Assembly (NCBI GenBank): GCA_005883575.1
Contig: VBFH01000022.1
Location: forward strand, 62,001-126,000
Origin: Chloroflexota bacterium
GTDB lineage: Bacteria > Chloroflexota > Dormibacteria > Dormibacterales > Dormibacteraceae
Reading direction: 5' to 3'
Length of the DNA stretch: 64,000 nucleotides
Shown here: positions 1 to 64,000 of the stretch, in pieces
Layout of the letters: each line of letters starts with the position of its first letter
Position numbering within the stretch: position 1 is the stretch's first letter
Made by a program: the position numbers and the translations under genes
The notes under the pieces: model-generated
What the model was told of the DNA's origin: nothing
Database searches by the model: none
What the model saw: only the letters and a program-made list of their open reading frames with translations

Positions 1-589
1 TGCGGCGGGGTTGCCAGGTCGGCGCGGCCCGGGTGCGCATGCGCCGCAGCGGGGGTCCCGCAGTCGCGAGGATCTCGATCGCCCGAATCATCCGCACCGG
101 GTTGCGAAGGTCAACACCAGGATCGGCGTCGAGGCTCAAGAGCCGCTCACGCAGTGAATCGGTGTCCAGCCGCTCCAGCTCGGCGCGAAGCGCGGGATCA
201 GGGGGAATCCCCGTCAGCGTGAAACCGTCGCACAGCGCGTCGACGTACAGCATCGTCCCGCCTTCGACGATCGGGAGACGGCCCCGCGACACGATGTCTT
301 CGATCGCGGCTCGCGCGCCCTCGACGTACTGCGCGGCGTTGAAGCTCGCCGCCGGATCAACGAAATCGATCATGTGATAGCGAACTTGTTGCCGTTGGTC
401 AGGGCCTGGCTTGTTGGTCGCGATGTCGAGGCGCTGGTAGACCTGCCGCGAATCCGCGACGACAATCTCGCCGCTTAGCTCCAGGGCAAGCTCAAATGCC
501 AGCTGCGACTTGCCGATCCCGGTCGGCCCCACGACGACCGGAACTGTCGTCAGTAGTTTCGGCGGAAGTGGCGCGTCAGCTCCTGCCAC
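1..589 (-). CDS. miaA: tRNA dimethylallyltransferase MiaA (N-terminal part; gene runs off the window start)
   Basis: Manual minus-strand translation gives VVVGPTGIGKSQLAFELALELSGEIVVADSRQVYQRLDIATNKPG, the P-loop and DSRQVY motifs of MiaA. Start is GTG at 589 or CTG at 553 (CTGA overlap with the mutL stop). Confidence 0.9.
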   Translation of the reverse strand, partial: MAGADAPLPPKLLTTVPVVVGPTGIGKSQLAFELALELSGEIVVADSRQVYQRLDIATNKPGPDQRQQVRYHMIDFVDPAASFNAAQYVEGARAAIEDIVSRGRLPIVEGGTMLYVDALCDGFTLTGIPPDPALRAELERLDTDSLRERLLSLDADPGVDLRNPVRMIRAIEILATAGPPLRRMRTRAAPTWQPRR

Positions 590-2199
590 TCGACCAGGAG
601 TCGGGTCGGACGCCCGTGCGGACAGGTGATCGATTCTTCGGCCGCTTCAAGATCCGCCAGCAGGCGGCGCTGCTCGGCGACGTCGAGCACGTCGCCAAAC
701 CGCACCGCGGAGTGGCATGCGAGCGCCGCGGCGGCGTTTTCGATGGCGCCATCTCCCCGGCTCTCGGCCAGCGCGCCCAGCGTCTCCTGGATTGCGGCGG
801 TTGCCCGCCCCGCCGGGAGCTCGATCGGCACCGCGGTGATGCGCAGGCTGCGCGGCCCGAACTCCTCGTACTCGAGTCCAAGGTTGGCCAGGTCGGCTCG
901 GTGCTCGGCAGCCGCGGCGATCAGTGCTGGCTCCAGATCCACAGCTTGCGGAATCAGGAGGGGCTGGCTGGCGCCCCGCCCGCTGCGCAGCCGCTCCAGC
1001 AGCCGGTTGTAGAGGACACGTTCATGGGCCGCGTGCTGGTCAACCAGGACCAGCCCGTGGGGGCCTTCGGCGACCAGGTAGCCGGGTCCGGCCTGGCCGA
1101 TCGGGCGCAGGACCGCGGCCGGCGCGTGACCGTTCGTCTCTACCGCTGCCGCGGTCCAAGGTCCGTCGTGCAGCGTGAGCTGCGGGCCGGAGACGGTCGC
1201 GGTCGCGGCGGGTGGGCCCTCCGTCGGGCGGTAGCGAAACGGGTCGCTGCCGTCCAGCGCGGAACGCACCGCTCGCTGCAGAGCCGCGAAGACCGCGCCT
1301 TCATCGCGAAATCGGACCTCCTTCTTCGCCGGATGGACGTTCACGTCGACAAGCTCGGGATCGATGCCGACGTCGATGACGGCGATTGGATGGCGGCCGC
1401 GCTCGAGCCGTCCCTGATAGCACTCCTCGAGGGCGTAGACAAGCGACCTTGCGCTGATCGGCCGCCCGTTGACCGCGAGCACCATGCCGTCGCGGCTGCC
1501 CCGACTGAGGCGCGGCTGGCTCACCAGGCCGGCGACCAGCGGCATGCCGATCATCTCCAGCATCTCAGCGGCGACCGGGGGACCGTAAACAGCGGCGATC
1601 GCGCGCCGCCGGTCGCCGTCGCCGTTGCTGCTCACCGCCGCACGGCTGTCGATCGTGAGATGGAAGCGGACGTGCGGGTGGAGCAGCGCGAACGCGCTGA
1701 CCACGTCCTTGATGGCCGCGACCTCGGTCGCGTCGCTCTTGAGAAACTTGAGTCGCGCCGGCAGGTTGGCGAACAGGTCGCGAACCTCGATCGCGACTCC
1801 CGGCAGGAGCGGCCCCACCCCCTGCTCGACGACCTCGCCGTTGCGGACCCGAAGCGTCGCGCCACCGCTGGCGCATTCCACGTCCGCCACGGCGGCAATG
1901 CTCGCCAGCGCTTCGCCGCGAAAACCAAAGGATTCGATGACCGCGAGGTCGGCCAGCGACGTCAGCTTGCTGGTCGTATGGCGGACGAACGCGAGGCCCA
2001 CCTCGTCCGCGGGGATGCCGGCGCCGTCATCGCTGACGCGGATCGAGATCTTGCCGGCGCCACGGACGTCGATGCTGATCCGCCGGGCGCTAGCGTCGAG
2101 GGCGTTTTCGACCAGCTCCTTCACCACCGATGCCGGGCGCTCGATCACCTCGCCCGCGGCGATCGCGTCAGCGACCTCGGGCGCGAGCATCTGGATCAT
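550..2199 (-). CDS. mutL: DNA mismatch repair protein MutL
   Basis: MIQMLAPEVADAIAAGEVIERPASVVKELVENALDA; adjacent to mutS; ATGA overlap. Confidence 0.97.
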   Translation of the reverse strand: MIQMLAPEVADAIAAGEVIERPASVVKELVENALDASARRISIDVRGAGKISIRVSDDGAGIPADEVGLAFVRHTTSKLTSLADLAVIESFGFRGEALASIAAVADVECASGGATLRVRNGEVVEQGVGPLLPGVAIEVRDLFANLPARLKFLKSDATEVAAIKDVVSAFALLHPHVRFHLTIDSRAAVSSNGDGDRRRAIAAVYGPPVAAEMLEMIGMPLVAGLVSQPRLSRGSRDGMVLAVNGRPISARSLVYALEECYQGRLERGRHPIAVIDVGIDPELVDVNVHPAKKEVRFRDEGAVFAALQRAVRSALDGSDPFRYRPTEGPPAATATVSGPQLTLHDGPWTAAAVETNGHAPAAVLRPIGQAGPGYLVAEGPHGLVLVDQHAAHERVLYNRLLERLRSGRGASQPLLIPQAVDLEPALIAAAAEHRADLANLGLEYEEFGPRSLRITAVPIELPAGRATAAIQETLGALAESRGDGAIENAAAALACHSAVRFGDVLDVAEQRRLLADLEAAEESITCPHGRPTRLLVEWQELTRHFRRNY

Positions 2200-4673
2200 G
2201 AAGTCAACTTTGCGCGCAGCTGATACAGCTTCTGCAACGCCTCGAGCGGGCTGAGCGAGGCGGGGTCGATGCCTTCGAGCTCTTTGCGCAGCGGGTCAGG
2301 GGCGAGCTCGATCGGCAAGCCCAGCTGAAGCTCGGGCGGTTCGAGCGGGCGCTGGCGCTCGAGCTCACCCAGGACATCCCGCGCGCGAGCGATGACAGCA
2401 GCCGGTAGTCCGGCCACCGCCGCCACGTGGATTCCATATGAACGGTCCGCGCCTCCGGGGACGACACGATGCAGGAAGCGCACGGTGTCCCCGTCCTCGA
2501 GCACCTCGACCCGCTGATTTCGCACCCGCGGCAATCGCTCTGCGAGGGCAGTCAGTTCGTGATAGTGAGTCGCGAACAGCGTGCGACATCCGAGCTTCGG
2601 TGCGTCATGCAAGAACTCGACCACCGCCTGGGCGATCGAAACTCCGTCATAGGTCGACGTCCCCCTCCCCACCTCGTCAAGGATCACGAGTGATGCCCTT
2701 GTCGCGTGGCTGAGGATGTTGGCGGTCTCGGTCATCTCGACCATGAAAGTGGACATGCCGGCGCTGATGTCGTCATGGGCGCCGACACGCGTGAACACTC
2801 GGTCGGTGAGACCGATCACGGCGCTCTCCGCCGGGACGAAGCTGCCGCACTGCGCCAGCAGGACGATGACCGCGGCCTGCCGCAGGTAGGTCGATTTGCC
2901 CGCCATGTTGGGGCCGGTGAGGATCACGATCTGCGCTCCGTCCGGATCCAGGTTCAGGTCGTTCGGGACGAACTGGCCCGCCGGCGCGCTTTGTTCGACC
3001 AGGGGGTGCCTTCCCGCTTTGATCGAGAGCTCCAGGCCGGCATTGACCTCGGGGCGTCGCCAGCCGTGCTCGGCCGCAGCGAGCGCCAGGCTGAGCAGGG
3101 CGTCGATCCTTCCGATCGCCTGCGCGCTGGCTCGCAGTGACGGCGCGTTCGCGGCGACTGTTTCTGCGAGCGCGTGGAGGATCTCGAGCTCGCGTGCTGC
3201 GATCCTCTCCTGCGCGCTGAGCACGATCGCTTCCTTCTCTTTCAGCTCTGGCGTGATGTAGCGCTCGCCGCCGGTGAGCGTTTGCTTCCGCACGAAGTCG
3301 TCGGGAAGCGGCTGCGCGTTGGAGTGGCTCACCTCGATGTAGTAACCGAAGACCCGGTTGAAGCCAACCTTGAGCGGGCGGATGCCTGTGCGCCGGCGCT
3401 CCGCGTCTTCGAGCTTTGCGATCCACTCGCGGGCGCCCTTGGAGGCGTCAGAGATCGCGTCGAGGTCAGCGTCGAAGCCGGGCCTGATAACTCGGTCACG
3501 GCTGCCGGCCGGCGGATCCTCGATCAGGGCGCGGGCAAGCAACGCCGTGAGCTGCGGAGCTGATGTCACCTGGGCCGCCAACTCCCGCGTCACAAGGGCG
3601 GAGCACTGGCCCAGCGAAGCCTGAACCGCAGGGATGGCGTCCAGCGAGCGCCGGAGCAAGACCAGCTCACGGGCGCTGGAGTGGCCCTGGGCGGAACGCG
3701 CCACCAGGCGCTCAAGATCGCCCACGGGCTTGAGAACCTCACGCAAGTGGTCCCGGGTCGCGGGTGCGGCGAGGAGCTCGTCGACCGCGGCCAGCCGGAG
3801 CTCGATCGATTCCACGTCGCGTAGCGGTGCGGTCAGCCACGAGCGAAGCTGGCGGGCGCCAACTGGCGTCGACGTGCGGTCGACCAGCGCCCCCAATGCC
3901 GGCAGCTCGAGGTTGCGCACCGTTGCGGCGTCCAGGGTCATGGTGGCGTCCGCCGAGTAGGTGCGGACCGACAGCGAACCCGGCCCGATGCGGGTCTGGT
4001 TCTGTCTCAGGTAATCGAGCACCACGCCCGCCGCGCCCACCGCGAGAGGTGAGTCGGCCGCGCCGACTGAAGCCGGGAAGGCGATGCCGAGAACGTCCTT
4101 CAGCCGCTGCTGGCCCCGCACCGGATCGAATCGGTACTCCTCGATCTTCGGCGGGGTGAGCAGCTCCGCCGGAGCAAGGCGTTCGAGCTCCGACGGCAGC
4201 CGGTCGGCCGGCAATTGGCACAGCATTAGCTCCCCGGTCGACACCTCGCATGCGGCGAGCCCGGCCTCCGTGCCCTTGGTCCAGGCCGCAACCAGGTAGT
4301 TCGTCCGCGAAGGCTCGAGATATGCGTCTTCGACCACCGTGCCTGGGGTCAGGACGCGCGTGACGTCTCTACGGACGACCTTGTTCTTGATTGCCGGCTC
4401 GACCTGGTCGCAGATCACGACCTTGTGTCCGGCGCGCAGCAGCTTCCCAACGTATGACTGCCAGGCGTGATGTGGGACGCCGCACATGGGCGCGCGTCCG
4501 GTCTTGCCCAGCGGCCGCGACGTGAGCTGCACTCCCATGATCGGCGCCGCGACCTTGGCGTCGTCGAAGAAGATCTCGTAAAAGTCGCCGAGCCTGAAGA
4601 GCAGGATCCCGTCGGGGTGCTTGTCTCGCGCCTCCTGGTACTGCCGCATGACCGGAGTGGCGGGGATGGTCAC
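2196..4673 (-). CDS. mutS: DNA mismatch repair protein MutS
   Basis: TPVMRQYQEARDKHPDGILLFRLGDFYEIFFDDA and GPNMAGKSTYLRQ motifs; GTG start in GTGA overlap. Confidence 0.98.
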   Translation of the reverse strand: MTIPATPVMRQYQEARDKHPDGILLFRLGDFYEIFFDDAKVAAPIMGVQLTSRPLGKTGRAPMCGVPHHAWQSYVGKLLRAGHKVVICDQVEPAIKNKVVRRDVTRVLTPGTVVEDAYLEPSRTNYLVAAWTKGTEAGLAACEVSTGELMLCQLPADRLPSELERLAPAELLTPPKIEEYRFDPVRGQQRLKDVLGIAFPASVGAADSPLAVGAAGVVLDYLRQNQTRIGPGSLSVRTYSADATMTLDAATVRNLELPALGALVDRTSTPVGARQLRSWLTAPLRDVESIELRLAAVDELLAAPATRDHLREVLKPVGDLERLVARSAQGHSSARELVLLRRSLDAIPAVQASLGQCSALVTRELAAQVTSAPQLTALLARALIEDPPAGSRDRVIRPGFDADLDAISDASKGAREWIAKLEDAERRRTGIRPLKVGFNRVFGYYIEVSHSNAQPLPDDFVRKQTLTGGERYITPELKEKEAIVLSAQERIAARELEILHALAETVAANAPSLRASAQAIGRIDALLSLALAAAEHGWRRPEVNAGLELSIKAGRHPLVEQSAPAGQFVPNDLNLDPDGAQIVILTGPNMAGKSTYLRQAAVIVLLAQCGSFVPAESAVIGLTDRVFTRVGAHDDISAGMSTFMVEMTETANILSHATRASLVILDEVGRGTSTYDGVSIAQAVVEFLHDAPKLGCRTLFATHYHELTALAERLPRVRNQRVEVLEDGDTVRFLHRVVPGGADRSYGIHVAAVAGLPAAVIARARDVLGELERQRPLEPPELQLGLPIELAPDPLRKELEGIDPASLSPLEALQKLYQLRAKLTS

Positions 4674-5950
4674 GCCGCCGGCAATCCCGTGAGCTGTCCA
4701 GCGGTCGCGTGCATGACGAGCATGTTGAGGACTTCGCCCGCCACGATGTCGCCGGGCCGCAGCACGATTGCGCGCTTTCCCTGGCGGATGCGGCCGAATG
4801 GCCGATGGAGCTCATCGCGGCCTTCGATGAGGACCTCCACCTCGCGGCCGATCCACCGCGCCGTCTTGCGGGCCGCGATCCCGCGCGAGAGCGCGAGGAG
4901 ATCGTTCAGCCGCCGCAGCTTTTCTTCGTGTGGGACATCGTCTGCCATTCGCGCCGCCGCGTAGGTGGTGGGGCGCGGCGAGTACATCGCGATGTGGACC
5001 ACGTCGAACTCCAACTCTTCAACGAGGGCGCGCGTGTTCATGTATGCGGACTCTGACTCGCCGGGGAAGCCTACGATCACGTCGGTCACGAGCCCGATGT
5101 CCGGCATGAGCCGCCGCGCGTTCTCGACGATTGCCCGGTAGTGGCGCGTCTGGTAACCGCGGGCCATCCGCTTCAGCACCGTGTCGTCCCCGGACTGAAC
5201 CGGGAGCTGCAGCTCTCGACAGACCACGTCGCTCGACGCCATCACCTCGAGCAACTCGACCTCGAGGTCCTGCGGATGCGAGGTGAGGAAGCGAAGGCGC
5301 TTCAGTCCCGGAATCCTCTCGACCTCCCGCACCAGCGCCGCCAGCCCGCCACCACCATTCGGGTCCCGATAGTCGTCGACGTTCTGACCCAAAAGGACGA
5401 CCTCGCGAGCCCCGTCGTCGACCGCCTGTCGACATTCGGCCACGACCGCCGCCATCGGCACATGCTTCTCGCGCCCGCGAACCTTCGGCACGATGCAGAA
5501 GGTGCAGTTGTGATCGCAGCCCTGGATGACACGCACGTAGTGGCTGACCCCGGTCCGTCCGGCGTGCGGCAGAGCCTCGCCTTGCGAGTAGTCGTAGCGA
5601 GCTTCGAGCTCGGCGACGAACGGTTCGTAGTCACCGATCGGGACCACCGCGTCCAGGTGCGGGAAGCGGCTGCGCAGCTCCTCGCCCTCCTTCCCCACCA
5701 GACAGCCTGTCAGCGCGATAGTGCGTTCCGCTGTCTTCCACTCCTTCAACTCGTGGAGCTTCGAGTAGACGCGGTTCTCCGACGCCTGGCGCACGACACA
5801 CGTGTTGAGGATGGCGACGTCCGCTCGCTCCAGCGAGTCCTCGACGTAGCCGGCAGCCAGCAGCCTTCGGGCGAGGCTCTCCGAATCAGCCGAATTCATC
5901 TGGCATCCGATCGTCCAGATGCTGAACGACCTGGTCTGGACTCCCGTCAG
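4670..5950 (-). CDS. miaB: tRNA-2-methylthio-N6-dimethylallyladenosine synthase MiaB (radical SAM methylthiotransferase)
   Basis: Radical-SAM motif GCDHNCTFCIVP. The supplied ORF starts at Met 5899, but the frame continues upstream as LTGVQTRSFSIWTIGCQ-MNSADSE, restoring the conserved GCQMN cysteine. Best start is CTG at 5950. Confidence 0.93.
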   Translation of the reverse strand: MTGVQTRSFSIWTIGCQMNSADSESLARRLLAAGYVEDSLERADVAILNTCVVRQASENRVYSKLHELKEWKTAERTIALTGCLVGKEGEELRSRFPHLDAVVPIGDYEPFVAELEARYDYSQGEALPHAGRTGVSHYVRVIQGCDHNCTFCIVPKVRGREKHVPMAAVVAECRQAVDDGAREVVLLGQNVDDYRDPNGGGGLAALVREVERIPGLKRLRFLTSHPQDLEVELLEVMASSDVVCRELQLPVQSGDDTVLKRMARGYQTRHYRAIVENARRLMPDIGLVTDVIVGFPGESESAYMNTRALVEELEFDVVHIAMYSPRPTTYAAARMADDVPHEEKLRRLNDLLALSRGIAARKTARWIGREVEVLIEGRDELHRPFGRIRQGKRAIVLRPGDIVAGEVLNMLVMHATAGQLTGLPAA

Positions 5951-6255
5951 CGACTCTCCACGAGCAGCCGGATTCCTGTTCGCTCCTCGCCGTCGATCGA
6001 GATGTCGATGAACGCCGGGATGCAGACGAGGTCAAGACCGCCCGGAGCCACGTACCCACGCGAGATGGCGATCGCCTTGACCGCCTGGTTGATCGCCCCC
6101 GCGCCGATGGCCTGGACTTCGACCCGACCCTTGCTACGGATCACGCCCGCGATCGCCCCCGCGACGGCGACCGGCTTCGAGGTGGCCGAAACCTTGAGCA
6201 CCTCTACTGGAGCGCGCTCCGCTGACATTGCTGGAACCCCTTCAAACATGTTCAC
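5947..6255 (-). CDS. spoVS: Stage V sporulation protein S family (SpoVS)
   Basis: EVLKVSATSKPVAVAGAIAGVIRSKGRVEVQAIGAGAINQAVKAIAISRGYV is canonical SpoVS; conserved rny-ymdB-spoVS order. Confidence 0.93.
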   Translation of the reverse strand: MNMFEGVPAMSAERAPVEVLKVSATSKPVAVAGAIAGVIRSKGRVEVQAIGAGAINQAVKAIAISRGYVAPGGLDLVCIPAFIDISIDGEERTGIRLLVESR

Positions 6256-7033
6256 GGTCGATTCGCTGGATGGACGTAGCCCGGCCGCTGGAACCATTAA
6301 TGGTAACCAGTACGGAATTGAATGTCACTGGGCCAGACGCCACCACGAAGCGGTTCGGAACCCCGGTCAGGAAGCGTTGGATGACGACGTTCTTGTCCAT
6401 GCCGATGCATCCGTCCCGTGGCCCCACCATGCCGACGTCGGTCACGTAGGCGGTGCCGCCGGGCAGGACCCGCGCATCGGCGGTCGGCACATGCGTGTGG
6501 GTGCCCACCACGGCGCTTGCCCGGCCGTCGAGATACCACCCCATGGCGGCCTTCTCCGAGGTCGCCTCCGCGTGCATATCGCAGAAGACGATCCGGACCT
6601 CGGGGTGAGCCGCCAGGATTGCATCCGCCGCCCGAAAGGGGTCGTCGAGCGAGTCCAGGAAGATCCGGCCGATCAGGTTCAGGACCAGGACCTGGCGGCC
6701 GCCGGCCCCGACCACGCACCAACCCTGGCCGGGTGCGGAGGGCGGATAGTTCGCGGGCCGCAGCACGTTCTGAAGGCTCGGCAGCTCGCCGAGGAAGTCC
6801 TTTTGCGCGAAGACGTGGTTGCCGCTCGTGATCACGTCTGCGCCCGCGCCTTTGAGCTCCGCGGCGATCTTGGCGGTAAGGCCAAAACCGCCGGCCGCGT
6901 TCTCGCCGTTCAGGATGGTCAGGTTCGGCCGGAGCTCCTTCTTCAGGCCGGGCAGCAGCGCCTTGACCGCGTCGCGGCCGGGATGCCCGACTACGTCCGC
7001 AATGAAAAGAATCCTGAATTCGCTGTCAGGCAC
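6242..7033 (-). CDS. ymdB: YmdB-type metallophosphoesterase (TIGR00282 family)
   Basis: FRILFIADVVGHPGRDAVKALLPGLKKEL...NGENAAGGFGLT...SGNHVFAQK; ORF track start 7051 (TTG) lies in the terminator T-tract, so GTG at 7033 is likelier. Confidence 0.92.
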   Translation of the reverse strand: MPDSEFRILFIADVVGHPGRDAVKALLPGLKKELRPNLTILNGENAAGGFGLTAKIAAELKGAGADVITSGNHVFAQKDFLGELPSLQNVLRPANYPPSAPGQGWCVVGAGGRQVLVLNLIGRIFLDSLDDPFRAADAILAAHPEVRIVFCDMHAEATSEKAAMGWYLDGRASAVVGTHTHVPTADARVLPGGTAYVTDVGMVGPRDGCIGMDKNVVIQRFLTGVPNRFVVASGPVTFNSVLVTINGSSGRATSIQRIDREHV

Positions 7034-7050
7034 CGTTTGATTCTCGGGCA

Positions 7051-7082
7051 AAAAGAAAAGGGAGCCCTTGCGGGCTCCCTTC
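7051..7082 (-). terminator. Intrinsic terminator downstream of rny
   Basis: Minus strand: GGGAGCCC-GCAA-GGGCTCCC followed by TTTTCTTTTT, directly after the rny stop at 7088. Confidence 0.85.
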
Positions 7083-7087
7083 GATGA

Positions 7088-8626
7088 TCACTTCGCGTAC
7101 TCCACGGCCCTCGTCTCGCGCACCACGGTGACGCGGATCTGGCCTGGGAAGCTCAGCTCGGATTCGATTCTTTTGGCGATGTCCCTGGCCATCAGCTGAG
7201 CAGCCGTATCGTCGATCTGCTCGGGCTTGACCAGGATCCGGACCTCGCGTCCGGCCTGGATGGCGTAGGACTGCTGGACGCCCTGGAACGAGTTGGCGAT
7301 CTCCTCGAGCTTCTCGAGCCGTTTGACGTAGGCCTCGAGCGACTCTCTGCGCGCCCCCGGGCGCGCGGCGGAGATCGCGTCAGCGGCGATCAACAACAGC
7401 GCCTCGATGGTGTGTGGCTCCTCGTCGTAGTGGTGCGCGCGCACGGCGTGCACCACCTGAGCTGGAACCGCGTGTCGCTGCAAAAGGTCCGCGCCGATGA
7501 CGGCGTGCGAGCCCTCGACCTCATGGTCGATGGCCTTGCCGATATCGTGCAGCAGGCCCGACAGCTTGGCGATCCGAACGTCGGCGCCGATCTCGGACGC
7601 CATCATGGCGGCGAGATGGGCGACCTCCTTGGAGTGGTTGAGCACCTGTTGGCCGTAGCTGGTGCGGAACCGCAGGATCCCGAGATGGCGTACGACCTCC
7701 GGGTGGAGGCCCTGGAGACCGAGTTCCAGGACTGCCGCCTCTCCCTCCTCTTTGACCCTCTGCAGGACCTCCTGGCGGGATTTGGCGACGATCTCTTCGA
7801 TCCTGGCCGGATGGATGCGTCCATCCACGATGAGCTTGTTGAGCGCGACCCTGGCCACCTCGCGGCGGACGGGGTCAAAGCCGCTGATGATCACGGCCTC
7901 GGGGGTGTCGTCGACGATGAGGTCGATCCCTGTGGCCTGCTGAAGCGCGCGGATGTTGCGCCCTTCCTTGCCGATGATGCGGCCCTTCAGCTCGTCGGTC
8001 GGTAGAGGTAGGACGGAGACCGAGACCTCCGCGGTCTGGTCGGCGGCGATGCGCTGAATCGACTCGGTGACGATCTCCCGAGCTCGCCGCTCGCTTTCGT
8101 CACGGGCCGAGAGCTCGGATTCGCGGACCTTGCGCGCAACCTCGTTGCGCAGGTCCTGCTCGACCTGTGCCATCAAGATGCCCTGAGCCTCCTGTCGCGT
8201 CATGTTGGCGACGCGCTGGAGCTCTTTCTCCTGCTGGCGATAGCTCTCCTCGAGCTTGGCCTTGATGTCGTCGAGCACCTTCTGCTGGTTGCCCAGCTCC
8301 CGCTCACGGCGGTTGAGATCCTCGGTCTTGCGATCGAGGTTCTCCTCTTTCTGGAGAAGTCGCTTTTCGATCTGCTGTGACTGCGCCCGGTACTCCCGGG
8401 CTTCCTGCTCCGCGGCGGTGCGGACTTTGACGGCGTCCTCTTTGGCTTCCAGCAGCTTTTCCTTGGCCTGGGTTTCAGCCTCGACCAGGGTCTGCTGGGC
8501 CTTGAGCTCGAGGACGTGACTCCCGTTGCTCTGGCGGCGCTGAAGCAGCAGATAAGCCACCCCAAAGCCGCCTGCGAGGGCCACCGCAGCCACCACGAGT
8601 AGCAATACGTAGGCGAAGACAGGCAT
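7088..8626 (-). CDS. rny: Ribonuclease Y
   Basis: N-terminal TM, coiled coil, KH ([28 protein letters not shown]) and HD ([16 protein letters not shown]) domains; start [10 protein letters not shown] with SD GAGGTG. Confidence 0.97.
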
Positions 8627-8721
8627 GACAAGCACCTCGTTAATTCGATTGTCAAAGTGCGTGACCACGGCAGGACCCTGCCTGGGTCCCACCTCGGGTT
8701 GGCTCTATGACTTGCGGGCCT

Positions 8722-8743
8722 CAAAAACGGGTCCGCGTGACCC
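8722..8743 (-). terminator. Intrinsic terminator downstream of recX
   Basis: Minus strand: GGGTC-ACGCG-GACCC-GTTTTTG just after the recX stop. Confidence 0.65.
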
Positions 8744-8748
8744 TGATT

Positions 8749-9309
8749 CTAGGGGTCTGGAGTGTCGCCTGTCCCCCGCCACACGCCCTCACACACCGCT
8801 CTGGCGACGTTCATCGGAAAGCCGCGCCGAAGCAGCTTGGCTCCCACCGAGTGCAGCAACTCGCGGTAGCTTGCATACCGGGTATTGCCGGCGAGGCGGT
8901 CAGCCAGCCGGTGAGCCGCCAGCAGTTGCTTGTGGGGATCTAGCCGCTCCAGGGCTCGCTCAGCGGTCTCTCGATCGACGCCTCGGGCCGCAAGCTCCGC
9001 TGAGATGGCCAGGGGCCCCAAGGAGCGCGACCGCCTGCGTACGTAATGCTCGGCGAACGTCTGATCACCCAGGAAACCGTGCTCCATCAGTCGGGCCTGG
9101 GCCGAGTCGATCTCGGCCTGGTCATACCCACGGAGGAACAGCTTCCGGCGCAACTCGACGACCGAATGATCGCGCCCGACGATGATCCGGAGCCCGGCGT
9201 CGAATGCCGATCCGCTCGACAGCGGCCGGGAGGCGCGGCGCGAACGCCCCTCGACGGATCTTTGCCGCCCAGGCGGCCCGTCTCCGGGCTCAGCTCCTGC
9301 GCTGCTCAC
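8749..9309 (-). CDS. recX: Regulatory protein RecX
   Basis: SVVELRRKLFLRGYDQAEIDSAQARLMEHGFLGDQTFAEHYVRRRSRSLGPLAISAEL; downstream of recA. Confidence 0.9.
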   Translation of the reverse strand: MSSAGAEPGDGPPGRQRSVEGRSRRASRPLSSGSAFDAGLRIIVGRDHSVVELRRKLFLRGYDQAEIDSAQARLMEHGFLGDQTFAEHYVRRRSRSLGPLAISAELAARGVDRETAERALERLDPHKQLLAAHRLADRLAGNTRYASYRELLHSVGAKLLRRGFPMNVARAVCEGVWRGTGDTPDP

Positions 9310-9408
9310 TTACGCATGCACGATGCGCTCGCTGCCTGCTCGTCGCTTTGGCCGGATCCGGGCCACCTGGATCGGCGAATCTCTCGCCGAGGGTCTTCGG
9401 CCGCGCCT

Positions 9409-10458
9409 CTAGAACTCTTCCGTGGCACCGGCGGGCGACCTTGCCGGCCCGGCGACGCGCAAAGGCGCCGCGCTGCCCGCAGCCTTTTCGCGGACCTTGC
9501 CCTCCATCTCGGCGGACAGGCTGGGGTTCTCCCGCAAGTAGTTGCGGACGTTCTCCCGGCCCTGGCCGAGCCGCTGGTCGCCGTACGACATCCAGGTGCC
9601 GCTCTTGTCCAGGATCCCGTACTCGATCGCGGCGTCGATCAGCGAGCCCTCGCGAGAGATGCCCTCGTTGAACAGGATGTCGAACTCCGCGGAACGGAAT
9701 GGCGGCGCGACCTTGTTCTTGACGACCTTCACCTTCACCCGCGCACCGACCGAATCGAGGCCATTCTTGATCACCTCGACCTTGCGGATGTCGAGCCGGA
9801 CGGAGGAGTAGAACTTCAAGGCGCGACCGCCCGGCTGCGTCTCGGGGTTGCCGAACATGATCCCGACCTTCTCCCTCAGCTGGTTCAGGAAGACCACCGC
9901 GCAGTTCGACTTGGAGATTGCCGCCGTGAGCTTCCGGAGAGCCTGTGACATCAGCCGCGCCTGCAAGCCGACGTGGGCGTCCCCCATCTCGCCTTCGATC
10001 TCAGCCTTCGGCACGAGCGCGGCGACCGAGTCGATCACGATCACGTCGACGGCGTTGGACCGCACGAGCACCTCCACGATCTCGAGCGCCTGCTCGCCCG
10101 TGTCGGGCTGGCTGATCAGCAGGTCGTCGATCTTCACGCCGATGCGTGACGCGTAGAGCGGATCCAGCGCGTGCTCGGCGTCGACGAAAGCGGCCACCCC
10201 CCCCGCCTTCTGTGCCTCGGCGATCACGTGCAGCGCGAGTGTGGTCTTGCCCGCTGACTCCGGACCGTAGATCTCGGTCACCCTGCCTCGCGGAATCCCA
10301 CCCACGCCGAGCGCGAGGTCAAGCGGGAGCGCACCGGTCGAGATCACCGTCACCTCACCCCGCTGCGCGACATGCTCGCCCAGCCGCATGATCGCGCCCT
10401 TGCCGTATGCCTTGGTGATCTGGGAAACCGCCGAGTCGAGTGCTTTGTCCTTTTCCAA
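9409..10458 (-). CDS. recA: Recombinase RecA
   Basis: [19 protein letters not shown]...[21 protein letters not shown]...[17 protein letters not shown]. Confidence 0.99.
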
Positions 10459-10531
10459 TTTTTGCTAGATGCCTCCTAGATCGTTTCGGCGAGTGTGGTA
10501 CGGCTGGGCTGAATGCGCAACGCAGGTTGTT

Positions 10532-10560
10532 AAGATATACGAACAGGCGTTCGCTGTCAA
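10532..10560 (-). promoter_or_regulatory. SOS-regulated recA promoter: TTGACA-17 nt-TATCTT with a LexA-type box in the spacer
   Basis: CGAACAGGCGTTCG (10540-10553), a perfect CGAAC-N4-GTTCG palindrome, lies between TTGACA (10555-10560) and TATCTT (10532-10537), about 80 bp upstream of recA. Confidence 0.85.
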
Positions 10561-11627
10561 GCCGGCCTGCTCGTCTCGCGGCTCAGCATGCGCACCTCGG
10601 CGATCAGCATCCGCAGGGCCTCGGCGGCAGCTTGGCGCCTGATCGAAGCGCGGTCGCCGTCGAACTTGAACTCGCGCGCGGCCACGTGACCGTCCGATGC
10701 GACCGCGATGTAGGTGAGGCCCACGGGCTTGTTCGTCCCCTCCGCGCCGGGGCCCGCGATCCCTGTCACCGCGACCCCGAGGCTCGTGCCGAGCCGAGAA
10801 CGGACGCCGTGCGCCATCGCCTCCCCCACCTCCCGGCTCACGGCCCCCACGCTGTCCAGCAAGCCGGCCGAGACGCCGAGCTGCTCGCGCTTGACCTCAT
10901 TCGAGTACGCGATCACGCCGCCGACGAAGTACCCCGAGCTTCCGGGCTGCTCCGTGATCAAGGAGCCGATCATGCCGCCCGTGATCGACTCGGCCACGGA
11001 GACAGTAAGCCCTGTCCCACCGAGGACTTCCGCGAGCTCGGCCGGCGAGCTCTCAGGCGCACCTCCGCTCGCCCCGGCCCGCATCCGCGAAGTGTCCACC
11101 GGTTCGATCAGGTGGCGGAAGCGCCAGAGGTAATCGAGGCCGCTCCACAGCGTGAAGACGACGGCCACCCCAACCGCGATGTCCGCCAGCGGAACAAGGA
11201 CTGGATATGGCCGCTGCAGAATGAGCAGCGTGACGGCGCTCATCTGGGTGACGGTTTTGGTCTTGCCCAGAGGGGCTGCCGCGATCACTCGGCCCTGATT
11301 CGCCGCCACCGAACGAAGGATCGTGATGATCAGCTCGCGGGAAAAAATGACGACCACCACCCAAGCCGCGACCAGGCCTTCCTGGACGAGGACGATGAGC
11401 ACCGCCAGGACGAAGAGCTTGTCGGCGAGTGGATCCAGGAACTTGCCGAGGTCGCTGACGGAGCCGCTTCGCCGCGCGAGCTGCCCGTCCAGCGTGTCGG
11501 TGAGAGAAAAGACGATGAACAACGCGGCGGCGAGCAGGTCGTGACCGGGAAATCGCAGCAGAAGAAGCGCCATCAACAGGGGAATGGCGACCAGCCGGCT
11601 GACGGTGAGCGCGTTGGGGACGTTCAT
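10557..11627 (-). CDS. Fusion protein: CDP-diacylglycerol-glycerol-3-phosphate 3-phosphatidyltransferase (PgsA) + CinA C-terminal nicotinamide-nucleotide amidase domain
   Basis: N-half MNVPNALTVSRLVAIPLLM...DTLDGQLARRSGSVSDLGKFLDPLADKLF (CDP-alcohol phosphatidyltransferase); C-half LTVSVAESITGGMIGSLITEQPGSSGYFVGGVIAYSNEVKREQLGV...GIAGPGA (CinA). Confidence 0.9.
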   Translation of the reverse strand: MNVPNALTVSRLVAIPLLMALLLLRFPGHDLLAAALFIVFSLTDTLDGQLARRSGSVSDLGKFLDPLADKLFVLAVLIVLVQEGLVAAWVVVVIFSRELIITILRSVAANQGRVIAAAPLGKTKTVTQMSAVTLLILQRPYPVLVPLADIAVGVAVVFTLWSGLDYLWRFRHLIEPVDTSRMRAGASGGAPESSPAELAEVLGGTGLTVSVAESITGGMIGSLITEQPGSSGYFVGGVIAYSNEVKREQLGVSAGLLDSVGAVSREVGEAMAHGVRSRLGTSLGVAVTGIAGPGAEGTNKPVGLTYIAVASDGHVAAREFKFDGDRASIRRQAAAEALRMLIAEVRMLSRETSRPA

Positions 11628-11653
11628 TCCCTTTCTACCCCAGAAGTGTGCGA

Positions 11654-13936
11654 CTACTCGATGCCGAGGCGCTCCAGCAGGTCATCGACATCGGGAAGCG
11701 TCATCAAGACCTCGCGGGACTTCGATCCCTGGTAGCCGCCGATGACGCGATGCTCGGCGAGCTGGTCGACGATACGTCCCGCGCGTGAGTAACCGACGTT
11801 GAACTTTCGTTGCACCAGCGACACAGAGGCCGCACCCTCCGCCGCCACCGCGCGCGCCGAGCGGGCGAACAGCGGGTCGAGCTTCCGCTCCTCGCGTCTC
11901 TCGCCATCCCACTCCGAGCTCGCGCCTTCTTCGAGAATCTCTTCCATGTAGCGGGGCGCGCCCTGCGACTTCCAGAAGTTGACGACGCCTTCGACTTCTG
12001 GATCGCTGACGAACGCGCCCTGGATGCGGGTTGGCTTGCCGGCGTCGACAGGCTGGTAGAGCATGTCGCCGCGGCCGAGCAGCTTCTCGGCCCCCCCGGA
12101 GTCCAGGATGACGCGGCTGTCCACCTGTGAACCGACCGCAAACGCGATGCGCGATGGGATGTTTGCCTTGATCAGGCCGGTGATGATGTCGGTCGAAGGT
12201 CGCTGCGTGGCGATGATCAGGTGGATGCCGACGGCGCGCGCGAGTTGGGCGATGCGGCAGATCAGCTCTTCGATCTCGCCCGCCGCGACCATCATCAGGT
12301 CGGCAAGCTCGTCGATCACGATCACGACGTACGGCAGTGTTCGGGCGAGCTTTTGCGTCGCCTTGTCGTTGTAGCTGGCGATGTTGCGCACGCCTTCGCT
12401 CGAGAACAGCTTGTAGCGGCGATCCATCTCGGCGACGGCCCAGCGCAACGCCGCGGCGGCCTGGTGCGACTCGACGAGCACTGGCAGAGCCAGGTGCGGC
12501 AGGCCGTTGTAGCCGGTCAGTTCGACTCGCTTGGGATCGATCAGCAGCATCCGCAGGTGATCGGGGGTGACCTGAAACAGCAGGCTCGTGATGAGCGCAT
12601 TGATGCACACGCTCTTGCCCTGGCCGGTGGCGCCGGCGATGAGCAGGTGAGGCATCCGCGTAAGGTCGGCGACGATCGATTGCCCTGACACATCGTTGCC
12701 GAGCCCGAGCGCGAGCACGTTGCTGCCTTCGCGGAACGCCGCCGTCTCGATGACCTCCCGAATCGTGACCAGGCTCGCCGACTTGTTCGGCACCTCGATA
12801 CCGACCGCCGACTTGCCGGGGATCGGGGCCTCGATGCGCAGCGGCGCGGCGGCCAGGGCGAGGGAAAGGTCGTTTTGCAGGGCGGTGATGCGCTTCACCT
12901 GCACACCCGGGCCTGGCTGGATCTCGAACTGGGTGACGGCTGGGCCCGGGTTGACGCCCACGACCTTGCATTCGACACCGAAGGTGGTCAGGGTGCTCTC
13001 GATGATCTTGACGTTCCGCTTGATCTCGTCGGCCATGCGTTCGCGGCGAGCTGTGACGGTATCCAGGAGCGCGATCGAAGGCAGCTTCCACTCGATCTCG
13101 GGGAGGTTGTCCTCTGGCTCGGCCACGACGCGGAGCACGGCGGCCGGCGCCCGCGAAGGTTGCTGTTCATCCTCGACGGCGGGGGCCTCGACCTGCGGCT
13201 TCTTCACATCGACCTCTGCCTGCTCGTCGATTTCCCACAGGCCGGGCTGATCTTTCGTGGCGGGCGCGGTGGCGAGTATTGTCGCCGAGCGCGTCAACAG
13301 GTCGGACGTTGCCGGAGCCGGCTTTCCCGGCCGCGCCTTCTCCGCCGAGGGCGCAGCCACCAGATCGCGCAACCGCGCCCGCTCTGCATTCGCGGCGCGC
13401 ACGGCTCCGACCGCTGTCACGAGCAACGCGCCCGGGCTGAAATGGACCGTGACTATGAGGCCGATCACGAGACCCGCGACGAGCAGCGCCCACGCGCCGA
13501 AGATCGTGAAGGGACCTTTGAGCGCGTCATCGATCGCGGCGCCGACAGCCCCGCCGGCCTGCGCAGTCAGCCCAAAGAGCGCGATCAGGGACAAGACCGC
13601 GACGACTCCCGCGACGATGTCGATGGTGCGAGGACGGGGCGCCTTGGGCCACAACAGATATGCGCCGAGCGCAAGGGCCGCGGCGACGGGGACGAACCAT
13701 GCGACGCCGAACGCCGACAGCATCCCTGCTCGAATTGCGCCCAGGATCGAGCCCGCGTTGCTGAGGATGCCGAGAACCCCGAGGAGCGCGGCCAGCAAGA
13801 GGAGAACGCCGAGTATCTCCCGGATCTGGAGCGAGCTGAGGCGCGGCCGGACCGCGCGCTTGCTTCGTTTGGAACGCGAGGACGAAGCGCGGCGAGCGCC
13901 GGATCGAGTCGAGCTTCGGGATGTGGTGCGACGCAT
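11654..13936 (-). CDS. ftsK: FtsK/SpoIIIE family DNA translocase
   Basis: N-terminal TM segments; PHLLIAGATGQGKSVCINALI Walker A; C-terminal winged helix VQRKFNVGYSRAGRIVDQLAEHRVIGGYQGSKSREVLM. Confidence 0.95.
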   Translation of the reverse strand: MRRTTSRSSTRSGARRASSSRSKRSKRAVRPRLSSLQIREILGVLLLLAALLGVLGILSNAGSILGAIRAGMLSAFGVAWFVPVAAALALGAYLLWPKAPRPRTIDIVAGVVAVLSLIALFGLTAQAGGAVGAAIDDALKGPFTIFGAWALLVAGLVIGLIVTVHFSPGALLVTAVGAVRAANAERARLRDLVAAPSAEKARPGKPAPATSDLLTRSATILATAPATKDQPGLWEIDEQAEVDVKKPQVEAPAVEDEQQPSRAPAAVLRVVAEPEDNLPEIEWKLPSIALLDTVTARRERMADEIKRNVKIIESTLTTFGVECKVVGVNPGPAVTQFEIQPGPGVQVKRITALQNDLSLALAAAPLRIEAPIPGKSAVGIEVPNKSASLVTIREVIETAAFREGSNVLALGLGNDVSGQSIVADLTRMPHLLIAGATGQGKSVCINALITSLLFQVTPDHLRMLLIDPKRVELTGYNGLPHLALPVLVESHQAAAALRWAVAEMDRRYKLFSSEGVRNIASYNDKATQKLARTLPYVVIVIDELADLMMVAAGEIEELICRIAQLARAVGIHLIIATQRPSTDIITGLIKANIPSRIAFAVGSQVDSRVILDSGGAEKLLGRGDMLYQPVDAGKPTRIQGAFVSDPEVEGVVNFWKSQGAPRYMEEILEEGASSEWDGERREERKLDPLFARSARAVAAEGAASVSLVQRKFNVGYSRAGRIVDQLAEHRVIGGYQGSKSREVLMTLPDVDDLLERLGIE

Positions 13937-13993
13937 GCTGCGGGCCCTTGAGCCGATTGGATTCTAGCAACCGCGGACGCCATACTCTCCGGC

Positions 13994-14290
13994 GTGGCGG
14001 TCGATCCCTTCGCCGAAGCCGAGATTCGTTACAAATACCTGGTCGAGGAGCGGCGCACCGGAAATTTGCAGCCGCGGGCGTTCAGGGTTGCCGTGCGCGA
14101 CCTTGCGGTGCTGGACAACGAGGGCCGGCGCTGGACGCTTGGACCCGAAGACGGAATCTGGTATCGCCGCGAAAACGAGCGGTGGCTGCAGGCAGATCCG
14201 CCACGCCGCCTTGTATGTCCGTCATGCGGACATCACAACCTTGGTCGGCACAGCTTTTGCGTGGAATGCGGGCAGCGACTGAATCGCTAG
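13994..14290 (+). CDS. Small hypothetical protein with C-terminal zinc ribbon
   Basis: 98 aa; ...LVCPSCGHHNLGRHSFCVECGQRLNR (CxxC...CxxC); divergent from ftsK. Confidence 0.7.
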   Translation: MAVDPFAEAEIRYKYLVEERRTGNLQPRAFRVAVRDLAVLDNEGRRWTLGPEDGIWYRRENERWLQADPPRRLVCPSCGHHNLGRHSFCVECGQRLNR

Positions 14291-14357
14291 TGCGTACTCA
14301 AGCCCCTCTCCCCACAGCCCCACTCCCTAGGGGCAGGGTAGTAGTTGACGGCTTGCG

Positions 14358-14660
14358 TCAGTGACGCACCTGCGCCTGCGCGATTCCGTAAGCCAGGCCT
14401 AGCGCCACCGGCAGCAGCGCCGCAAGGAACCACAAGCGCCACCACAGCGGCCGATTCTCGCCCTGCACCATCTCATGCCCGCAGAATCCGCAGTAGCGGT
14501 CGAACGGACCGGCGATGCCGCGGCAGCGAGCGCACTGATGCAGCTGCAGCCCGCAGTGCGCGCAGCGGGCGTCCTCGCTCGAATGGTTGAGAACCATGGC
14601 GGGTTGGTCGCAGCGCGGGCACAGGCTCGGCGCAACGAGCGCCAGCGGGGGGAGCTTCAT
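14358..14660 (-). CDS. Small double zinc-ribbon membrane protein (hypothetical)
   Basis: CPRCDQPAMVLNHSSEDARCAHCGLQLHQCARCRGIAGPFDRYCGFCGHEM plus one TM helix; ATGA overlap with the rnj stop. Confidence 0.75.
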   Translation of the reverse strand: MKLPPLALVAPSLCPRCDQPAMVLNHSSEDARCAHCGLQLHQCARCRGIAGPFDRYCGFCGHEMVQGENRPLWWRLWFLAALLPVALGLAYGIAQAQVRH

Positions 14661-16315
14661 ATCTCGGTCACGACAGGGATCACCATAGGCCGGCGGCGCG
14701 TCTGCCTGTAGACCGTCTTAGACACCGCGTCGTGGATCGCCTCCTGGACCAGGCCAAGCTCGGGATGTGAATCAGCGAGCTGGCGGATGCTCTCCAGGGC
14801 GGCCTCCCGCGCGTCTGCCATGAGCCGGGTCGAGAGCTCTGGTTCAATGACACCGCGGGAGACCAGGTCCGGACCGGCCCGTACGCTGCCGGTGTCGCGA
14901 TCCAGCGTCAACGTGACGACCAGGATGCCATCCTCTGCGAGGTGGCGGCGGTCACGCAGGACCACCTGCTCCACGTCACCCACGCCCAGGCCGTCGACAT
15001 AGACCAGCCCGGTCCCGATCTTCTCACCCCGAGACATCGAAGCCTGGTCGAGCTCCACCGTCTCGCCATCCTCGACGACCGCGATCCGGTCCGAGTCGAG
15101 CCCGACATCGCGCGCAAGCTCCGAATGCAAGAGGAGCTGTCGATACTCGCCGTGCACCGGGATGAAGAACTTGGGGCGCACCGCTTCGAGCATCTCTCGC
15201 AGCTCATCGCGCTGCGCGTGTCCCGTCACGTGCACGTTGCCGACCTCCGAGTAGAACACGCGAGCTCCATGGCGGTAGAGGTTGTTCACCGTCTGATGGA
15301 CCATGCGCTCGTTGCCCGGAATCGGACGCGCCGAGATCACCACCCAGTCGTCCTTGCGGACGTTGAGGAACGGGTGCCGTTGAGCGGCAAATCGCGTCAA
15401 CGCCGACATGGGTTCGCCCTGGCTGCCGGCGGTCAGCAAGAGGAGCTTGGAGGGAGGGATCTTCTCCACATCGGCGAGCGGCACGACCACGCCATCCGGC
15501 ACCGTCAGGAAACCGAGCTCGCGCGCCGTCTTGAAGTTCTGCTGCAGGCTGCGCCCGACGATGGCGACGCGGCGCCCGAACTGAGCCGCCACGCGGACCA
15601 GATGCTGCATGCGCTGGATGTTGGACGCGAAGTTCGCGACCACGATTCGGGCGGGGGCGTCGCTGAAGATCCGCTCGAACGCGCCGTGTAGATCGCGCTC
15701 CGATCCCGAGCGGCCGTCACGTTCGGCATTCGTCGAGTCACTGAGGAGCAGCAGCACGCCCGCATCCCCAAGCCGGCGGAACCGATCCATGTCGGTTGGG
15801 TTGCCGTCCGGCGGCGCCGGGTCGAGCTTGAAGTCGCTCGTGTAGACGACGCGACCGACGGGTGTGTCGATGGCCAAAGCCACCGCGTCCGGGATCGAAT
15901 GGCACACCGCGATCGTCTCCACGCGGAAGGGACCGAGCTGCACCGAATCCCCGACCCTCACCTCGCGCAGGTCAGATTCGCGAAGAATGCGGTGCTCCCG
16001 GAGCTTTGGCTTGAGGAGGCCGAGAGTCAGCCGGGTGCCGTAGACGGGCACGTTGATCTTCTTCAGCGCGAAGGGCAGGCCGCCGATGTGATCCTCGTGG
16101 CCATGGGTGAGAAAGATGCCGACCACCTCGCGGTCGCGCTGCAGCAAGTACGAGATGTCGGGAAGGACGAGGTCGATGCCAGGCATGTCCTCCTGCGGGA
16201 ACATCAGGCCAGCGTCGACGACGACGATTTTGTTCTCCCACTCGAGGGCCCACATGTTGATGCCCACTTCGCCGAGGCCGCCCAGCGGCAGGTACCTGAG
16301 GCGACCTGAAGTCAC
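14657..16315 (-). CDS. rnj: Ribonuclease J
   Basis: RYLPLGGLGEVGINMWALEW...LTHGHEDHIGGLPF, metallo-beta-lactamase/beta-CASP. Confidence 0.96.
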   Translation of the reverse strand: MTSGRLRYLPLGGLGEVGINMWALEWENKIVVVDAGLMFPQEDMPGIDLVLPDISYLLQRDREVVGIFLTHGHEDHIGGLPFALKKINVPVYGTRLTLGLLKPKLREHRILRESDLREVRVGDSVQLGPFRVETIAVCHSIPDAVALAIDTPVGRVVYTSDFKLDPAPPDGNPTDMDRFRRLGDAGVLLLLSDSTNAERDGRSGSERDLHGAFERIFSDAPARIVVANFASNIQRMQHLVRVAAQFGRRVAIVGRSLQQNFKTARELGFLTVPDGVVVPLADVEKIPPSKLLLLTAGSQGEPMSALTRFAAQRHPFLNVRKDDWVVISARPIPGNERMVHQTVNNLYRHGARVFYSEVGNVHVTGHAQRDELREMLEAVRPKFFIPVHGEYRQLLLHSELARDVGLDSDRIAVVEDGETVELDQASMSRGEKIGTGLVYVDGLGVGDVEQVVLRDRRHLAEDGILVVTLTLDRDTGSVRAGPDLVSRGVIEPELSTRLMADAREAALESIRQLADSHPELGLVQEAIHDAVSKTVYRQTRRRPMVIPVVTEI

Positions 16316-16956
16316 AAAAGACGTAGCTGCTCGGACTCCGGCTTCGGAACCGTGATCGGAACCGGTGGAGGGGGCGGCGCCAGAAGTTGGTCGAGGTAAC
16401 GCTTGAGCGCGTCGAAGTCATGCTCCAGGTCGGCCACGAGCGAACCGTTGTGCAGCGCCGCGGCCGGGTGGTAGAGCGGCACGTACGCGATCTCTCCGCG
16501 CTTGATCAGGCTGCCGTGGATCCGCGAGATCGAGCCCTGGCCTGGCATCAGGCGCTCGAGAGCGTGGCGGCCGAGGATAAGCACGACCTTGGGCTTGACG
16601 AGCGAGAGCTGCTGCTTCAGGTAGGGCGAGCATGCCTCGACCTCGTTTGCCATCGGGTCGCGGTTCATCGGCGGCCGGCACTTGAGCACGTTGGTGATGT
16701 AGACGTCGGCGCGGCTCAGGGAGATCCGCGCGAGCAGAGTGTCGAGCAGCTTCCCGGCGGCGCCTACGAAAGGTTCACCCTGGCGGTCTTCGTTGAAACC
16801 CGGCGCCTCGCCCACGATCATCACGTCCGCCGGACACGGCCCGACGCCAGGCACCGCCTGCGTGCGAGTCGCATGCAGCCCGCAGTTCTTGCATGACCTG
16901 ATGGTTTCGTGGAGCTGGACGAGCTCGGAAGCAGCGCTAAGCGACTTTGACTCCAG
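16312..16956 (-). CDS. Family 4 (Fe-S) uracil-DNA glycosylase
   Basis: PGVGPCPADVMIVGEAPGFNEDRQGEPFVGAAGKLLD; upstream in-frame SELVQLHETIRSCKNCGLHATRTQAV contains the Fe-S cysteines. No ATG/GTG/TTG precedes them; CTG at 16956 is the best start. Confidence 0.9.
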   Translation of the reverse strand: MESKSLSAASELVQLHETIRSCKNCGLHATRTQAVPGVGPCPADVMIVGEAPGFNEDRQGEPFVGAAGKLLDTLLARISLSRADVYITNVLKCRPPMNRDPMANEVEACSPYLKQQLSLVKPKVVLILGRHALERLMPGQGSISRIHGSLIKRGEIAYVPLYHPAAALHNGSLVADLEHDFDALKRYLDQLLAPPPPPVPITVPKPESEQLRLL

Positions 16957-17848
16957 GTTTGGCGAAGGTGATGAACTCGCGCGCGTCGCGAATCGTTTTC
17001 AGAACCGACTTGAGCTGGTCGTCGGTCAGCGGCACCAGCGGTAGGCGGAACGGCCCGGCGTTGAAGCCCATCGCGTTCAAGACGGACTTGATCGGCACCG
17101 GGTTCGCGGCCGTGGTCATCAGCACTTTGATCACCGGCAGCAAACCATGGTGAATGTTCCGCGCGGTGTCGTTGTCGCCCTTGCGATGCGCCTCGATGAG
17201 CCTTGCCATCGAGCGTCCCGCGATGTGCGAAACCACGCAGATCACGCCGTGGCCACCAACGGCCAGGATCGGTAGAGTCCAGCTGTCGTCCCCGCTCCAG
17301 ACCTTGAAACGGTCGGGTTTTCCGGCGCAGACGAGGCCGATCTGGTCGAGGTCGCCGCTGGCTTCCTTGACCCCGATGATCCCCGGTAGCTCGGCGCAGC
17401 GCAGCGTGGTGGCCGCCGTCATGTTGATCGCGGTCCGGCCCTGGATGTTGTACATGATCGTCGGCCCGACCTCGGAGATCGCCTTGAAGTGCTGGTACAT
17501 GCCTTCCTGCGGCGGCTTGTTGTAGTAGGGCACGACGGCGAGCAGTGCGTCCGCGCCCGCCTTCATAGCCAGCTCCGAGAGCTCCACCGAGTGGTGCGTA
17601 TCGTTGCTCCCGGTTCCGACGACGACGTTCTTGCCGGGGATCGCGTCCCTGACCGCTCGCAGGAGCTCGATCTTCTCGGCGTCGCTCAGGCTCGGTGACT
17701 CGCCCGTGGTGCCCGACACGACGACGCCGTCGGATCCGTCGGCGACGAGCATGACGGCCAGGCTGGCCGCGGCCTCGTAATCGACCGAGCCACTGGCTTT
17801 GAACGGCGTGACCATCGCGGTCAGCAGGGTTCCGATTTCCTTTGTCAT
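16937..17848 (-). CDS. dapA: 4-hydroxy-tetrahydrodipicolinate synthase
   Basis: MTKEIGTLLTAMVTPFKASGSVDYEAAASLA...GTTGESPSLSDAEK; ATGA overlap with asd. Confidence 0.97.
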   Translation of the reverse strand: MTKEIGTLLTAMVTPFKASGSVDYEAAASLAVMLVADGSDGVVVSGTTGESPSLSDAEKIELLRAVRDAIPGKNVVVGTGSNDTHHSVELSELAMKAGADALLAVVPYYNKPPQEGMYQHFKAISEVGPTIMYNIQGRTAINMTAATTLRCAELPGIIGVKEASGDLDQIGLVCAGKPDRFKVWSGDDSWTLPILAVGGHGVICVVSHIAGRSMARLIEAHRKGDNDTARNIHHGLLPVIKVLMTTAANPVPIKSVLNAMGFNAGPFRLPLVPLTDDQLKSVLKTIRDAREFITFAKPGVKVA

Positions 17849-18882
17849 TCTTTTACTGCTCCTAGTGCTCCGATCTCGATCGCCTGCTCGGCGATCTGTA
17901 CCGCGTTGAGGGCGGCGCCTTTGCGCAGGTTGTCGGACACGATCCACAGCAGCAGGCCGTGCCTGGTCGAAGCGTCTTCGCGAATCCGGCCGACGTAGAC
18001 CTCGTCCTTGCCGGCCACGTCGTGGGGAGTCGGGTACAGCTTGGTGTGTGGATCGTCCTGGACGATGACGCCAGGTGAGGCGCCGAGCAGGGTGCGCGCG
18101 TCGTCGGCGCTGATCTTGTCCTTCGTTTCGACAAAGACGGACTCGCCGTGGCCGACCGGCACGGGCACGCGCACGCAGGTTGCGGCGATCCGCAGCTCAG
18201 GTTCGTGAAGGATCTTGCGTGTCTCGTTGACGATCTTCACTTCCTCTTCGTTGTAGCCACCAGCCTCGGGATGCCATCCACCCGGCACGACGTTGTAGGC
18301 GAGCTGGTAGGGATACGCAGCCGCCTGCGGCTCCGCGCCTTCGGCGATTGCCTTGGTTTGCTCCTCCAGCTCGTCGACCAGGAGCCGACCGGCGCCCGAC
18401 GCGGACTGATAGGTGGACACCAACACACGCTCCAGGCCCACTTTCTTCTTCAACGGATTCAGGATCACGGTCAGAGGAATCGCGCAGCAGTTGGGGTTGG
18501 CGATGATGCCCTCGTTTTCAGAGATATCGCTACCGTTCACCTCGGGCACCACAAGCGGCACGTTCTCTTTCATGCGCCAGGCGGAGCTGTTGTCGATCAC
18601 CAGCGCGCCGGACTCCGCCGCCACCGGACCGTACATGAGCGCGATATCACCGCTGGCGGCGAACAGCGCGAGGTCGATGCCCTTGAACGCGGACTCGGTG
18701 AGCTCTTCGACCTCGATCGAGCTGCCGTCATAGGGAACGGTCAAACCTTTCGAACGCTCCGAGGCGAGAGCGATGATGCGGTCGCTCGGAAAGCTGCGCT
18801 GCGAGAGGACGCGCAGCATCTCGTTTCCGACCATCCCGGTCGCACCTACGACAGCAACGTTTAATCGCTTGGAGGTGGGCAC
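17845..18882 (-). CDS. asd: Aspartate-semialdehyde dehydrogenase
   Basis: LNVAVVGATGMVGNEMLRVLSQRSFP...IIANPNCCAIPLTVILNPL. Confidence 0.97.
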   Translation of the reverse strand: MPTSKRLNVAVVGATGMVGNEMLRVLSQRSFPSDRIIALASERSKGLTVPYDGSSIEVEELTESAFKGIDLALFAASGDIALMYGPVAAESGALVIDNSSAWRMKENVPLVVPEVNGSDISENEGIIANPNCCAIPLTVILNPLKKKVGLERVLVSTYQSASGAGRLLVDELEEQTKAIAEGAEPQAAAYPYQLAYNVVPGGWHPEAGGYNEEEVKIVNETRKILHEPELRIAATCVRVPVPVGHGESVFVETKDKISADDARTLLGASPGVIVQDDPHTKLYPTPHDVAGKDEVYVGRIREDASTRHGLLLWIVSDNLRKGAALNAVQIAEQAIEIGALGAVKE

Positions 18883-18891
18883 GCGGTCAGT

Positions 18892-19635
18892 TTACCTAAG
18901 GTCTAATAATTCGTCGAGGCCTCGGTAGAACCTCGACTCGGCGGTCACTTTGCGGATCGCGAGGAGTACTCCCGGGACGTAGGCCTCTCGGCTCGTGGTG
19001 CGGTGGGCGATCGTCAACGTCTGGCCGGGTAGTCCGAAGATCACCTCCTGGTCAGCCACGAAACCAGGCAGGCGCACGCTGTGGACCGCCACGTTGCCCT
19101 CCTCCCCACCTCGCGTGCCGGCGAGCGTTTCCTTCTCGGCCCTCTTGTGCGTGAACGGTTTGTCCTTGCGTCGTGCCGCGAGCCGCCGCGCTGTCGAGAG
19201 CGCGGTGCCCGAAGGCGCGTCGAGCTTCCCGGCGTGATGCAGCTCGATGATCTCCGCGGCGTCGAAGTGCGGGGCCGCGATGTCCGCCAGGTGCATCATG
19301 AGCACGGCACCGACGGCAAAGTTCGGCGCCACGATGCCGCCGACTCCCTTGGCCTTGCACGCTGTCTCCAGCTTGTCGACGTCGGTCGCGCTGAGCCCTG
19401 TTGTGCCGACGATCGGTGAAGCGCCCGCGGCCACCGCTGCGAGCGCATTGTGCAGCGCCTCGGAAGGACGGGTGAAATCGACCAGCGCGCGTGGCCGCTT
19501 CTCGTGCAAGAACTCGGCCAGGTCGTCGCCGCGGCCGATCCCGCCGACGTACTCGATATCCGGCTCGCCTTGCAGCCCCATGGCGAGCACGGACCCGACC
19601 TTGCCGCGGTGTCCGGCCACGGCGACTCGGATCGT
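18892..19635 (-). CDS. dapB: 4-hydroxy-tetrahydrodipicolinate reductase
   Basis: VTIRVAVAGHRGKVGSVLAMGLQGEPDIEYVGG...ELHHAGKLDAPSGTAL; GTG start just after the pnp stop (approximate start). Confidence 0.93.
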   Translation of the reverse strand, partial: TIRVAVAGHRGKVGSVLAMGLQGEPDIEYVGGIGRGDDLAEFLHEKRPRALVDFTRPSEALHNALAAVAAGASPIVGTTGLSATDVDKLETACKAKGVGGIVAPNFAVGAVLMMHLADIAAPHFDAAEIIELHHAGKLDAPSGTALSTARRLAARRKDKPFTHKRAEKETLAGTRGGEEGNVAVHSVRLPGFVADQEVIFGLPGQTLTIAHRTTSREAYVPGVLLAIRKVTAESRFYRGLDELLDLR

Positions 19636-19648
19636 CACCTGCCCGCTC

Positions 19649-21901
19649 TCAGTCGCGGCGTGGGCGCCGGTCTCTGCCTCCACCGTTGCGGCCGCCACGA
19701 TCCCGTCCACCGAATCCACCCTCTCGCGAAGGCGCCGGCGACGCGAGCGCGGCCGCCATCACCTCGGGGTTGATGCTTTCGTGGATCGGCTCACCTCTGG
19801 CCGTCAGCTCCTCGATCGCCGCCTGGCGGCTCAGGTTGAGCCGGCCCTGGCTGTCGATCTCGACCGCCTTGACCACGATCTCGTCGCCGATGTTGCACAC
19901 CTCCTCAACCCGCTCGACGCGGTGGCCGGTGAGCTTGGAGATGTGAACCAGGCCGTCCTGGCCGGGCAGCACCTCAACGAAGGCGCCGAATGGCATGATG
20001 CGCACGACCTTGCCCTGGTAGATCTTGCCGACCTCGACCTCGTCGGTCAGGCTCTTGATCCAGTCGATCGCCTTCTGGCCCGCGACCTGGTCGACCGCCG
20101 CGATGAATACGCGCCCGTCGTCCTCGACATCGATCTGTGCGCCGGTCTCTTCGGTGATCTTGCGGATCGTCTTTCCTCCGGGGCCGATCACGTCGCGGAT
20201 CTTGTCGGGGTTGATCAGGATCGTGGTGATGCGGGGCGCGTAGGTGCTCATCTCGGTCCGCGGCTTCGGCAGGACCGCAAGCATCTTGTCGAGCACGAAC
20301 AACCGCGCCTCACGAGCCTGCTCCAGCGCCTGGGCCATGATCTCGTGGGTCAGGCCCTTGATCTTGATGTCCATCTGGAGGGCCGTGATGCCGTCCCGCG
20401 TGCCGGCCACCTTGAAGTCCATGTCGCCCAGCGCGTCCTCGACGCCCTGGATGTCGGTGAGGACGGCGAACTTGCCCTCGCGGGTCACCAGGCCCATCGC
20501 GATGCCGGCCACAGGTGCCTTGATCGGCACGCCGGCGTCCATGAGCGCAAGGGTGGAACCGCAAACCGAGGCCATCGAGGTCGAGCCGTTGGAGCTGAGG
20601 ATCTCGGAGACCATGCGGATCGTGTAGGGCCAGTCCTCGATCGGCGGGATCACGGCCAGCAGCGCCCGCTCCGCGAGCGCTCCGTGCCCGATCTCGCGCC
20701 GGCCGGGGCCGCGCAGGGGACGCGCCTCGCCCACCGAGAAGGGTGGGAAGTTGTAGTGGTGCAGGTAGCGCTTGAACTCTTCGGTGGTCAGCCCGTCGAG
20801 CTTCTGCTGGTCGGACATGGAACCGAGGGTTGCGATGGTGAGCGCCTGCGTCTGGCCGCGGGTGAAAAGCCCAGAGCCATGCGTCCGTGGCAGCACGCCG
20901 ACCTCGACGGTGATCGCGCGCACGTCCTTGAGGCCACGACCGTCGACGCGCACGCCCTCTTCGACGATGCGCTGCCGGACGCGGTCTTTCACCGCTTTGT
21001 CGAAGAGCTTGCCGATGATGTCGGCGTGCTCGGGGAAACGCTCGCCCAGCTCGATGATCGTCTTGGTGCGGAGATCGTCCACGGCGTTCTCGCGGCTCTC
21101 CTTGTCCGCGCTGTACATGACCTGGTCGAGGCGCAGGGCGAGGTATTCACCCACGATCTCGACCATCTGCTCGGGGTAGCTGGAGGAGATCCACTCGCGC
21201 TTTTCGATCCCGACCTGCTGCTGCAGCTCGAGCTGGGCAGCGCAGATCCGCTTGATCTCCTGGTGCGCCAACGCCAGCGCGTCGAGCACCACCTGCTCGC
21301 TTACGCCCCTTGCGCCCGCCTCGACCATGAGGATGGCATCGGCCGTCCCGGCGACCACGAGGTCGAGGTCGGAATCGCCTATCTGCGACATCGGCGGGTT
21401 AACGACGACCTCGCGGTTGATGTAGCCCATGCGCACCGCTCCGACCGGGCCCTGGAACGGTATGTCGGAGATCATGAGGGCGCTGGAACCGCCGTTGATG
21501 CTGAGGATCGTCGGATCGTTCTCCTGGTCGACCGACAGCACGGTCGAGATGACCTGCACGTCGAGGCGAAAGCCCTCCGGAAACAGCGGGCGCAGAGGAC
21601 GGTCGGTGAGCCGCGAGGCGAGGATGGCCTGCTCGCTGGGCCGTCCTTCGCGGCGCATGAACGCGCCGGGGATCTTGCCGGCGGCGTACAGCTTCTCTTC
21701 GTAATCGCACGTGAGCGGGAAGAAGTCGATCCCCTCCCGCGGCTCCTTCGACATCACGGCCGTGCTCAGCACGACGGTGTCGCCCTGCCGGATGACCACA
21801 GCGCCGTTGGCCTGCTCGGCCACCCGCCCGGTCTCCATCGAAAGTCGCCGTCCGGCGACGTCTACGTTTTTCGTGACTGTTGCCACGCCAAATACCTCCA
21901 A
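19649..21901 (-). CDS. pnp: Polyribonucleotide nucleotidyltransferase (PNPase)
   Basis: RNase PH repeats, KH (INPDKIRDVIGPGGKTIRKITEETGAQIDVEDDG) and S1 domains. Confidence 0.98.
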   Translation of the reverse strand: MEVFGVATVTKNVDVAGRRLSMETGRVAEQANGAVVIRQGDTVVLSTAVMSKEPREGIDFFPLTCDYEEKLYAAGKIPGAFMRREGRPSEQAILASRLTDRPLRPLFPEGFRLDVQVISTVLSVDQENDPTILSINGGSSALMISDIPFQGPVGAVRMGYINREVVVNPPMSQIGDSDLDLVVAGTADAILMVEAGARGVSEQVVLDALALAHQEIKRICAAQLELQQQVGIEKREWISSSYPEQMVEIVGEYLALRLDQVMYSADKESRENAVDDLRTKTIIELGERFPEHADIIGKLFDKAVKDRVRQRIVEEGVRVDGRGLKDVRAITVEVGVLPRTHGSGLFTRGQTQALTIATLGSMSDQQKLDGLTTEEFKRYLHHYNFPPFSVGEARPLRGPGRREIGHGALAERALLAVIPPIEDWPYTIRMVSEILSSNGSTSMASVCGSTLALMDAGVPIKAPVAGIAMGLVTREGKFAVLTDIQGVEDALGDMDFKVAGTRDGITALQMDIKIKGLTHEIMAQALEQAREARLFVLDKMLAVLPKPRTEMSTYAPRITTILINPDKIRDVIGPGGKTIRKITEETGAQIDVEDDGRVFIAAVDQVAGQKAIDWIKSLTDEVEVGKIYQGKVVRIMPFGAFVEVLPGQDGLVHISKLTGHRVERVEEVCNIGDEIVVKAVEIDSQGRLNLSRQAAIEELTARGEPIHESINPEVMAAALASPAPSREGGFGGRDRGGRNGGGRDRRPRRD

Positions 21902-21932
21902 GAATGTGGGAGGAACCCGGCGGTGCGACTCT

Positions 21933-21999
21933 GGGTCAGATTCCTAGCAGCTGCCTCTTAGGGGCGAGTCCCTGAGCGAGAGCTTCTAAGAGCTGACCC
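21933..21999 (-). promoter_or_regulatory. Structured pnp 5' leader (long imperfect stem)
   Basis: Minus strand: GGGTCAG-CTCTTAG ... CTAAGAG-(15 nt)-CTGACCC, two perfect 7-bp helices nested upstream of pnp. Confidence 0.6.
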
Positions 22000-22063
22000 G
22001 CGCTACCGTGCTGGGTCCTCCCGATTGATTTGATCGGGCGCCCTGCGCGCCCGGCCGGCTTGT

Positions 22064-22333
22064 TTATCTCCTGATCCCGAGCTTGGCGACGAGGGCGCGG
22101 TAGCGCTCGACGTCGGTGTCCCTCAGGTAGTTGAGCAGTCGCCGTTGCTTGCCGACCAGGAGAAGGAGGCCGCGGCGCGAGTGATGGTCCTTGGCGTGCG
22201 TCTTCAGGTGCTCGGTGAGCTCCCGGATACGTGCGGTGGAGAGCGCAATTTGAACCTCGGGGGAACCCGTGTCCTTGTCTGCGCGTCTGTGTTCCGCGAT
22301 CAGCTTGCCTTTGACTTGGTTCTCTGCTGCCAA
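22064..22333 (-). CDS. rpsO: 30S ribosomal protein S15
   Basis: [64 protein letters not shown] start at 22333 gives 89 aa. Confidence 0.96.
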
Positions 22334-22362
22334 ACTCGACTGGCAAGTATACGGGGCGACTG

Positions 22363-23832
22363 CTAGCGGCTGTATTCGACCGATCCGTCCGAACGCGGAT
22401 CGGCCCCGCCTCGCCACGCTTTCGGGCCATCGATCACGATCGCGTGGGCGTGCCCGAGGGAATGGTGCCTGGCAGGCATGAGCTTCACCCTTTTGTCCGC
22501 GCGAGCCATCGCGGCCGCACCCGGGTAGTCGGCTTCGACGGCCAGAGTCTCACCGTCGACGAGCACCGCCATCCGCGGCCGGGCGACCGCCTCCGCCGGC
22601 TCGAGACCGTCGTTGACCAGGTTGCGGAGGACCTGGACCTGCAGCTGCGGCTGACGCTCTCCTCCCATCGTCCCGAAAGCGGCCCAAGGCCGTCCTCCGC
22701 GGGCGACCATAGCCGGTATCAGTGTGTGCATGGTTCGTTTCTTGGGCTCGAGCCGATTGACGTGTTCGGGATCCAGCTTGAAGTAGGCGCCTCGGTTCTG
22801 GAGGAGCATGCCTGTGCCCTCGGCGACGATGCCCGAGCCGAAGTCATAGGCGACGCTCTGGATCAGCGAGACCAGGTTGCCGTGCTCGTCCGCTGCGCAG
22901 AGGTAGACGGTGTCCCCAGCCCTCGGCGTGACATCGACCGGGCGGGCCAGATCATGGTTTGGGTCCAGGAAGACCTCAGCTGGTGCGACCGAAAATCCAG
23001 GATCGGTGATGTACCGGTCACGCAGCGCATAGCTCGCGTCGCGCGCGGATCGGAAGTCCTGGCCGGCCTCGAGTCTCAGCGCCATCGACGCGGCGACCAA
23101 GCCAACGGTTGGCGGCGGCAGCTCGTACACAACGAGGTCGCGGTACGTAAACCCGATTGGATCGACCCACTGTGAACGATGCGTGGCGAGATCTTGGCGC
23201 GTCACCAGCCCATCGCGGCGCTTGATCGCCGCGGCGATCGCGGTCGCAATCTCCCCACGGTAAAAGCCGTTGATCCCGTTCCTCTCGATCTCGCGCAGAG
23301 TCGAGGCAAGGTCTGGATTGCGCAGCAGCATCCCTCGCTCCATCGGGGGGTAAAGCGCATAAGCGTGCGGCTCCTTGAGCAGCAGGCCCGCGGCGCGCGC
23401 GAGGTGCTCGGAGAGATCCTTCGAGATGACGTAGCCGTCCCGGGCGAGATCGGCCGCCGGCTCGATGACCGGGCCAAGCCCGACGCTGCCGAATCGCTCG
23501 AGCAGCCTGCCCCACGCCTCGATGGTGCCGGGCACCGTCACGCTCAGCACGCCGCGGGCGGGCATCTCATCGAAGCCGCGGGAGTGGACTGCGTCGATCG
23601 TCGCCAACTCGCCCGACCGGCCCGCGCCGATCAGCCCGACCGGCGACGCTGCGCCCGCGGGCCAGACGATCGCCATCAAGTCGCCGCCGATCGAGGTCAT
23701 GTGGGGATAGACCACGCAGAGGACGGCGTCGGCCGCGATCGCGGCGTCGATCGCGTTCCCGCCATCGCGCAACACCTGCGCCCCAACTTCGCTGGCCAGA
23801 TGGTGCGGGGTGGCGATCACCCCGCTGGTCAT
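22363..23832 (-). CDS. Gamma-glutamyltransferase family protein
   Basis: [47 protein letters not shown]. Confidence 0.9.
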
Positions 23833-24773
23833 CGCGGCGTTATGAAGTCGATCGCTCCCGGCTGAATCTCGAAGAGAGCAGGCAGAAAGCCGACCGCCTC
23901 GCCGTCGACGTCGATGCGGACTTTCTCCGGCGATGTCACCGAGACCCGCTTGCCGTACATGAGCTCCATTTTGGGGTTCGACTGATCGAGATGCTTGCCG
24001 CTCCGGATGTCGTTCATGCCCCGCATGGTCTCGATCTTGCTGGCGTTCTTGATCAGGATCACGTCGAACACCCCGTCGGTCGGCGAGGCGGACGGCGCCA
24101 TCTGCATCCCTCCGCCGAAGAACTGGCAGTTCGCGACCACGACCTGCTGCGCCTTCTTGAGCTGGTGGGTGGTGCCGTCGATGTCGACCGTCATGGGTTT
24201 GTTCTTGAAGCTGAGCAATGCGCGCAATCCGGCAACCGTGTACGTCGCGCTGCCGAAGCGCTTGGTCCCATTGCCGACGATGAAGACGACATCACCGCCA
24301 AGCCCGGCGTCGGCGATGTTGATGAAATGACGCACCGCAGTCGAGCCGTCCGCGGTCTGGTAGGTGACGCATCCGGCGTCCAGCTTGCGGACCATGCCGC
24401 TGCGCAAGATCTCAACTGCCTGTTTCGTATCTGTTGGAATTCGAAGCGTGCGGCGGAAGTCTCCCCCGGTGCCAAGCGGGACCATCGCCAGCCTGCTGGT
24501 CGTGGGAATCGGCGCCCCGTTGTTGAAGAATCCATTGACGACCTCGTTCAGCGTCCCATCGCCGCCCACCGCCACGATCACGGGGCGGGATTCGCGCACA
24601 GCGCGCTGCGCGATCTCTGTTGCCTCGAGCGGTCGTGTCGTCATCGCGACCTCGTACGGCAATCCGCTCGAGGGCAACCACGACTCGACGCCGGCCCACT
24701 CCCGGCCCGCCTTGCCAGCGCCGGACGCCGGGTTGACGATGAAGAGAATCGGCGCGCCGGCCTGGCCGCCTAT
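23829..24773 (-). CDS. Diacylglycerol kinase-family (YegS/DagK) lipid kinase
   Basis: VIVAVGGDGTLNEVVNGFF; upstream in-frame ATA-GGQAGAPILFIVNPASGAGKAGREWAGVESW supplies the conserved VNPxSGxG motif. ATA at 24773 overlaps the upstream TAG, SD GGGAGG. Confidence 0.88.
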   Translation of the reverse strand: MGGQAGAPILFIVNPASGAGKAGREWAGVESWLPSSGLPYEVAMTTRPLEATEIAQRAVRESRPVIVAVGGDGTLNEVVNGFFNNGAPIPTTSRLAMVPLGTGGDFRRTLRIPTDTKQAVEILRSGMVRKLDAGCVTYQTADGSTAVRHFINIADAGLGGDVVFIVGNGTKRFGSATYTVAGLRALLSFKNKPMTVDIDGTTHQLKKAQQVVVANCQFFGGGMQMAPSASPTDGVFDVILIKNASKIETMRGMNDIRSGKHLDQSNPKMELMYGKRVSVTSPEKVRIDVDGEAVGFLPALFEIQPGAIDFITPR

Positions 24774-26131
24774 CGTGGGCCTCCCACCGCGCGCGGATTC
24801 ATGATGCCCCCGGGATCAAGTCCTTCCTTCACCGCTCGCCACACGCGCATCCATCCTCCCATCTCGTCCGCGACCCACCGTGCGCGAGCCTGGCCCACAC
24901 CATGGTGGTGGCTGATCGTCGCGCCAAGCTCCAGGGCCGCGCTCATCGCTCCTTCCCAGGCGCGGCCGTAGGCCGCGCGAGCTTCCGCTTCCGTACCCGA
25001 GGAGCCTGCAAACGAGAAATACGCGCAGCAGCCCTGCTGGTAGGCATGACTGAAATGGCATAACGCCAGGCCACCAACTCCTATTGCGGACCTGACCCTG
25101 GAGTAAAGCTCGGGCAGCACGGTCCAGCTCGCGGCGAGCTCCACCGTGTCGAGGTAGGAACCGGGCGGTTCGAGGAATGCCTTCATCCGTTCGGCCGAGA
25201 GGTCGAACCGGTGACTGAGCCAGCGCTGCCATGGCTCCTCGCCCAGACCGCGAGCCTCGGCGGCTAGCTTCTTCACGGCCGCGGCCTCCGCCTCGGCGAT
25301 CTCGCGACCGCCCGCGGTGGCCGCCACCAGGAGGCACTCTCCAGACTTGAGGTCGTAGCCGTTGAACACCGTGTCCTCCGGGTCATAGAGCCGCATCACC
25401 AGCGGCCGGATGCCGGATTGCATGACCGCCCGCATGGATTCGAGGCCGGCGCCCAGCCCGGGAAATGCGTACCCGCGCCCCACTGTCCACTCCGGTAACC
25501 GATGGACCCGAAGGACGGCGCCGAGCACGACCCCGAGCCCGCCTTCGCCGCCGACGAACAGCTGGTGCAGGGCGGGGCCGACGGCCGATCGTGGGCCTGG
25601 TCGCGGCGCCGCGAACGTTCCGTCCGCGAGCACCACCGAGAGGCCGATGACCATGTCCTCGATGCTGCCGTAACGGCTCGACTCCTGGCCCGAGGAGCGC
25701 GTCGCGATCAGCCCGCCGATGGTCGTGCCCGGAAGCGAGCTCGGGTAGTGACCCAGCGTCAAGCCGCGCGCGTTGAGCTGCTCCTCGAGGGCGTAGCCGT
25801 TGACACCCGCCTCGCAGCTGCAAACCAGGTTGGTCTCGTCGATCTCGGCAACACGGTCGAAGGCGGACATGTCGAGCACGATCTCGCCCGCCGCCGGCGA
25901 CAGGGCGCCGCAAACGCCGCTTCCACCACCCATCGGCGAGACCGCGACGTTGTTCGCGCCCGCCCAGCGGAGGACCGCAGCGACCTGGTCACGACCTGCC
26001 GGCCGCGCAACCAGGACCTTCGGGGGCGCCTTGCCTTCGCGTTCCGCCATGATCGCGACCGGCCACATGTCGCGCACGGGCCGCTCGTCCACAGCCGCAG
26101 GCCCGACGATCTTCTCGAGCTCGGTCCTCAT
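24770..26131 (-). CDS. FAD-binding oxidase resembling alkyldihydroxyacetonephosphate synthase (AGPS)
   Basis: FAD_binding_4 (SPMGGGSGVCGA...SLPGTTIGGLIATRSSGQESSRYGSIEDMV); C-term CHFSHAYQQGCCAYFSFAG and ISHHHGVGQARARW resemble AGPS active-site motifs. Confidence 0.8.
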   Translation of the reverse strand: MRTELEKIVGPAAVDERPVRDMWPVAIMAEREGKAPPKVLVARPAGRDQVAAVLRWAGANNVAVSPMGGGSGVCGALSPAAGEIVLDMSAFDRVAEIDETNLVCSCEAGVNGYALEEQLNARGLTLGHYPSSLPGTTIGGLIATRSSGQESSRYGSIEDMVIGLSVVLADGTFAAPRPGPRSAVGPALHQLFVGGEGGLGVVLGAVLRVHRLPEWTVGRGYAFPGLGAGLESMRAVMQSGIRPLVMRLYDPEDTVFNGYDLKSGECLLVAATAGGREIAEAEAAAVKKLAAEARGLGEEPWQRWLSHRFDLSAERMKAFLEPPGSYLDTVELAASWTVLPELYSRVRSAIGVGGLALCHFSHAYQQGCCAYFSFAGSSGTEAEARAAYGRAWEGAMSAALELGATISHHHGVGQARARWVADEMGGWMRVWRAVKEGLDPGGIMNPRAVGGPR

Positions 26132-27255
26132 CCCTCTTGCTTGGCCGCGAACCGACCCGCGAGCCAGCCGGTGAGGATCGGAACGCCGAAACCGCACGGC
26201 CCGCTGTAGTCGTAACCGCCGAGGACTGCGCCCGCGGCGTAGAGATTGACATACGGCACCGAGCCGTCCTCGAGCAGTGGATGCAGGTGCTTGTCGGTCA
26301 TGACCCCAAGCTTCATCTCCTCGCCGGGATCGAGATATTTGAGGTGATGCAGCCGCACGCCGAGTGCCGCCGCGGGCGTTCCGTCGTAAAAGACGCCAAG
26401 CCCGAGCAGCGGTTCGGTGGTTGTGCGTCCCGCACGCAAGCCGCCGCCGATATGGCGGCCGGTCGCCAGGACGAAGGCGTCGGCGTGAAGCGTGCGCCCG
26501 GCAGCCCGCGCTGCCGTGACCCGACCGCGCGCGGCCTCCAGCGATGTGACCTCCGCGGTCACGACGCCGAGCGCGATGGCTTGCTGCAGTCGCCAGCCGT
26601 GGGGCGAGGGAGGCGAGGCCAGCAGCTCGAAGCCGTCCTCGGGAAGGGCGATGAACCCCGGCGGGTACGCGATGGCCGCCCCACGCGCCCGAGGTGCAGG
26701 CGCGCGGCGCCCATAGAGGTCCGTCAGGGACGCGGCGGTAGGCAGCTCGGGGATGGATATCTCCTCGGCAAACGCTTCGATGCCGTGCAGCTGCTTTAGC
26801 GCTTGCGCTGTGGTGGCCGCATCATAGTCGCCGACCTGCGGCACGCCGATGACCGCGACTCGTTTCCCGCTCAATGCTCCGAGCTCGCCGCGGGCCACCG
26901 TGTCTGGAACGACGTTCGCCGGGCGAGCGAGGCCATGGATGTCCGCGTACAGGCCGCGGCTGCGCCACGTCCCCTCGAACTTCAAACCCTCCTTGCTGAG
27001 CGCCAGTTGCAGCGTCGAGATTGCGGTGTCGAGCTCGGTTGCGAGCCCGACCGGACCCATGCCCAGCCGCGCGAGAGGATGGTGCGGCGAGCGCAGGACC
27101 TCTTCGAGGTCGTCGATGATCTCCATGCCTCCCGCGTACAGGGCGGTCGCGCCGGGTGCGCGGGCGACGACCGTCACGTCCGCGCCGTCGCGGCGCGCTG
27201 CGAGGGCGGCGGTGTAGCCCGCGATGCCGCCGCCGACGACACATACCCGGGTCAA
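26128..27255 (-). CDS. glpB: Glycerol-3-phosphate dehydrogenase subunit GlpB-like FAD protein
   Basis: VCVVGGGIAGYTAALAARRDGADVTVVARAPGATALYAGGMEIIDD; C-term LYAAGAVLGGYDYSGPCGFGVPILTGWLAG. Confidence 0.8.
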   Translation of the reverse strand: MTRVCVVGGGIAGYTAALAARRDGADVTVVARAPGATALYAGGMEIIDDLEEVLRSPHHPLARLGMGPVGLATELDTAISTLQLALSKEGLKFEGTWRSRGLYADIHGLARPANVVPDTVARGELGALSGKRVAVIGVPQVGDYDAATTAQALKQLHGIEAFAEEISIPELPTAASLTDLYGRRAPAPRARGAAIAYPPGFIALPEDGFELLASPPSPHGWRLQQAIALGVVTAEVTSLEAARGRVTAARAAGRTLHADAFVLATGRHIGGGLRAGRTTTEPLLGLGVFYDGTPAAALGVRLHHLKYLDPGEEMKLGVMTDKHLHPLLEDGSVPYVNLYAAGAVLGGYDYSGPCGFGVPILTGWLAGRFAAKQEG

Positions 27256-28157
27256 CGATCGACGATCCGGCGGGTGTCCGCGACGTCGCGCTTCAACTGC
27301 TGGACGAGGTCGTCGGGGGTCGGAAACTTGATGTCCGGGTGCAGGTAGCGGACGAAGTGCAGCTCGAGTCGGCGCTGGTAGAGGTCGCCTTCGAAATCGA
27401 GCAGAAAAGCCTCGACGCGCAACTGGGTGCCGCCGAAGGTCGGGCGGTAGCCGACAGAAAGCGCCGCGACGAAATTTCCTTCGTCAGCCCGGGCGCGGCC
27501 GGCATAGGCGCCAAGCGCGGGCACGAGCTTGTTCGGCTCGATGCCGATGTTGGCGGTCGGAAACCCTAGCCGCCTCCCGACTTTGTCCCCCGCCTCGACA
27601 GGCCCGGCCATCGAGAACTCGCGACCGAGCAGGCGGTTGGCCTTGTCGACCTCGCCGGCGGTGACGAGTCTGCGAATCTCGGAGCTGTGCAGCTCATGCC
27701 CGTCCACCTCGAATGGCGGCACGACTTCGACCTCATGACCGTGATCGCGCAGCCATGCGGCGCTGCCGGTGCGGCCGCGCCCGAAGGCGAAGTCGAACCC
27801 GATCACCCAGCGCCTGAGCCCCATCACCGCGGAGAGCCTGTCGACGAAATCCTGGGGTGACAGTGCTGCAAGCTCGCGGTCGAACCGCAGGACGATCGCG
27901 TGGTCGATGCCGGCCTCGGCGACCAGGGCGAGCTTCTCCTGCAGGGTGGTGATGGATGACGGGCAGTTCACGGGGTCGAGCACACAGCGCGGATGAGGCT
28001 CGAACGTGATCAAAGCTGATTGCCCGCCGGAGCTTGCGGCGACGGCAGCGGTTCGACCGATCACTTCGAGATGGCCGAGGTGGACGCCGTCGAAGCTGCC
28101 GACCGTGAGCGCGACGGGCCCAATGGGTTCCGCCGGCAGCCCTATGTGAACCTTCAG
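27252..28157 (-). CDS. ribF: Bifunctional riboflavin kinase / FMN adenylyltransferase
   Basis: ORF-track start (28064) lacks the HxGH motif; upstream in-frame (CTG)KVHIGLPAEPIGPVALTVGSFDGVHLGHLE restores it. CTG at 28157 in CTGA overlap with the truB stop. Confidence 0.93.
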   Translation of the reverse strand: MKVHIGLPAEPIGPVALTVGSFDGVHLGHLEVIGRTAAVAASSGGQSALITFEPHPRCVLDPVNCPSSITTLQEKLALVAEAGIDHAIVLRFDRELAALSPQDFVDRLSAVMGLRRWVIGFDFAFGRGRTGSAAWLRDHGHEVEVVPPFEVDGHELHSSEIRRLVTAGEVDKANRLLGREFSMAGPVEAGDKVGRRLGFPTANIGIEPNKLVPALGAYAGRARADEGNFVAALSVGYRPTFGGTQLRVEAFLLDFEGDLYQRRLELHFVRYLHPDIKFPTPDDLVQQLKRDVADTRRIVDR

Positions 28158-29068
28158 CTCAGCACTTTCTCCGGCACGAACGTCCGGCGCAGCGGGTCGG
28201 TGTGACCCAGCGCGATCAGGCGCCCCTCGGCGTCGTGTGCGCGCACAAGCCCAGGTCCGGGCTCGGGAAGCACGCGCACAGCGCGGCCCTGGCGGACCTG
28301 CGCCTCCTGCTCGACGTTGAGCCTGACCCGTTCCATCTCGGGCAGTATGACCTCCGCCGGCAGCAGCCGATCTCGCACCGCGTCCGCATCGTCGATCGCA
28401 TCCGGCGGCACGGCGGTCTCGATCGTCAATGGGCCATACACGGTGCGAGCCAGCCGTCCTAGGTAGCCGCCGACACCCAGCCTCTCCCCCAGGTCACGCG
28501 CGATCGAACGAAGGTAGGTTCCGCTCCCGCACCTCACCTCGATGCGCGCCACCGCGCGAGATCCAGGCTTGAAATCGAGAAGCCGCGCAGAGTAGACCTC
28601 GACCTCGCGCGCGGCCGGCCTGGTCGCCTCGCCCGCGCGCGCGAGCGCATAAGCACGCTTTCCGCCCAGCTTCACCGCCGAATAGGCGGGCGGATGTTGA
28701 AGGATTCGACCGGAAAACTCCGACAGCACGCCCTCGACGTCGTGGGCGCCTACGTCGCTTGGGTCGGCGACCGGCTCTTGCTCTGCCTCGGCGTCGTCGG
28801 TGGCAGTGCGGAAACCGAGGTGGATGTCGGCCACATACGTCTTCGGAAGCTTCAGTGCGAACTCGGCGAGCCGAGTCGCCGACTCGAAAAGCACCGGCAG
28901 CACTCCGGTCGCCAGGGGATCGAGCGTGCCGGCGTGACCGACCCGGTGAGCGCCAGTGAGGCGCCGCAAGCGGTTGACGACCGAGAACGACGTTTCGCCG
29001 GCGCTCTTGTTGACGTTGAGAACGCCAGTCGCGAACCGCGGTCCGTCAGGGCTCGGGTGAGGCGGCAA
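28154..29068 (-). CDS. truB: tRNA pseudouridine55 synthase TruB
   Basis: GVLNVNKSAGETSFSVVNRLRRLTGAHRVGHAGTLDPLATGVLPV. Confidence 0.97.
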   Translation of the reverse strand: MPPHPSPDGPRFATGVLNVNKSAGETSFSVVNRLRRLTGAHRVGHAGTLDPLATGVLPVLFESATRLAEFALKLPKTYVADIHLGFRTATDDAEAEQEPVADPSDVGAHDVEGVLSEFSGRILQHPPAYSAVKLGGKRAYALARAGEATRPAAREVEVYSARLLDFKPGSRAVARIEVRCGSGTYLRSIARDLGERLGVGGYLGRLARTVYGPLTIETAVPPDAIDDADAVRDRLLPAEVILPEMERVRLNVEQEAQVRQGRAVRVLPEPGPGLVRAHDAEGRLIALGHTDPLRRTFVPEKVLS

Positions 29069-30050
29069 GGATCGCCTCCTTGGCGGCCGCCAGGACGAAC
29101 TTGACAGCTTCGTCCATCGACTTTTCGATTTCGGCGCCGGCGGCGCGGATGTGTCCCCCGCCTCCGAATGACGCGCAGAGCGCCGCCGCGTCGACGGCCC
29201 CGCGGCTGCGCACGCTGATCTTGGTCAGGTCGCTGGACACCTCCTTGAAGAGGATGGCCAACTCGAGACCCGCGATGCTGTTGAGCGTGTCGATGATGCC
29301 TTCGGATTCGGCCATCACGGCGTTTGCCTCTTTGAGCATGCGTCGAGTCACCTTGGCCCACGCCAGCCGTCCATCCATCTCAACCCGCATCGTGGCGAGC
29401 GCCAGCCCGCTCAGCTTGAGGGTCGTCTCGGGCCGCATCTTATAGACCTGAGTCGCGATGTGACCGGGATCCGCGCCGAGGCGCGCAAGCCGAGCCGCGT
29501 CTTCGAGCGCGCGTGGTGTCGTGTTCTCGTGCCGAAAGCCGCCGGTGTCCGTCAGGAGCGCCACGTAGAGGTTCACAGCGATGGTGGTGGTGATCTTGTA
29601 ACCGAAGTGGTCGAGCATCTCCATCACCATCTGCCCCACCGCGGACGCGTTGGCGTCGATGACGTTGATGTCGCCAAAGCGCGAGTTGGATGGATGGTGA
29701 TCGATGTTGACGATCGTCGCGTGCGCCGCGATGCGGCGAACGGCGTTGCCCGAACGTTCGAGGTTGCCGGAGTCGAAGAAGAAGACCAGCTGTGGGTCGA
29801 CGCCGTGCGGCGGTTCGGCCTGGATCTCTTCGAATCTGGGCAAAAACGCATACATCGGCGGCAAGGGCGGCGGCACCAGCACCCACACGTCCTTGCCTTC
29901 GGACCGCAGCGCTTCCGCGAACGCGAGGCTGCAGCCAAGCGTGTCGCCGTCCGCGTCCTTGTGCCCGAAGATTAGGATCTCCTGGTTCGCGTCGATCAGG
30001 TCCTTGATCTCGTCGTAGAGGTGCGGCTTGTCGCGCTGGGCGGTAGCTAT
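29046..30050 (-). CDS. nrnA: DHH-family phosphoesterase (NrnA-like, bifunctional oligoribonuclease/PAP phosphatase)
   Basis: NIDHHPSN motif and DHHA1 C-terminus; upstream in-frame ATA-ATAQRDKPHLYDEIKDLIDANQEILIFGHKDADGDTLGCSLAFAEAL restores the DxD motif. ATA at 30050 overlaps the rbfA TAG. Confidence 0.88.
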   Translation of the reverse strand: MATAQRDKPHLYDEIKDLIDANQEILIFGHKDADGDTLGCSLAFAEALRSEGKDVWVLVPPPLPPMYAFLPRFEEIQAEPPHGVDPQLVFFFDSGNLERSGNAVRRIAAHATIVNIDHHPSNSRFGDINVIDANASAVGQMVMEMLDHFGYKITTTIAVNLYVALLTDTGGFRHENTTPRALEDAARLARLGADPGHIATQVYKMRPETTLKLSGLALATMRVEMDGRLAWAKVTRRMLKEANAVMAESEGIIDTLNSIAGLELAILFKEVSSDLTKISVRSRGAVDAAALCASFGGGGHIRAAGAEIEKSMDEAVKFVLAAAKEAILAASPEP

Positions 30051-30442
30051 GGCTTCGGCTCCTCCTCCCCGTTTATGGGGAGGTGGCCAGAGGGTCCGTC
30101 CGGCAGCACCTCTTTGAGGAGCTCGGAGATGTGGACGCTGTACTCGATCGACGGGTCGAGCTCGAAGCGCAGCTCGGGAGAGAACTTCAGGTTCTGAAGC
30201 CGCCGGCCGAGCTCATGCCTGATCAAGCCCTTGGCCGAGACCAGGCCCTTGATCGAGTCCTTCTGCTCCTCCGAGCTACCGAGCACGGAAACGCGCACGC
30301 GCGCCTGGCGCAGGTCTGACGACATGCGAACCGCCGTGATGCTCACGAAACCGATACGAGGGTCTTTGAGATCGCGCCGGATGATGGACATGATCTCTTC
30401 GCGCACCTGCTCCCCCACCTGGTCCGCGCGGTAGCTGGTCAT
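30047..30442 (-). CDS. rbfA: Ribosome-binding factor A
   Basis: MTSYRADQVGEQVREEIMSIIRRDLKDPRIGFVSITAVRMSSDLRQARVRVSV. Confidence 0.95.
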   Translation of the reverse strand: MTSYRADQVGEQVREEIMSIIRRDLKDPRIGFVSITAVRMSSDLRQARVRVSVLGSSEEQKDSIKGLVSAKGLIRHELGRRLQNLKFSPELRFELDPSIEYSVHISELLKEVLPDGPSGHLPINGEEEPKP

Positions 30443-30459
30443 CTCGACCTCCCGCATTA

Positions 30460-30478
30460 GCAAGGCGACACGCCTTGC
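30460..30478. repeat. Perfect 8-bp hairpin between infB and rbfA
   Basis: GCAAGGCG-ACA-CGCCTTGC immediately after the infB stop; no T-tract. Confidence 0.7.
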
Positions 30479-32461
30479 CTAAATTTCTTCCCGCTCGAGT
30501 CGGTACGTCTCCATGGAGTCACCGGGCTGGAAGTCTTCCCAGCCCTCGAGCCCGATGCCGCATTCCTGTCCGGCCGGCATCTCGCGCACGTCCTCCTTGA
30601 AGTGCTTCAGGGAGGTGATGCGGCCCTCGAAGACCTGCTCTCTGCCCCGGAAAAGCTTGACCCAGCCGCCACGGCTGACCTTGCCCTCCACCACGCGGCT
30701 TCCGGCGATGATGCCGATCCGCGGAATCTTGATCGGGGTGATGACCTCGACGCGGCCCTCCCGAATCTGACGATAGGTCGGCTCGCGCAAGCCCTTGGCT
30801 GCGCGTTCGACGTCTTCGGTGAGCTTGTAGATCACGTCGTAGTAGCGAACCTCGACCTTGGCCCGCTCCGCGGCGGCCGTGCTCGCGGGCGTCGCCTTCA
30901 GGTTGAAGCAAACGATGATGGCGCTGGAGACGCCGGCGAGCAGGAGGTCTGAGTCGCTGACGGCGCCCACGCCCTGGCCGACGATCTTGATCGCGACCAC
31001 GGGGTCCTCGATCTTCTGCAGCGCGGCCAGCACGGCCTCGAGCGTGCCCTGGGCGTCGGCTTTGACGACCAGGCTGAGCTCTTTGACCTCTCCTTCTTTG
31101 GCCCGGCGCGCCAGGTCTTCGAGGGTGATCCGAGGAGTGACGTCACGCGCCGCTTCCTGCGCGCGCTTCTCGATCAGCTTGGTCAGTGCGATCTGGCGAG
31201 CGGCCTTTTCCGACCCGACCACCTGGAAGATGTCGCCAGCCTGCGCGACTTCGTTCATGCCAGAGACCACCACCGGCGTCGCCGGTGGGGCCTCGGTCAC
31301 GCTTCGGCCGCGGTCGTCGGCAAGCGCGCGCACGCGGCCGTAGATGTGCCCACACACGAAATCGTCGCCGACCTTCAGCGTGCCGGCCTGCACCAGGACC
31401 GTCGCCACGGGACCGCGCCCGCGCTCGAGATGGGCGTCGACGATGGTGCCGATCGCGTTGCGGTTGGGGTTCGCTTTGAGCTCGAGGATGTCGGAGGACA
31501 GCACGATCGTGGTCAGCAGGTCATCGATGCCCTTGCCCGTCCTTGCGCTCAGGTGCACGCACTCGTGCTCGCCGCCGTAGTGGCGCGTGACAATCCCCTG
31601 TTCCGCAAGCTGTTGGTGGACGCGGTCGACGTTGGCGTTGTCCTTGTCGACCTTGTTAATCGCGACGATGATCGGCACCTTGGCCGCTCGTGCGTGGTGG
31701 ATCGCCTCGACCGTTTGCGGCATCACGCCGTCGTCCGCCGCCACGACCAGGACCACGAGGTCCGTGACCTGAGCACCGCGGGCGCGCATGGCGGTGAAGG
31801 CTTCGTGACCCGGGGTGTCGATGAACACCACGGGATGTTGGTCTGCGGTCTCGATCTTGTATGCGCCGATCCGCTGCGTGATGCCTCCCGCCTCCCCCGC
31901 CGCCACACGCGTCTGGCGGATCGCGTCCAGGATCGAGGTCTTGCCATGGTCGACATGGCCCAGGACGGTCACGATCGGCGGTCGCGGCTTGAGCTTGGCA
32001 GGGTCTTCGTTGGCGAGCGAGAAGAGCTCCTCGCGCGAGGTCGTGACGACGTCGCCCTCGCCCTCGGCCGACTCGACCGCGACCACGTCCTCGCTGGCGA
32101 CCGGCTCGACCGTGAACCCGAACTCGTCGGCCACGATCTCCGCGGTGGCAAAGTCGATGACCTGGTTGATGGTGGCCAGGATCTTGGAAGCCATCAGCTT
32201 CTTGATGACCTCGACCGGGCTCACGCCGAGCTTCTCCGCCAGGTCCTTGACCGACAGCGTCGGCGGAAGGGTGATCCGGCGGTCCCCGTTGGTCTCGATC
32301 TTGGGCGTGACGGTTGTCGGCTTGAAGGCGGTGCGGGCAGCGTCGATCGCGCCAGGCGCCAGGGGCGCCGCGGCGTTGCGGGTCAGCCTCCGCTGCTGGA
32401 GGAAGTTGACCAGCTCCTTCTGGCTGATGCCAAGTTCGCGCGCAAGCTCGTGTGCTTTCAT
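30479..32461 (-). CDS. infB: Translation initiation factor IF-2
   Basis: [45 protein letters not shown]2 C-terminal domains. Confidence 0.98.
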
Positions 32462-32536
32462 GCCGGAACTACTGATTATGCCGCCCAAGGTGAATTCGAA
32501 ACCTTGACCCTATCCCGGCTCCCATCGGGGAGAGGG

Positions 32537-32809
32537 CTAGGGCGAGGGGCTTAAGCTCGCATCCGGCTTCAGCTCAGACCACACCTCAGGGCTGACCGGT
32601 GCCCTCAACGCGCGCTCCAGCGAGCGTTTCTTGCGTGCTGTTTCGATGCATTCCGCCGCGGCGTGCAGGTAGGCACCGCGGCCGGGCAAACGGCCTGTCC
32701 TGTCCGCGGCGACCGACCCATCGGAGCGGCGCACAAAGCGAATCAACTCCGCTTTCCCGGCCTCCTGCCGGCAGGCGACGCACGTCCGGATGGGCGGGCC
32801 GCCGCTCCG
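32537..32809 (-). CDS. ylxR: YlxR family protein (RnpM-like)
   Basis: PPIRTCVACRQEAGKAELIRFVRR...RTGRLPGRGAYLH, between nusA and infB; exact start uncertain. Confidence 0.88.
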   Translation of the reverse strand, partial: RSGGPPIRTCVACRQEAGKAELIRFVRRSDGSVAADRTGRLPGRGAYLHAAAECIETARKKRSLERALRAPVSPEVWSELKPDASLSPSP

Positions 32810-32822
32810 CTGCACCTCCCGA

Positions 32823-33857
32823 TTAATGCGGAGGAGTCTCCTCTTCAACAGGATCGCTGGCTTTGATGTCGATCCGCAGGCCTGTCAGCTTGGCCCCGAG
32901 GCGGGCGTTCTGGCCGTCCCGGCCGATCGCCAGCGAGAGCTGATTCTTCGGCACGAGCACCGTGGCCGTGCGGGTGATCCGGTCGATCGTCACCCTGTCA
33001 GCCTTGGCAGGGCCCAAGGCAGCGGCCACGAAAGCTTCCGGGTCCTCCGACCAGGGGACGATGTCGACGTGCTCGTTGGCCAGCTCGCTCAGGATGGCTC
33101 GGTGCCTCACGCCCTTCGGTCCGACGCAGGCGCCGACCGGATCCAGACCTGGCTCGCTCGAAGAGACCGCGATCTTCGTCCGCAGACCCGGCTCGCGCGC
33201 GATCGCCCGAATCTGGACCGCGCCGGCCTTGATCTCGGGCACCTCGGCCTCGAGCAGGCGATGAACAAATGCCCGTGCGCCGCGCGACACGCGCACCTGG
33301 GCCTGCTTGCGGTTGTGCTGCGGCTCGAGCATCACGACCAACACCGGGCGCCCGGGATGGAGCTGCTCGCCGGGGATCTGCTCCTCGGGCGGCATCACGC
33401 CCTCCGCCCGCCCGAGGTCGATGTACACGATCCCCGACTCGATGCGGTCGACGATGCCGCTGGCGAGCTCGCCTTTGTGCTCCGCGACATCGCGCAGGAC
33501 CTTGTCGCGTTCCAGGTCGTGGATGTGGCGCAGCACGGCGTGCTTGGCGGTCTGCGCCGCCATCCGTTTGAAGTCTTCGGACGGGAGCTCGGCTGTGACC
33601 ACGCTGCCGTCGCGATGCACGACACGGCTCTGGACATCCAGGGCGCCGGTCGAGGTGTCGAGCTTCACCGTCACCTCACCGTCCGGATTGAAGGCGCGCT
33701 TGTAGGCGACCGCGAGCGCGCCCTCCACGGTGTGCAGCATCTCCTCGAAGGGGATGCCGAGCTCGGCGCAAAGCGCGGTCAGCGCTTCGGCCAGGCCTTC
33801 GGTAGACGGCTCAGATTGCGACCGCGAGCCTGGCCGCGACAACGTCTTCCCACGCAA
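32823..33857 (-). CDS. nusA: Transcription termination/antitermination protein NusA
   Basis: LGIPFEEMLHTVEGALAVAYKRAF; S1 and KH domains (VGACVGPKGVRHRAILSEL); start uncertain. Confidence 0.95.
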   Translation of the reverse strand: MRGKTLSRPGSRSQSEPSTEGLAEALTALCAELGIPFEEMLHTVEGALAVAYKRAFNPDGEVTVKLDTSTGALDVQSRVVHRDGSVVTAELPSEDFKRMAAQTAKHAVLRHIHDLERDKVLRDVAEHKGELASGIVDRIESGIVYIDLGRAEGVMPPEEQIPGEQLHPGRPVLVVMLEPQHNRKQAQVRVSRGARAFVHRLLEAEVPEIKAGAVQIRAIAREPGLRTKIAVSSSEPGLDPVGACVGPKGVRHRAILSELANEHVDIVPWSEDPEAFVAAALGPAKADRVTIDRITRTATVLVPKNQLSLAIGRDGQNARLGAKLTGLRIDIKASDPVEEETPPH

Positions 33858-34281
33858 TGTGAATGATCACCGGCGCGCGTCCGCGCGCTCCGGGCGCCTG
33901 TACAGCGATGCCCGCTCCATCGACCGCGACGAGCTGACCCTCGACCACGGTCTCCGTGTCACCGCCGCGATAGCGAACGTTGACCCGCTTGCCGTTGAAC
34001 CGCTCGTAGTCGTGATGGTTGCGCAGGGGACGCTCCGCCCCGGGCGAAGAGACCTCGAGGTCGTATGAGCCTTCGATCAATTTGGAATGATCGATCAGCG
34101 GGCCTGCAACCTTGCTCACGCGCTCGCAGTCCTCGATCGTGATCGGCTCGTTACGGTCGATGGAGATGCGAAGCGTTCGTCCGGACTGACCCGACTGGTC
34201 GAGCGCGTACAGCTCGTAACCCATGTGGTTGAGCGTCGGCTCGAGCAGCGCTTTGATCGACGATATGGGCCAGGTCGGCAT
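33811..34281 (-). CDS. rimP: Ribosome maturation factor RimP
   Basis: LISIDRNEPITIEDCERVSKVAGPLID...YDLEVSSPGAERPLRN. Confidence 0.95.
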   Translation of the reverse strand: MPTWPISSIKALLEPTLNHMGYELYALDQSGQSGRTLRISIDRNEPITIEDCERVSKVAGPLIDHSKLIEGSYDLEVSSPGAERPLRNHHDYERFNGKRVNVRYRGGDTETVVEGQLVAVDGAGIAVQAPGARGRAPVIIHIAWEDVVAARLAVAI

Positions 34282-34302
34282 GTCCGGTTTCTGCGCATAA
34301 CC

Positions 34303-35322
34303 CTACCGCAGGGGCTGCAATCTCCGCCAGACGACCAGCAGCGGCGCTGCGTTGAAGATCGAGCTGTAGGTCCCGGAGACGATGCCGATCATGAGCGCGA
34401 GAGCGAGGCCTTGCAGCGTTGTCCCGCCGGCGATGAGGATCGCCGCCAAGACCAGGACGACGGTGAAGCTCGTGATGATCGACCGGGCGGCGGTCTGCAT
34501 GATGCTGAGATTGACCACCTGATCAAAGGAAAGACGCTGGCTCACCCGGAGGTTCTCACGGATCCGGTCGAAGACGACGATCGTGTCGTGGACGGAAAAG
34601 CCGACGACGGTCAGCACGGCCGTGACGAAGAATGCGTCGATCTCCCCGATGCGTAGGTCGAACACCTTGCCGAGGATGGAGAAGATGCCCGTCAGGATGA
34701 ACACATCGTGCAGCAGCGCGGCCAGCGCGGAGCCGCCAAACTGAAATCCGGCGCGCCAGCCTCCCGGCACGTTGCGGAAGCGGACCGCCAGCAGCAAGAG
34801 GATCGCGACCGAAGCGAGGACGACGGCGAGCACCGAGAGGGCGATGGTTTCACCCGCGATGGTGCCGCCCACGACCAGGATCTGCTGTACCGACGTGGGT
34901 CCGAGCCTGCCCTGCAGGTCGCTCTGCACGCCGGTCACCTGTGCCGGGGACAGCGGCGGGTAGCGAATGATGTAGCCGCCGCCGCCAGTCTGTATCACCG
35001 ACCCGTTGATGTTCTCGGCGTCGACCGCGCTCTGCACCTGCGCGAGGGAGGGATTGTTGGCGACGTTGACCGTCAGCTCGGTACCTCCAGCGAAGTCGAT
35101 GCCGAGCGCGAAGTGTCGCGTCGCCATGGAAACGATGCCGGGGATGATGATGATCAGCGAAAGGGCAAAGAACAGGTTGCGCCGGCCGATGATGTTGAGG
35201 CGGCGGATCCGCGGCGCGGGCGCCGGGGCCGCGACAGCCTGGGCCGGCTCGGGCTCAGAGGCTCCGTCCGGAACGATGTCGGCGCTCTGTTGCTCCGCCT
35301 TGATGTCAGACAGCTCGGACAC
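34303..35322 (-). CDS. secF: Protein translocase subunit SecF
   Basis: GIDFAGGTELTVNV...SVHDTIVVFDRIRENLR; start approximate (GTG VSELSDIK). Confidence 0.95.
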   Translation of the reverse strand: MSELSDIKAEQQSADIVPDGASEPEPAQAVAAPAPAPRIRRLNIIGRRNLFFALSLIIIIPGIVSMATRHFALGIDFAGGTELTVNVANNPSLAQVQSAVDAENINGSVIQTGGGGYIIRYPPLSPAQVTGVQSDLQGRLGPTSVQQILVVGGTIAGETIALSVLAVVLASVAILLLLAVRFRNVPGGWRAGFQFGGSALAALLHDVFILTGIFSILGKVFDLRIGEIDAFFVTAVLTVVGFSVHDTIVVFDRIRENLRVSQRLSFDQVVNLSIMQTAARSIITSFTVVLVLAAILIAGGTTLQGLALALMIGIVSGTYSSIFNAAPLLVVWRRLQPLR

Positions 35323-36811
35323 GGTCCACCCCGAGCAAGCCCGGGCGCCGGAAACCGCTGCCCGCAAGCACGATCGCGAGGAGGTTGTGGGTCACGACGA
35401 TGGATGAGACGAGGCTTGCGAAAACACCGATCGCGAGTGTGATCGCAAATCCCTTGACCGCCGCCGGCCCGACGAAGCCGAGGATGATGCAAGTGATGAT
35501 CGTCGATGTGTTCGAGTCACGGATGGCGGGCCACGCCCGCCTCACGGCCGCATCCACCGCGGCCGCGATGGTCCGACCTGCTCTCACCTCTTCTTTGAAC
35601 CGTTCGAAGATCAGCACGTTGGCGTCGACGGCCATACCGACCGAGAGGATGAACCCGGTGATACCCGCAAGCGTGAGGGTCACCGGCACGAGCTTGAACA
35701 CAGCCAGCACCGCTCCCGCGTAGAACAGCAGCGCGAGGCTCGCCAGCAGGCCAGGAATGCGGTAGTAGACGATCATGAACACGACGACGATCGCCAGGCC
35801 GAGGAGGCCGGCCGCGATGCTGAGCTTGACCGACTCGGCGCCCAGCGTCGCGCTGACCTGGGTCACGTCGAGCGCCACGAGGTCGACCGGCAGCGAACCC
35901 GAGTTGATGCCCGTGGCGAGGTCGGTCGCGCTCTGCTGGGTGAACGAGCCGCTGATCTGAGCCTGGCCGCCGGCGATCTCTTCCCGGGTGATAGGGTCGG
36001 TCAGAAACTTGCCACAGATGGTGCCGGGGGCCTGGGCGGCGAGGCACGCTGGGTCGTACGTGGCGCTGACCTTCGCGACGTACGACGAGTCCTCCCAATG
36101 GTCGATGTCTGCCTGCGTCAAGTCCAGCCAGATCGTGAGGTGCCGCTCCGCGCAATTCGCGCTCGCGACGGTGGTCGAGTCGCCTGGGCATGCGGCGACG
36201 TTGTCGCGGGTGAGCGTGTCGAACTTGGTTGCGCCGGCGGACGTGAACGTGATGTTGACGACCCACGACGTCCCCGTTTGATCGATGGTCGCGGTGGCGT
36301 TTGAGATGTCGTCGCCCGTGAGTCCGGTCAGAGCGGGCTTGTACCCCGGCTCGGGCCCTCCCGTGACCTTGACGTCCTTGACCCACTTCGTGTAGACGAG
36401 CTTCGACACGGCGCCGATCGTCTTCTGCGCCTGCGCGGCGTTGACGCCCGCCAGGTCGACCGTGATGCGGTCGTTGTTCGTGCCCGCGCCGCGGATCTCG
36501 GGTTCGCTGACACCGAGGGAGTTGACGCGCTTGTTGATCACGTCGATGGTCCGTTTCTGGACGTCGGCGCGGCTCTGGCCGGCCGGGAAGTTGGTCAGCT
36601 GGTAGTCGATGTGCGTGCCGCCGGCGAGGTCCAGGCCCTTGTGGAAGTAGAGCTGCCAGCCCCCAAAGTTAGGCGGTAGGCCGGCGACGTTCCCCGTCAG
36701 GGGCAGCTTGTTGGCGATCCGGTAGACGAAGCCGGCTCCGTCGACGAAGAGCGAGACGATCAGCACGCCGACGACGAAAAGGCGGACGGGCCAGCTGAGA
36801 ACTAACTGCAT
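35306..36811 (-). CDS. secD: Protein translocase subunit SecD
   Basis: GLDLAGGTHIDYQL...RVNSLGVSEPEIRGAG...AVDANVLIFERFKEE. Confidence 0.96.
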   Translation of the reverse strand: MQLVLSWPVRLFVVGVLIVSLFVDGAGFVYRIANKLPLTGNVAGLPPNFGGWQLYFHKGLDLAGGTHIDYQLTNFPAGQSRADVQKRTIDVINKRVNSLGVSEPEIRGAGTNNDRITVDLAGVNAAQAQKTIGAVSKLVYTKWVKDVKVTGGPEPGYKPALTGLTGDDISNATATIDQTGTSWVVNITFTSAGATKFDTLTRDNVAACPGDSTTVASANCAERHLTIWLDLTQADIDHWEDSSYVAKVSATYDPACLAAQAPGTICGKFLTDPITREEIAGGQAQISGSFTQQSATDLATGINSGSLPVDLVALDVTQVSATLGAESVKLSIAAGLLGLAIVVVFMIVYYRIPGLLASLALLFYAGAVLAVFKLVPVTLTLAGITGFILSVGMAVDANVLIFERFKEEVRAGRTIAAAVDAAVRRAWPAIRDSNTSTIITCIILGFVGPAAVKGFAITLAIGVFASLVSSIVVTHNLLAIVLAGSGFRRPGLLGVDRVRAV

Positions 36812-36841
36812 GAGCGGCCAATCAGTCTACGGGCGGGCGGT

Positions 36842-37063
36842 TCATCGCTGCCGGAAAACGAGGTTGAGGACGACCGTGAGCAGCACCGACAGGACGACGC
36901 TGGTGGCGATCGGAAGATAGATCGTCACGTTCCCGCTCCGGAAGGTGAGATCTCCAGGCAGATGGAACCTCCCAAACAGCATCAGGCCCCCGCCGATGAT
37001 GGCGAGCAGCACGCCGAAAACGAGGAACATCCGCCCCACATCAGCCATTTGGTAATTAAACAT
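36842..37063 (-). CDS. DUF2905 family small membrane protein
   Basis: MADVGRMFLVFGVLLAIIGGGLMLFGRFHLPGDLTFRSGNVTIYLPIATSVVLSVLLTVV; start MFNYQ. Confidence 0.88.
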   Translation of the reverse strand: MFNYQMADVGRMFLVFGVLLAIIGGGLMLFGRFHLPGDLTFRSGNVTIYLPIATSVVLSVLLTVVLNLVFRQR

Positions 37064-37065
37064 CC

Positions 37066-37162
37066 CTACCCTCCCCGGCCTGAAATCGCGGTGTTGGGTG
37101 CGGATTTCAGGCCGAAGCGACGATGGCGCCGGGCGGCCTGGGTCTCGTTGGTCCCGGGCCAC
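37066..37162 (-). repeat. Structured palindromic element, copy 1 (5' of the DUF2905 gene)
   Basis: Minus: GGCCTGAAATC-CGCACCCAACACCGC-GATTTCAGGCC-GGGGAGGGTAGGG-ATG; 11-bp perfect stem; similar to 44399-44487. Confidence 0.8.
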
Positions 37163-37240
37163 CCCCCAGTCCGTGCGCAGACCCCGCTTGGCCATGGAAG
37201 GACCGCTTTGTGGAGGCACTGCGGGCGCCATCCCCGTGAC

Positions 37241-38275
37241 TTACAGTAGCCGGGTCTGCTCGGTCGCGGAAGCCGGCGGAGCGATTCGCATGTGCCGGTA
37301 GGCGAGCTCGGTCGCGACTCGGCCGCGGGCCGTCCGGGCGAGGAAGCCGATCTGGATCAGATAGGGCTCGTGGACATCCTCGATCGTCTCCGGCTCCTCG
37401 GACAAGGACGTGGCCAGGGTGTCGAGACCCACCGGCCCGCCCTTGAACTTGACGATCACCGTCTCGAGGAGCTGGCGGTCGAGGGGCTCCAGGCCGAGCT
37501 CGTCGATCTCCAGCATCCCGAGCGCGTGACGCGTGATGTCCACCGTCGCCCGGCCGTCGCCACGCACCTGAGCGTAGTCGCGCACACGGCGCAGCAGGCG
37601 GTTGGCGATTCGAGGCGTGCCCCGGGCCCTGCGCGCGATCTCTGACACCGCGTCATCGTGGATCTCGATGTCGAGGATGCGCGCCGACCGGCCGACGATC
37701 TTCTCTAGCTCGGCCTTGTTATAGAAGTCCAGCCGGTAGACAGCGCCGAAGCGATCGCGCAGCGGACCGCTGAGCAAGCCCTGACGTGTCGTGGCACCAA
37801 CGCACGTGAAGTGAGGCAGAGGAAGGGTCGCCGCGCTGGCGCCCACGCCCTTGCCGAGCACCGCGTCGAAGCGGAAGTCCTCGAGCGCCGGATACAGCGA
37901 TTCCTCGACGACGGTGTTGAGGCGATGGATCTCGTCGATGAAGAAGACGTCCCGCGTGGTGAGGTTCAAGAGGATCGAGCCGAGCGCGCCCTGGTGGTCG
38001 ATCGCGGGGCCGGAGCTGACCTTGATCGCGACGCCGAGCTCGTTGGCGATGATGTGCGCGAGCGTCGTCTTGCCCAGACCCGGAGGCCCGCAGAGGAGGA
38101 CGTGCTCCACCGGCTCGTCGCGGCGCCGCGCCGCCTCGAGGAGGATGCTGAGGTTTTCCCGGACCTGTTCCTGGCCGACGTATTCGGTGAGGAAGCGCGG
38201 CCGCAGGGTCAGGTCGAACTGCTCGTCGTCGGAGCTGGCGTCGAGCACTTTGTCTTTCGTCACTTGCGCCCCAAA
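37241..38275 (-). CDS. ruvB: Holliday junction DNA helicase RuvB
   Basis: [29 protein letters not shown]...[18 protein letters not shown]; start approximate (GTGA overlap with ruvA). Confidence 0.98.
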
Positions 38276-38862
38276 GATTTGAGCGCCGCGGCGAGCGCTT
38301 CCTGAGTATCGGGCGATGTCTTCCAATCGACCGATTCAAGGCCCACGCGAGCTTCTTGCGAAGAGAAGCCCAGATTCCGCAGCGCGGACTCGACCGCCTT
38401 GGGCACGGCACCGTCACCGGCGGCGGCCGCGGCCCGGGGCAAAGCCTCGAGCGCGGCGACGGCGTCGAGTCGCGGCTTCAGCTCGATGATCACCTTCGCC
38501 GCCGTCCGCGGTCCGACGCCGCTCGCGCGCCTGATGGGTGCCGCATCCTCGCTCATGATCGCTCGCTTCAAGACCTCAAGGCTCGCCGCGCTCAGGATGT
38601 TGAGCCCGACCTTGGGACCGACTCCATCGACCTGGATGAGCATCTCGAAGAGCTCCAGCTCCTCGACCGAAGCGAAGCCGTAGAGGGCGAGCTGGTCCTC
38701 GCGGACCTGTGTGTGGATGTGGAGCTCGACGTCACCGCCGGGCGGTGGAAGCTGCTGCCTGGTTTGAGTCGCCACAGCCACGAGATAGCCCACACCGCCC
38801 ACGTCGAGGACGACGAAATCCGGGCCTGCCCTGCGCACGACGCCGCTGAGGTGCGCGATCAA
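38260..38862 (-). CDS. ruvA: Holliday junction helicase subunit RuvA
   Basis: (TTG)[27 protein letters not shown]; the longer ORF-track N-terminus is antisense/out-of-gene extension. Confidence 0.95.
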
Positions 38863-39356
38863 CTCATCGCCGCCCGCGCAAATCGCCGGCTCCGCGAGTG
38901 ACAGAGAGCGATCGCGATGGCGTCGCGGGCGTGGTCGTCGAGCTTTCCCTCGGGAAGGTTCACCTGGGCCGCGAGCATGCGGCCGATCTGCGACTTGTCC
39001 GCGTTGCCGTAGCCCGTGAGGATGACCTTCACCTGGCTCGGCTTGTACTCGAAGACAGGGACGCCGCACTCTTCGAGCACGTTGAGGATCGCGCCGCGCG
39101 CCTGCGCCACGCCCACCGCACTTGTTGCATTGCGGCCCATGAAGAGCTCCTCGATCGACGCCTCGGCCGGCGGATGCTCGGAGATGAGCGCGCGAAGGTG
39201 GTTGGTGATGGTCAGGAGGCGGGCGCCGTCTCGCCCGGGGATGGTGACGACGGTGCTGCACGCGAGGACGAGGTTCGGCTCGGCGAACAAGGCAAAGCCC
39301 GTGCCGGCCAGCCCCGGATCGACCCCGAGGATCAGCCCGTCGCGCTTACCAGGCAT
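38859..39356 (-). CDS. ruvC: Holliday junction resolvase RuvC
   Basis: LILGVDPGLAGTGFALF...EELFMGRNATSAVGVAQARG. Confidence 0.96.
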   Translation of the reverse strand: MPGKRDGLILGVDPGLAGTGFALFAEPNLVLACSTVVTIPGRDGARLLTITNHLRALISEHPPAEASIEELFMGRNATSAVGVAQARGAILNVLEECGVPVFEYKPSQVKVILTGYGNADKSQIGRMLAAQVNLPEGKLDDHARDAIAIALCHSRSRRFARAAMS

Positions 39357-39390
39357 TGGTCCATCAGGTTAGAGGCCACGGCCGAGAGCT

Positions 39391-39412
39391 CCCCAGCGGA
39401 TCTTCGCTGGGG
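39391..39412. repeat. Perfect 8-bp hairpin between yebC and ruvC
   Basis: CCCCAGCG-GATCTT-CGCTGGGG; no adjacent T-tract on the minus strand. Confidence 0.65.
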
Positions 39413-39427
39413 CGTCTCGTCCGCGAC

Positions 39428-40183
39428 CTACACCTGTGCTGAGACGCGTTCAAGGACGTCGGTTGGGATGTCGAAGTTGGCGTATACCTGCTGGACGTCG
39501 TCGTCCTCCTCCAGTGACTCCATCAGCCTGAGCACGGCCGCGGCCTTGTCCTCGCCCACCGCGACCGTTTGCTTGGGCTGCATCGTGATCTCGGCGTTCT
39601 CGACGGTGACGCCGAGAGCTTCCACGGCCGCCTTCACCTTCTCGAACGCTGACGGGGGAGTGGTGACCTCGACCGACTTGCCTTCAACCTGCACGTCGTC
39701 GGCGCCGGCCTCGATGGCGGCGAGCCCGACCTCCTCCGGATCGTGCTTGCCCGCATTCACGGTGATCACACCCTTGCGCTCGAACATCCAGCCGACGGCG
39801 TTGCTCTCAGCCAGGTTTCCACCCTGCTTCGAGAACCTGTGGCGGATCGAAGCCGACGTGCGGTTTCGGTTGTCGGTCAGCGCATCGACCATGACCGCGA
39901 TTCCCGCCGGGCCGTAGCCCTCGTAGCGCACCTCTTCCAGCTTCTCGCCCGCCAGGTCGCCGGTGCCGCGCTTGATCGCGTTCTGGATGCGGTCGGTCGG
40001 CATGTTGATCTCGCGCGCCTTCTGGATGGCGAGGCGGAGGCGGAAGTTGCCGTCAGGATTGGCGCCGCCCTCGCGCGCGGCAATGGTGATCTCGCGGCTG
40101 GCGCGGGTGAAGGCCTGGCCGCGCTTGGCGTCGACGATCGCCTTCTTGTGCTTGATACCGGCCCACTTGGAATGGCCCGACAT
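39428..40183 (-). CDS. yebC: YebC/PmpR family regulator (TACO1-like)
   Basis: MSGHSKWAGIKHKKAIVDAKRGQAFTRASREITIAAREGGANPDGNFRLRLAI. Confidence 0.97.
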   Translation of the reverse strand: MSGHSKWAGIKHKKAIVDAKRGQAFTRASREITIAAREGGANPDGNFRLRLAIQKAREINMPTDRIQNAIKRGTGDLAGEKLEEVRYEGYGPAGIAVMVDALTDNRNRTSASIRHRFSKQGGNLAESNAVGWMFERKGVITVNAGKHDPEEVGLAAIEAGADDVQVEGKSVEVTTPPSAFEKVKAAVEALGVTVENAEITMQPKQTVAVGEDKAAAVLRLMESLEEDDDVQQVYANFDIPTDVLERVSAQV

Positions 40184-40196
40184 TAATGTCCGGCTC

Positions 40197-40210
40197 CGAA
40201 CATGCTTTCG
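40197..40210 (-). promoter_or_regulatory. Candidate imperfect SOS (LexA) box upstream of yebC-ruvCAB
   Basis: CGAACATGCTTTCG: one mismatch from the CGAAC-N4-GTTCG palindrome found perfectly at recA. Confidence 0.5.
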
Positions 40211-40211
40211 C

Positions 40212-41363
40212 TCATTCTAATTCGATGTACCGGCGCCGGGCCGACAGCACGTCTCCGGTTTTGGGCGCCGGTGAGTCCAACCCGACTTTCTCCCGGTTGA
40301 CGCGGACACCACCTTGCTCGAGCAATCGTCTCGCTTCGTTGCGGCTTTTGGCAATCCCCGTGTCGACCAGCAGGCCGACCAGGTCTCCAGATCCGGTGAT
40401 CCTGTAAGTCTCCTTCTGGTCGGGGATCTCGTGTTGGCGGAACTTGACGTTGAAGTCGTCCTCAGCCCGTTGCGCAGATTCTTCGCCGTGCAGACGCTTG
40501 ACGAGCTGGCGCGCCAGCGCCGCCTTCGCGTCTCGCGGCTTCATCGCAAGCACCTCGGCCCGCTGCCATGGCTCGAACGCCGAAACCAATCGCAGATAGT
40601 CGGCGGTCAAAGAGTCCGGAATGGACATCGTCTTGCCGTAGATCTCCTCCGGCTTTTCTGAGATGCCGATGTAGTTGCCGAGCGACTTGGACATCCGCCT
40701 TCCGTCCGGCCCGGTGAGAAGCGGAAAGACAGCGATGTCCTGTGACGGTTGGCCGTATGCCGCCTGTATCTCTCGCCCGAACAGCAGATTGAAGAGTTGG
40801 TCCGTCCCGCCGATCTCCACATCCGCCTCGACCGCGACGGAGTCATACGCCTGGCTGAATGGATACAGAATTTCGTGCGCCCCGATGGCGGAGCCGTCCT
40901 TGAGCCGCTTCGCGAAATCCTCGCGCTGAAGAACTTGCTGCAGCGTCGCTTTGGCCATCAGGCGAAGAATGTCCGCCGCCGTCATCGCCGCAAGCCACTC
41001 GGAGTTGTGCCTCACCTCGATCAGCGTCCGATCGAGAACGAGACCGAGCTGCTCGAAATAGGTTTCGGCGTTGGCCTCCACCTGTTCGCGGGTCAGCATA
41101 GGCCGCGTCTCCGAGCGGCCGCTTGGATCGCCGATCAACGCGGTGTAGTCGCCGATGATCACAACGACTGTATGACCTTCGTTCTGGAACGTGCGCAGCG
41201 CATCGAGCACCACCAGGTGGCCGATATGAAGATCTGGCGCCGTGGGATCCAGGCCAAGCTTCACGCGCAGCTGGTCGCCGCGCTCGAGGCGCGCGCGCAG
41301 GTGATCTTCGACATGGATCTGCACTGCCCGCTCCCGCAGGAGCTCGAACAACTCCTTGCTCAA
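40212..41363 (-). CDS. tyrS: Tyrosyl-tRNA synthetase
   Basis: VKLGLDPTAPDLHIGHLVVLDALR...MSKSLGNYIGI; S4 domain. Confidence 0.97.
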   Translation of the reverse strand: MSKELFELLRERAVQIHVEDHLRARLERGDQLRVKLGLDPTAPDLHIGHLVVLDALRTFQNEGHTVVVIIGDYTALIGDPSGRSETRPMLTREQVEANAETYFEQLGLVLDRTLIEVRHNSEWLAAMTAADILRLMAKATLQQVLQREDFAKRLKDGSAIGAHEILYPFSQAYDSVAVEADVEIGGTDQLFNLLFGREIQAAYGQPSQDIAVFPLLTGPDGRRMSKSLGNYIGISEKPEEIYGKTMSIPDSLTADYLRLVSAFEPWQRAEVLAMKPRDAKAALARQLVKRLHGEESAQRAEDDFNVKFRQHEIPDQKETYRITGSGDLVGLLVDTGIAKSRNEARRLLEQGGVRVNREKVGLDSPAPKTGDVLSARRRYIELE

Positions 41364-41378
41364 TTCGCGAACTTGAGC

Positions 41379-41933
41379 TTAGGGGTTGACCGGTCCTGGG
41401 CCGAAGTAGACCTGGGGGTCGCCGGGCAGCAGCGGCTGAAAGAGAGCGAGGATGGGCTTGTCGATCGCGTTGACGAGGTTGACCATGAACACTGAGTGGC
41501 GCACAGCGTCCCGAACCCCAAGCTGGACCGAGTCGAGCTGGGCCCCGCCGATCGGGTTGGACGCCGCGCCGAGCTCGTAGACCACGACGACCGACAGCAA
41601 TATCGCCGTGAACAAGCCCAGCGCCGTGCCGAGTGTGCGGTTGAGGACGACCGCCTGAATCTGGATTTGCGAGTGAGCGAGCTGCGTCGCCGCCTCGACG
41701 ATCAGCAGGACGAAGGCGATGATCCCGAAGAACCCGTAGATGCGCCCATCAGGCACCTCGAAGCTCGAGGTCTGCTGCAGGATCGCGCCCGCCTGTAGGC
41801 CCATGTTCGTGGCCGCCCAGAGCGCGACGAACACCGCGACAAGTCCGATGAACCGGCGGATGAGACCGCTGAAGAAGCCGCCCACCCCGTAGGCAATGAG
41901 CAGCACGATCGGAAAGATGTCGATCCACGTCAA
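41379..41933 (-). CDS. CvpA family membrane protein
   Basis: WIDIFPIVLLIAYGVGGFFSGLIRRFIGLVAVFVALWAA; four TM segments. Confidence 0.75.
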   Translation of the reverse strand: MTWIDIFPIVLLIAYGVGGFFSGLIRRFIGLVAVFVALWAATNMGLQAGAILQQTSSFEVPDGRIYGFFGIIAFVLLIVEAATQLAHSQIQIQAVVLNRTLGTALGLFTAILLSVVVVYELGAASNPIGGAQLDSVQLGVRDAVRHSVFMVNLVNAIDKPILALFQPLLPGDPQVYFGPGPVNP

Positions 41934-42000
41934 TTCGCGCTTCCCCCGAACGGCACGCCAATGCGTGCAAATTCCGCGCCCGAAATCACTTAGCGGGTGC

Positions 42001-44385
42001 TCACTCTCGGAACCCCGCGCGGTGTCTTTTCTCCAGCCCCCGTCTGATCTCCGACATCACCTTGTCCACTTCGGCGTCCGTCAGGGTGCGCTCCGGACTT
42101 CTGAAAGTCAAGGTGAACGCGATGCTCTTGTGACCTTCGCCAACCTGCGCGCCGCGATACTCGTCGAACGCGCGCGCGTGCTCGAGAAGTTCGCCGCCTG
42201 ATTCCTTGATCGCGAGCAGCAGCGCCCCGGCCGCGACGATGTCTTCGACCACCACGGCGAGGTCGCGCTCCACCGCCGGAAAGCGCGGCAGCGGTTGCGC
42301 GCGAGGGATGCGCGACGCGGCCAGCACCGGCTCGACGTCGATCTCGAACGCCACCAACCTACCCTCGAGCCTCGCGCCGGCTGTGACCGTCGGGTGCAGC
42401 TCGCCCAGATAGCCAAGCTGCCGGCCGTCAAGCACGACCGCCGCGCAGCGTCCCGGGTGAAACAGCTGCGCGGCCGCTCGCTGATATGTGCACGTGGGCG
42501 CCGAGAGAGCGGCCACACACCCATCGAGGACCGACTTCAGGGCGCGCAACGTCTCAGCACCGGCTTCCGCTGACGCTGCGGCCGATATCACCGCGGCCAC
42601 GCGGAGCGGCTCCTCCGGCTGCGCGTTCTTCTCGCCGACTCGAGCGAGGAACGCGGCGGCGATCTCATAGACGCGGACATCGATCCGTCCACGGTCTCGA
42701 TTGAGGGCGACCGCGTCGACGAGCGACGGCAGCAGCGAGGTTCGCAGAGTGTCCATCTCGTCGCTCAATGCGTTGGAGACGGGCATCGCGCGGGCGGCGA
42801 TGCGCAGCTCTTCGAGCCTGGCTCCGGAAACGAGCGCTGGATTCCACGTCTCCGTGAAGCCGGCCCCGGCGAGAACCTCGCGCACGTCGTCAAGCCGTCG
42901 GTCCACGCTCGGCGAGAGTGGCGTCCATGTTTCGTGACGGCGGCCTGGCAGCGTCGGCGGCACGCGGTCGTAGCCGTAGACCCGGCCCACCTCCTCGACA
43001 AGGTCCTCTGGGATCGTGACGTCGAGCCGAAATACCGGTGGGAGCACATCCCACTCCCCGTCGCCCATCACCTTGACGTGAAAATTGAGCCGCCTGAGGA
43101 TCGACTCCGATTCCTCAAGCGGGACGTGCGTGCCCAGGACGTGGTCGATCAGCGCCGGCCGCAAGTTCACGCGCACCGGCTCTTGCGGCCGCGGATAAAC
43201 GTCGGCCCAGTCCCTGTGCACGGCGCCGCCCGCGAGCTCGGCGATCAGCGACGCGGCTCGGCGCGCGCCGGCCAGGGCGAGCTCGGGCGGCAGGGCCCTC
43301 TCGAATCGCGCCGAAGCCTCGGTGCGCAGGCCAAGGGCGCGTGACGTCTGCCTGACGCTCGGTCCGCTGAACGTCGCCGACTCGAGCAGGACGTCTTTGG
43401 TCAGGTTCGTGACCGCGGTGTCTTCCCCACCGATGACGCCTGCCAGGGCTACGGGCCGCCGAGCATCGGCGATGACCAGCATGTCCGGGGTCAGCTCCCT
43501 CACTACCCCGTCGAGTCCTAGCAGCCTTTCCTTTTCGCGAGCGCGCCGCACCTCGATCGCCGGTCCTTCGAGTTTCTCCAGGTCGAAGGCGTGCAGCGGC
43601 TGCGCGTATTCGAGAAGGACGTAGTTCGTGATGTCGACGATGTTGTTGATCGGACGCACGCCGGCCGCGCGCAGGCGGCGCTGAATCCAGTCCGGGCTTC
43701 GTCCGACTTTCACCCCCTTGATCACACCGCCGATGTACCGGCTGCACAGATCGGGATCCTCGATGCTCACATTGACCAGGTCGCGGCCGGGCGGCTCGGC
43801 GGTGCCGGTGAAGGCGGGCATGAAATCACGCTTGAGCGGCCTGTCGAGGCCGGCGGCCAGCTCACGCGCGATCCCGAGGTGGCCCATGCAATCGGGGCGG
43901 TTGGAGGTGACCTCGGCCTCCATGATCGCCTGGCTCGGGATCACCGATGACAGCGGCTGGCCTGGTGTGCCGCGATCCAGGATCAGGATTCCGGAGTGGT
44001 CTTCGCCCAGCATCAGCTCGGCTGCTGAGCAAAGCATCCCGCTCGCCCTGTAACCGGCGATGTTTAAGTCTTTGACGAGCCTGCCATTGGGCACGGTCGT
44101 GCCCGGGAGCGCCACGGGCACCAGCGCTCCGGGGATGGCGTTGGGGGCGCCGGCGATGATCTGCTGGACGCGGCTTCCGATATCCACCTGGTGGACCCAG
44201 AGATCGTTGCGCGACTTCGGATGCTTGACCTGCTCGAGCACTTTGCCGATCACGATCTGAGACAGGTCGACCATCGTGAGCGACTCGACCTCGACGCCCT
44301 GACGGGTCAGGATGTCGGCAGCGTCCTTGGGCGTGATGCCGTCGAGGTCGACGAAGTCTCCGAGCCACTCGTAGCTGATGCGCAC
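42001..44385 (-). CDS. pheT: Phenylalanyl-tRNA synthetase beta subunit
   Basis: MRISYEWLGDFVDL; tRNA-binding, B5 and FDX-ACB domains. Confidence 0.97.
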   Translation of the reverse strand: MRISYEWLGDFVDLDGITPKDAADILTRQGVEVESLTMVDLSQIVIGKVLEQVKHPKSRNDLWVHQVDIGSRVQQIIAGAPNAIPGALVPVALPGTTVPNGRLVKDLNIAGYRASGMLCSAAELMLGEDHSGILILDRGTPGQPLSSVIPSQAIMEAEVTSNRPDCMGHLGIARELAAGLDRPLKRDFMPAFTGTAEPPGRDLVNVSIEDPDLCSRYIGGVIKGVKVGRSPDWIQRRLRAAGVRPINNIVDITNYVLLEYAQPLHAFDLEKLEGPAIEVRRAREKERLLGLDGVVRELTPDMLVIADARRPVALAGVIGGEDTAVTNLTKDVLLESATFSGPSVRQTSRALGLRTEASARFERALPPELALAGARRAASLIAELAGGAVHRDWADVYPRPQEPVRVNLRPALIDHVLGTHVPLEESESILRRLNFHVKVMGDGEWDVLPPVFRLDVTIPEDLVEEVGRVYGYDRVPPTLPGRRHETWTPLSPSVDRRLDDVREVLAGAGFTETWNPALVSGARLEELRIAARAMPVSNALSDEMDTLRTSLLPSLVDAVALNRDRGRIDVRVYEIAAAFLARVGEKNAQPEEPLRVAAVISAAASAEAGAETLRALKSVLDGCVAALSAPTCTYQRAAAQLFHPGRCAAVVLDGRQLGYLGELHPTVTAGARLEGRLVAFEIDVEPVLAASRIPRAQPLPRFPAVERDLAVVVEDIVAAGALLLAIKESGGELLEHARAFDEYRGAQVGEGHKSIAFTLTFRSPERTLTDAEVDKVMSEIRRGLEKRHRAGFRE

Positions 44386-44393
44386 TATTTCAT
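44385..44393 (-). other. Minimal two-codon upstream ORF (ATG AAA TAG) overlapping the pheT GTG start by one base
   Basis: Minus: GGGGAAGGTAGGGTCA-ATG-AAA-TAGTG-CGC; TAG shares its G with the pheT GTG. Confidence 0.45.
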
Positions 44394-44398
44394 TGACC

Positions 44399-44487
44399 CT
44401 ACCTTCCCCGGTCCGAAATCGCGGTGTTGGGGTGGATTTCGTGCGGACGCGACTGAAGTTGCCCGTGGCCGGGTTTCCGGGCCACGG
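44399..44487 (-). repeat. Structured palindromic element, copy 2 (5' of pheT)
   Basis: Minus: GTCC-GCAC-GAAATC-CACCCCAACACCGC-GATTTC-GGAC-CGGGGAAGGTAGGGT; near-identical loop and flank to 37066-37162. Confidence 0.8.
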
Positions 44488-44559
44488 AGGCGGCGGGGAG
44501 ACTAGTGACAGCTGATGCTTTGCTCGGTCGTGCGTTGTTCAACAGCCACGTCACTCGCG

Positions 44560-45588
44560 CTAGAACTGCTCCAGGAACCGCAGGTCGGGTTCGTAGAACA
44601 GGCGGATGTCGTCGACGTCGTGCTTCAGCATCGCCATCCGCTCGATGCCGAAACCCCAGGCGTAGCCGTTCCACTGGGTGGGGTCGATGCCTCCGTTGCG
44701 CAGCACCTGCGGGTGCACCATGCCGCACCCACCCACCTCGAGCCACCCTTTGTGGCGGCAGCTCTTGCATCCGACCCCGCCGCAGATCCCACACGACACG
44801 TCGAACTCGAAGCTCGGCTCCGTGAAGGGGAAGTAGCTCGGACGGATACGAACTTTGCGCTCGCGTCCGTAGAGCGACTGGATCATGTACAGGAGCGTGC
44901 CCTTCATGTCGCCGACCGTGAGGCCGTTGTCGACCGCAAGCCCTTCCACCTGGCTGAAGTAAGGAAGCCGCGTCGCCTCCGGGGGATCGCGCCGGTACAC
45001 GCGGCCCGGCGTGATGATGTAGATCGGCGGGTCCTTGATGCTCTGCATGGCGCGTATCTGCACCGGCGACGTGTGCGCGCGCAGCAGCAGGTCGGGACTG
45101 AAGTAGAAGGAGTCCCAGCTCTCACGCGCCGGATGACCGGCGGTGAGGTTCAGCGCCTCGAAGTTGTACCACTCAGTCTCAACCTCGGGCCCGAGCTCGA
45201 CCTGGTAGCCGAGCGACTCGAGCACGGTCTCGATCTGCCGGCGGATCTGCGTCAGGACGTGGATGTGGCCGCGGCCGAGCGGGGGTCCGGGAAAAGTGAC
45301 GTCGATTGCCTCGGTCTCGGCCAGGTCTGCTAGCCGGGAGGCATCGAGCTCAGCGCGCCGCGCCGCGAGCGCGGCCTCGATGAAGCGCTTGGTTTCGTTG
45401 GCTGCCTTGCCCAGCGCCGCCTTTTCGGCGGCAGGCAGCTGGCCGATGTTGGAAAGCAGCCGGCTTACGTGTCCGCTCTTCCGGCCGAGATACTCGACCT
45501 CGATTCGCCCGAGCTCGCCCTCCGTCTGCGCCTGTCCGATCGCGGCAAGCGCACGGCTAGTCAGCGCGGACGCGTCGCTGTCGCTCAT
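44560..45588 (-). CDS. pheS: Phenylalanyl-tRNA synthetase alpha subunit
   Basis: VTFPGPPLGRGHIHVLTQIRRQIE...GGCGMVHPQVLRNGGIDPTQWNGYAWGFGIERMAML. Confidence 0.97.
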   Translation of the reverse strand: MSDSDASALTSRALAAIGQAQTEGELGRIEVEYLGRKSGHVSRLLSNIGQLPAAEKAALGKAANETKRFIEAALAARRAELDASRLADLAETEAIDVTFPGPPLGRGHIHVLTQIRRQIETVLESLGYQVELGPEVETEWYNFEALNLTAGHPARESWDSFYFSPDLLLRAHTSPVQIRAMQSIKDPPIYIITPGRVYRRDPPEATRLPYFSQVEGLAVDNGLTVGDMKGTLLYMIQSLYGRERKVRIRPSYFPFTEPSFEFDVSCGICGGVGCKSCRHKGWLEVGGCGMVHPQVLRNGGIDPTQWNGYAWGFGIERMAMLKHDVDDIRLFYEPDLRFLEQF

Positions 45589-46355
45589 GCCGCCCTCCGC
45601 CGCTTGATCTCGAACAGGATCAGCGCCGCTGCTGCTGCGACGTTGAGCGATTCCACGCCTTCGGTCAGCGGCACGGTGACCAGCTTGAGGTCCTTCCTAG
45701 AAAGACCGTGAGTTTCGCTGCCGAGCACGATCATGCCCGCAGACTCTATCGGCGCCTCAGCCAGCGGTGCACCGCCGGACGGCGCAGCCCCGTAACCGTC
45801 GATCGTCTCGAGGTCTTTCCACTGCGCCCGGCCGACTTTGAGCCGGAACACGTTGCCGGCCGAGGCTCGCACCGCCTTTGGCCCGAACGGATCGGCGCTA
45901 CCCGGCAGCACCACAAGCGCGGGAGCGCCGGCGGCGGCGGCGGTGCGGCAGATCGCCCCCACGTTGCCCGGGTCCTGGACGCCGTCGAGCACGACGAGTG
46001 GCCATCCTTCGCTGCGCGCGGACTCGATCGCGTCGGCCGGCGACGCTTCATGGACGCGCGCGATCGCGATCACGCCCTGCGGGGTCACCGTCTGCGTCGC
46101 GGCGCGAAACGCCCCCGGCGTCAGCACGATTCGCGACTCGGTGTGAAAAGGAAGCCTGTCACCTTCGCGCACGCCGATGAGCTCGAACTCCAGGCCGGCC
46201 GCTTTGGCCTCCGCGAGCACGCGCGGACCTTCCAGGAGGACCAAGCCTGGCTCGCGCCGGTGAGCGAGACGCCGCAGGCGGCGGACGACCTCGTTGTCCG
46301 GGCTGCTGATCAGCTGGTCAGAGGGCTTTCTTTGCAACCTCCACCAGCCGAGCAA
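45585..46355 (-). CDS. TrmH/SpoU family RNA methyltransferase
   Basis: [36 protein letters not shown]...[22 protein letters not shown]; start uncertain. Confidence 0.9.
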
Positions 46356-46671
46356 AGGAACCGCTGTCGCGCACGGCCAGGTCAGCCAGCATCTTGCGGT
46401 CGATCTCCACTCCGGCCTGGCGAAGGCCGTGCATCAGCTTGTTGTAAGGCAGCCCCGACTGCCTCGAGGCCGCGTTGATCCGCGCGATCCACAGCCGGCG
46501 CATCTCCCGCTTGCGACGGCGGCGGTCGCGGAACGCATAGGCGAGCGCGTGCAGAACCGCCTCGTTGGCGGGTCGGAAGAGCAGCTTCTTGGAAAGCCGG
46601 AACCCCTTGGCCCGATCCAGGATCGCCTTGTGGCGGCGATGAGCCGGAACGCCACGTTTGACGCGTGCCAT
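46318..46671 (-). CDS. rplT: 50S ribosomal protein L20
   Basis: [25 protein letters not shown]...[36 protein letters not shown]. Confidence 0.98.
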
Positions 46672-46675
46672 TTTC

Positions 46676-46870
46676 CTAGACCCCGAGCGCCCGGCGCACC
46701 GTCTTGCGGTCCGCCTTGGACACCGGCTGCTGGTTCTCGTAGTTGCGCTTGCGCTTCTGGGACTTGTGCTCGAGGAGGTGGCTCTTGAACGCCGAGCGGC
46801 GCATCAGCTTGCCGTTCCGGGTGACCCGGATCCGCTTCGCGATCCCTTTCTGTGTCTTCAGCTTAGGCAC
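46676..46870 (-). CDS. rpmI: 50S ribosomal protein L35
   Basis: [42 protein letters not shown]. Confidence 0.97.
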
Positions 46871-47411
46871 TGGTCGCCTGCTGCTCCTTTACCGCTCCTT
46901 GGCGGTTTGGCGCGAGGATCATAAACAGGTTCTTGCCCTCGAGGAGAGGCTGGCGTTCGATGACCGCGAACTGCTTGGCGTCGTCCGCCACCCGTTCGAG
47001 GATCTTTCGCCCGATCTCCTGATGGACCATCTCGCGGCCCCTGAACATGATCGTCACCTTGACCTTCTCTCCTGCCTCGAGGAACTGCTTCAAACCTTTG
47101 AACTTGGTCTGGAAGTCGTGCTCCGCGACCTTCGGGCGGAGCTTCATCTCCTTCAGCTTGATGACGTTCTGCTTACGGCGCTGGTCTTTTTCCCGCTTGA
47201 CGGTCTCGAACTTGTAGCGTCCGTAGTCCATCAGGCGGCAGACCGGCGGGCTCGCTTGTGGCGCCACCTCGACGAGGTCGAGCCCTTTCTCGTTTGCGAT
47301 GCGAAGCGCGGCGTCCAGGGAGAGTACGCCTAGCTGGTTGTTCTGGTCGTCGATCAGTCGCACTTCGGAGCTGCGGATCTGATCGTTGATCCTCAGCTCT
47401 TTAAACGGTAT
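46863..47411 (-). CDS. infC: Translation initiation factor IF-3
   Basis: In-frame from ATA at 47411: (ATA)PFKELRINDQIRSSEVRLIDDQNNQLGVLS; SD GAGGT 8 nt upstream; ORF-track GTG at 47363 truncates the conserved RINDQIR segment. Confidence 0.95.
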   Translation of the reverse strand: MPFKELRINDQIRSSEVRLIDDQNNQLGVLSLDAALRIANEKGLDLVEVAPQASPPVCRLMDYGRYKFETVKREKDQRRKQNVIKLKEMKLRPKVAEHDFQTKFKGLKQFLEAGEKVKVTIMFRGREMVHQEIGRKILERVADDAKQFAVIERQPLLEGKNLFMILAPNRQGAVKEQQATSA

Positions 47412-47460
47412 GGGACGTTACCTCGGCCAAATTCAGTGTTGCTCTATTCCTCCATCCAGA

Positions 47461-47491
47461 CAAAACAAAACGGACAGCACGGCGCCGTCCG
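47461..47491 (-). terminator. Intrinsic terminator/attenuator in the thrS-infC intergenic leader
   Basis: Minus: CGGACGGC-GCCGT-GCTGTCCG-TTTTGTTTTG; preceded by an alternative GTCC/GGAC pairing partner. Confidence 0.75.
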
Positions 47492-47640
47492 CTGGGTAAC
47501 CCCTTCGGGCTGGACCCTGGGGGTGAGGGGCGGCGCCCTGCTTTAGAGCGTGGATGGTACCGGAAACCGAGCGCCTGCGCAAAATTCTCGCCTCCTGATG
47601 TGAACGTGGGGCTGCGCCTGTACACCCATCGGGTCGAGGC

Positions 47641-49458
47641 CTAGCGCCGGCGTTCAGCGATCTCGGCCGCGATGTCATTCACAAACGACTCCAGCGGCAT
47701 GTCGACCTTGTTGCCCGAGCGATCCCGCACGTTGATGTGGCCGGAGGCGACCTCGTTCCCGCCGACGACCGCGATGTAGGGCACCTTCTTCAGCTTGGCG
47801 TCACGGATCTTTCGGTCCAGCCTTTCGGAGCGCCCGTCGACGTCGACGCGGACGCGGGCCGACCGAAGGCGGGCCGCCACCTGCTGCGCGTACTCAGCGT
47901 GCGCGTCCGCAATCGGCGCCACCACGACTTGCGTCGGATGCAGCCAGGTCGGAAACGCCCCGGCGTAGCGCTCGATCAGGTAGCTGAAGAGCCGCTCCAT
48001 CGCTCCGGCGGCTCCCCGATGGACCATGACCGGCCGCTGCCGCGAGCCATCCTCCGCGACGTACTCCAGGTCGAAGCGCTGCGGCAGCTGGAAATCGACC
48101 TGCACGGTCGAATTGGTGAACTCCCGACGGTGGGCGTCGTACACCTGGAAATCGATCTTCGGTCCGTAGAACGCGGCCTCACCGGCGCCGACCTTGTATT
48201 GCTGGCCCATCGACTCCAGCGCTTCGGCGAGCGCGGCTTGCGCTTCCTGCCAGAGCTCTTCTGTCCCCAGCCACTTGTCCTTGACTTCGTCACGTGTGGA
48301 CAGCTGGTACCGGAACTCGTCGATGCCCAGCACCTGGGAGAAGTACAGGGCCAGGTCGATCGCCCCCTTCACCTCATCCATCAGCTGGCCGGGGGTGCAG
48401 AAGATATGCGCGTCATTCAGCGCGAAGGACCTGACCCGATTCATCCCGGCGAGCGTGCCCGAGCGCTCGTAGCGCCAGTTGTTGCCGATCTCGGCGATCC
48501 GCAAGGGCAGGTCTCGATAGCTGCGAAGCTCAGTCTGATAGACGACGATGTGATGCGGGCAGTTGACGGGCCGGAGCTCGAGCTCCTCGCCGTCCTCGAA
48601 CTTCATCGTCGGGTACATGTACTCGGCGTAGAGCTGCGCGTGTCCGCTCTGCCGAAACAGGTCGAGCCGCGCGACGTCGGGTGTCCTCACGTGCTGATAC
48701 CCGCGCGCGAGCTCTTCGTCGACGATGAATCGTTCGAGCTCGCGGCGGATGGTCGCCCCGTCCGGCAGCCACAGCGGTAAGCCCGGGCCGACGCGATCGT
48801 CGACCGCGAAGAGCTTGAGGTCTTTGCCCAGCTTCTTGTGGTCGCGCCTCTCGGCCTCTTCCAGGAACTTGAGGTAGTCGTCCAGCTCGCGTGGCGTTTG
48901 CCACGCCGTCCCGTAGATGCGAGTCAGCTGCGGCCTCTTTTCATCGCCGCGCCAATACGCGCCGGCGACTCGCAGCAGCTTGAACGCCTTGAGGTCCTTG
49001 GTCGAGCGGACGTGTGGACCGCGGCACAGGTCGAGGAAGTCGCCCGTGCGGTAGACGCTGACGCCATCTCCCTCGACCTTGCCCGCGATGAGCTCGAGCT
49101 TGTAATCCTGGCCGCGCTTGCGAAACTCCTCGATCGCCTGCTCTCGCGGCATCACCTCGTGCTCGAAAGGTATGTCCGCCTGAGCCAGCTTGCGCATGCG
49201 CGACTCGATCGCCGTCAGGTCCGATTCCGAGATCGGCTTGCCGAAATCGAAGTCGTAGTAGAAGCCGGGAGGGTTTTCGATTGGCGGCCCGATAGCGTAT
49301 TTCGCGTTGGGGTACAGCTCGGTGACCGCGGCGGCAAGGAGGTGCGCGGTCGAGTGCCGCAACCTCTGCAGCGGATCGTCCCCGGTCTCGTGATCGCCGT
49401 AATCGGCCATCGGGTCGTCCAGTATATGGACGGCTTGAATGCGCTCGATTCTCCCCAC
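47641..49458 (-). CDS. thrS: Threonyl-tRNA synthetase (no N-terminal TGS domain apparent)
   Basis: RLRHSTAHLLAAAVTELYPNAKYAIGPPIENPPGFYYDF...ELRPVNCPHHIVVYQ. Confidence 0.96.
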   Translation of the reverse strand: MGRIERIQAVHILDDPMADYGDHETGDDPLQRLRHSTAHLLAAAVTELYPNAKYAIGPPIENPPGFYYDFDFGKPISESDLTAIESRMRKLAQADIPFEHEVMPREQAIEEFRKRGQDYKLELIAGKVEGDGVSVYRTGDFLDLCRGPHVRSTKDLKAFKLLRVAGAYWRGDEKRPQLTRIYGTAWQTPRELDDYLKFLEEAERRDHKKLGKDLKLFAVDDRVGPGLPLWLPDGATIRRELERFIVDEELARGYQHVRTPDVARLDLFRQSGHAQLYAEYMYPTMKFEDGEELELRPVNCPHHIVVYQTELRSYRDLPLRIAEIGNNWRYERSGTLAGMNRVRSFALNDAHIFCTPGQLMDEVKGAIDLALYFSQVLGIDEFRYQLSTRDEVKDKWLGTEELWQEAQAALAEALESMGQQYKVGAGEAAFYGPKIDFQVYDAHRREFTNSTVQVDFQLPQRFDLEYVAEDGSRQRPVMVHRGAAGAMERLFSYLIERYAGAFPTWLHPTQVVVAPIADAHAEYAQQVAARLRSARVRVDVDGRSERLDRKIRDAKLKKVPYIAVVGGNEVASGHINVRDRSGNKVDMPLESFVNDIAAEIAERRR

Positions 49459-49460
49459 CC

Positions 49461-49494
49461 GACCTGCGGCCGGCCTCCCCGCGCGGTGGGGAGG
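49461..49494. repeat. CCTCCCC/GGGGAGG hairpin with GGCCGG-type flank, copy A
   Basis: GACCTGCGGCCGG-CCTCCCC-GCGCGGT-GGGGAGG. Confidence 0.6.
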
Positions 49495-50084
49495 TGAACT
49501 GGCCCGCCATCGTCGACGCGCTCGGTTATCCGTCTGCGGGGCTTGGCATTCTGATCGAGAGCTCGGGCGTTCCGTTTCCCGGCGAGGCGCTCCTGCTCGC
49601 GGCCGGCGCGTGGGCTGCGGCCCGCAATCACGCGCTCGCCCTCGTCATCTTCTTTGGCTTCGCCGGCGCCATCGCCGGCGCGGATCTCGGCTACTGGCTC
49701 GGCTACCGCGGGGGCAGGCCCTTCGTCGAGCGCTTCGGCAACGTCTTCCACATCAGGCCCGAGCATCTCGCCAGGGCCGAGCTCTTTTTCGCCCGCCACG
49801 GCGACAAGGCGATCCTCGCCGCCCGCTTCGTGCTCGGCCTGCGCACCTGGGCTTCGATGCTCGCCGGCATGGCCCGCATGCCTTTCTGGCGATTCCAGCT
49901 GTTCAGCGCGATCGGCGGGCTGGCGTGGGCCGCGATCATCGGCACCGCCGGCTACCTGCTGGGCAGAAACCTTGGGCTGCTCGAGACGATCATCCGCGCG
50001 ATCGGCGTCGGCGGGCTGGTTTTCCTGGTCGTCATTGTGTCGGTCTTGCTCGTGGCTCAGGAGCGTGCAACCCGCCGGCGATGA
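49494..50084 (+). CDS. DedA family membrane protein
   Basis: GLGILIESSGVPFPGEALLLAAGAWAA...GADLGYWLGYRGGRPFVERFG...RFVLGLRTWASMLAGMARMPFWRFQ. Confidence 0.9.
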   Translation: MNWPAIVDALGYPSAGLGILIESSGVPFPGEALLLAAGAWAAARNHALALVIFFGFAGAIAGADLGYWLGYRGGRPFVERFGNVFHIRPEHLARAELFFARHGDKAILAARFVLGLRTWASMLAGMARMPFWRFQLFSAIGGLAWAAIIGTAGYLLGRNLGLLETIIRAIGVGGLVFLVVIVSVLLVAQERATRRR

Positions 50085-51351
50085 CGCCGACGCCGCCGCC
50101 CAGCAGCAGCACGCCCAGCCCACCGAGCACCTGGGCGGTGCCGATGTTGTCGGCGAGCGCCGCGGCAACCAGCACGGGCAGTGCCGACACGCCGTTGATG
50201 ACCATATAGAGCAGCGCGAAGATGCGGCCGCGGATGGCATCGCTCGTTGACTCCATCAGGTAGGTGATGGCCGGGATCAGGATGGCGCCAAACTCCACCC
50301 CGAGCAGGAAGCTGAAGGTGGCTCCTGTGATGCGGTTGTGCACCTGGAGATCTGGAAAGTGCGTCATGGCTTCAGGCACCGCCGCGAGCGCGAGCAGCGT
50401 CACGCCGTTGGCGAGCAGCGATCCGGCCAATACCCGCGAGCGATCGACATGGCGCAGAAACTGACCCAGCAGCACCGCGCTGAGGATCGCCCCAGCCGTG
50501 GCGGGGCCCAGGATCACGTACGTGTCTTCGGCCGCGATGCCGATGACCCTGCTCACGTATGCGGGCGCGAGCGTGTAGAGCATGAAAAGGACGAGCACGG
50601 CGATGCTGACCTGCCCGAAAGCGAGGCGCAGGCCGCGTGAAGCCCGCAACGCGTCGACACCCTCCTGGAGGTCGAGGAGCATCAAGCGGAAGCGGCTGCG
50701 GCTCTCCTCGACCGGCGGAGCCTTCTGCCGTTCGAGCGGCGGGATGTCGGAGGCGAAGATCAACGTCCCAGCGATCATCAGCAGCACAACCGCGCACCAG
50801 TACGGCGCGTAGAGGTCGATCCTCGACACGACGGGCGCGAGCACGCCACCGACGACAAGCGTGAGGACCATCGTCAGGAGAGCCATCGAGTTCGCGGTGA
50901 TCAGGGCCGCACGCGGGAGGATCGTCGGGATCACGGCTGCCTCCGCCGGCCCGAACAGCTGCCCGACCGCGGAGAAGACCAGTGTGATGAAGAGCAGGTG
51001 GAAGAAGTCGTCCTTCACGCCGGGAATCACCGACGCGATGGGAATGAGCGCGACGACCGCGGCCCGGCCGATGTTGCACCACAGCATGATGTGCTTGCGA
51101 TTCAGCCGATCCGCGATGACGCCGGCCGGCGGTGCGAACAGCACCGCGGGGACCGTGTAGGCAAGGAGCGTCACGGCGACCGACGTGCTGCCGCCCGAGA
51201 TGTGGTACGCGAGGATGATCAGCGAGAAGAGCAGGAACTTGTCCGCGAGCTGCGCGGCGAGCTGGGCAAACCAGATGTTTCGAAACGCGGTGTGCCGGAG
51301 CGCACCGCGAAAACCGCCGGGACCCTCGACTGGCAGCCTGATCGGATCCAA
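50032..51351 (-). CDS. MFS transporter
   Basis: About 12 hydrophobic segments; FRNIWFAQLAAQLADKFLLFSLIILAYHISG...PAGVIADRLNRKHIM. Confidence 0.88.
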   Translation of the reverse strand: MDPIRLPVEGPGGFRGALRHTAFRNIWFAQLAAQLADKFLLFSLIILAYHISGGSTSVAVTLLAYTVPAVLFAPPAGVIADRLNRKHIMLWCNIGRAAVVALIPIASVIPGVKDDFFHLLFITLVFSAVGQLFGPAEAAVIPTILPRAALITANSMALLTMVLTLVVGGVLAPVVSRIDLYAPYWCAVVLLMIAGTLIFASDIPPLERQKAPPVEESRSRFRLMLLDLQEGVDALRASRGLRLAFGQVSIAVLVLFMLYTLAPAYVSRVIGIAAEDTYVILGPATAGAILSAVLLGQFLRHVDRSRVLAGSLLANGVTLLALAAVPEAMTHFPDLQVHNRITGATFSFLLGVEFGAILIPAITYLMESTSDAIRGRIFALLYMVINGVSALPVLVAAALADNIGTAQVLGGLGVLLLGGGVGVIAGGLHAPEPRARPTQ

Positions 51352-51363
51352 GTCCGCTAGAGG

Positions 51364-52209
51364 TTAACGATCGAGCCCCGGGTTGAATGCGCGGTAGACC
51401 GCTTCCCATTCGGGAATGGTCAGCGTCTGCGGGCGCCGAGAAGCGTCGATTCCAAGGTCAGTAAGCCGGGTCGCGGCTTCACCGCTCGAGATCCCGACCT
51501 GGCGCCCGAGCGTGCCGCCGAGCTGCTTGCGCCGAAACTGGAACACCGATTCGACAAAGCGCAGGAAGTTACCCACGTCGGCCACTCCCACGGCCGGCTT
51601 CGGCCTGACCTCGAGAATCACAAGCGCTGAGTCGACCCGGGGTGGCGGCGTGAAGGATGCGGCCGGGATCGTCATCACCGTCCGCGCCTCGGCGAAGACC
51701 TGGACCGCGATCGTGGCGAGGCTCGCGGCGGCATTGCCTGTCCATCGCGCGGCGACCTCTTTCTGCACCACCAATGAAAGGCGCCGCGGCCGCGGCGGGT
51801 GGTCGAGGAGCTTCGGGATCAGGGCGCCAGTCAGGTTGTAGGGGATGTTGCCGGCCACGATCTCGCCGCCACCGGCAAATGCGCCCGCGACATCGAACCG
51901 AAGGATGTCGGCCTGCACCACCTCGACGTTCCCGTGTTGCCCCACAACCTCACGCAGAGCGGGAATCAGCTTGCGGTCGAACTCGACCGCGACGAGGCGA
52001 CGGCAGCGCCCGGCCAGGGCGATGGTCAGCGTGCCCACGCCGGCGCCGACCTCGAGGATCTCATCGTCCTGAGTCCCGCCGGCCGCCTCCGCGATCGCAT
52101 CCCGCAGGGCGGGGTCGATCAGAAAGTTCTGGCCGAGTCGGTGCTGGAGTGTGATCCGGTGGCGACGCAGGAGGGGTTCGAGTTCTCCCGCACTCGCGGG
52201 ATCGATCAC
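51364..52209 (-). CDS. rsmA: 16S rRNA (adenine1518/1519-N6) dimethyltransferase RsmA/KsgA
   Basis: HRITLQHRLGQNFLIDPALRDAIAEAAG...EVGAGVGTLTIALA...VAGNIPYNLTG. Confidence 0.96.
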   Translation of the reverse strand: MIDPASAGELEPLLRRHRITLQHRLGQNFLIDPALRDAIAEAAGGTQDDEILEVGAGVGTLTIALAGRCRRLVAVEFDRKLIPALREVVGQHGNVEVVQADILRFDVAGAFAGGGEIVAGNIPYNLTGALIPKLLDHPPRPRRLSLVVQKEVAARWTGNAAASLATIAVQVFAEARTVMTIPAASFTPPPRVDSALVILEVRPKPAVGVADVGNFLRFVESVFQFRRKQLGGTLGRQVGISSGEAATRLTDLGIDASRRPQTLTIPEWEAVYRAFNPGLDR

Positions 52210-52955
52210 CTCATCTTTTGGAAGAGGGTGATCGCGTTGGCTCGCTCCTGGTCGGCTAGCTGCTCGACGGTGATGCCGCGCAGGTCCGCCACAAGCTCCG
52301 CCGTGTCGACCAGGTATGCCGGCCGGTTGGGCACGCCCATCCGTTTCTGGGAGTTCCCGTACGGCGAGTCTGTCTCGAGCAGGATGCGGTCCGCCGGGCA
52401 CCGTTTGACGACCTCCCGCAGCGCGTCTCGGCTGGGCCTTGTGATCAACCCCGCAAAAGAAAGGTAGAAGCCGACCTCGAGGAATCGCTGTGCCCAGTCC
52501 CAATCCATGGCGAAGTAGTGCATCACGCCGCGGATCCCGTGGTGCGCGGAGATCGCGGTCAGCAGCTCCTCAGCCGCACCGCGGTTGTGGATCGACACCG
52601 GCAGGTCGTGCTCGGTCGCGAGGGAGAACATCTCGTTCAGGCGCTGGATCTGGAGATCGCGGTGCGGCCCGCCGACATGCTCGAAATCGAGCCCGATTTC
52701 GCCGACGACCACGACCATCTCGTCCTTCGCCATCTGGCTGAGCGTGGCAAGGTCCGGTTCTGAAATCTCGAGCGGGTGATGCCCAACGCCGGCCCAGACC
52801 TCCTCGTAGGCATGACCCAGCGAGACGGCGTTGCTGCTGCGGTCGAGGTTGACCCCGACTGCGATGAGCCGCGTGACTCCCGCGGCCACCGCTTCCTGCA
52901 CCACCTCCGTGGCGTCGCCCAGCTCCTCGATGTGGAGGTGCGTGTCGACGAAGAT
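52206..52955 (-). CDS. tatD: TatD family metal-dependent hydrolase
   Basis: Upstream in-frame (ATC)FVDTHLHIEELGDATEVVQEAVAAG begins immediately after the metG TAA in the same frame; GEIGLDF, LLETDSPY motifs. Confidence 0.93.
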   Translation of the reverse strand: MFVDTHLHIEELGDATEVVQEAVAAGVTRLIAVGVNLDRSSNAVSLGHAYEEVWAGVGHHPLEISEPDLATLSQMAKDEMVVVVGEIGLDFEHVGGPHRDLQIQRLNEMFSLATEHDLPVSIHNRGAAEELLTAISAHHGIRGVMHYFAMDWDWAQRFLEVGFYLSFAGLITRPSRDALREVVKRCPADRILLETDSPYGNSQKRMGVPNRPAYLVDTAELVADLRGITVEQLADQERANAITLFQKMR

Positions 52956-54683
52956 TTAGGCCAGCTCCTCGGGCACGTCGTCGAGCCGCTTGAAGAGCGG
53001 CTCTGGTGCGGGCAGCTTGCGTCCGGGCGTCAGGTCCGATGGTCGCCAGCGATCGACTGCCTCATAGTCGCCGGTGATCACCGTGTGCGACGCCGCGTCC
53101 TCTGCGAACTGGCGGACGATCGGTTGCGGCGCAATGACATCGTCGTATCCGAGCATGGCGTGCAACCGCTGCGACGAGAACGGCAGGAACGGCGTGAGCA
53201 TCGTCTTCAGGTTGTCAACGCAGCGCAGCGCCACGTACAGCACCGTACCGGCGCGCTGCCGGTCGGACTTGATGGTGTGCCACGGCTGCTCCGTGCCGAG
53301 GTAAACGTTCACCTTGGCCGCGATTCCCATGGCGTGCTTCAGCGCGTTCTGGAACCGTGCCTCCTGCAGCTGCTGCGCGACATCGTCGAGCGAAGTCTCC
53401 ACTTCCTCGATCAAGGTTCGATCGCCGACCGTGAGGTCACCAGGCTCCGGGACAGAGCCAAAGTTCCGGTGCGCGTTCACCAGCGTCCGATGCACCAGAT
53501 TGCCCCACGTCGCGACCAGCTCGTCGTTGTTGCGGCGGATGAATTCAGCCCAGGTGAAGTCGGTGTCCTGGTTTTCGGGACCGGCGATCATGAGGTAATA
53601 GCGAAGCGCATCCGGGTCGTAGCGCTCGAGCATGTCCCTGACGTAGACCACGTGGCCTCGGCTCGTCGACAACCGTTTGCCTTCCATGTGCAAGTGCTCG
53701 CTGGCCACGATCTCGTCCGGCAGGTGGAGTCCGCCCACGCCCAGGAGGATGGCAGGCCAGATGACGGTGTGAAACGTGATGTTGTCCTTGCCCATCGTGT
53801 AGTAGTGGCGGCTGTCGGGGTTCTCCCACCACACCCTCCACGCGTCCGGCTCGCCGCGCTGGATCGCCCACTCGATCGACGCCGACAGGTAGCCCATCAC
53901 GGCGTCGAACCAGACGTAGATCTTCTTGTGCGGGTTGTCTTCCCAGCCCGGCAGCGGCACCGGCACCCCCCAGTCGAGGTCACGGGTGATCGCGCGCGGC
54001 TTCAGCTTCGCAACAAACTCCAGTGAGTACTTGCGGACATTGGTCCGCCAGTCGTGGTGCCGCTCGATCCATGCTCGCAACTGGTCGCCGAACGCCGGCA
54101 AATCGAAGAAGAAATGCTCGGTCTCACGAAACTCGACCGGCGCGTCGCTGCCTCTCTGGTGAGGGTTGATGAGATCAATCGGGTCGAGCTGGTTGCCGCA
54201 GTTGTCGCACTGGTCACCACGCGCTTCCATGTAGCCGCAGATCGGGCATCTGCCTTCGATGTAGCGGTCTGGCAGCGTGCGTCCGGTGGCGGCATCGAAA
54301 GCACCCATCTGCTTCCGCTTGACGAGGTAGTTCTTTTCGTAGAGCTTGAGGAAGAGGTCTTGCGTCACGCGGTAGTGATTGGCGGTCGTCGTCCGCGTGA
54401 AGATGTCGTAGGTCATCCCGAGGCGCACCAGGTCGTCGACGATGAGCGCGTTGTTATGGTCGACGAACTCTTTCGGTTCGATGCCTTGCCTGTCGGCCTC
54501 GTAGGTGATGGGCGTGCCGTGCTCGTCGGTGCCGCTGGCCATCAAAACCCGCGAACCGCGCAGCCGTTCGAATCGCGCGAGCACGTCCGCGGGCACCGCG
54601 AAACCGACCACGTGGCCGATGTGGCGCGGCCCGTTCGCGTACGGCCACGCCGGAGCGATGAGCACCGTTCTTATTTCAGGCAC
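52956..54683 (-). CDS. metG: Methionyl-tRNA synthetase
   Basis: [33 protein letters not shown]...[19 protein letters not shown]-terminal EMAP domain absent. Confidence 0.96.
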
Positions 54684-55374
54684 CGGAGATGACAAGCGTA
54701 AACTCGCCGCGCGCGCGGTCACCGAGCGCCGCCAGCACCTCCGACGCTGTTCCGCGCAGCACCTCTTCGTGCACCTTGGTCAGCTCGCGCGTCAACGTTA
54801 GGCTGCGCTCGGGCAGCGACTCGGCGATCAAACCCAGCGACTTCTGGACTCGGTACGGCGACTCGAACGCCACCGCAGGGCGCGGATCTTCGCGAAGCGA
54901 TGCCAGCAGCCGACGCATCTGGCCCGGCTTGCGCGGCAGGTAGCCGAGGAACGTGAACCCGGGTCCCCCGTACCCCGCGATGGAGAGCGCGGCGGTGATC
55001 GAGCTTGGTCCGGGGATCGGAACCACAGTGTGCCCCGCGGCCCAGGCCGCGGTGACGAGCGCCTGCCCGGGGTCGGAAAGAGTCGGCGTGCCCGCGTCGC
55101 TCACCAGGGCCACGTCGCCTTCGTCGAGGGCGGCCAGCACGCGCGGCAGGCCGCGGCGCTCGACCGGGGCGCGGTAGCTCAACAGCGGTTTGCGAATCCC
55201 ATGGCGGGCGAGCAAGCGCGAAGTCACCCTTGTGTCCTCGGCCGCGATCGCCGTCACCTCGGAGAGGACACGGAGAGACCTTGCGCTCATGTCCTCGAGA
55301 TTGCCGATCGGGGTTGCGACTACATAGAGCCGGCTCGTCTCTGCGCTCCCGGCCTTCGGCCGACCTCCCCACAC
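54676..55374 (-). CDS. rsmI: 16S rRNA (cytidine1402-2'-O)-methyltransferase RsmI
   Basis: [45 protein letters not shown]; start uncertain. Confidence 0.95.
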
Positions 55375-55386
55375 CGCGGGGGGGAG
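55349..55386. repeat. CTCCCC/GGGGAG hairpin with GGCCTTCGGCC flank, copy B
   Basis: GGCCTTCGGCCGACCTCCCC-ACACCGCGGG-GGGGAGA, similar to copy A. Confidence 0.55.
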
Positions 55387-55404
55387 ACGTTCCTCAAAGC
55401 TCGA

Positions 55405-58113
55405 TCAATCTCCTTCGAGCCAGGCGACCACCCGGTCCGCCACCTCCCCGCCCGGGCCGACGTACCGCGACGCCGGCGGCAGCACGTCGAGGAAGGCCTG
55501 GCCGTAATCCCTGCCGAGGATCCGGCTGTCGAGGATGACGACGGCGCCGCGATCAGTGGAGCGGCGGATGAGGCGGCCGAAACCCTGCTTGAGCCGAAGC
55601 GCCGCCTGCGGCAGCGCGAGCTGCGAGAACGGGTCGCGCACCTGCTCGGCCCGGGCCGCGTAGATAGGGTCGGTGGGGACTGGAAACGGCAGGCGCACCA
55701 CGATGACGCAGCTCAGTCGCTCTCCAGGGATGTCGATTCCCTCCCAGAAGGTCGATGTTCCGAGCAGGAGCGGCCGCTCCGCCTCCTCGAACGACTTGAG
55801 AAGCTGGCGGCGCTGGCCATCGATGCCCTGGCCGAGGATCAGCACCTCGTCGAGGTCGACCCGCTGCTTCAGCGCCGTGTGCACGTCGCGGAGCTGGCGG
55901 TGCGAGGTGAACAGCGCCAGCGTCCGTCCGCCGGCGCGCCTGGCCACCGCCGCGACCAGCTCCTCGACCGAGGCGTCGAACATCTCGTGCTCCGGCAGCG
56001 GGAGGTCGGTCGGCAGGCAGACAAGCGCCTGATGGTAGAAGTCGAAGGGCGATGGCAGGATCATCTCCTCGATCTCCGGGCCGAGGCCGACGCGCGAGCT
56101 GAAGTACTCGAACGTCCCGCCCACCGCGAGCGTCGCGGACGTGAACACGGTGGACCGCCGCTCTGCGTAAACGCGGTCCCGCAGCAGCGACCCCACGTTG
56201 ATCGGCGCGGCGCGAAGCAGCAAGTTCTCCGCCCGCGAAACCTGGCTGAACCAGTAGACGCGGTTGGGGTCTGGGCGCAGCAAGGCCTCCTCGATCACGC
56301 CCAAAGCTGTCTCGAGCCTGCCACGGATCATCTCGAGCTCGCGGATGCCTTGATCCGGCTCCTCGCCGCCAAGCCATTCGCGTACACCGGCCACCGCGCT
56401 CCGCAGCGACAGGTCGAGCACGCTCAAGGCGGTGGCTGCGTTTTCGCCCGCGAGCCGGATGTCGGGCCAGCCCGCGTCCTCGCGCAGCCCAGGCGTGATC
56501 CGGAGCGACTCCTCTCTGCGCTCGGCCTCGCCGAGGCGCGCCGCGACCCAACCGTCCGCGAGCCGGAAGAGCTCCCGAACGCGATCCGCCGCCGTGACGG
56601 CCTGCGGTACGGCGGCGACGAACGCATCCTCGGAGGCACCCAGGTGAGGCTGTAGCTGGAGCTCCGAGAGCAGCCCACCGGAGAGCCGTTCCAGCAGCGC
56701 CACCACCCCGGGTCCGTCCACCTCCTGCCGCAGACCACGGGTGGCCGCTTCTTCGAGGTGGTGCGCCTCGTCGATCACGAGGTGGTCGTATTCCGGCAGC
56801 AGGCCGCCTCCAACCTCGGCGTCGGCGAGGAGCAGGGCGTGGTTTACGACGACGAGGTCGGCGGTCTCGGCTTCGGCCCGGGCGCGGTGGACGTAGCAGT
56901 CCTCTTTCGTGCAGTGAATCCCGACGCAGTCGAGCGGATCGCTTGCGATGCGCGTCCACCACACCTCCTCGCGGCCATAGAGGCGCAGCTCGGAGCGATC
57001 CCCGCTCTCGGTCGTGTGCAGCCAGGTGAGGATCTTCAGCTTGAACATGAGCTCGTCGGCGTCCTTGCAGGGATCGACCAGGTAGCGGCGCCAGCGTCGC
57101 AGGGAGACATAGTTGGAGCGTCCCTTGAGCAGGCAAGCCTTGAAGTCCCAGGGCAGCCACTCGCGCAGGCCCGGCAGATCTTTGACCATCAGCTGCTCCT
57201 GGAGCGTGTGCGTGTTGGTCGAGACCACCACCCTCTCTCGATGGCCGACGGCCCGGGCGATCGAGGGCACCAGGTAGGCCAGGCTCTTGCCCGTGCCGGT
57301 GCCCGCCTCGACGACCAGCGACCCACCGCGTGCCTGGATCTGGGCTACGGCGAGGAGCATCTGCAGCTGCGGCTCGCGGTGCTCGTAACCCGGCAGCAGG
57401 TCGGCAAGCGGCCCCTCCGGCCCGAGCAGCCCGGCGAGGGCGGCCGGATCGTCGGGGGGCTTCTCCGCCGATCGACCTCGTCCGGCGGAGTCCAGCCGGA
57501 CCGCGGTCGCCGGCTCCGGGTTGGGGTTCGGCGCGGTCAGCGCATCGGCGAAGAAGCGGGCGACGGGCCACTGGTAGGGGGCCACGAGGGCGAGCATGGA
57601 TTCCTTCAGGCCTTCGTCGAGCGCGGCCGCCTCCTCCCGCAGTCGGAGGAGGAGCTGGCGCGTCGCGTCGGCGTCGTCCAGGGCCCGGTGAGGCCTGGGT
57701 TGGGTGAAGCCCATCTCGGTCGAGAGCAGGGGCAGGCTGTGGCTCACCGCCGCGGGCAGGAGGATCCGCGCGATGTCGAGCGTGTCCAGGATCTGCAGGG
57801 AGGGATCCCACAGACCGGCGGCCTCCAGGAACTCGACGTCAAGGCGGGCTCCGTGGCCGACCGGTTGGCGGCCGCGCAGGAAATCGGCCAGGTCGCGAAG
57901 GGCTGCGCCAGGGCTGGAGGCTCCCCGCAGCTCGTCTTGTTTGATCCCGGTCAGACGCAGCACGGCGTCCGGCACGGCCCGGCCGGGATCGACCAGCTGC
58001 TCGAGCGTTGAGGTCACCTGGTCGGGCGTGAAGGCGACGGCGCCGATTTCGATGACTCGGTCTCGGGCCGGGTCGAGACCCGTGGTCTCGAGGTCCAGGG
58101 CTGCGTACTCCAC
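55405..58113 (-). CDS. dinG: DinG-family helicase with N-terminal DnaQ-like 3'-5' exonuclease domain
   Basis: VEYAALDLETTGLDPARDRVIEIGAVAF (exo I); GGSLVVEAGTGTGKSLAYLVPSIARA (Walker A); VIDEAHHLEEAA (DEAH); start GTG 58113, the longer ORF-track start overlaps the opposite-strand gene. Confidence 0.93.
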   Translation of the reverse strand: MEYAALDLETTGLDPARDRVIEIGAVAFTPDQVTSTLEQLVDPGRAVPDAVLRLTGIKQDELRGASSPGAALRDLADFLRGRQPVGHGARLDVEFLEAAGLWDPSLQILDTLDIARILLPAAVSHSLPLLSTEMGFTQPRPHRALDDADATRQLLLRLREEAAALDEGLKESMLALVAPYQWPVARFFADALTAPNPNPEPATAVRLDSAGRGRSAEKPPDDPAALAGLLGPEGPLADLLPGYEHREPQLQMLLAVAQIQARGGSLVVEAGTGTGKSLAYLVPSIARAVGHRERVVVSTNTHTLQEQLMVKDLPGLREWLPWDFKACLLKGRSNYVSLRRWRRYLVDPCKDADELMFKLKILTWLHTTESGDRSELRLYGREEVWWTRIASDPLDCVGIHCTKEDCYVHRARAEAETADLVVVNHALLLADAEVGGGLLPEYDHLVIDEAHHLEEAATRGLRQEVDGPGVVALLERLSGGLLSELQLQPHLGASEDAFVAAVPQAVTAADRVRELFRLADGWVAARLGEAERREESLRITPGLREDAGWPDIRLAGENAATALSVLDLSLRSAVAGVREWLGGEEPDQGIRELEMIRGRLETALGVIEEALLRPDPNRVYWFSQVSRAENLLLRAAPINVGSLLRDRVYAERRSTVFTSATLAVGGTFEYFSSRVGLGPEIEEMILPSPFDFYHQALVCLPTDLPLPEHEMFDASVEELVAAVARRAGGRTLALFTSHRQLRDVHTALKQRVDLDEVLILGQGIDGQRRQLLKSFEEAERPLLLGTSTFWEGIDIPGERLSCVIVVRLPFPVPTDPIYAARAEQVRDPFSQLALPQAALRLKQGFGRLIRRSTDRGAVVILDSRILGRDYGQAFLDVLPPASRYVGPGGEVADRVVAWLEGD

Positions 58114-58116
58114 GTG

Positions 58117-58147
58117 CGTAGGGGGAACCCTCCAGGTTCCCCCTACG
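58117..58147. repeat. Perfect 13-bp hairpin in the dinG leader
   Basis: CGTAGGGGGAACC-CTCCA-GGTTCCCCCTACG; on the minus strand the loop side reads TGGAGG (SD-like). Confidence 0.75.
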
Positions 58148-58368
58148 TCGCGGCGCTCAACGGCCGGTCGCGGTAGATCACCATCCAAGGCTAGACCGGC
58201 CGGATTCGCGCCGCTAACCCCTTCCGGAGAGGTTGGGATTTTCGGAATGTCTCCGCTCACGACGATTGGGCGACCTGAAGACCTGGTCGCGGCCAGGGGC
58301 AGCCTGGCCGCCAAGGCGATGACGGGGGTTTCCCAAATACGGTCGGAATGTGAGTACCGAAATGTAAT

Positions 58369-59691
58369 ATGTGCGCCCGAATGGTAACCGGGGCGATCGA
58401 GGCTCCCAAGCGACTGGAAGACCTTCACGTCAGGCGTGACCTGGTCGCCAGCCTTCTGCTCCGCACCCTGGCCTTCGCCGACCAGCTGACCGGTGCTGCC
58501 CTCGAGCAGCGCCTGGGCCTTCCCTTCGAAACCTTCTCCCCGTTGATCGATGAGTTCGAGAAGAACCAGCTCATGGACACCCGTGGCGTTTCCAACGACC
58601 CAGGCATGGAGGGTCGCCCCTACCCCGTCAAGATGAACTACGCCATCTCCGGCGCCGGCCGCCAGCGCGCGGCCGAGATGTCGGCGGTACAGACGCGCTA
58701 CCTCGGACCGTGCCCTGTCAACTTCGAGGACTACCTGGCGCTCATCCGCTCGCAGGTCACGGGCAAATCGCCGGTGACCGACGCGCAGCTCAAGAAAGCA
58801 CTCGGTGAGCTGGAGCTGGAGCAGCATGTCATCGACCAGATCGGCGGCGCCATGGTGTCACGGGCCTCGCTGTTTATCTTCGGCGCCCCCGGCAACGGCA
58901 AGAGCACGATCACCGAGCGCATGGCGCTGTTGATGGGCGCCCCGATCGAGATCCCGCACGCGGTCGCGATCGGCGACGAGATCGTCCGCGTGATCGACCC
59001 CGTCTACCACAAGATCGCCGAGGGCGAGCAGCCGATCGACCGCCGCCTCGTCAGGGTTGAGCGTCCGGTCGTGACTGCGGGGGGCGAGCTCAAGCTGCAG
59101 CAGCTCGACCTCACCTACGACCTTCAGAACCGCTACTACGAGGCGCCGCTTCAGTGGAAGGCGAACGCCGGCGTGTTCGTGATCGACGACTTCGGCCGCC
59201 AGGAGGTGCCTCCGATGCGTCTCCTCAACCGCTTCATCGTGCCGATGGAGAAGAAGATCGACTACCTCGACCTGTCGGCGTCCGGCCGCAAGATCGAGCT
59301 CCCTTTCGTATGCCAGGTCGTCTTCTCGACCAACCTCTCGCCGACCGAGCTGGTCGACGAGGCATTCCTCCGGCGCATGGCTTACAAGATCGGCATCGGC
59401 AACCCGTCGCCCGAGGCCTTCGGGCGCATCCTCCGCTACGAGTGCGACCGCCAGGGCGTGCCCTGGGACGAGAAGGCGATCGGTTACCTGCTCAACAACC
59501 TCTACGGGAAAAAGCCCCTGCGCGGTTCGCATCCGCGGGCGCTGATCGCACGCCTGGTCGACCTTGCGAACTACAGACAGCAGCCGCCACGGCTGACGCC
59601 GCAATCGTTGAAGGAGGCGTTCGACGCCTGTTTCAACCCCGCGCTCGGAAGCCTGGTCGAGGACGACTGGGCGCGCCCGGCGATCGGCTAG
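58369..59691 (+). CDS. AAA+ family ATPase
   Basis: ASLFIFGAPGNGKSTITERMALLMGAPIEIPHAV (Walker A), AGVFVIDDFGRQEVPP (Walker B-like), sensor FSTNLSPTELVDEAFLRRM. Confidence 0.85.
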   Translation: MCARMVTGAIEAPKRLEDLHVRRDLVASLLLRTLAFADQLTGAALEQRLGLPFETFSPLIDEFEKNQLMDTRGVSNDPGMEGRPYPVKMNYAISGAGRQRAAEMSAVQTRYLGPCPVNFEDYLALIRSQVTGKSPVTDAQLKKALGELELEQHVIDQIGGAMVSRASLFIFGAPGNGKSTITERMALLMGAPIEIPHAVAIGDEIVRVIDPVYHKIAEGEQPIDRRLVRVERPVVTAGGELKLQQLDLTYDLQNRYYEAPLQWKANAGVFVIDDFGRQEVPPMRLLNRFIVPMEKKIDYLDLSASGRKIELPFVCQVVFSTNLSPTELVDEAFLRRMAYKIGIGNPSPEAFGRILRYECDRQGVPWDEKAIGYLLNNLYGKKPLRGSHPRALIARLVDLANYRQQPPRLTPQSLKEAFDACFNPALGSLVEDDWARPAIG

Positions 59692-59695
59692 TCCC

Positions 59696-60376
59696 CTACA
59701 CCGGTCGAGTCACACCCGCCAGGCGCCGGCGCCATCCATCCAGATCGCTGTACCTCCCTCGCTTCTCTGCCGGCAGGATCTCGGCGATCGCCAGCATGAT
59801 CGCGTCCGAAGCCTCCTCGTGTGAGACACGTTCGCCGCTATCACGGCGCTGCAGCACCACAAACGGCTTCCCAAACCGGGCGCGTACAGGAACCCGACGA
59901 GGCCACAGCTTGCCTTTGGGCAGGCACTCGCGCGTGCCCGTGAGCGCCGCGGGCAGGACCGGACAGCCCGCCTTCTGAGCGATAAACCCGGCCCCGGGCT
60001 CGGGTGAGCTGAGGACGCCCGCCTCCACGCGCGTCCCTTCCGGGTACATGACAAGCGCGTGGCCGGCTTTCAAAAGGTCGAATGACCTGCGCAAGGCCTC
60101 CCGGTCGGCCGTGTGCCGGACGACCGGAAAGGCGTGATAGGCCGTGAAGAGCCAGCGCATCCAGCCCTTTCGAAAGTACTCGGACTTCGCCATGCTCCAG
60201 ACGTCGAGGCGCGGCAGAAACGCGGGCACCATCGGTGGATCGAGCGTGCCGAAGTGATTGGGACAGACCACCAGGGCTCCGTGGCGAGGCACGTTCTCGA
60301 GGCCCTCGACCCTGAACAAGCCGTAAAGGTAGGAGCGAGTCATGAAGCGCATGAAGCCGCGCAGAAAGCGGTACAT
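59696..60376 (-). CDS. plsC: 1-acyl-sn-glycerol-3-phosphate acyltransferase (PlsC-like)
   Basis: VVCPNHFGTLDPPMV (NHxxxxD-type motif) and MYPEGTR. Confidence 0.92.
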   Translation of the reverse strand: MYRFLRGFMRFMTRSYLYGLFRVEGLENVPRHGALVVCPNHFGTLDPPMVPAFLPRLDVWSMAKSEYFRKGWMRWLFTAYHAFPVVRHTADREALRRSFDLLKAGHALVMYPEGTRVEAGVLSSPEPGAGFIAQKAGCPVLPAALTGTRECLPKGKLWPRRVPVRARFGKPFVVLQRRDSGERVSHEEASDAIMLAIAEILPAEKRGRYSDLDGWRRRLAGVTRPV

Positions 60377-61020
60377 CAGGCGCGCGCGCGCACCTTCTGG
60401 ACGATCCGATCAACCACCTCGTCGAGGTCAATGTGGTCGGTGTCGATGATGGTCGCGTCAGGCGCCGGCTTCAGCGGAGCGATCGGGCGCTCCGAGTCGA
60501 CGCGGTCGCGCATCTCGACCTCCTTGCGCATCGCCTCCTCGTCTACGCGCTCACCGCGCTTCTCGTACTGCGCAGCGCGCCGCCGCACCTTCTCATCGAG
60601 GCTTGCGACCAGGAAGAACTTGTGGTCCGCGTCGGGAAACACCACAGTGCCGATGTCACGTCCGGCCATGACCACACCCGAATGGGCCATCTCGCGCTGC
60701 TGATCCACCAGCGCCTTGCGCACGCCGGGAATCGCGGAGATCACCGGGAGGGCGTCGGCGTAGTCGGTGTCGTAGATCCCCTCGGTCAGCTCCACACCAT
60801 CCGCCCACACACGTTCGCCGTCGATGCGCATCTTGGTCCCCTCCGCAAGCCTTGTCACCGCGTCGCCGTCCCGAGGGTCGACACCACGCTGCCCCGCCAG
60901 TCGCGTCACCGCCCGATACATGAGTCCGCTGTCGATGAATGGAAGTCCGAGCTTCTCGGCCACGCGCCGCCCTACCGCGGACTTGCCGGAAGCAACACCA
61001 CCGTCGATGGTGACGATCAA
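60376..61020 (-). CDS. cmk: Cytidylate kinase
   Basis: IVTIDGGVASGKSAVGRRVAEKLGLPFIDSGLMYRAVT...GRDIGTVVFPDA. Confidence 0.96.
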   Translation of the reverse strand: MIVTIDGGVASGKSAVGRRVAEKLGLPFIDSGLMYRAVTRLAGQRGVDPRDGDAVTRLAEGTKMRIDGERVWADGVELTEGIYDTDYADALPVISAIPGVRKALVDQQREMAHSGVVMAGRDIGTVVFPDADHKFFLVASLDEKVRRRAAQYEKRGERVDEEAMRKEVEMRDRVDSERPIAPLKPAPDATIIDTDHIDLDEVVDRIVQKVRARA

Positions 61021-61748
61021 CGTTCGTCGAGACCTGTCGCCCGGCGCAGCGCTGCCACCTCAGCGGGTGCGAGGCGCCGCCAGCCGGAAATCTTCAGACG
61101 GCCCAACCTGAGCGGCCCGAAGGCCGTGCGCTTCAGCGCCACGGTCTTGTGCCCGACCGCCTCCAGCATTCGCCGCACCTGCCGGTGCCTTCCCTCGCGG
61201 ATCACAACTCGGAGGTCGGCGCGGCCCGCATCCCGAGATCCCGTCGTGACTCGCACAACGTCCACCTCCGCTGGCGCGGTCATCCCGTCTTCCAGCTTCA
61301 CGCCGTGACGCAGGGCCTCAAGGTCTCGGATGCTGGGAACGCCCGCGACTGTCACCACATACTCCTTGGCGACCTTGTAGCGAGGATGCGTGAGCCGGTA
61401 CGCAAGGTCGCCGTCATCGGTGAGGACGAGCAGGCCGGTGCTGTCGGCATCGAGCCGCCCCACCGGAAAGAGGCGGTGTCCGTGCTTGCCCTCCTCCCCG
61501 ACGATGTCGAGAACCGTGCTTCGCGCCGCCTCGTCTTTGGCGGTTGTGATCACGCCGAGCGGCTTGTTGAGCATCAGGTAGCGATGAGCGGAGGGCGGCT
61601 TGACCACGCGACCGTCAACCGTGACGGCGTCGCGGTCGGGGTCGATCAGCAGACCGGTTGCGGGAGGTGGCACGCCGTTGACGCGAACCGAGCCGGATGC
61701 GATGAGCGCGTCGGCGGCGCGGCGGCTGGCCACGCCGGAGCGCGCCAA
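61017..61748 (-). CDS. rluB: 23S rRNA pseudouridine synthase RluB/RsuA family
   Basis: S4 domain GVASRRAADALIASGSVRVNG; LMLNKPLGVITT; VGRLDADSTGLLVLTDDG. Confidence 0.94.
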   Translation of the reverse strand: MARSGVASRRAADALIASGSVRVNGVPPPATGLLIDPDRDAVTVDGRVVKPPSAHRYLMLNKPLGVITTAKDEAARSTVLDIVGEEGKHGHRLFPVGRLDADSTGLLVLTDDGDLAYRLTHPRYKVAKEYVVTVAGVPSIRDLEALRHGVKLEDGMTAPAEVDVVRVTTGSRDAGRADLRVVIREGRHRQVRRMLEAVGHKTVALKRTAFGPLRLGRLKISGWRRLAPAEVAALRRATGLDER

Positions 61749-61756
61749 GAATCGAT

Positions 61757-62296
61757 TTAACCTTTCGCCCGTTCTACGAGCTCCGCGCCGTCGCTGGGCG
61801 TCGGGAGGTGATCCAGCGACTCGAGGCCCATCACCTGGAGAAACCGCATCGTCGTCCCGTACAGCTTCGGCTGCCCTGGCCCGGAGCCGCGTCCAACCTC
61901 GACGATGAGGTCTCGGAGCTCGAGGTTGCTGAGGACGCTCTCGCAGTTGACACCGCGCACCTCCTCCACCCGCGCGCGCGACACAGGCTGCTGATAGGCG
62001 ACGATCGCCAGCGTTTCATAGGCCGCCTGGGAAAGCCTGCCAGACACCTCCGGTCGCAACGCGCGACGCACAGCGGCCGCGTACTCGGGTCGCGTCGCGA
62101 GGTGGACCTCGTCGCGATGGCGCATCAGCATCACGCCCCTGCCATCGAGCGTCTCGCGCAGCTTCTCCAGGGCCCCTTCGATCCCGTTTCGGTCGACGTC
62201 GGTCGCCTGCTGCAGCTCGCGGACCTTCAGCGGGTGGTTCGAGCTGAACAGGATCGCCTCCAGCACAGCGGAAACGTCAGTGGACCGCATTTTCAT
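61757..62296 (-). CDS. scpB: Segregation and condensation protein B
   Basis: LEAILFSSNHPLKVRELQQATD...LSQAAYETLAIVAYQQPVSRARVEEVRGVNCESVL. Confidence 0.95.
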   Translation of the reverse strand: MKMRSTDVSAVLEAILFSSNHPLKVRELQQATDVDRNGIEGALEKLRETLDGRGVMLMRHRDEVHLATRPEYAAAVRRALRPEVSGRLSQAAYETLAIVAYQQPVSRARVEEVRGVNCESVLSNLELRDLIVEVGRGSGPGQPKLYGTTMRFLQVMGLESLDHLPTPSDGAELVERAKG

Positions 62297-62991
62297 GGGG
62301 CGGGCTCGCGCGCCTCCACGTGGATCGGACCGAATCGCTCCTTCTGCCGGACGCGGACCGCAGAGCGCCGGATGAGCTCGAGCAGCGCCACGAACGTGAC
62401 CACCGCCTCGAGGCGGTCTTCTGACTCGAGGATCAGCTCGACGAGCTCGATCGGTCCGCGCCGCAGGCGCTCGGTGATCAGGTCCAGCTTTTCCTGCAGC
62501 GTCCAGGTCCGCCCAGTGACGACCAACGGCCGCGGTGGGATGCGGGCGAGGACGCGATTGAATGCCTCGACGAGGAAGTCGACGTCGAGCGGTTCTTCCT
62601 GGCCGCCGGCCTGGACGGGCCTGGCCGGTGGAGGAAACGCGAAGGATTCCTGCTGGGCGCGCTCCAGCAGCTCACCGGCGATCTCTTTGTAGGCGCGGTA
62701 TTCGTCGAGTCGCTGCCGTACTTCGTCTTCCCAGCCGAGCAGCTCCGTCTCCTCGTCGGTCGGGGTCTCGCCGGGCAGAAGGCGGATCGACTTCAAGAGC
62801 AACATCCGCGCCGCCATCCACAAGAACTCGGCCATCTCCTGCGGGTCGGCGATCTCCCTCGAAGCGATCTCGGCGAGGTACGCGTCGGTCACCTTCGCGA
62901 GGGAGACTTTGAAGATGTCGACCTCCTCGCGCTCGACTAACGCGAGGAGAAGCTCCAGAGGGCCTTCGAAAACCTGGGTTCTTACGTTCAT
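62293..62991 (-). CDS. scpA: Segregation and condensation protein A
   Basis: MNVRTQVFEGPLELLLALVEREEVDIFKVSLAKVTDAYL...AEFLWMAARMLLLKSIRLLP. Confidence 0.95.
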   Translation of the reverse strand: MNVRTQVFEGPLELLLALVEREEVDIFKVSLAKVTDAYLAEIASREIADPQEMAEFLWMAARMLLLKSIRLLPGETPTDEETELLGWEDEVRQRLDEYRAYKEIAGELLERAQQESFAFPPPARPVQAGGQEEPLDVDFLVEAFNRVLARIPPRPLVVTGRTWTLQEKLDLITERLRRGPIELVELILESEDRLEAVVTFVALLELIRRSAVRVRQKERFGPIHVEAREPAP

Positions 62992-63057
62992 CTGGGCGCC
63001 CTGCGCGCGCGCCGGCGCGTCGAGTGGCCTTGGCGCCGATTCCATCGACCCGCAACC

Positions 63058-64000
63058 TTACCTGAGATTCACTTGATCGACCCGGTGAGCTTCTTCGAGC
63101 AGCTCGCGTGCGCGCGCCATAGCTTTCGAGGTGACCCCGCCGCTCATCATCCGCGCCAGCTCCGCGGCCTTCTCGTTTTCGGTCGCAAGCTCGCGGACGG
63201 TAACCACGTTGCGCCCGTCGGTGCCGGGCGTCTTTTCGACGACCAGATGGTGATCGGCAAATGACGCAATCTGCGCCAGGTGCGTCACGACCAGAACCTG
63301 GTGACGCACGCCGAGAGCTTTGAGCCGGAGCCCGACCTGGATCGCGGCCTCGCCGCCGATCCCCGCGTCCACCTCGTCGAACACCAGCGTCGGCAGCTGA
63401 TCCGCTCCCGCGCCGGCGGTCTTGATCGCGAGCATCACGCGCGCGAGCTCACCGCCTGACGCAACCCTCGCCAGCGGCGCCAGAGGTTCGCCCGGATTGG
63501 CGGAGAAGACCATCTCGGCTTCTTCAGCGCCCGCCGGTCCGATGTCGGCAAGGGGTCTGAAAGCGACCTCGAACCGCGAATCTTCCAGGCGGAGTGCGTG
63601 CAGCTCAATCGCGACGGCTCTCTTCATCCTGCCGGCGGCCACCACACGCGCATTCGACAGTCGAGCCGCGGCGGCCTCGAGCTCGCTTCGGCGCACTGTC
63701 TTCTCCGCCTCGGCGCCGGCCACAGCCTGTTCGACATCTTCGGTCGCGCCTAGCTGCGCCTCGAGACGATGCCTCTCCTGGATCGCCGACTCAATCGAGC
63801 CGCCGTGTTTGCGCTTGACGGTCTCGAGCTCGGCGAGCCGCGATTCAATGGCGTCGAGGCGTCGAGGGTCGGAATCCAGCACTTCAACGTAGCGCCGGAC
63901 TTCGGCGGCGACGTCAGCGGCCTCGTCGGCAAGCGCCTGCAGGCGCCCTGCGTGGTCGGCCAGACGTGCATCCAGGCCCGCAGCGGTCTCCAACGCGACG
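63058..64000 (-). CDS. recN: DNA repair protein RecN (C-terminal part; continues beyond the window)
   Basis: MVFSANPGEPLAPLARVASGGELARVMLAIKTAGAGADQLPTLVFDEVDAGIGGEAAIQVG. Confidence 0.95.
   Translation of the reverse strand, partial: VALETAAGLDARLADHAGRLQALADEAADVAAEVRRYVEVLDSDPRRLDAIESRLAELETVKRKHGGSIESAIQERHRLEAQLGATEDVEQAVAGAEAEKTVRRSELEAAAARLSNARVVAAGRMKRAVAIELHALRLEDSRFEVAFRPLADIGPAGAEEAEMVFSANPGEPLAPLARVASGGELARVMLAIKTAGAGADQLPTLVFDEVDAGIGGEAAIQVGLRLKALGVRHQVLVVTHLAQIASFADHHLVVEKTPGTDGRNVVTVRELATENEKAAELARMMSGGVTSKAMARARELLEEAHRVDQVNLR

Follow-up and report, generated by a model that had tools for sequence, protein, structure and literature searches.

Several kinds of dispersed or structured intergenic elements have been described in bacteria. 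REP and REPIN sequences are mobilised by RAYT transposases (PMC3116915, PMC3733652), and HEARO, the omega RNA of IscB elements, is represented by the Rfam family RF02033. Autogenous leaders such as those of S6:S18, L20, L10 and others are structured RNAs that precede ribosomal-protein genes, and riboswitches and orphan structured-RNA motifs carry a conserved loop within covarying stems. In Beggiatoaceae, TAACTGA direct repeats stand just before start codons, some of them in ribosomal-protein operons, and a translational role has been proposed for them (PMC4679880).

The element described here resembles each of these systems in part. It was recognised in a window of 64,000 nucleotides, which is the whole stretch of Chloroflexota DNA analysed, as a hairpin beside a DUF2905 gene; this hairpin is the 3' portion of a larger structured RNA-like element of about 175–210 nt. 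Like REP and REPIN sequences, it forms dispersed intergenic palindromes that sometimes occur in tandem and can fold as RNA. Unlike them, it has few copies, a conserved loop on variable stems, no consistent GTAG/CGTC tag, an SD (Shine-Dalgarno) tail and a fixed stop-to-start placement. It shares structure, similar length and dispersal with HEARO, but contains no nuclease gene and terminates with an SD beside a start codon. Like autogenous leaders, it stands before ribosomal-protein genes; unlike them, it also precedes many unrelated genes, within operons. The nearest published parallel in placement is the TAACTGA repeats, which are likewise dispersed just upstream of start codons, but those are heptamer direct repeats in a setting where canonical ribosome-binding sites are rare, whereas the element is an extensive covarying structure that brings an SD of its own. 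Finally, it resembles riboswitches and orphan motifs in having a conserved loop in covarying stems beside an SD, but differs in that it lacks a coherent regulon, is dispersing and has an SD that is predicted to be exposed rather than masked. Rfam gave no relevant match in the window and 12 loci, with RF02033 unmatched at the gathering threshold in the window and at E ≤5 in the 12 loci, and a literature search limited to an open library found no earlier record of the element.

The best reading of these results, which we place just on the probable side, is that of a lineage-specific, dispersing, cis-acting structured RNA leader, whose own exposed SD replaces translational coupling and whose P4 loop is probably bound by a factor. 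In the following, we summarize the layout, covariation, distribution and context of the element together with the alternatives that bear on this reading.

Table 1. Features of the two copies of the element in the window (all on the minus strand).
Feature	Position	Strand	Remarks
Copy 1, whole element	37049..37240	-	full gap between ruvB stop TAA 37241-37243 and DUF2905 start ATG 37046-37048
Copy 1, P1 5' strand CGGGGATGGCGCC	37224..37236	-	partner 37118-37130; 12/13 pairs, one G.G mismatch
Copy 1, P1 3' strand GGCGCCATCGTCG	37118..37130	-	pairs with 37224-37236; P1 covariation
Copy 1, P3 hairpin (GGGTGGCC ... GGCCGCCC)	37131..37164	-	folding and comparison
Copy 1, P4 hairpin	37076..37114	-	12-bp stem, bulged C, two inner G-C pairs, loop ACCCAACACC
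Copy 1, SD tail GGGAGGGTAGGG	37064..37075	-	anti-SD duplex -10.7 kcal/mol
DUF2905 gene, 68 aa, downstream of copy 1	36845..37048	-	PF11146, E 2.4e-17
Copy 2, whole element	44386..44559	-	full gap between pheS stop TAG 44560-44562 and pheT start GTG 44383-44385
Copy 2, P1 5' strand	44545..44557	-	weak: 10/13 pairs with 44450-44462
Copy 2, P3 hairpin	44463..44487	-	
Copy 2, P4 hairpin, degenerate, with beginning of SD tail	44405..44450	-	41.6 bits, E 1.9e-11
pheT, first 250 codons, downstream of copy 2	43636..44385	-	PF01588 and PF03483

The boundaries of copy 1 were set against the empty ruvB/DUF2905 junctions of five relatives (G005, G008, G009, G010 and G012). Read along the minus strand, the copy consists of P1 with a conserved G.G mismatch, a variable P2, P3, P4 and the SD tail. 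A preliminary description of this locus gave the minus-strand sequence of the hairpin correctly and its stem as perfect, which it is, with a length of 12 bp (37103-37114 with 37076-37087) in place of the 11 bp stated. Its extent of 37063-37165 was too small, since the element reaches from 37240 on the ruvB stop side to 37049 on the start-codon side and thereby includes P1 and P3, and the ATG at 37063 that abuts the SD was taken for the DUF2905 start, which orthologues place at the ATG at 37048. In copy 2, P4 is degenerate: the inner GC is absent, three outer pairs are broken and the 5' side is shifted (GTCC-GCAC-GAAATC). The compensatory change of the outer stem that had been proposed between the two copies is only partly real because of this partial degeneracy, and it is the wider family that gives convincing covariation.

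Across the family, the element follows a common plan. Its 5' end lies directly after the upstream stop codon and reads CG, followed by the 13-nt P1 strand, whose partner is located just before P4. P1 has 3–4 pairs, a 1x1 mismatch and then 8–9 pairs, and encloses the variable P2 and P3; among 36 well-formed copies, 32 show G.G as this mismatch (position 4 or 5). P4 directly follows the P1 3' strand, has a nearly invariant loop of the form AATCCGCACCC-nnn-CACCGCGATT and is followed by an SD such as AGGTAGGAGTC. By computation, the element spans the whole stop-to-start gap and adopts the fold P1(P2,P3)-P4, and the SD at its end pairs well with the 16S tail.

Both P1 and P4 stems covary strongly. 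In 43 related sequences, from which the P4 covariance model and the covariation test were built, 97.7% of P4 cells are paired, compared with 80.8% in shuffles. The covariation score is 0.425 against 0.123 in shuffles, none of 500 shuffles scored as high, slid registers reached at most 0.109, and 9 of the 14 pairs show changes on both sides. For P1, 28 distinct helices have 328 of 364 cells paired, compared with 214 in shuffles, and double changes number 117, whereas shuffles have a mean of 34; this test is biased towards P1 because the 5' strand was picked for complementarity. Pairwise comparison of orthologous loci (pheT, rpsS, dapA, rpsJ and DUF2905) yielded 72 double-changed, 15 one-sided and 58 broken cells, where cells count sequences, not events, and some of the broken ones result from the shifted mismatch. 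Compensatory base-pair changes beyond controls, as expected of a structured cis-regulatory RNA, are therefore present in P4, in P1 and at orthologous loci, and the RNA-level selection suggested in the preliminary description agrees with the covariation of the stems, on either side of an invariant loop, which is far in excess of that in the shuffled and slid controls. The covariance model, a check that it had also proposed, gives 64.9 bits for copy 1 (E 2.3e-19 in the window search) and 41.6 bits for copy 2. The remaining P4-model matches in the window have low scores, and the two that fall outside the element (4951-4984 and 6704-6749) are chance matches inside long open reading frames. A GAAATCC pattern proposed for searching occurs once in the window and in none of 100 shuffles, which together with the P4 covariation rules out a chance palindrome.

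The element belongs to uncultured bacteria and has a narrow taxonomic distribution among the compared genomes, which are drafts. Of 110 genomes of the class, 24 contain its exact core and none matches a reversed control pattern, but such a plain pattern is too narrow for finding relatives, and the P4 model detects 45 of the 110 at E ≤0.01. Across 399 genomes of the phylum, 18 match at E ≤1e-4, only in two families of one class. In the family of the source genome most model matches are full elements, and no carrier genome there has more than 8 P4 matches. In the sister family they are isolated P4-type hairpins, located in part at stop-to-start gaps within operons and in part behind tRNAs. A second hairpin of the type GGCGGAGTGAATCCGCC frequently comes after the sister-family hairpins (L112, L113 and L144 in G013; L109-L115 and L182-L194 in G024, G037 and G038), in some cases downstream of tRNA genes, and G024 has 13 P4 matches.

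Other repeats were noticed in the same genomes. A second hairpin family, CCCCACGAAATCCGAGGCTTCGCC..GATTTCGCGGGG, occurs in the source genome (G000) at C24:22267, C46:21763, C81:52107, C94:98426 and C104:12074, and in other genera between a stop codon and the hflX start (L202, L204 and L205). A repeat of about 100 nt with the hairpin GCGGCCGGGATGAACCCGGCCGC is found in clusters (L046; L036 in G003; G000 C58:44599-45055) and once before ackA (L035 in G004), and the apex of its hairpin resembles P3 of the element. A weak L20_leader match in L046 (E 0.19) belongs to another repeat.

The preliminary description counted two copies and had taken a genome-wide total of two as a point against its proposal; genome searches give five in the source genome, which precede rpsJ, rplB and rpsS (S10 operon), pheT and DUF2905 and are all oriented with the downstream gene. 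Comparison of orthologous junctions revealed gain or loss. At rplX/rplE, the element is present in G005, and the genes overlap in G000 (TGATG) and G011 (TAGTG); at rplW/rplB and at rpsJ it is present in G000 and absent in G005 and G011; at rplB/rpsS it is present in G000 and G011 and absent in G005. At ruvB/DUF2905 and pheS/pheT, several relatives lack the element, and other palindromic repeats occupy some of those gaps. The empty sites in relatives are clean and lie exactly at stop/start junctions, so that the idea of a specialised mobile palindrome, also put forward in the preliminary description, gains support from presence and absence at these sites. Orthologous copies across genera are often mutual nearest relatives (87% for rpsS in G000 and G091), and most sites therefore look inherited, with a few new or lost. 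The element is dispensable, since many relatives do without it.

Further repeats and remnants were seen at the same junctions. In G001, G005, G007, G009 and G012 (L076, L068, L072, L073 and L078), the palindrome GGATAGTCCGGACTATCC or close variants fill the pheS/pheT gap, which is the element site in G000 and G011. The ruvB/DUF2905 junction of G003 (L098) contains a relic that has lost P4 and retains the SD tail GGAAAGGTAGGGATGTTTAATTGACGT-ATG. In the DUF2905 copies of G011 and G006 (L056 and L059), a GC-rich palindrome, CCCGCGGCAAGCCGCGGGGACCCC, which is like the isolated hairpins, is inserted in the P4 loop and looks like one repeat entering another.

These patterns bear on a first alternative, which we judge rather unlikely: a miniature mobile DNA element, REPIN- or PATE-like, that moves as single-stranded hairpins, in which transposition would maintain the stems, stop/start sites would simply be those where insertion is tolerated and selection on the host gene would preserve the SD. 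Presence and absence at junctions fit this alternative, as do tandem copies at pheT in G097 and in G088 and a DUF2905-secD spacer that holds inverted copies in G012, G095, G101 and G088 (a tandem pair) and, in G097, one in forward orientation. Y1-transposase hairpins moreover typically have a mismatched palindromic stem (REPIN paper, PMC3116915). The inverted spacer copies retain P1, P3 and, save in G088, the P4 loop motif and point away from the operon, and they are the main difficulty for a pure translation-leader model. However, PF01797, the Y1 transposase, is absent from five carriers of the source family (G000, G088, G095, G097 and G102), in which control profiles matched; one weak match each was found in G024 and G013, of the other family. 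Neither the RAYT gene, sought in those five carriers, nor the conserved tagged stem and high copy number that mark REP and REPIN sequences were found, variable stems around a fixed loop are the opposite of REPs, and orthologous copies carry compensatory changes. As to the features of MITEs, P1 pairs the 5' end with an internal strand and not with the 3' terminus, and filled and empty junctions differ without clear target-site duplication, where 1–3 bases could escape notice.

A gene start lies downstream in 36 of 45 full-length copies, mostly 17–24 nt past P4, which gives them the fixed coding-strand position beside a translation start that is expected of a cis-regulatory RNA, with the inverted copies as exceptions. 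The placement beside start codons claimed in the preliminary description thus holds, and the near-identical, randomly placed copies that it had named as the contrary case did not appear; P1, the exact stop-to-start placement and the bias towards ribosomal-protein genes had escaped it. Such genes follow 17 of the 36 gene-linked copies (S10/spc operons) and comprise rpsJ, rplC, rplB, rpsS, rplN, rplX, rplE, rpsE and rplO. Because ribosomal-protein genes make up about 2% of a bacterial gene set, this bias is strong, with the reservation that copies at orthologous sites are not independent. The other downstream genes are pheT, rimP, DUF2905, dapA, oligopeptide permease, NAPRTase, cvpA and pdxT, all identified, like the former, by Pfam or sequence; among the targets other than ribosomal proteins, dapA, oligopeptide permease, NAPRTase, cvpA, pdxT and DUF2905 showed no common logic.

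The abundance of S10/spc targets would suit an autogenous leader, in which a single ribosomal protein would repress translation through binding to the RNA and copies elsewhere would be secondary, an explanation that we find improbable. Such a leader is expected at one operon and in a known family, whereas the element precedes nine ribosomal-protein genes as well as unrelated ones, its position in the operon varies between genomes, the same RNA stands at recurrent sites before pheT, dapA, DUF2905 and others, and no ribosomal leader of Rfam matches it.

The strength of the SD varies with the presence of a downstream gene. With an assumed anti-SD sequence and copies that are not independent, the anti-SD duplex is at -10.5 kcal/mol in copies with a downstream gene (n=36) and -6.9 in those without (n=9; p 1e-4); one copy of the latter group precedes an F420H2-dependent reductase gene, and moving it to the former group would shrink the difference slightly. 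Masking of the SD by the element is not supported, as the SD is predicted to be more open in native elements (0.48) than with shuffled ones (0.36; p 2e-6). An equally improbable role as an mRNA processing, stabilising or antitermination site acting through the P4 loop in long operons, with an incidental SD tail, would be in keeping with isolated P4-type hairpins that share the loop and covarying stems and lie between long-operon genes (before hisH, hisF, nuoE and nuoL, as read from the sequence), but it fits poorly with an SD strength that tracks the downstream gene and a fixed start-codon spacing, and leaves the conservation of P1 and P3 unexplained.

For the favoured reading, a dispersing structured leader, we infer the mechanism, binding partner and mode of spread as follows. 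On the mRNA, P1, P3 and P4 would pack tightly together and leave the SD exposed, and the downstream cistron would be translated from the element's own site, not by coupling to the upstream gene. In Escherichia coli and Haloferax volcanii, reinitiation or coupling is nearly lost at an inter-gene distance of about 20 nt (PMC10666635), so that an element of 175–210 nt should uncouple the gene pair. The invariant, C-rich P4 loop with its bulged C may serve as the docking site of a putative factor, such as an RNase, an antitermination factor or another RNA-binding protein, by which the expression of the cistron would be adjusted. Additional copies would arise by duplication into further stop/start junctions, where we propose that they survive because the downstream gene stays translated. 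Besides the inverted spacer copies, four observations count against this reading: the targets other than ribosomal proteins lack a common logic, P4-type hairpins occur in isolation, many relatives do without the element, and the ruvB/DUF2905 junction of G003 has the SD tail but no P4.

A more far-reaching possibility, which we offer tentatively and consider unlikely as a whole, is that of a mobile translation-initiation cassette, an RNA element, selfish or domesticated, whose insertions fall exactly between a stop codon and a start codon. Its own ribosome-binding site would make essential operons tolerant of insertion, its invariant loop would put the cistron under a shared trans factor, and a regulon of ribosomal proteins, PheT and others would be built by dispersal.

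The usual view is that operons tolerate mobile repeats only at harmless positions. The element, with its strong SD and strictly kept fold, occupies junctions of highly conserved bacterial operons, where overlapping genes would become separately initiated ones. From the invariance of its P4 loop, a new partner that binds RNA (or DNA) is to be expected in this little-studied lineage. If confirmed, these results would mean that a dispersing RNA can rewire translational coupling, and the element would provide a natural leader module.

Follow-up and report, generated by a model that had tools for sequence, protein, structure and literature searches.

The metG–tatD junction

The window analysed here is a stretch of 64,000 nucleotides within a 224-kb contig (C86) of a draft genome; among named records, its closest relatives are soil MAGs deposited as Chloroflexi or Candidatus Dormibacterota. 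Its minus strand carries metG, encoding methionyl-tRNA synthetase, followed directly by tatD. The features at this junction, in window positions, are:

52956..54683, minus strand: metG, methionyl-tRNA synthetase, the upstream gene, with a GTG start (TIGR00398, 488.8 bits, over the cut-off)
52965..52970, minus strand: Shine-Dalgarno (SD) sequence GAGGAG in the 3' end of metG, 9 nt from the ATC (sequence; anti-SD duplex)
52956..52958, minus strand: TAA stop of metG, in frame with tatD and adjoining the ATC (sequence)
52953..52955, minus strand: putative ATC initiation codon of tatD (sequence; ortholog start column)
52902..52904, minus strand: first canonical start, a GTG at codon 18, rejected as the start (downstream of HxH; not conserved)
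52206..52955, minus strand: tatD coding sequence, 249 amino acids from the ATC, TatD-family metal-dependent nuclease (PF01026, TIGR00010, PDB 1j6o/2gzx)

Around the junction the minus strand reads GTG CCC GAG GAG CTG GCC TAA ATC TTC GTC GAC ACG CAC CTC CAC. The original prediction had placed the metG TAA and the tatD ATC directly next to each other in one frame, with GAGGAG 9 nt upstream, and both statements hold on this sequence. Likewise, the earliest ATG, GTG or TTG does lie past the DTHLH motif and within the TatD domain: it is the GTG at 52904, codon 18. The start column of metG itself is GTG in relatives.

Read from the ATC, the tatD product matches PF01026 over its full length (213 bits, positions 1-253), with the profile match beginning at codon 3, and scores 188.7 bits against TIGR00010, under the cut-off of 206. 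Both the TatD_DNase domain and the N-terminal HxH metal motif of the family are present, the latter at codons 6 and 8, and H6 and H8 are invariant. In 2gzx, a TatD relative of solved structure, Met1 pairs with tatD codon 1, a one-position extrapolation from an alignment that starts at residue 2 in both sequences.

The tatD start column across relatives

We drew tatD orthologs from 60 relatives and named GTDB records, dropped duplicates, and anchored the loci on tblastn matches. This yielded a supported clade (100/99) of 30 loci, each from its own species, within Candidatus Dormibacterota. ATC occupies the window's start column in 22 of the 30 species and lies one codon earlier in three more (L149, L156 and L157). 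The column is ATG in L135 and GTG in L164, both members of the genus and nested among ATC species; the remaining clade loci comprise a probable CTG start (L158), a TTG at codon 2 (L165), and one locus in no class (L019). L164 is sister to L142, in which a metG TAG directly precedes the ATC (support 100/100), indicating that this one column can switch between a canonical start and ATC. In the same family outside this clade, tatD starts are mostly ATG, GTG or TTG, with L029 not assigned among them.

Recovery of ATC in the same column from 22 distinct species ruled out a sequencing error or chance. The clade that keeps it spans TatD identities down to about 60%. Since ATC makes up 90% of the isoleucine codons of these genes, its strict use over other Ile codons adds little in itself; what the column holds is a conserved near-cognate codon where no canonical start is available. 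On this comparison, the AUC start has persisted over much of the history of the family. Separately, in four loci of class family f3 (L251, L252, L253 and L256), tatD has an apparent CTG start overlapping a metG TGA (CTGATCGATTCGCAC); a canonical start is absent nearby, and ATC is an alternative.

Codon columns were compared in 24 aligned orthologs (codon 1 being ATC in 22, ATG in one and GTG in one). Across codons 2-9, 84% of differing pairs were synonymous, and changes fell at the third position 733 times versus 139 and 46 at the other two. In the eight codons before the ATC, synonymous differences made up 10%, positional bias was absent, and stops were present. The coding signal thus starts at codon 2. 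No in-frame ATG, GTG or TTG occurs within 27 codons upstream at any ATC locus. Together, the start column, the signature from codon 2, the lack of a conserved alternative and the pairing with 2gzx Met1 support the earlier proposal that ATC is the tatD initiator.

That proposal had leaned on the abutting in-frame metG stop as the upstream limit. The stop is real in the window, but it is not a conserved feature, recurring independently only in L142. The position of the metG end varies among relatives, between 5 nt short of tatD and 10 nt into it. It is 0 for the window and L142 and -4 or -5 for L138, L139, L140 and L143; most others have +10, a 10-nt overlap in another frame. At nearly all ATC loci the metG stop falls within -5 to +10 of the ATC. 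ATC is kept at metG ends of -5, -4, 0 and +10, so the metG reading frame is not what maintains it. Read-through of the metG TAA, producing TatD as a MetG-TatD fusion, would be in frame in the window and L142, yet we regard it as extremely improbable and refuted as a general mechanism, since in most ATC-bearing relatives metG ends out of the tatD frame (+10, -4 or -5) and read-through cannot yield TatD, and since the tatD frame upstream of the ATC contains stops and has no coding signature.

Translation of a shorter TatD from the GTG at codon 18 (or from codon 19) is also highly improbable. This GTG is the first canonical codon, and a default ORF call begins there. However, a start at codon 18 would drop the D-T-H-L-H metal motif together with strand 1, and codons 2-17 are under protein-level constraint. 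Nor is the GTG conserved: it is replaced by GTC in 6 of the 24 orthologs, and the first 20 tatD codons of L145 include no canonical start.

Shine-Dalgarno sequences, initiator tRNA and other start codons

The GAGGAG upstream of tatD is supplied by Glu-Glu codons of metG, and its duplex with the anti-SD, GGATCACCTCCTTT, which was verified in the 16S of six relatives, amounts to -9.7 kcal/mol. The mean SD duplex was -10.1 kcal/mol at 25 ATC starts versus -6.6 at nine canonical or other starts, a contrast between related loci that is uncorrected for kinship and indicative only. Within that limit, strong SDs appear to offset the weak codon at the tatD ATC starts. Comparison across species thus shows, at the level of sequence, an AUC start codon that is conserved and accompanied by strong SDs.

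The initiator tRNA (L056) is ordinary, with anticodon CAU, a C1-A72 mismatch and a GGG/CCC anticodon stem. We therefore rejected an altered initiator tRNA pairing with AUC, there being no other initiator-like tRNA among those found in this incomplete genome. Neither tRNA-Ile(GAU) nor 16S was found in the MAG, which leaves some room for a special initiator tRNA encoded in its unassembled parts. As a separate observation, tRNA-Val(TAC) at L033 and L098 has a duplicated stretch in the anticodon arm (CGCCTCGCTTACACCGAGGAGG repeated). IF3 is present, conserved and ordinary-looking, and its gene lies 5.5 kb downstream of tatD:

46863..47411, minus strand: infC (IF3), with an ATA start at 47409-47411 (TIGR00168, 220.8 bits)

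In the infC start column (window and loci L063-L092), the genus has ATA, other genera and family f2 have ATC, and the genomes read from class family f3 (e.g. L063, L067-L070 and L072) apparently have ACG. An in-frame stop (TAA) lies just upstream of this column in many relatives. An ACG start for infC was not found in the literature searched.

Start codons elsewhere were surveyed by comparing the whole 224-kb contig with nine relatives, a crude screen covering about 6% of the genome. Among 222 conserved frames, 113 genes had a clear, ortholog-supported canonical start column, the codons in these columns being ATG (294), GTG (263) and TTG (92). Conserved non-canonical starts were limited to tatD (ATC) and infC (ATA). 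Most of the cases that the screen flagged had canonical starts nearby or proved to be conserved leaders or spurious frames overlapping other genes. A weaker candidate is rsmI (window 55336-55338, minus strand), with ACG where relatives have ATG or GTG, and CTG in two genomes (G007 and G022); an in-frame GTG upstream, at 55374, is a possible alternative. At about 13963, 58116 and 58378 in the window, TAGAAT/TAATAT -10-like boxes stand a few bases before several apparent gene starts; such boxes, in the window or in relatives, suggest leaderless transcripts.

The CAU initiator and the restriction of non-canonical starts to tatD and infC argue that the genetic code is not altered, and across this survey of about 6% of the genome we found no sign of a changed code or of changed general start rules. 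A generally relaxed selection of start codons in Dormibacterota would accommodate the ATA, ATC and ACG of infC, the ATC of tatD, the likely CTG of L158 and class family f3, and the rsmI ACG in the window. We consider it unlikely, however, given 113 genes with canonical columns on the contig, near-cognate exceptions that are few and mostly have alternatives, and an initiator tRNA and IF3 that look ordinary.

Probable initiation at AUC and comparison with known systems

The best explanation, and one that fits all the data, is weak near-cognate initiation combined with a strong SD and perhaps with ribosomes terminating on metG. The 30S subunit would be placed by the GAGGAG in the 3' end of metG, or would have just been freed from metG termination, and fMet-tRNA(CAU) would be set on AUC, which differs from AUG at the third base alone. 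Inefficient initiation there would leave TatD well below MetG. IF3 rejects near-cognate codons, so a shortage of IF3 is expected to raise TatD output, as with infC. We hold it very probable that tatD is translated in this way, by SD-driven initiation at AUC with the ordinary fMet-tRNA, giving low output that is probably IF3-sensitive. In terms of the protein, we infer fMet as the first residue and coupling to metG; with the AUC start, TatD is probably made in small amounts, and its production may be linked to IF3.

Alternatively, the AUC could be a relic that is tolerated and regulates nothing, metG coupling and a strong SD being sufficient that nothing selects for a change. The closeness of the metG stop to the ATC at nearly all ATC loci favors this view, as does the non-canonical initiation reported downstream of a termination site in E. 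coli with RRF inactivated (PMC2268962). Against it, the one-step change to ATG is easy and canonical starts arose at least twice (ATG and GTG), while ATC persists across so divergent a clade; moreover, S. aureus genes of like anatomy have measurably lower output (PMC13009471). We take this alternative seriously, although we lean against it. In Dormibacterota, tatD and infC could together make up a small group of IF3-responsive genes, with selectively maintained near-cognate starts and with metG termination feeding ribosomes to the AUC. We offer this extension tentatively and with rather more doubt than belief; were it true, TatD output would follow free IF3 and thus the state of the ribosomes.

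To our knowledge, very few bacterial genes with non-canonical starts have been characterised. Conserved examples are already known (infC, sigR, ccpN and cvfC1), and we found nothing on tatD with an ATC start, or on start codons in Dormibacterota, in the literature searched, so the tatD case is, as far as we found, unreported. It presents a clean example, from comparative genomics alone and from an uncultured phylum, of a start missed by ORF callers limited to ATG, GTG and TTG. It also suggests that start columns compared between species could reveal which genes are under IF3 discrimination.

The Streptomyces sigR gene has a GUC start repressed by IF3 (PMC5472188). Like tatD, it is a gene other than infC with a conserved non-canonical start that gene callers missed. 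It differs in its codon (GUC rather than AUC) and its product (a sigma factor rather than a nuclease), and it does not follow a gene whose stop it overlaps; for tatD, repression by IF3 would be expected by analogy. The E. coli pcnB gene has an inefficient AUU start that limits translation, according to Binns and Masters (2002) as cited in PMC13009471; on that citation, it parallels the limitation proposed for tatD, in another gene and with another codon. In S. aureus, ccpN (AUA) and cvfC1 (AUU) have starts measured by Ribo-Ret and reporters, and the weak codon is compensated by a strong or extended SD (PMC13009471). They share with tatD this pairing of a conserved non-canonical start with such an SD; the genes and codons are different, and no overlap with a preceding stop is described for them. 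Finally, infC, which starts with ATC in Streptomyces (PMC5472188), parallels tatD in that its AUU, AUC or AUA is a start near-cognate at the third base, as in the ATA start here. In infC, however, such a start lets IF3 act back on its own gene, whereas tatD is without such a loop.
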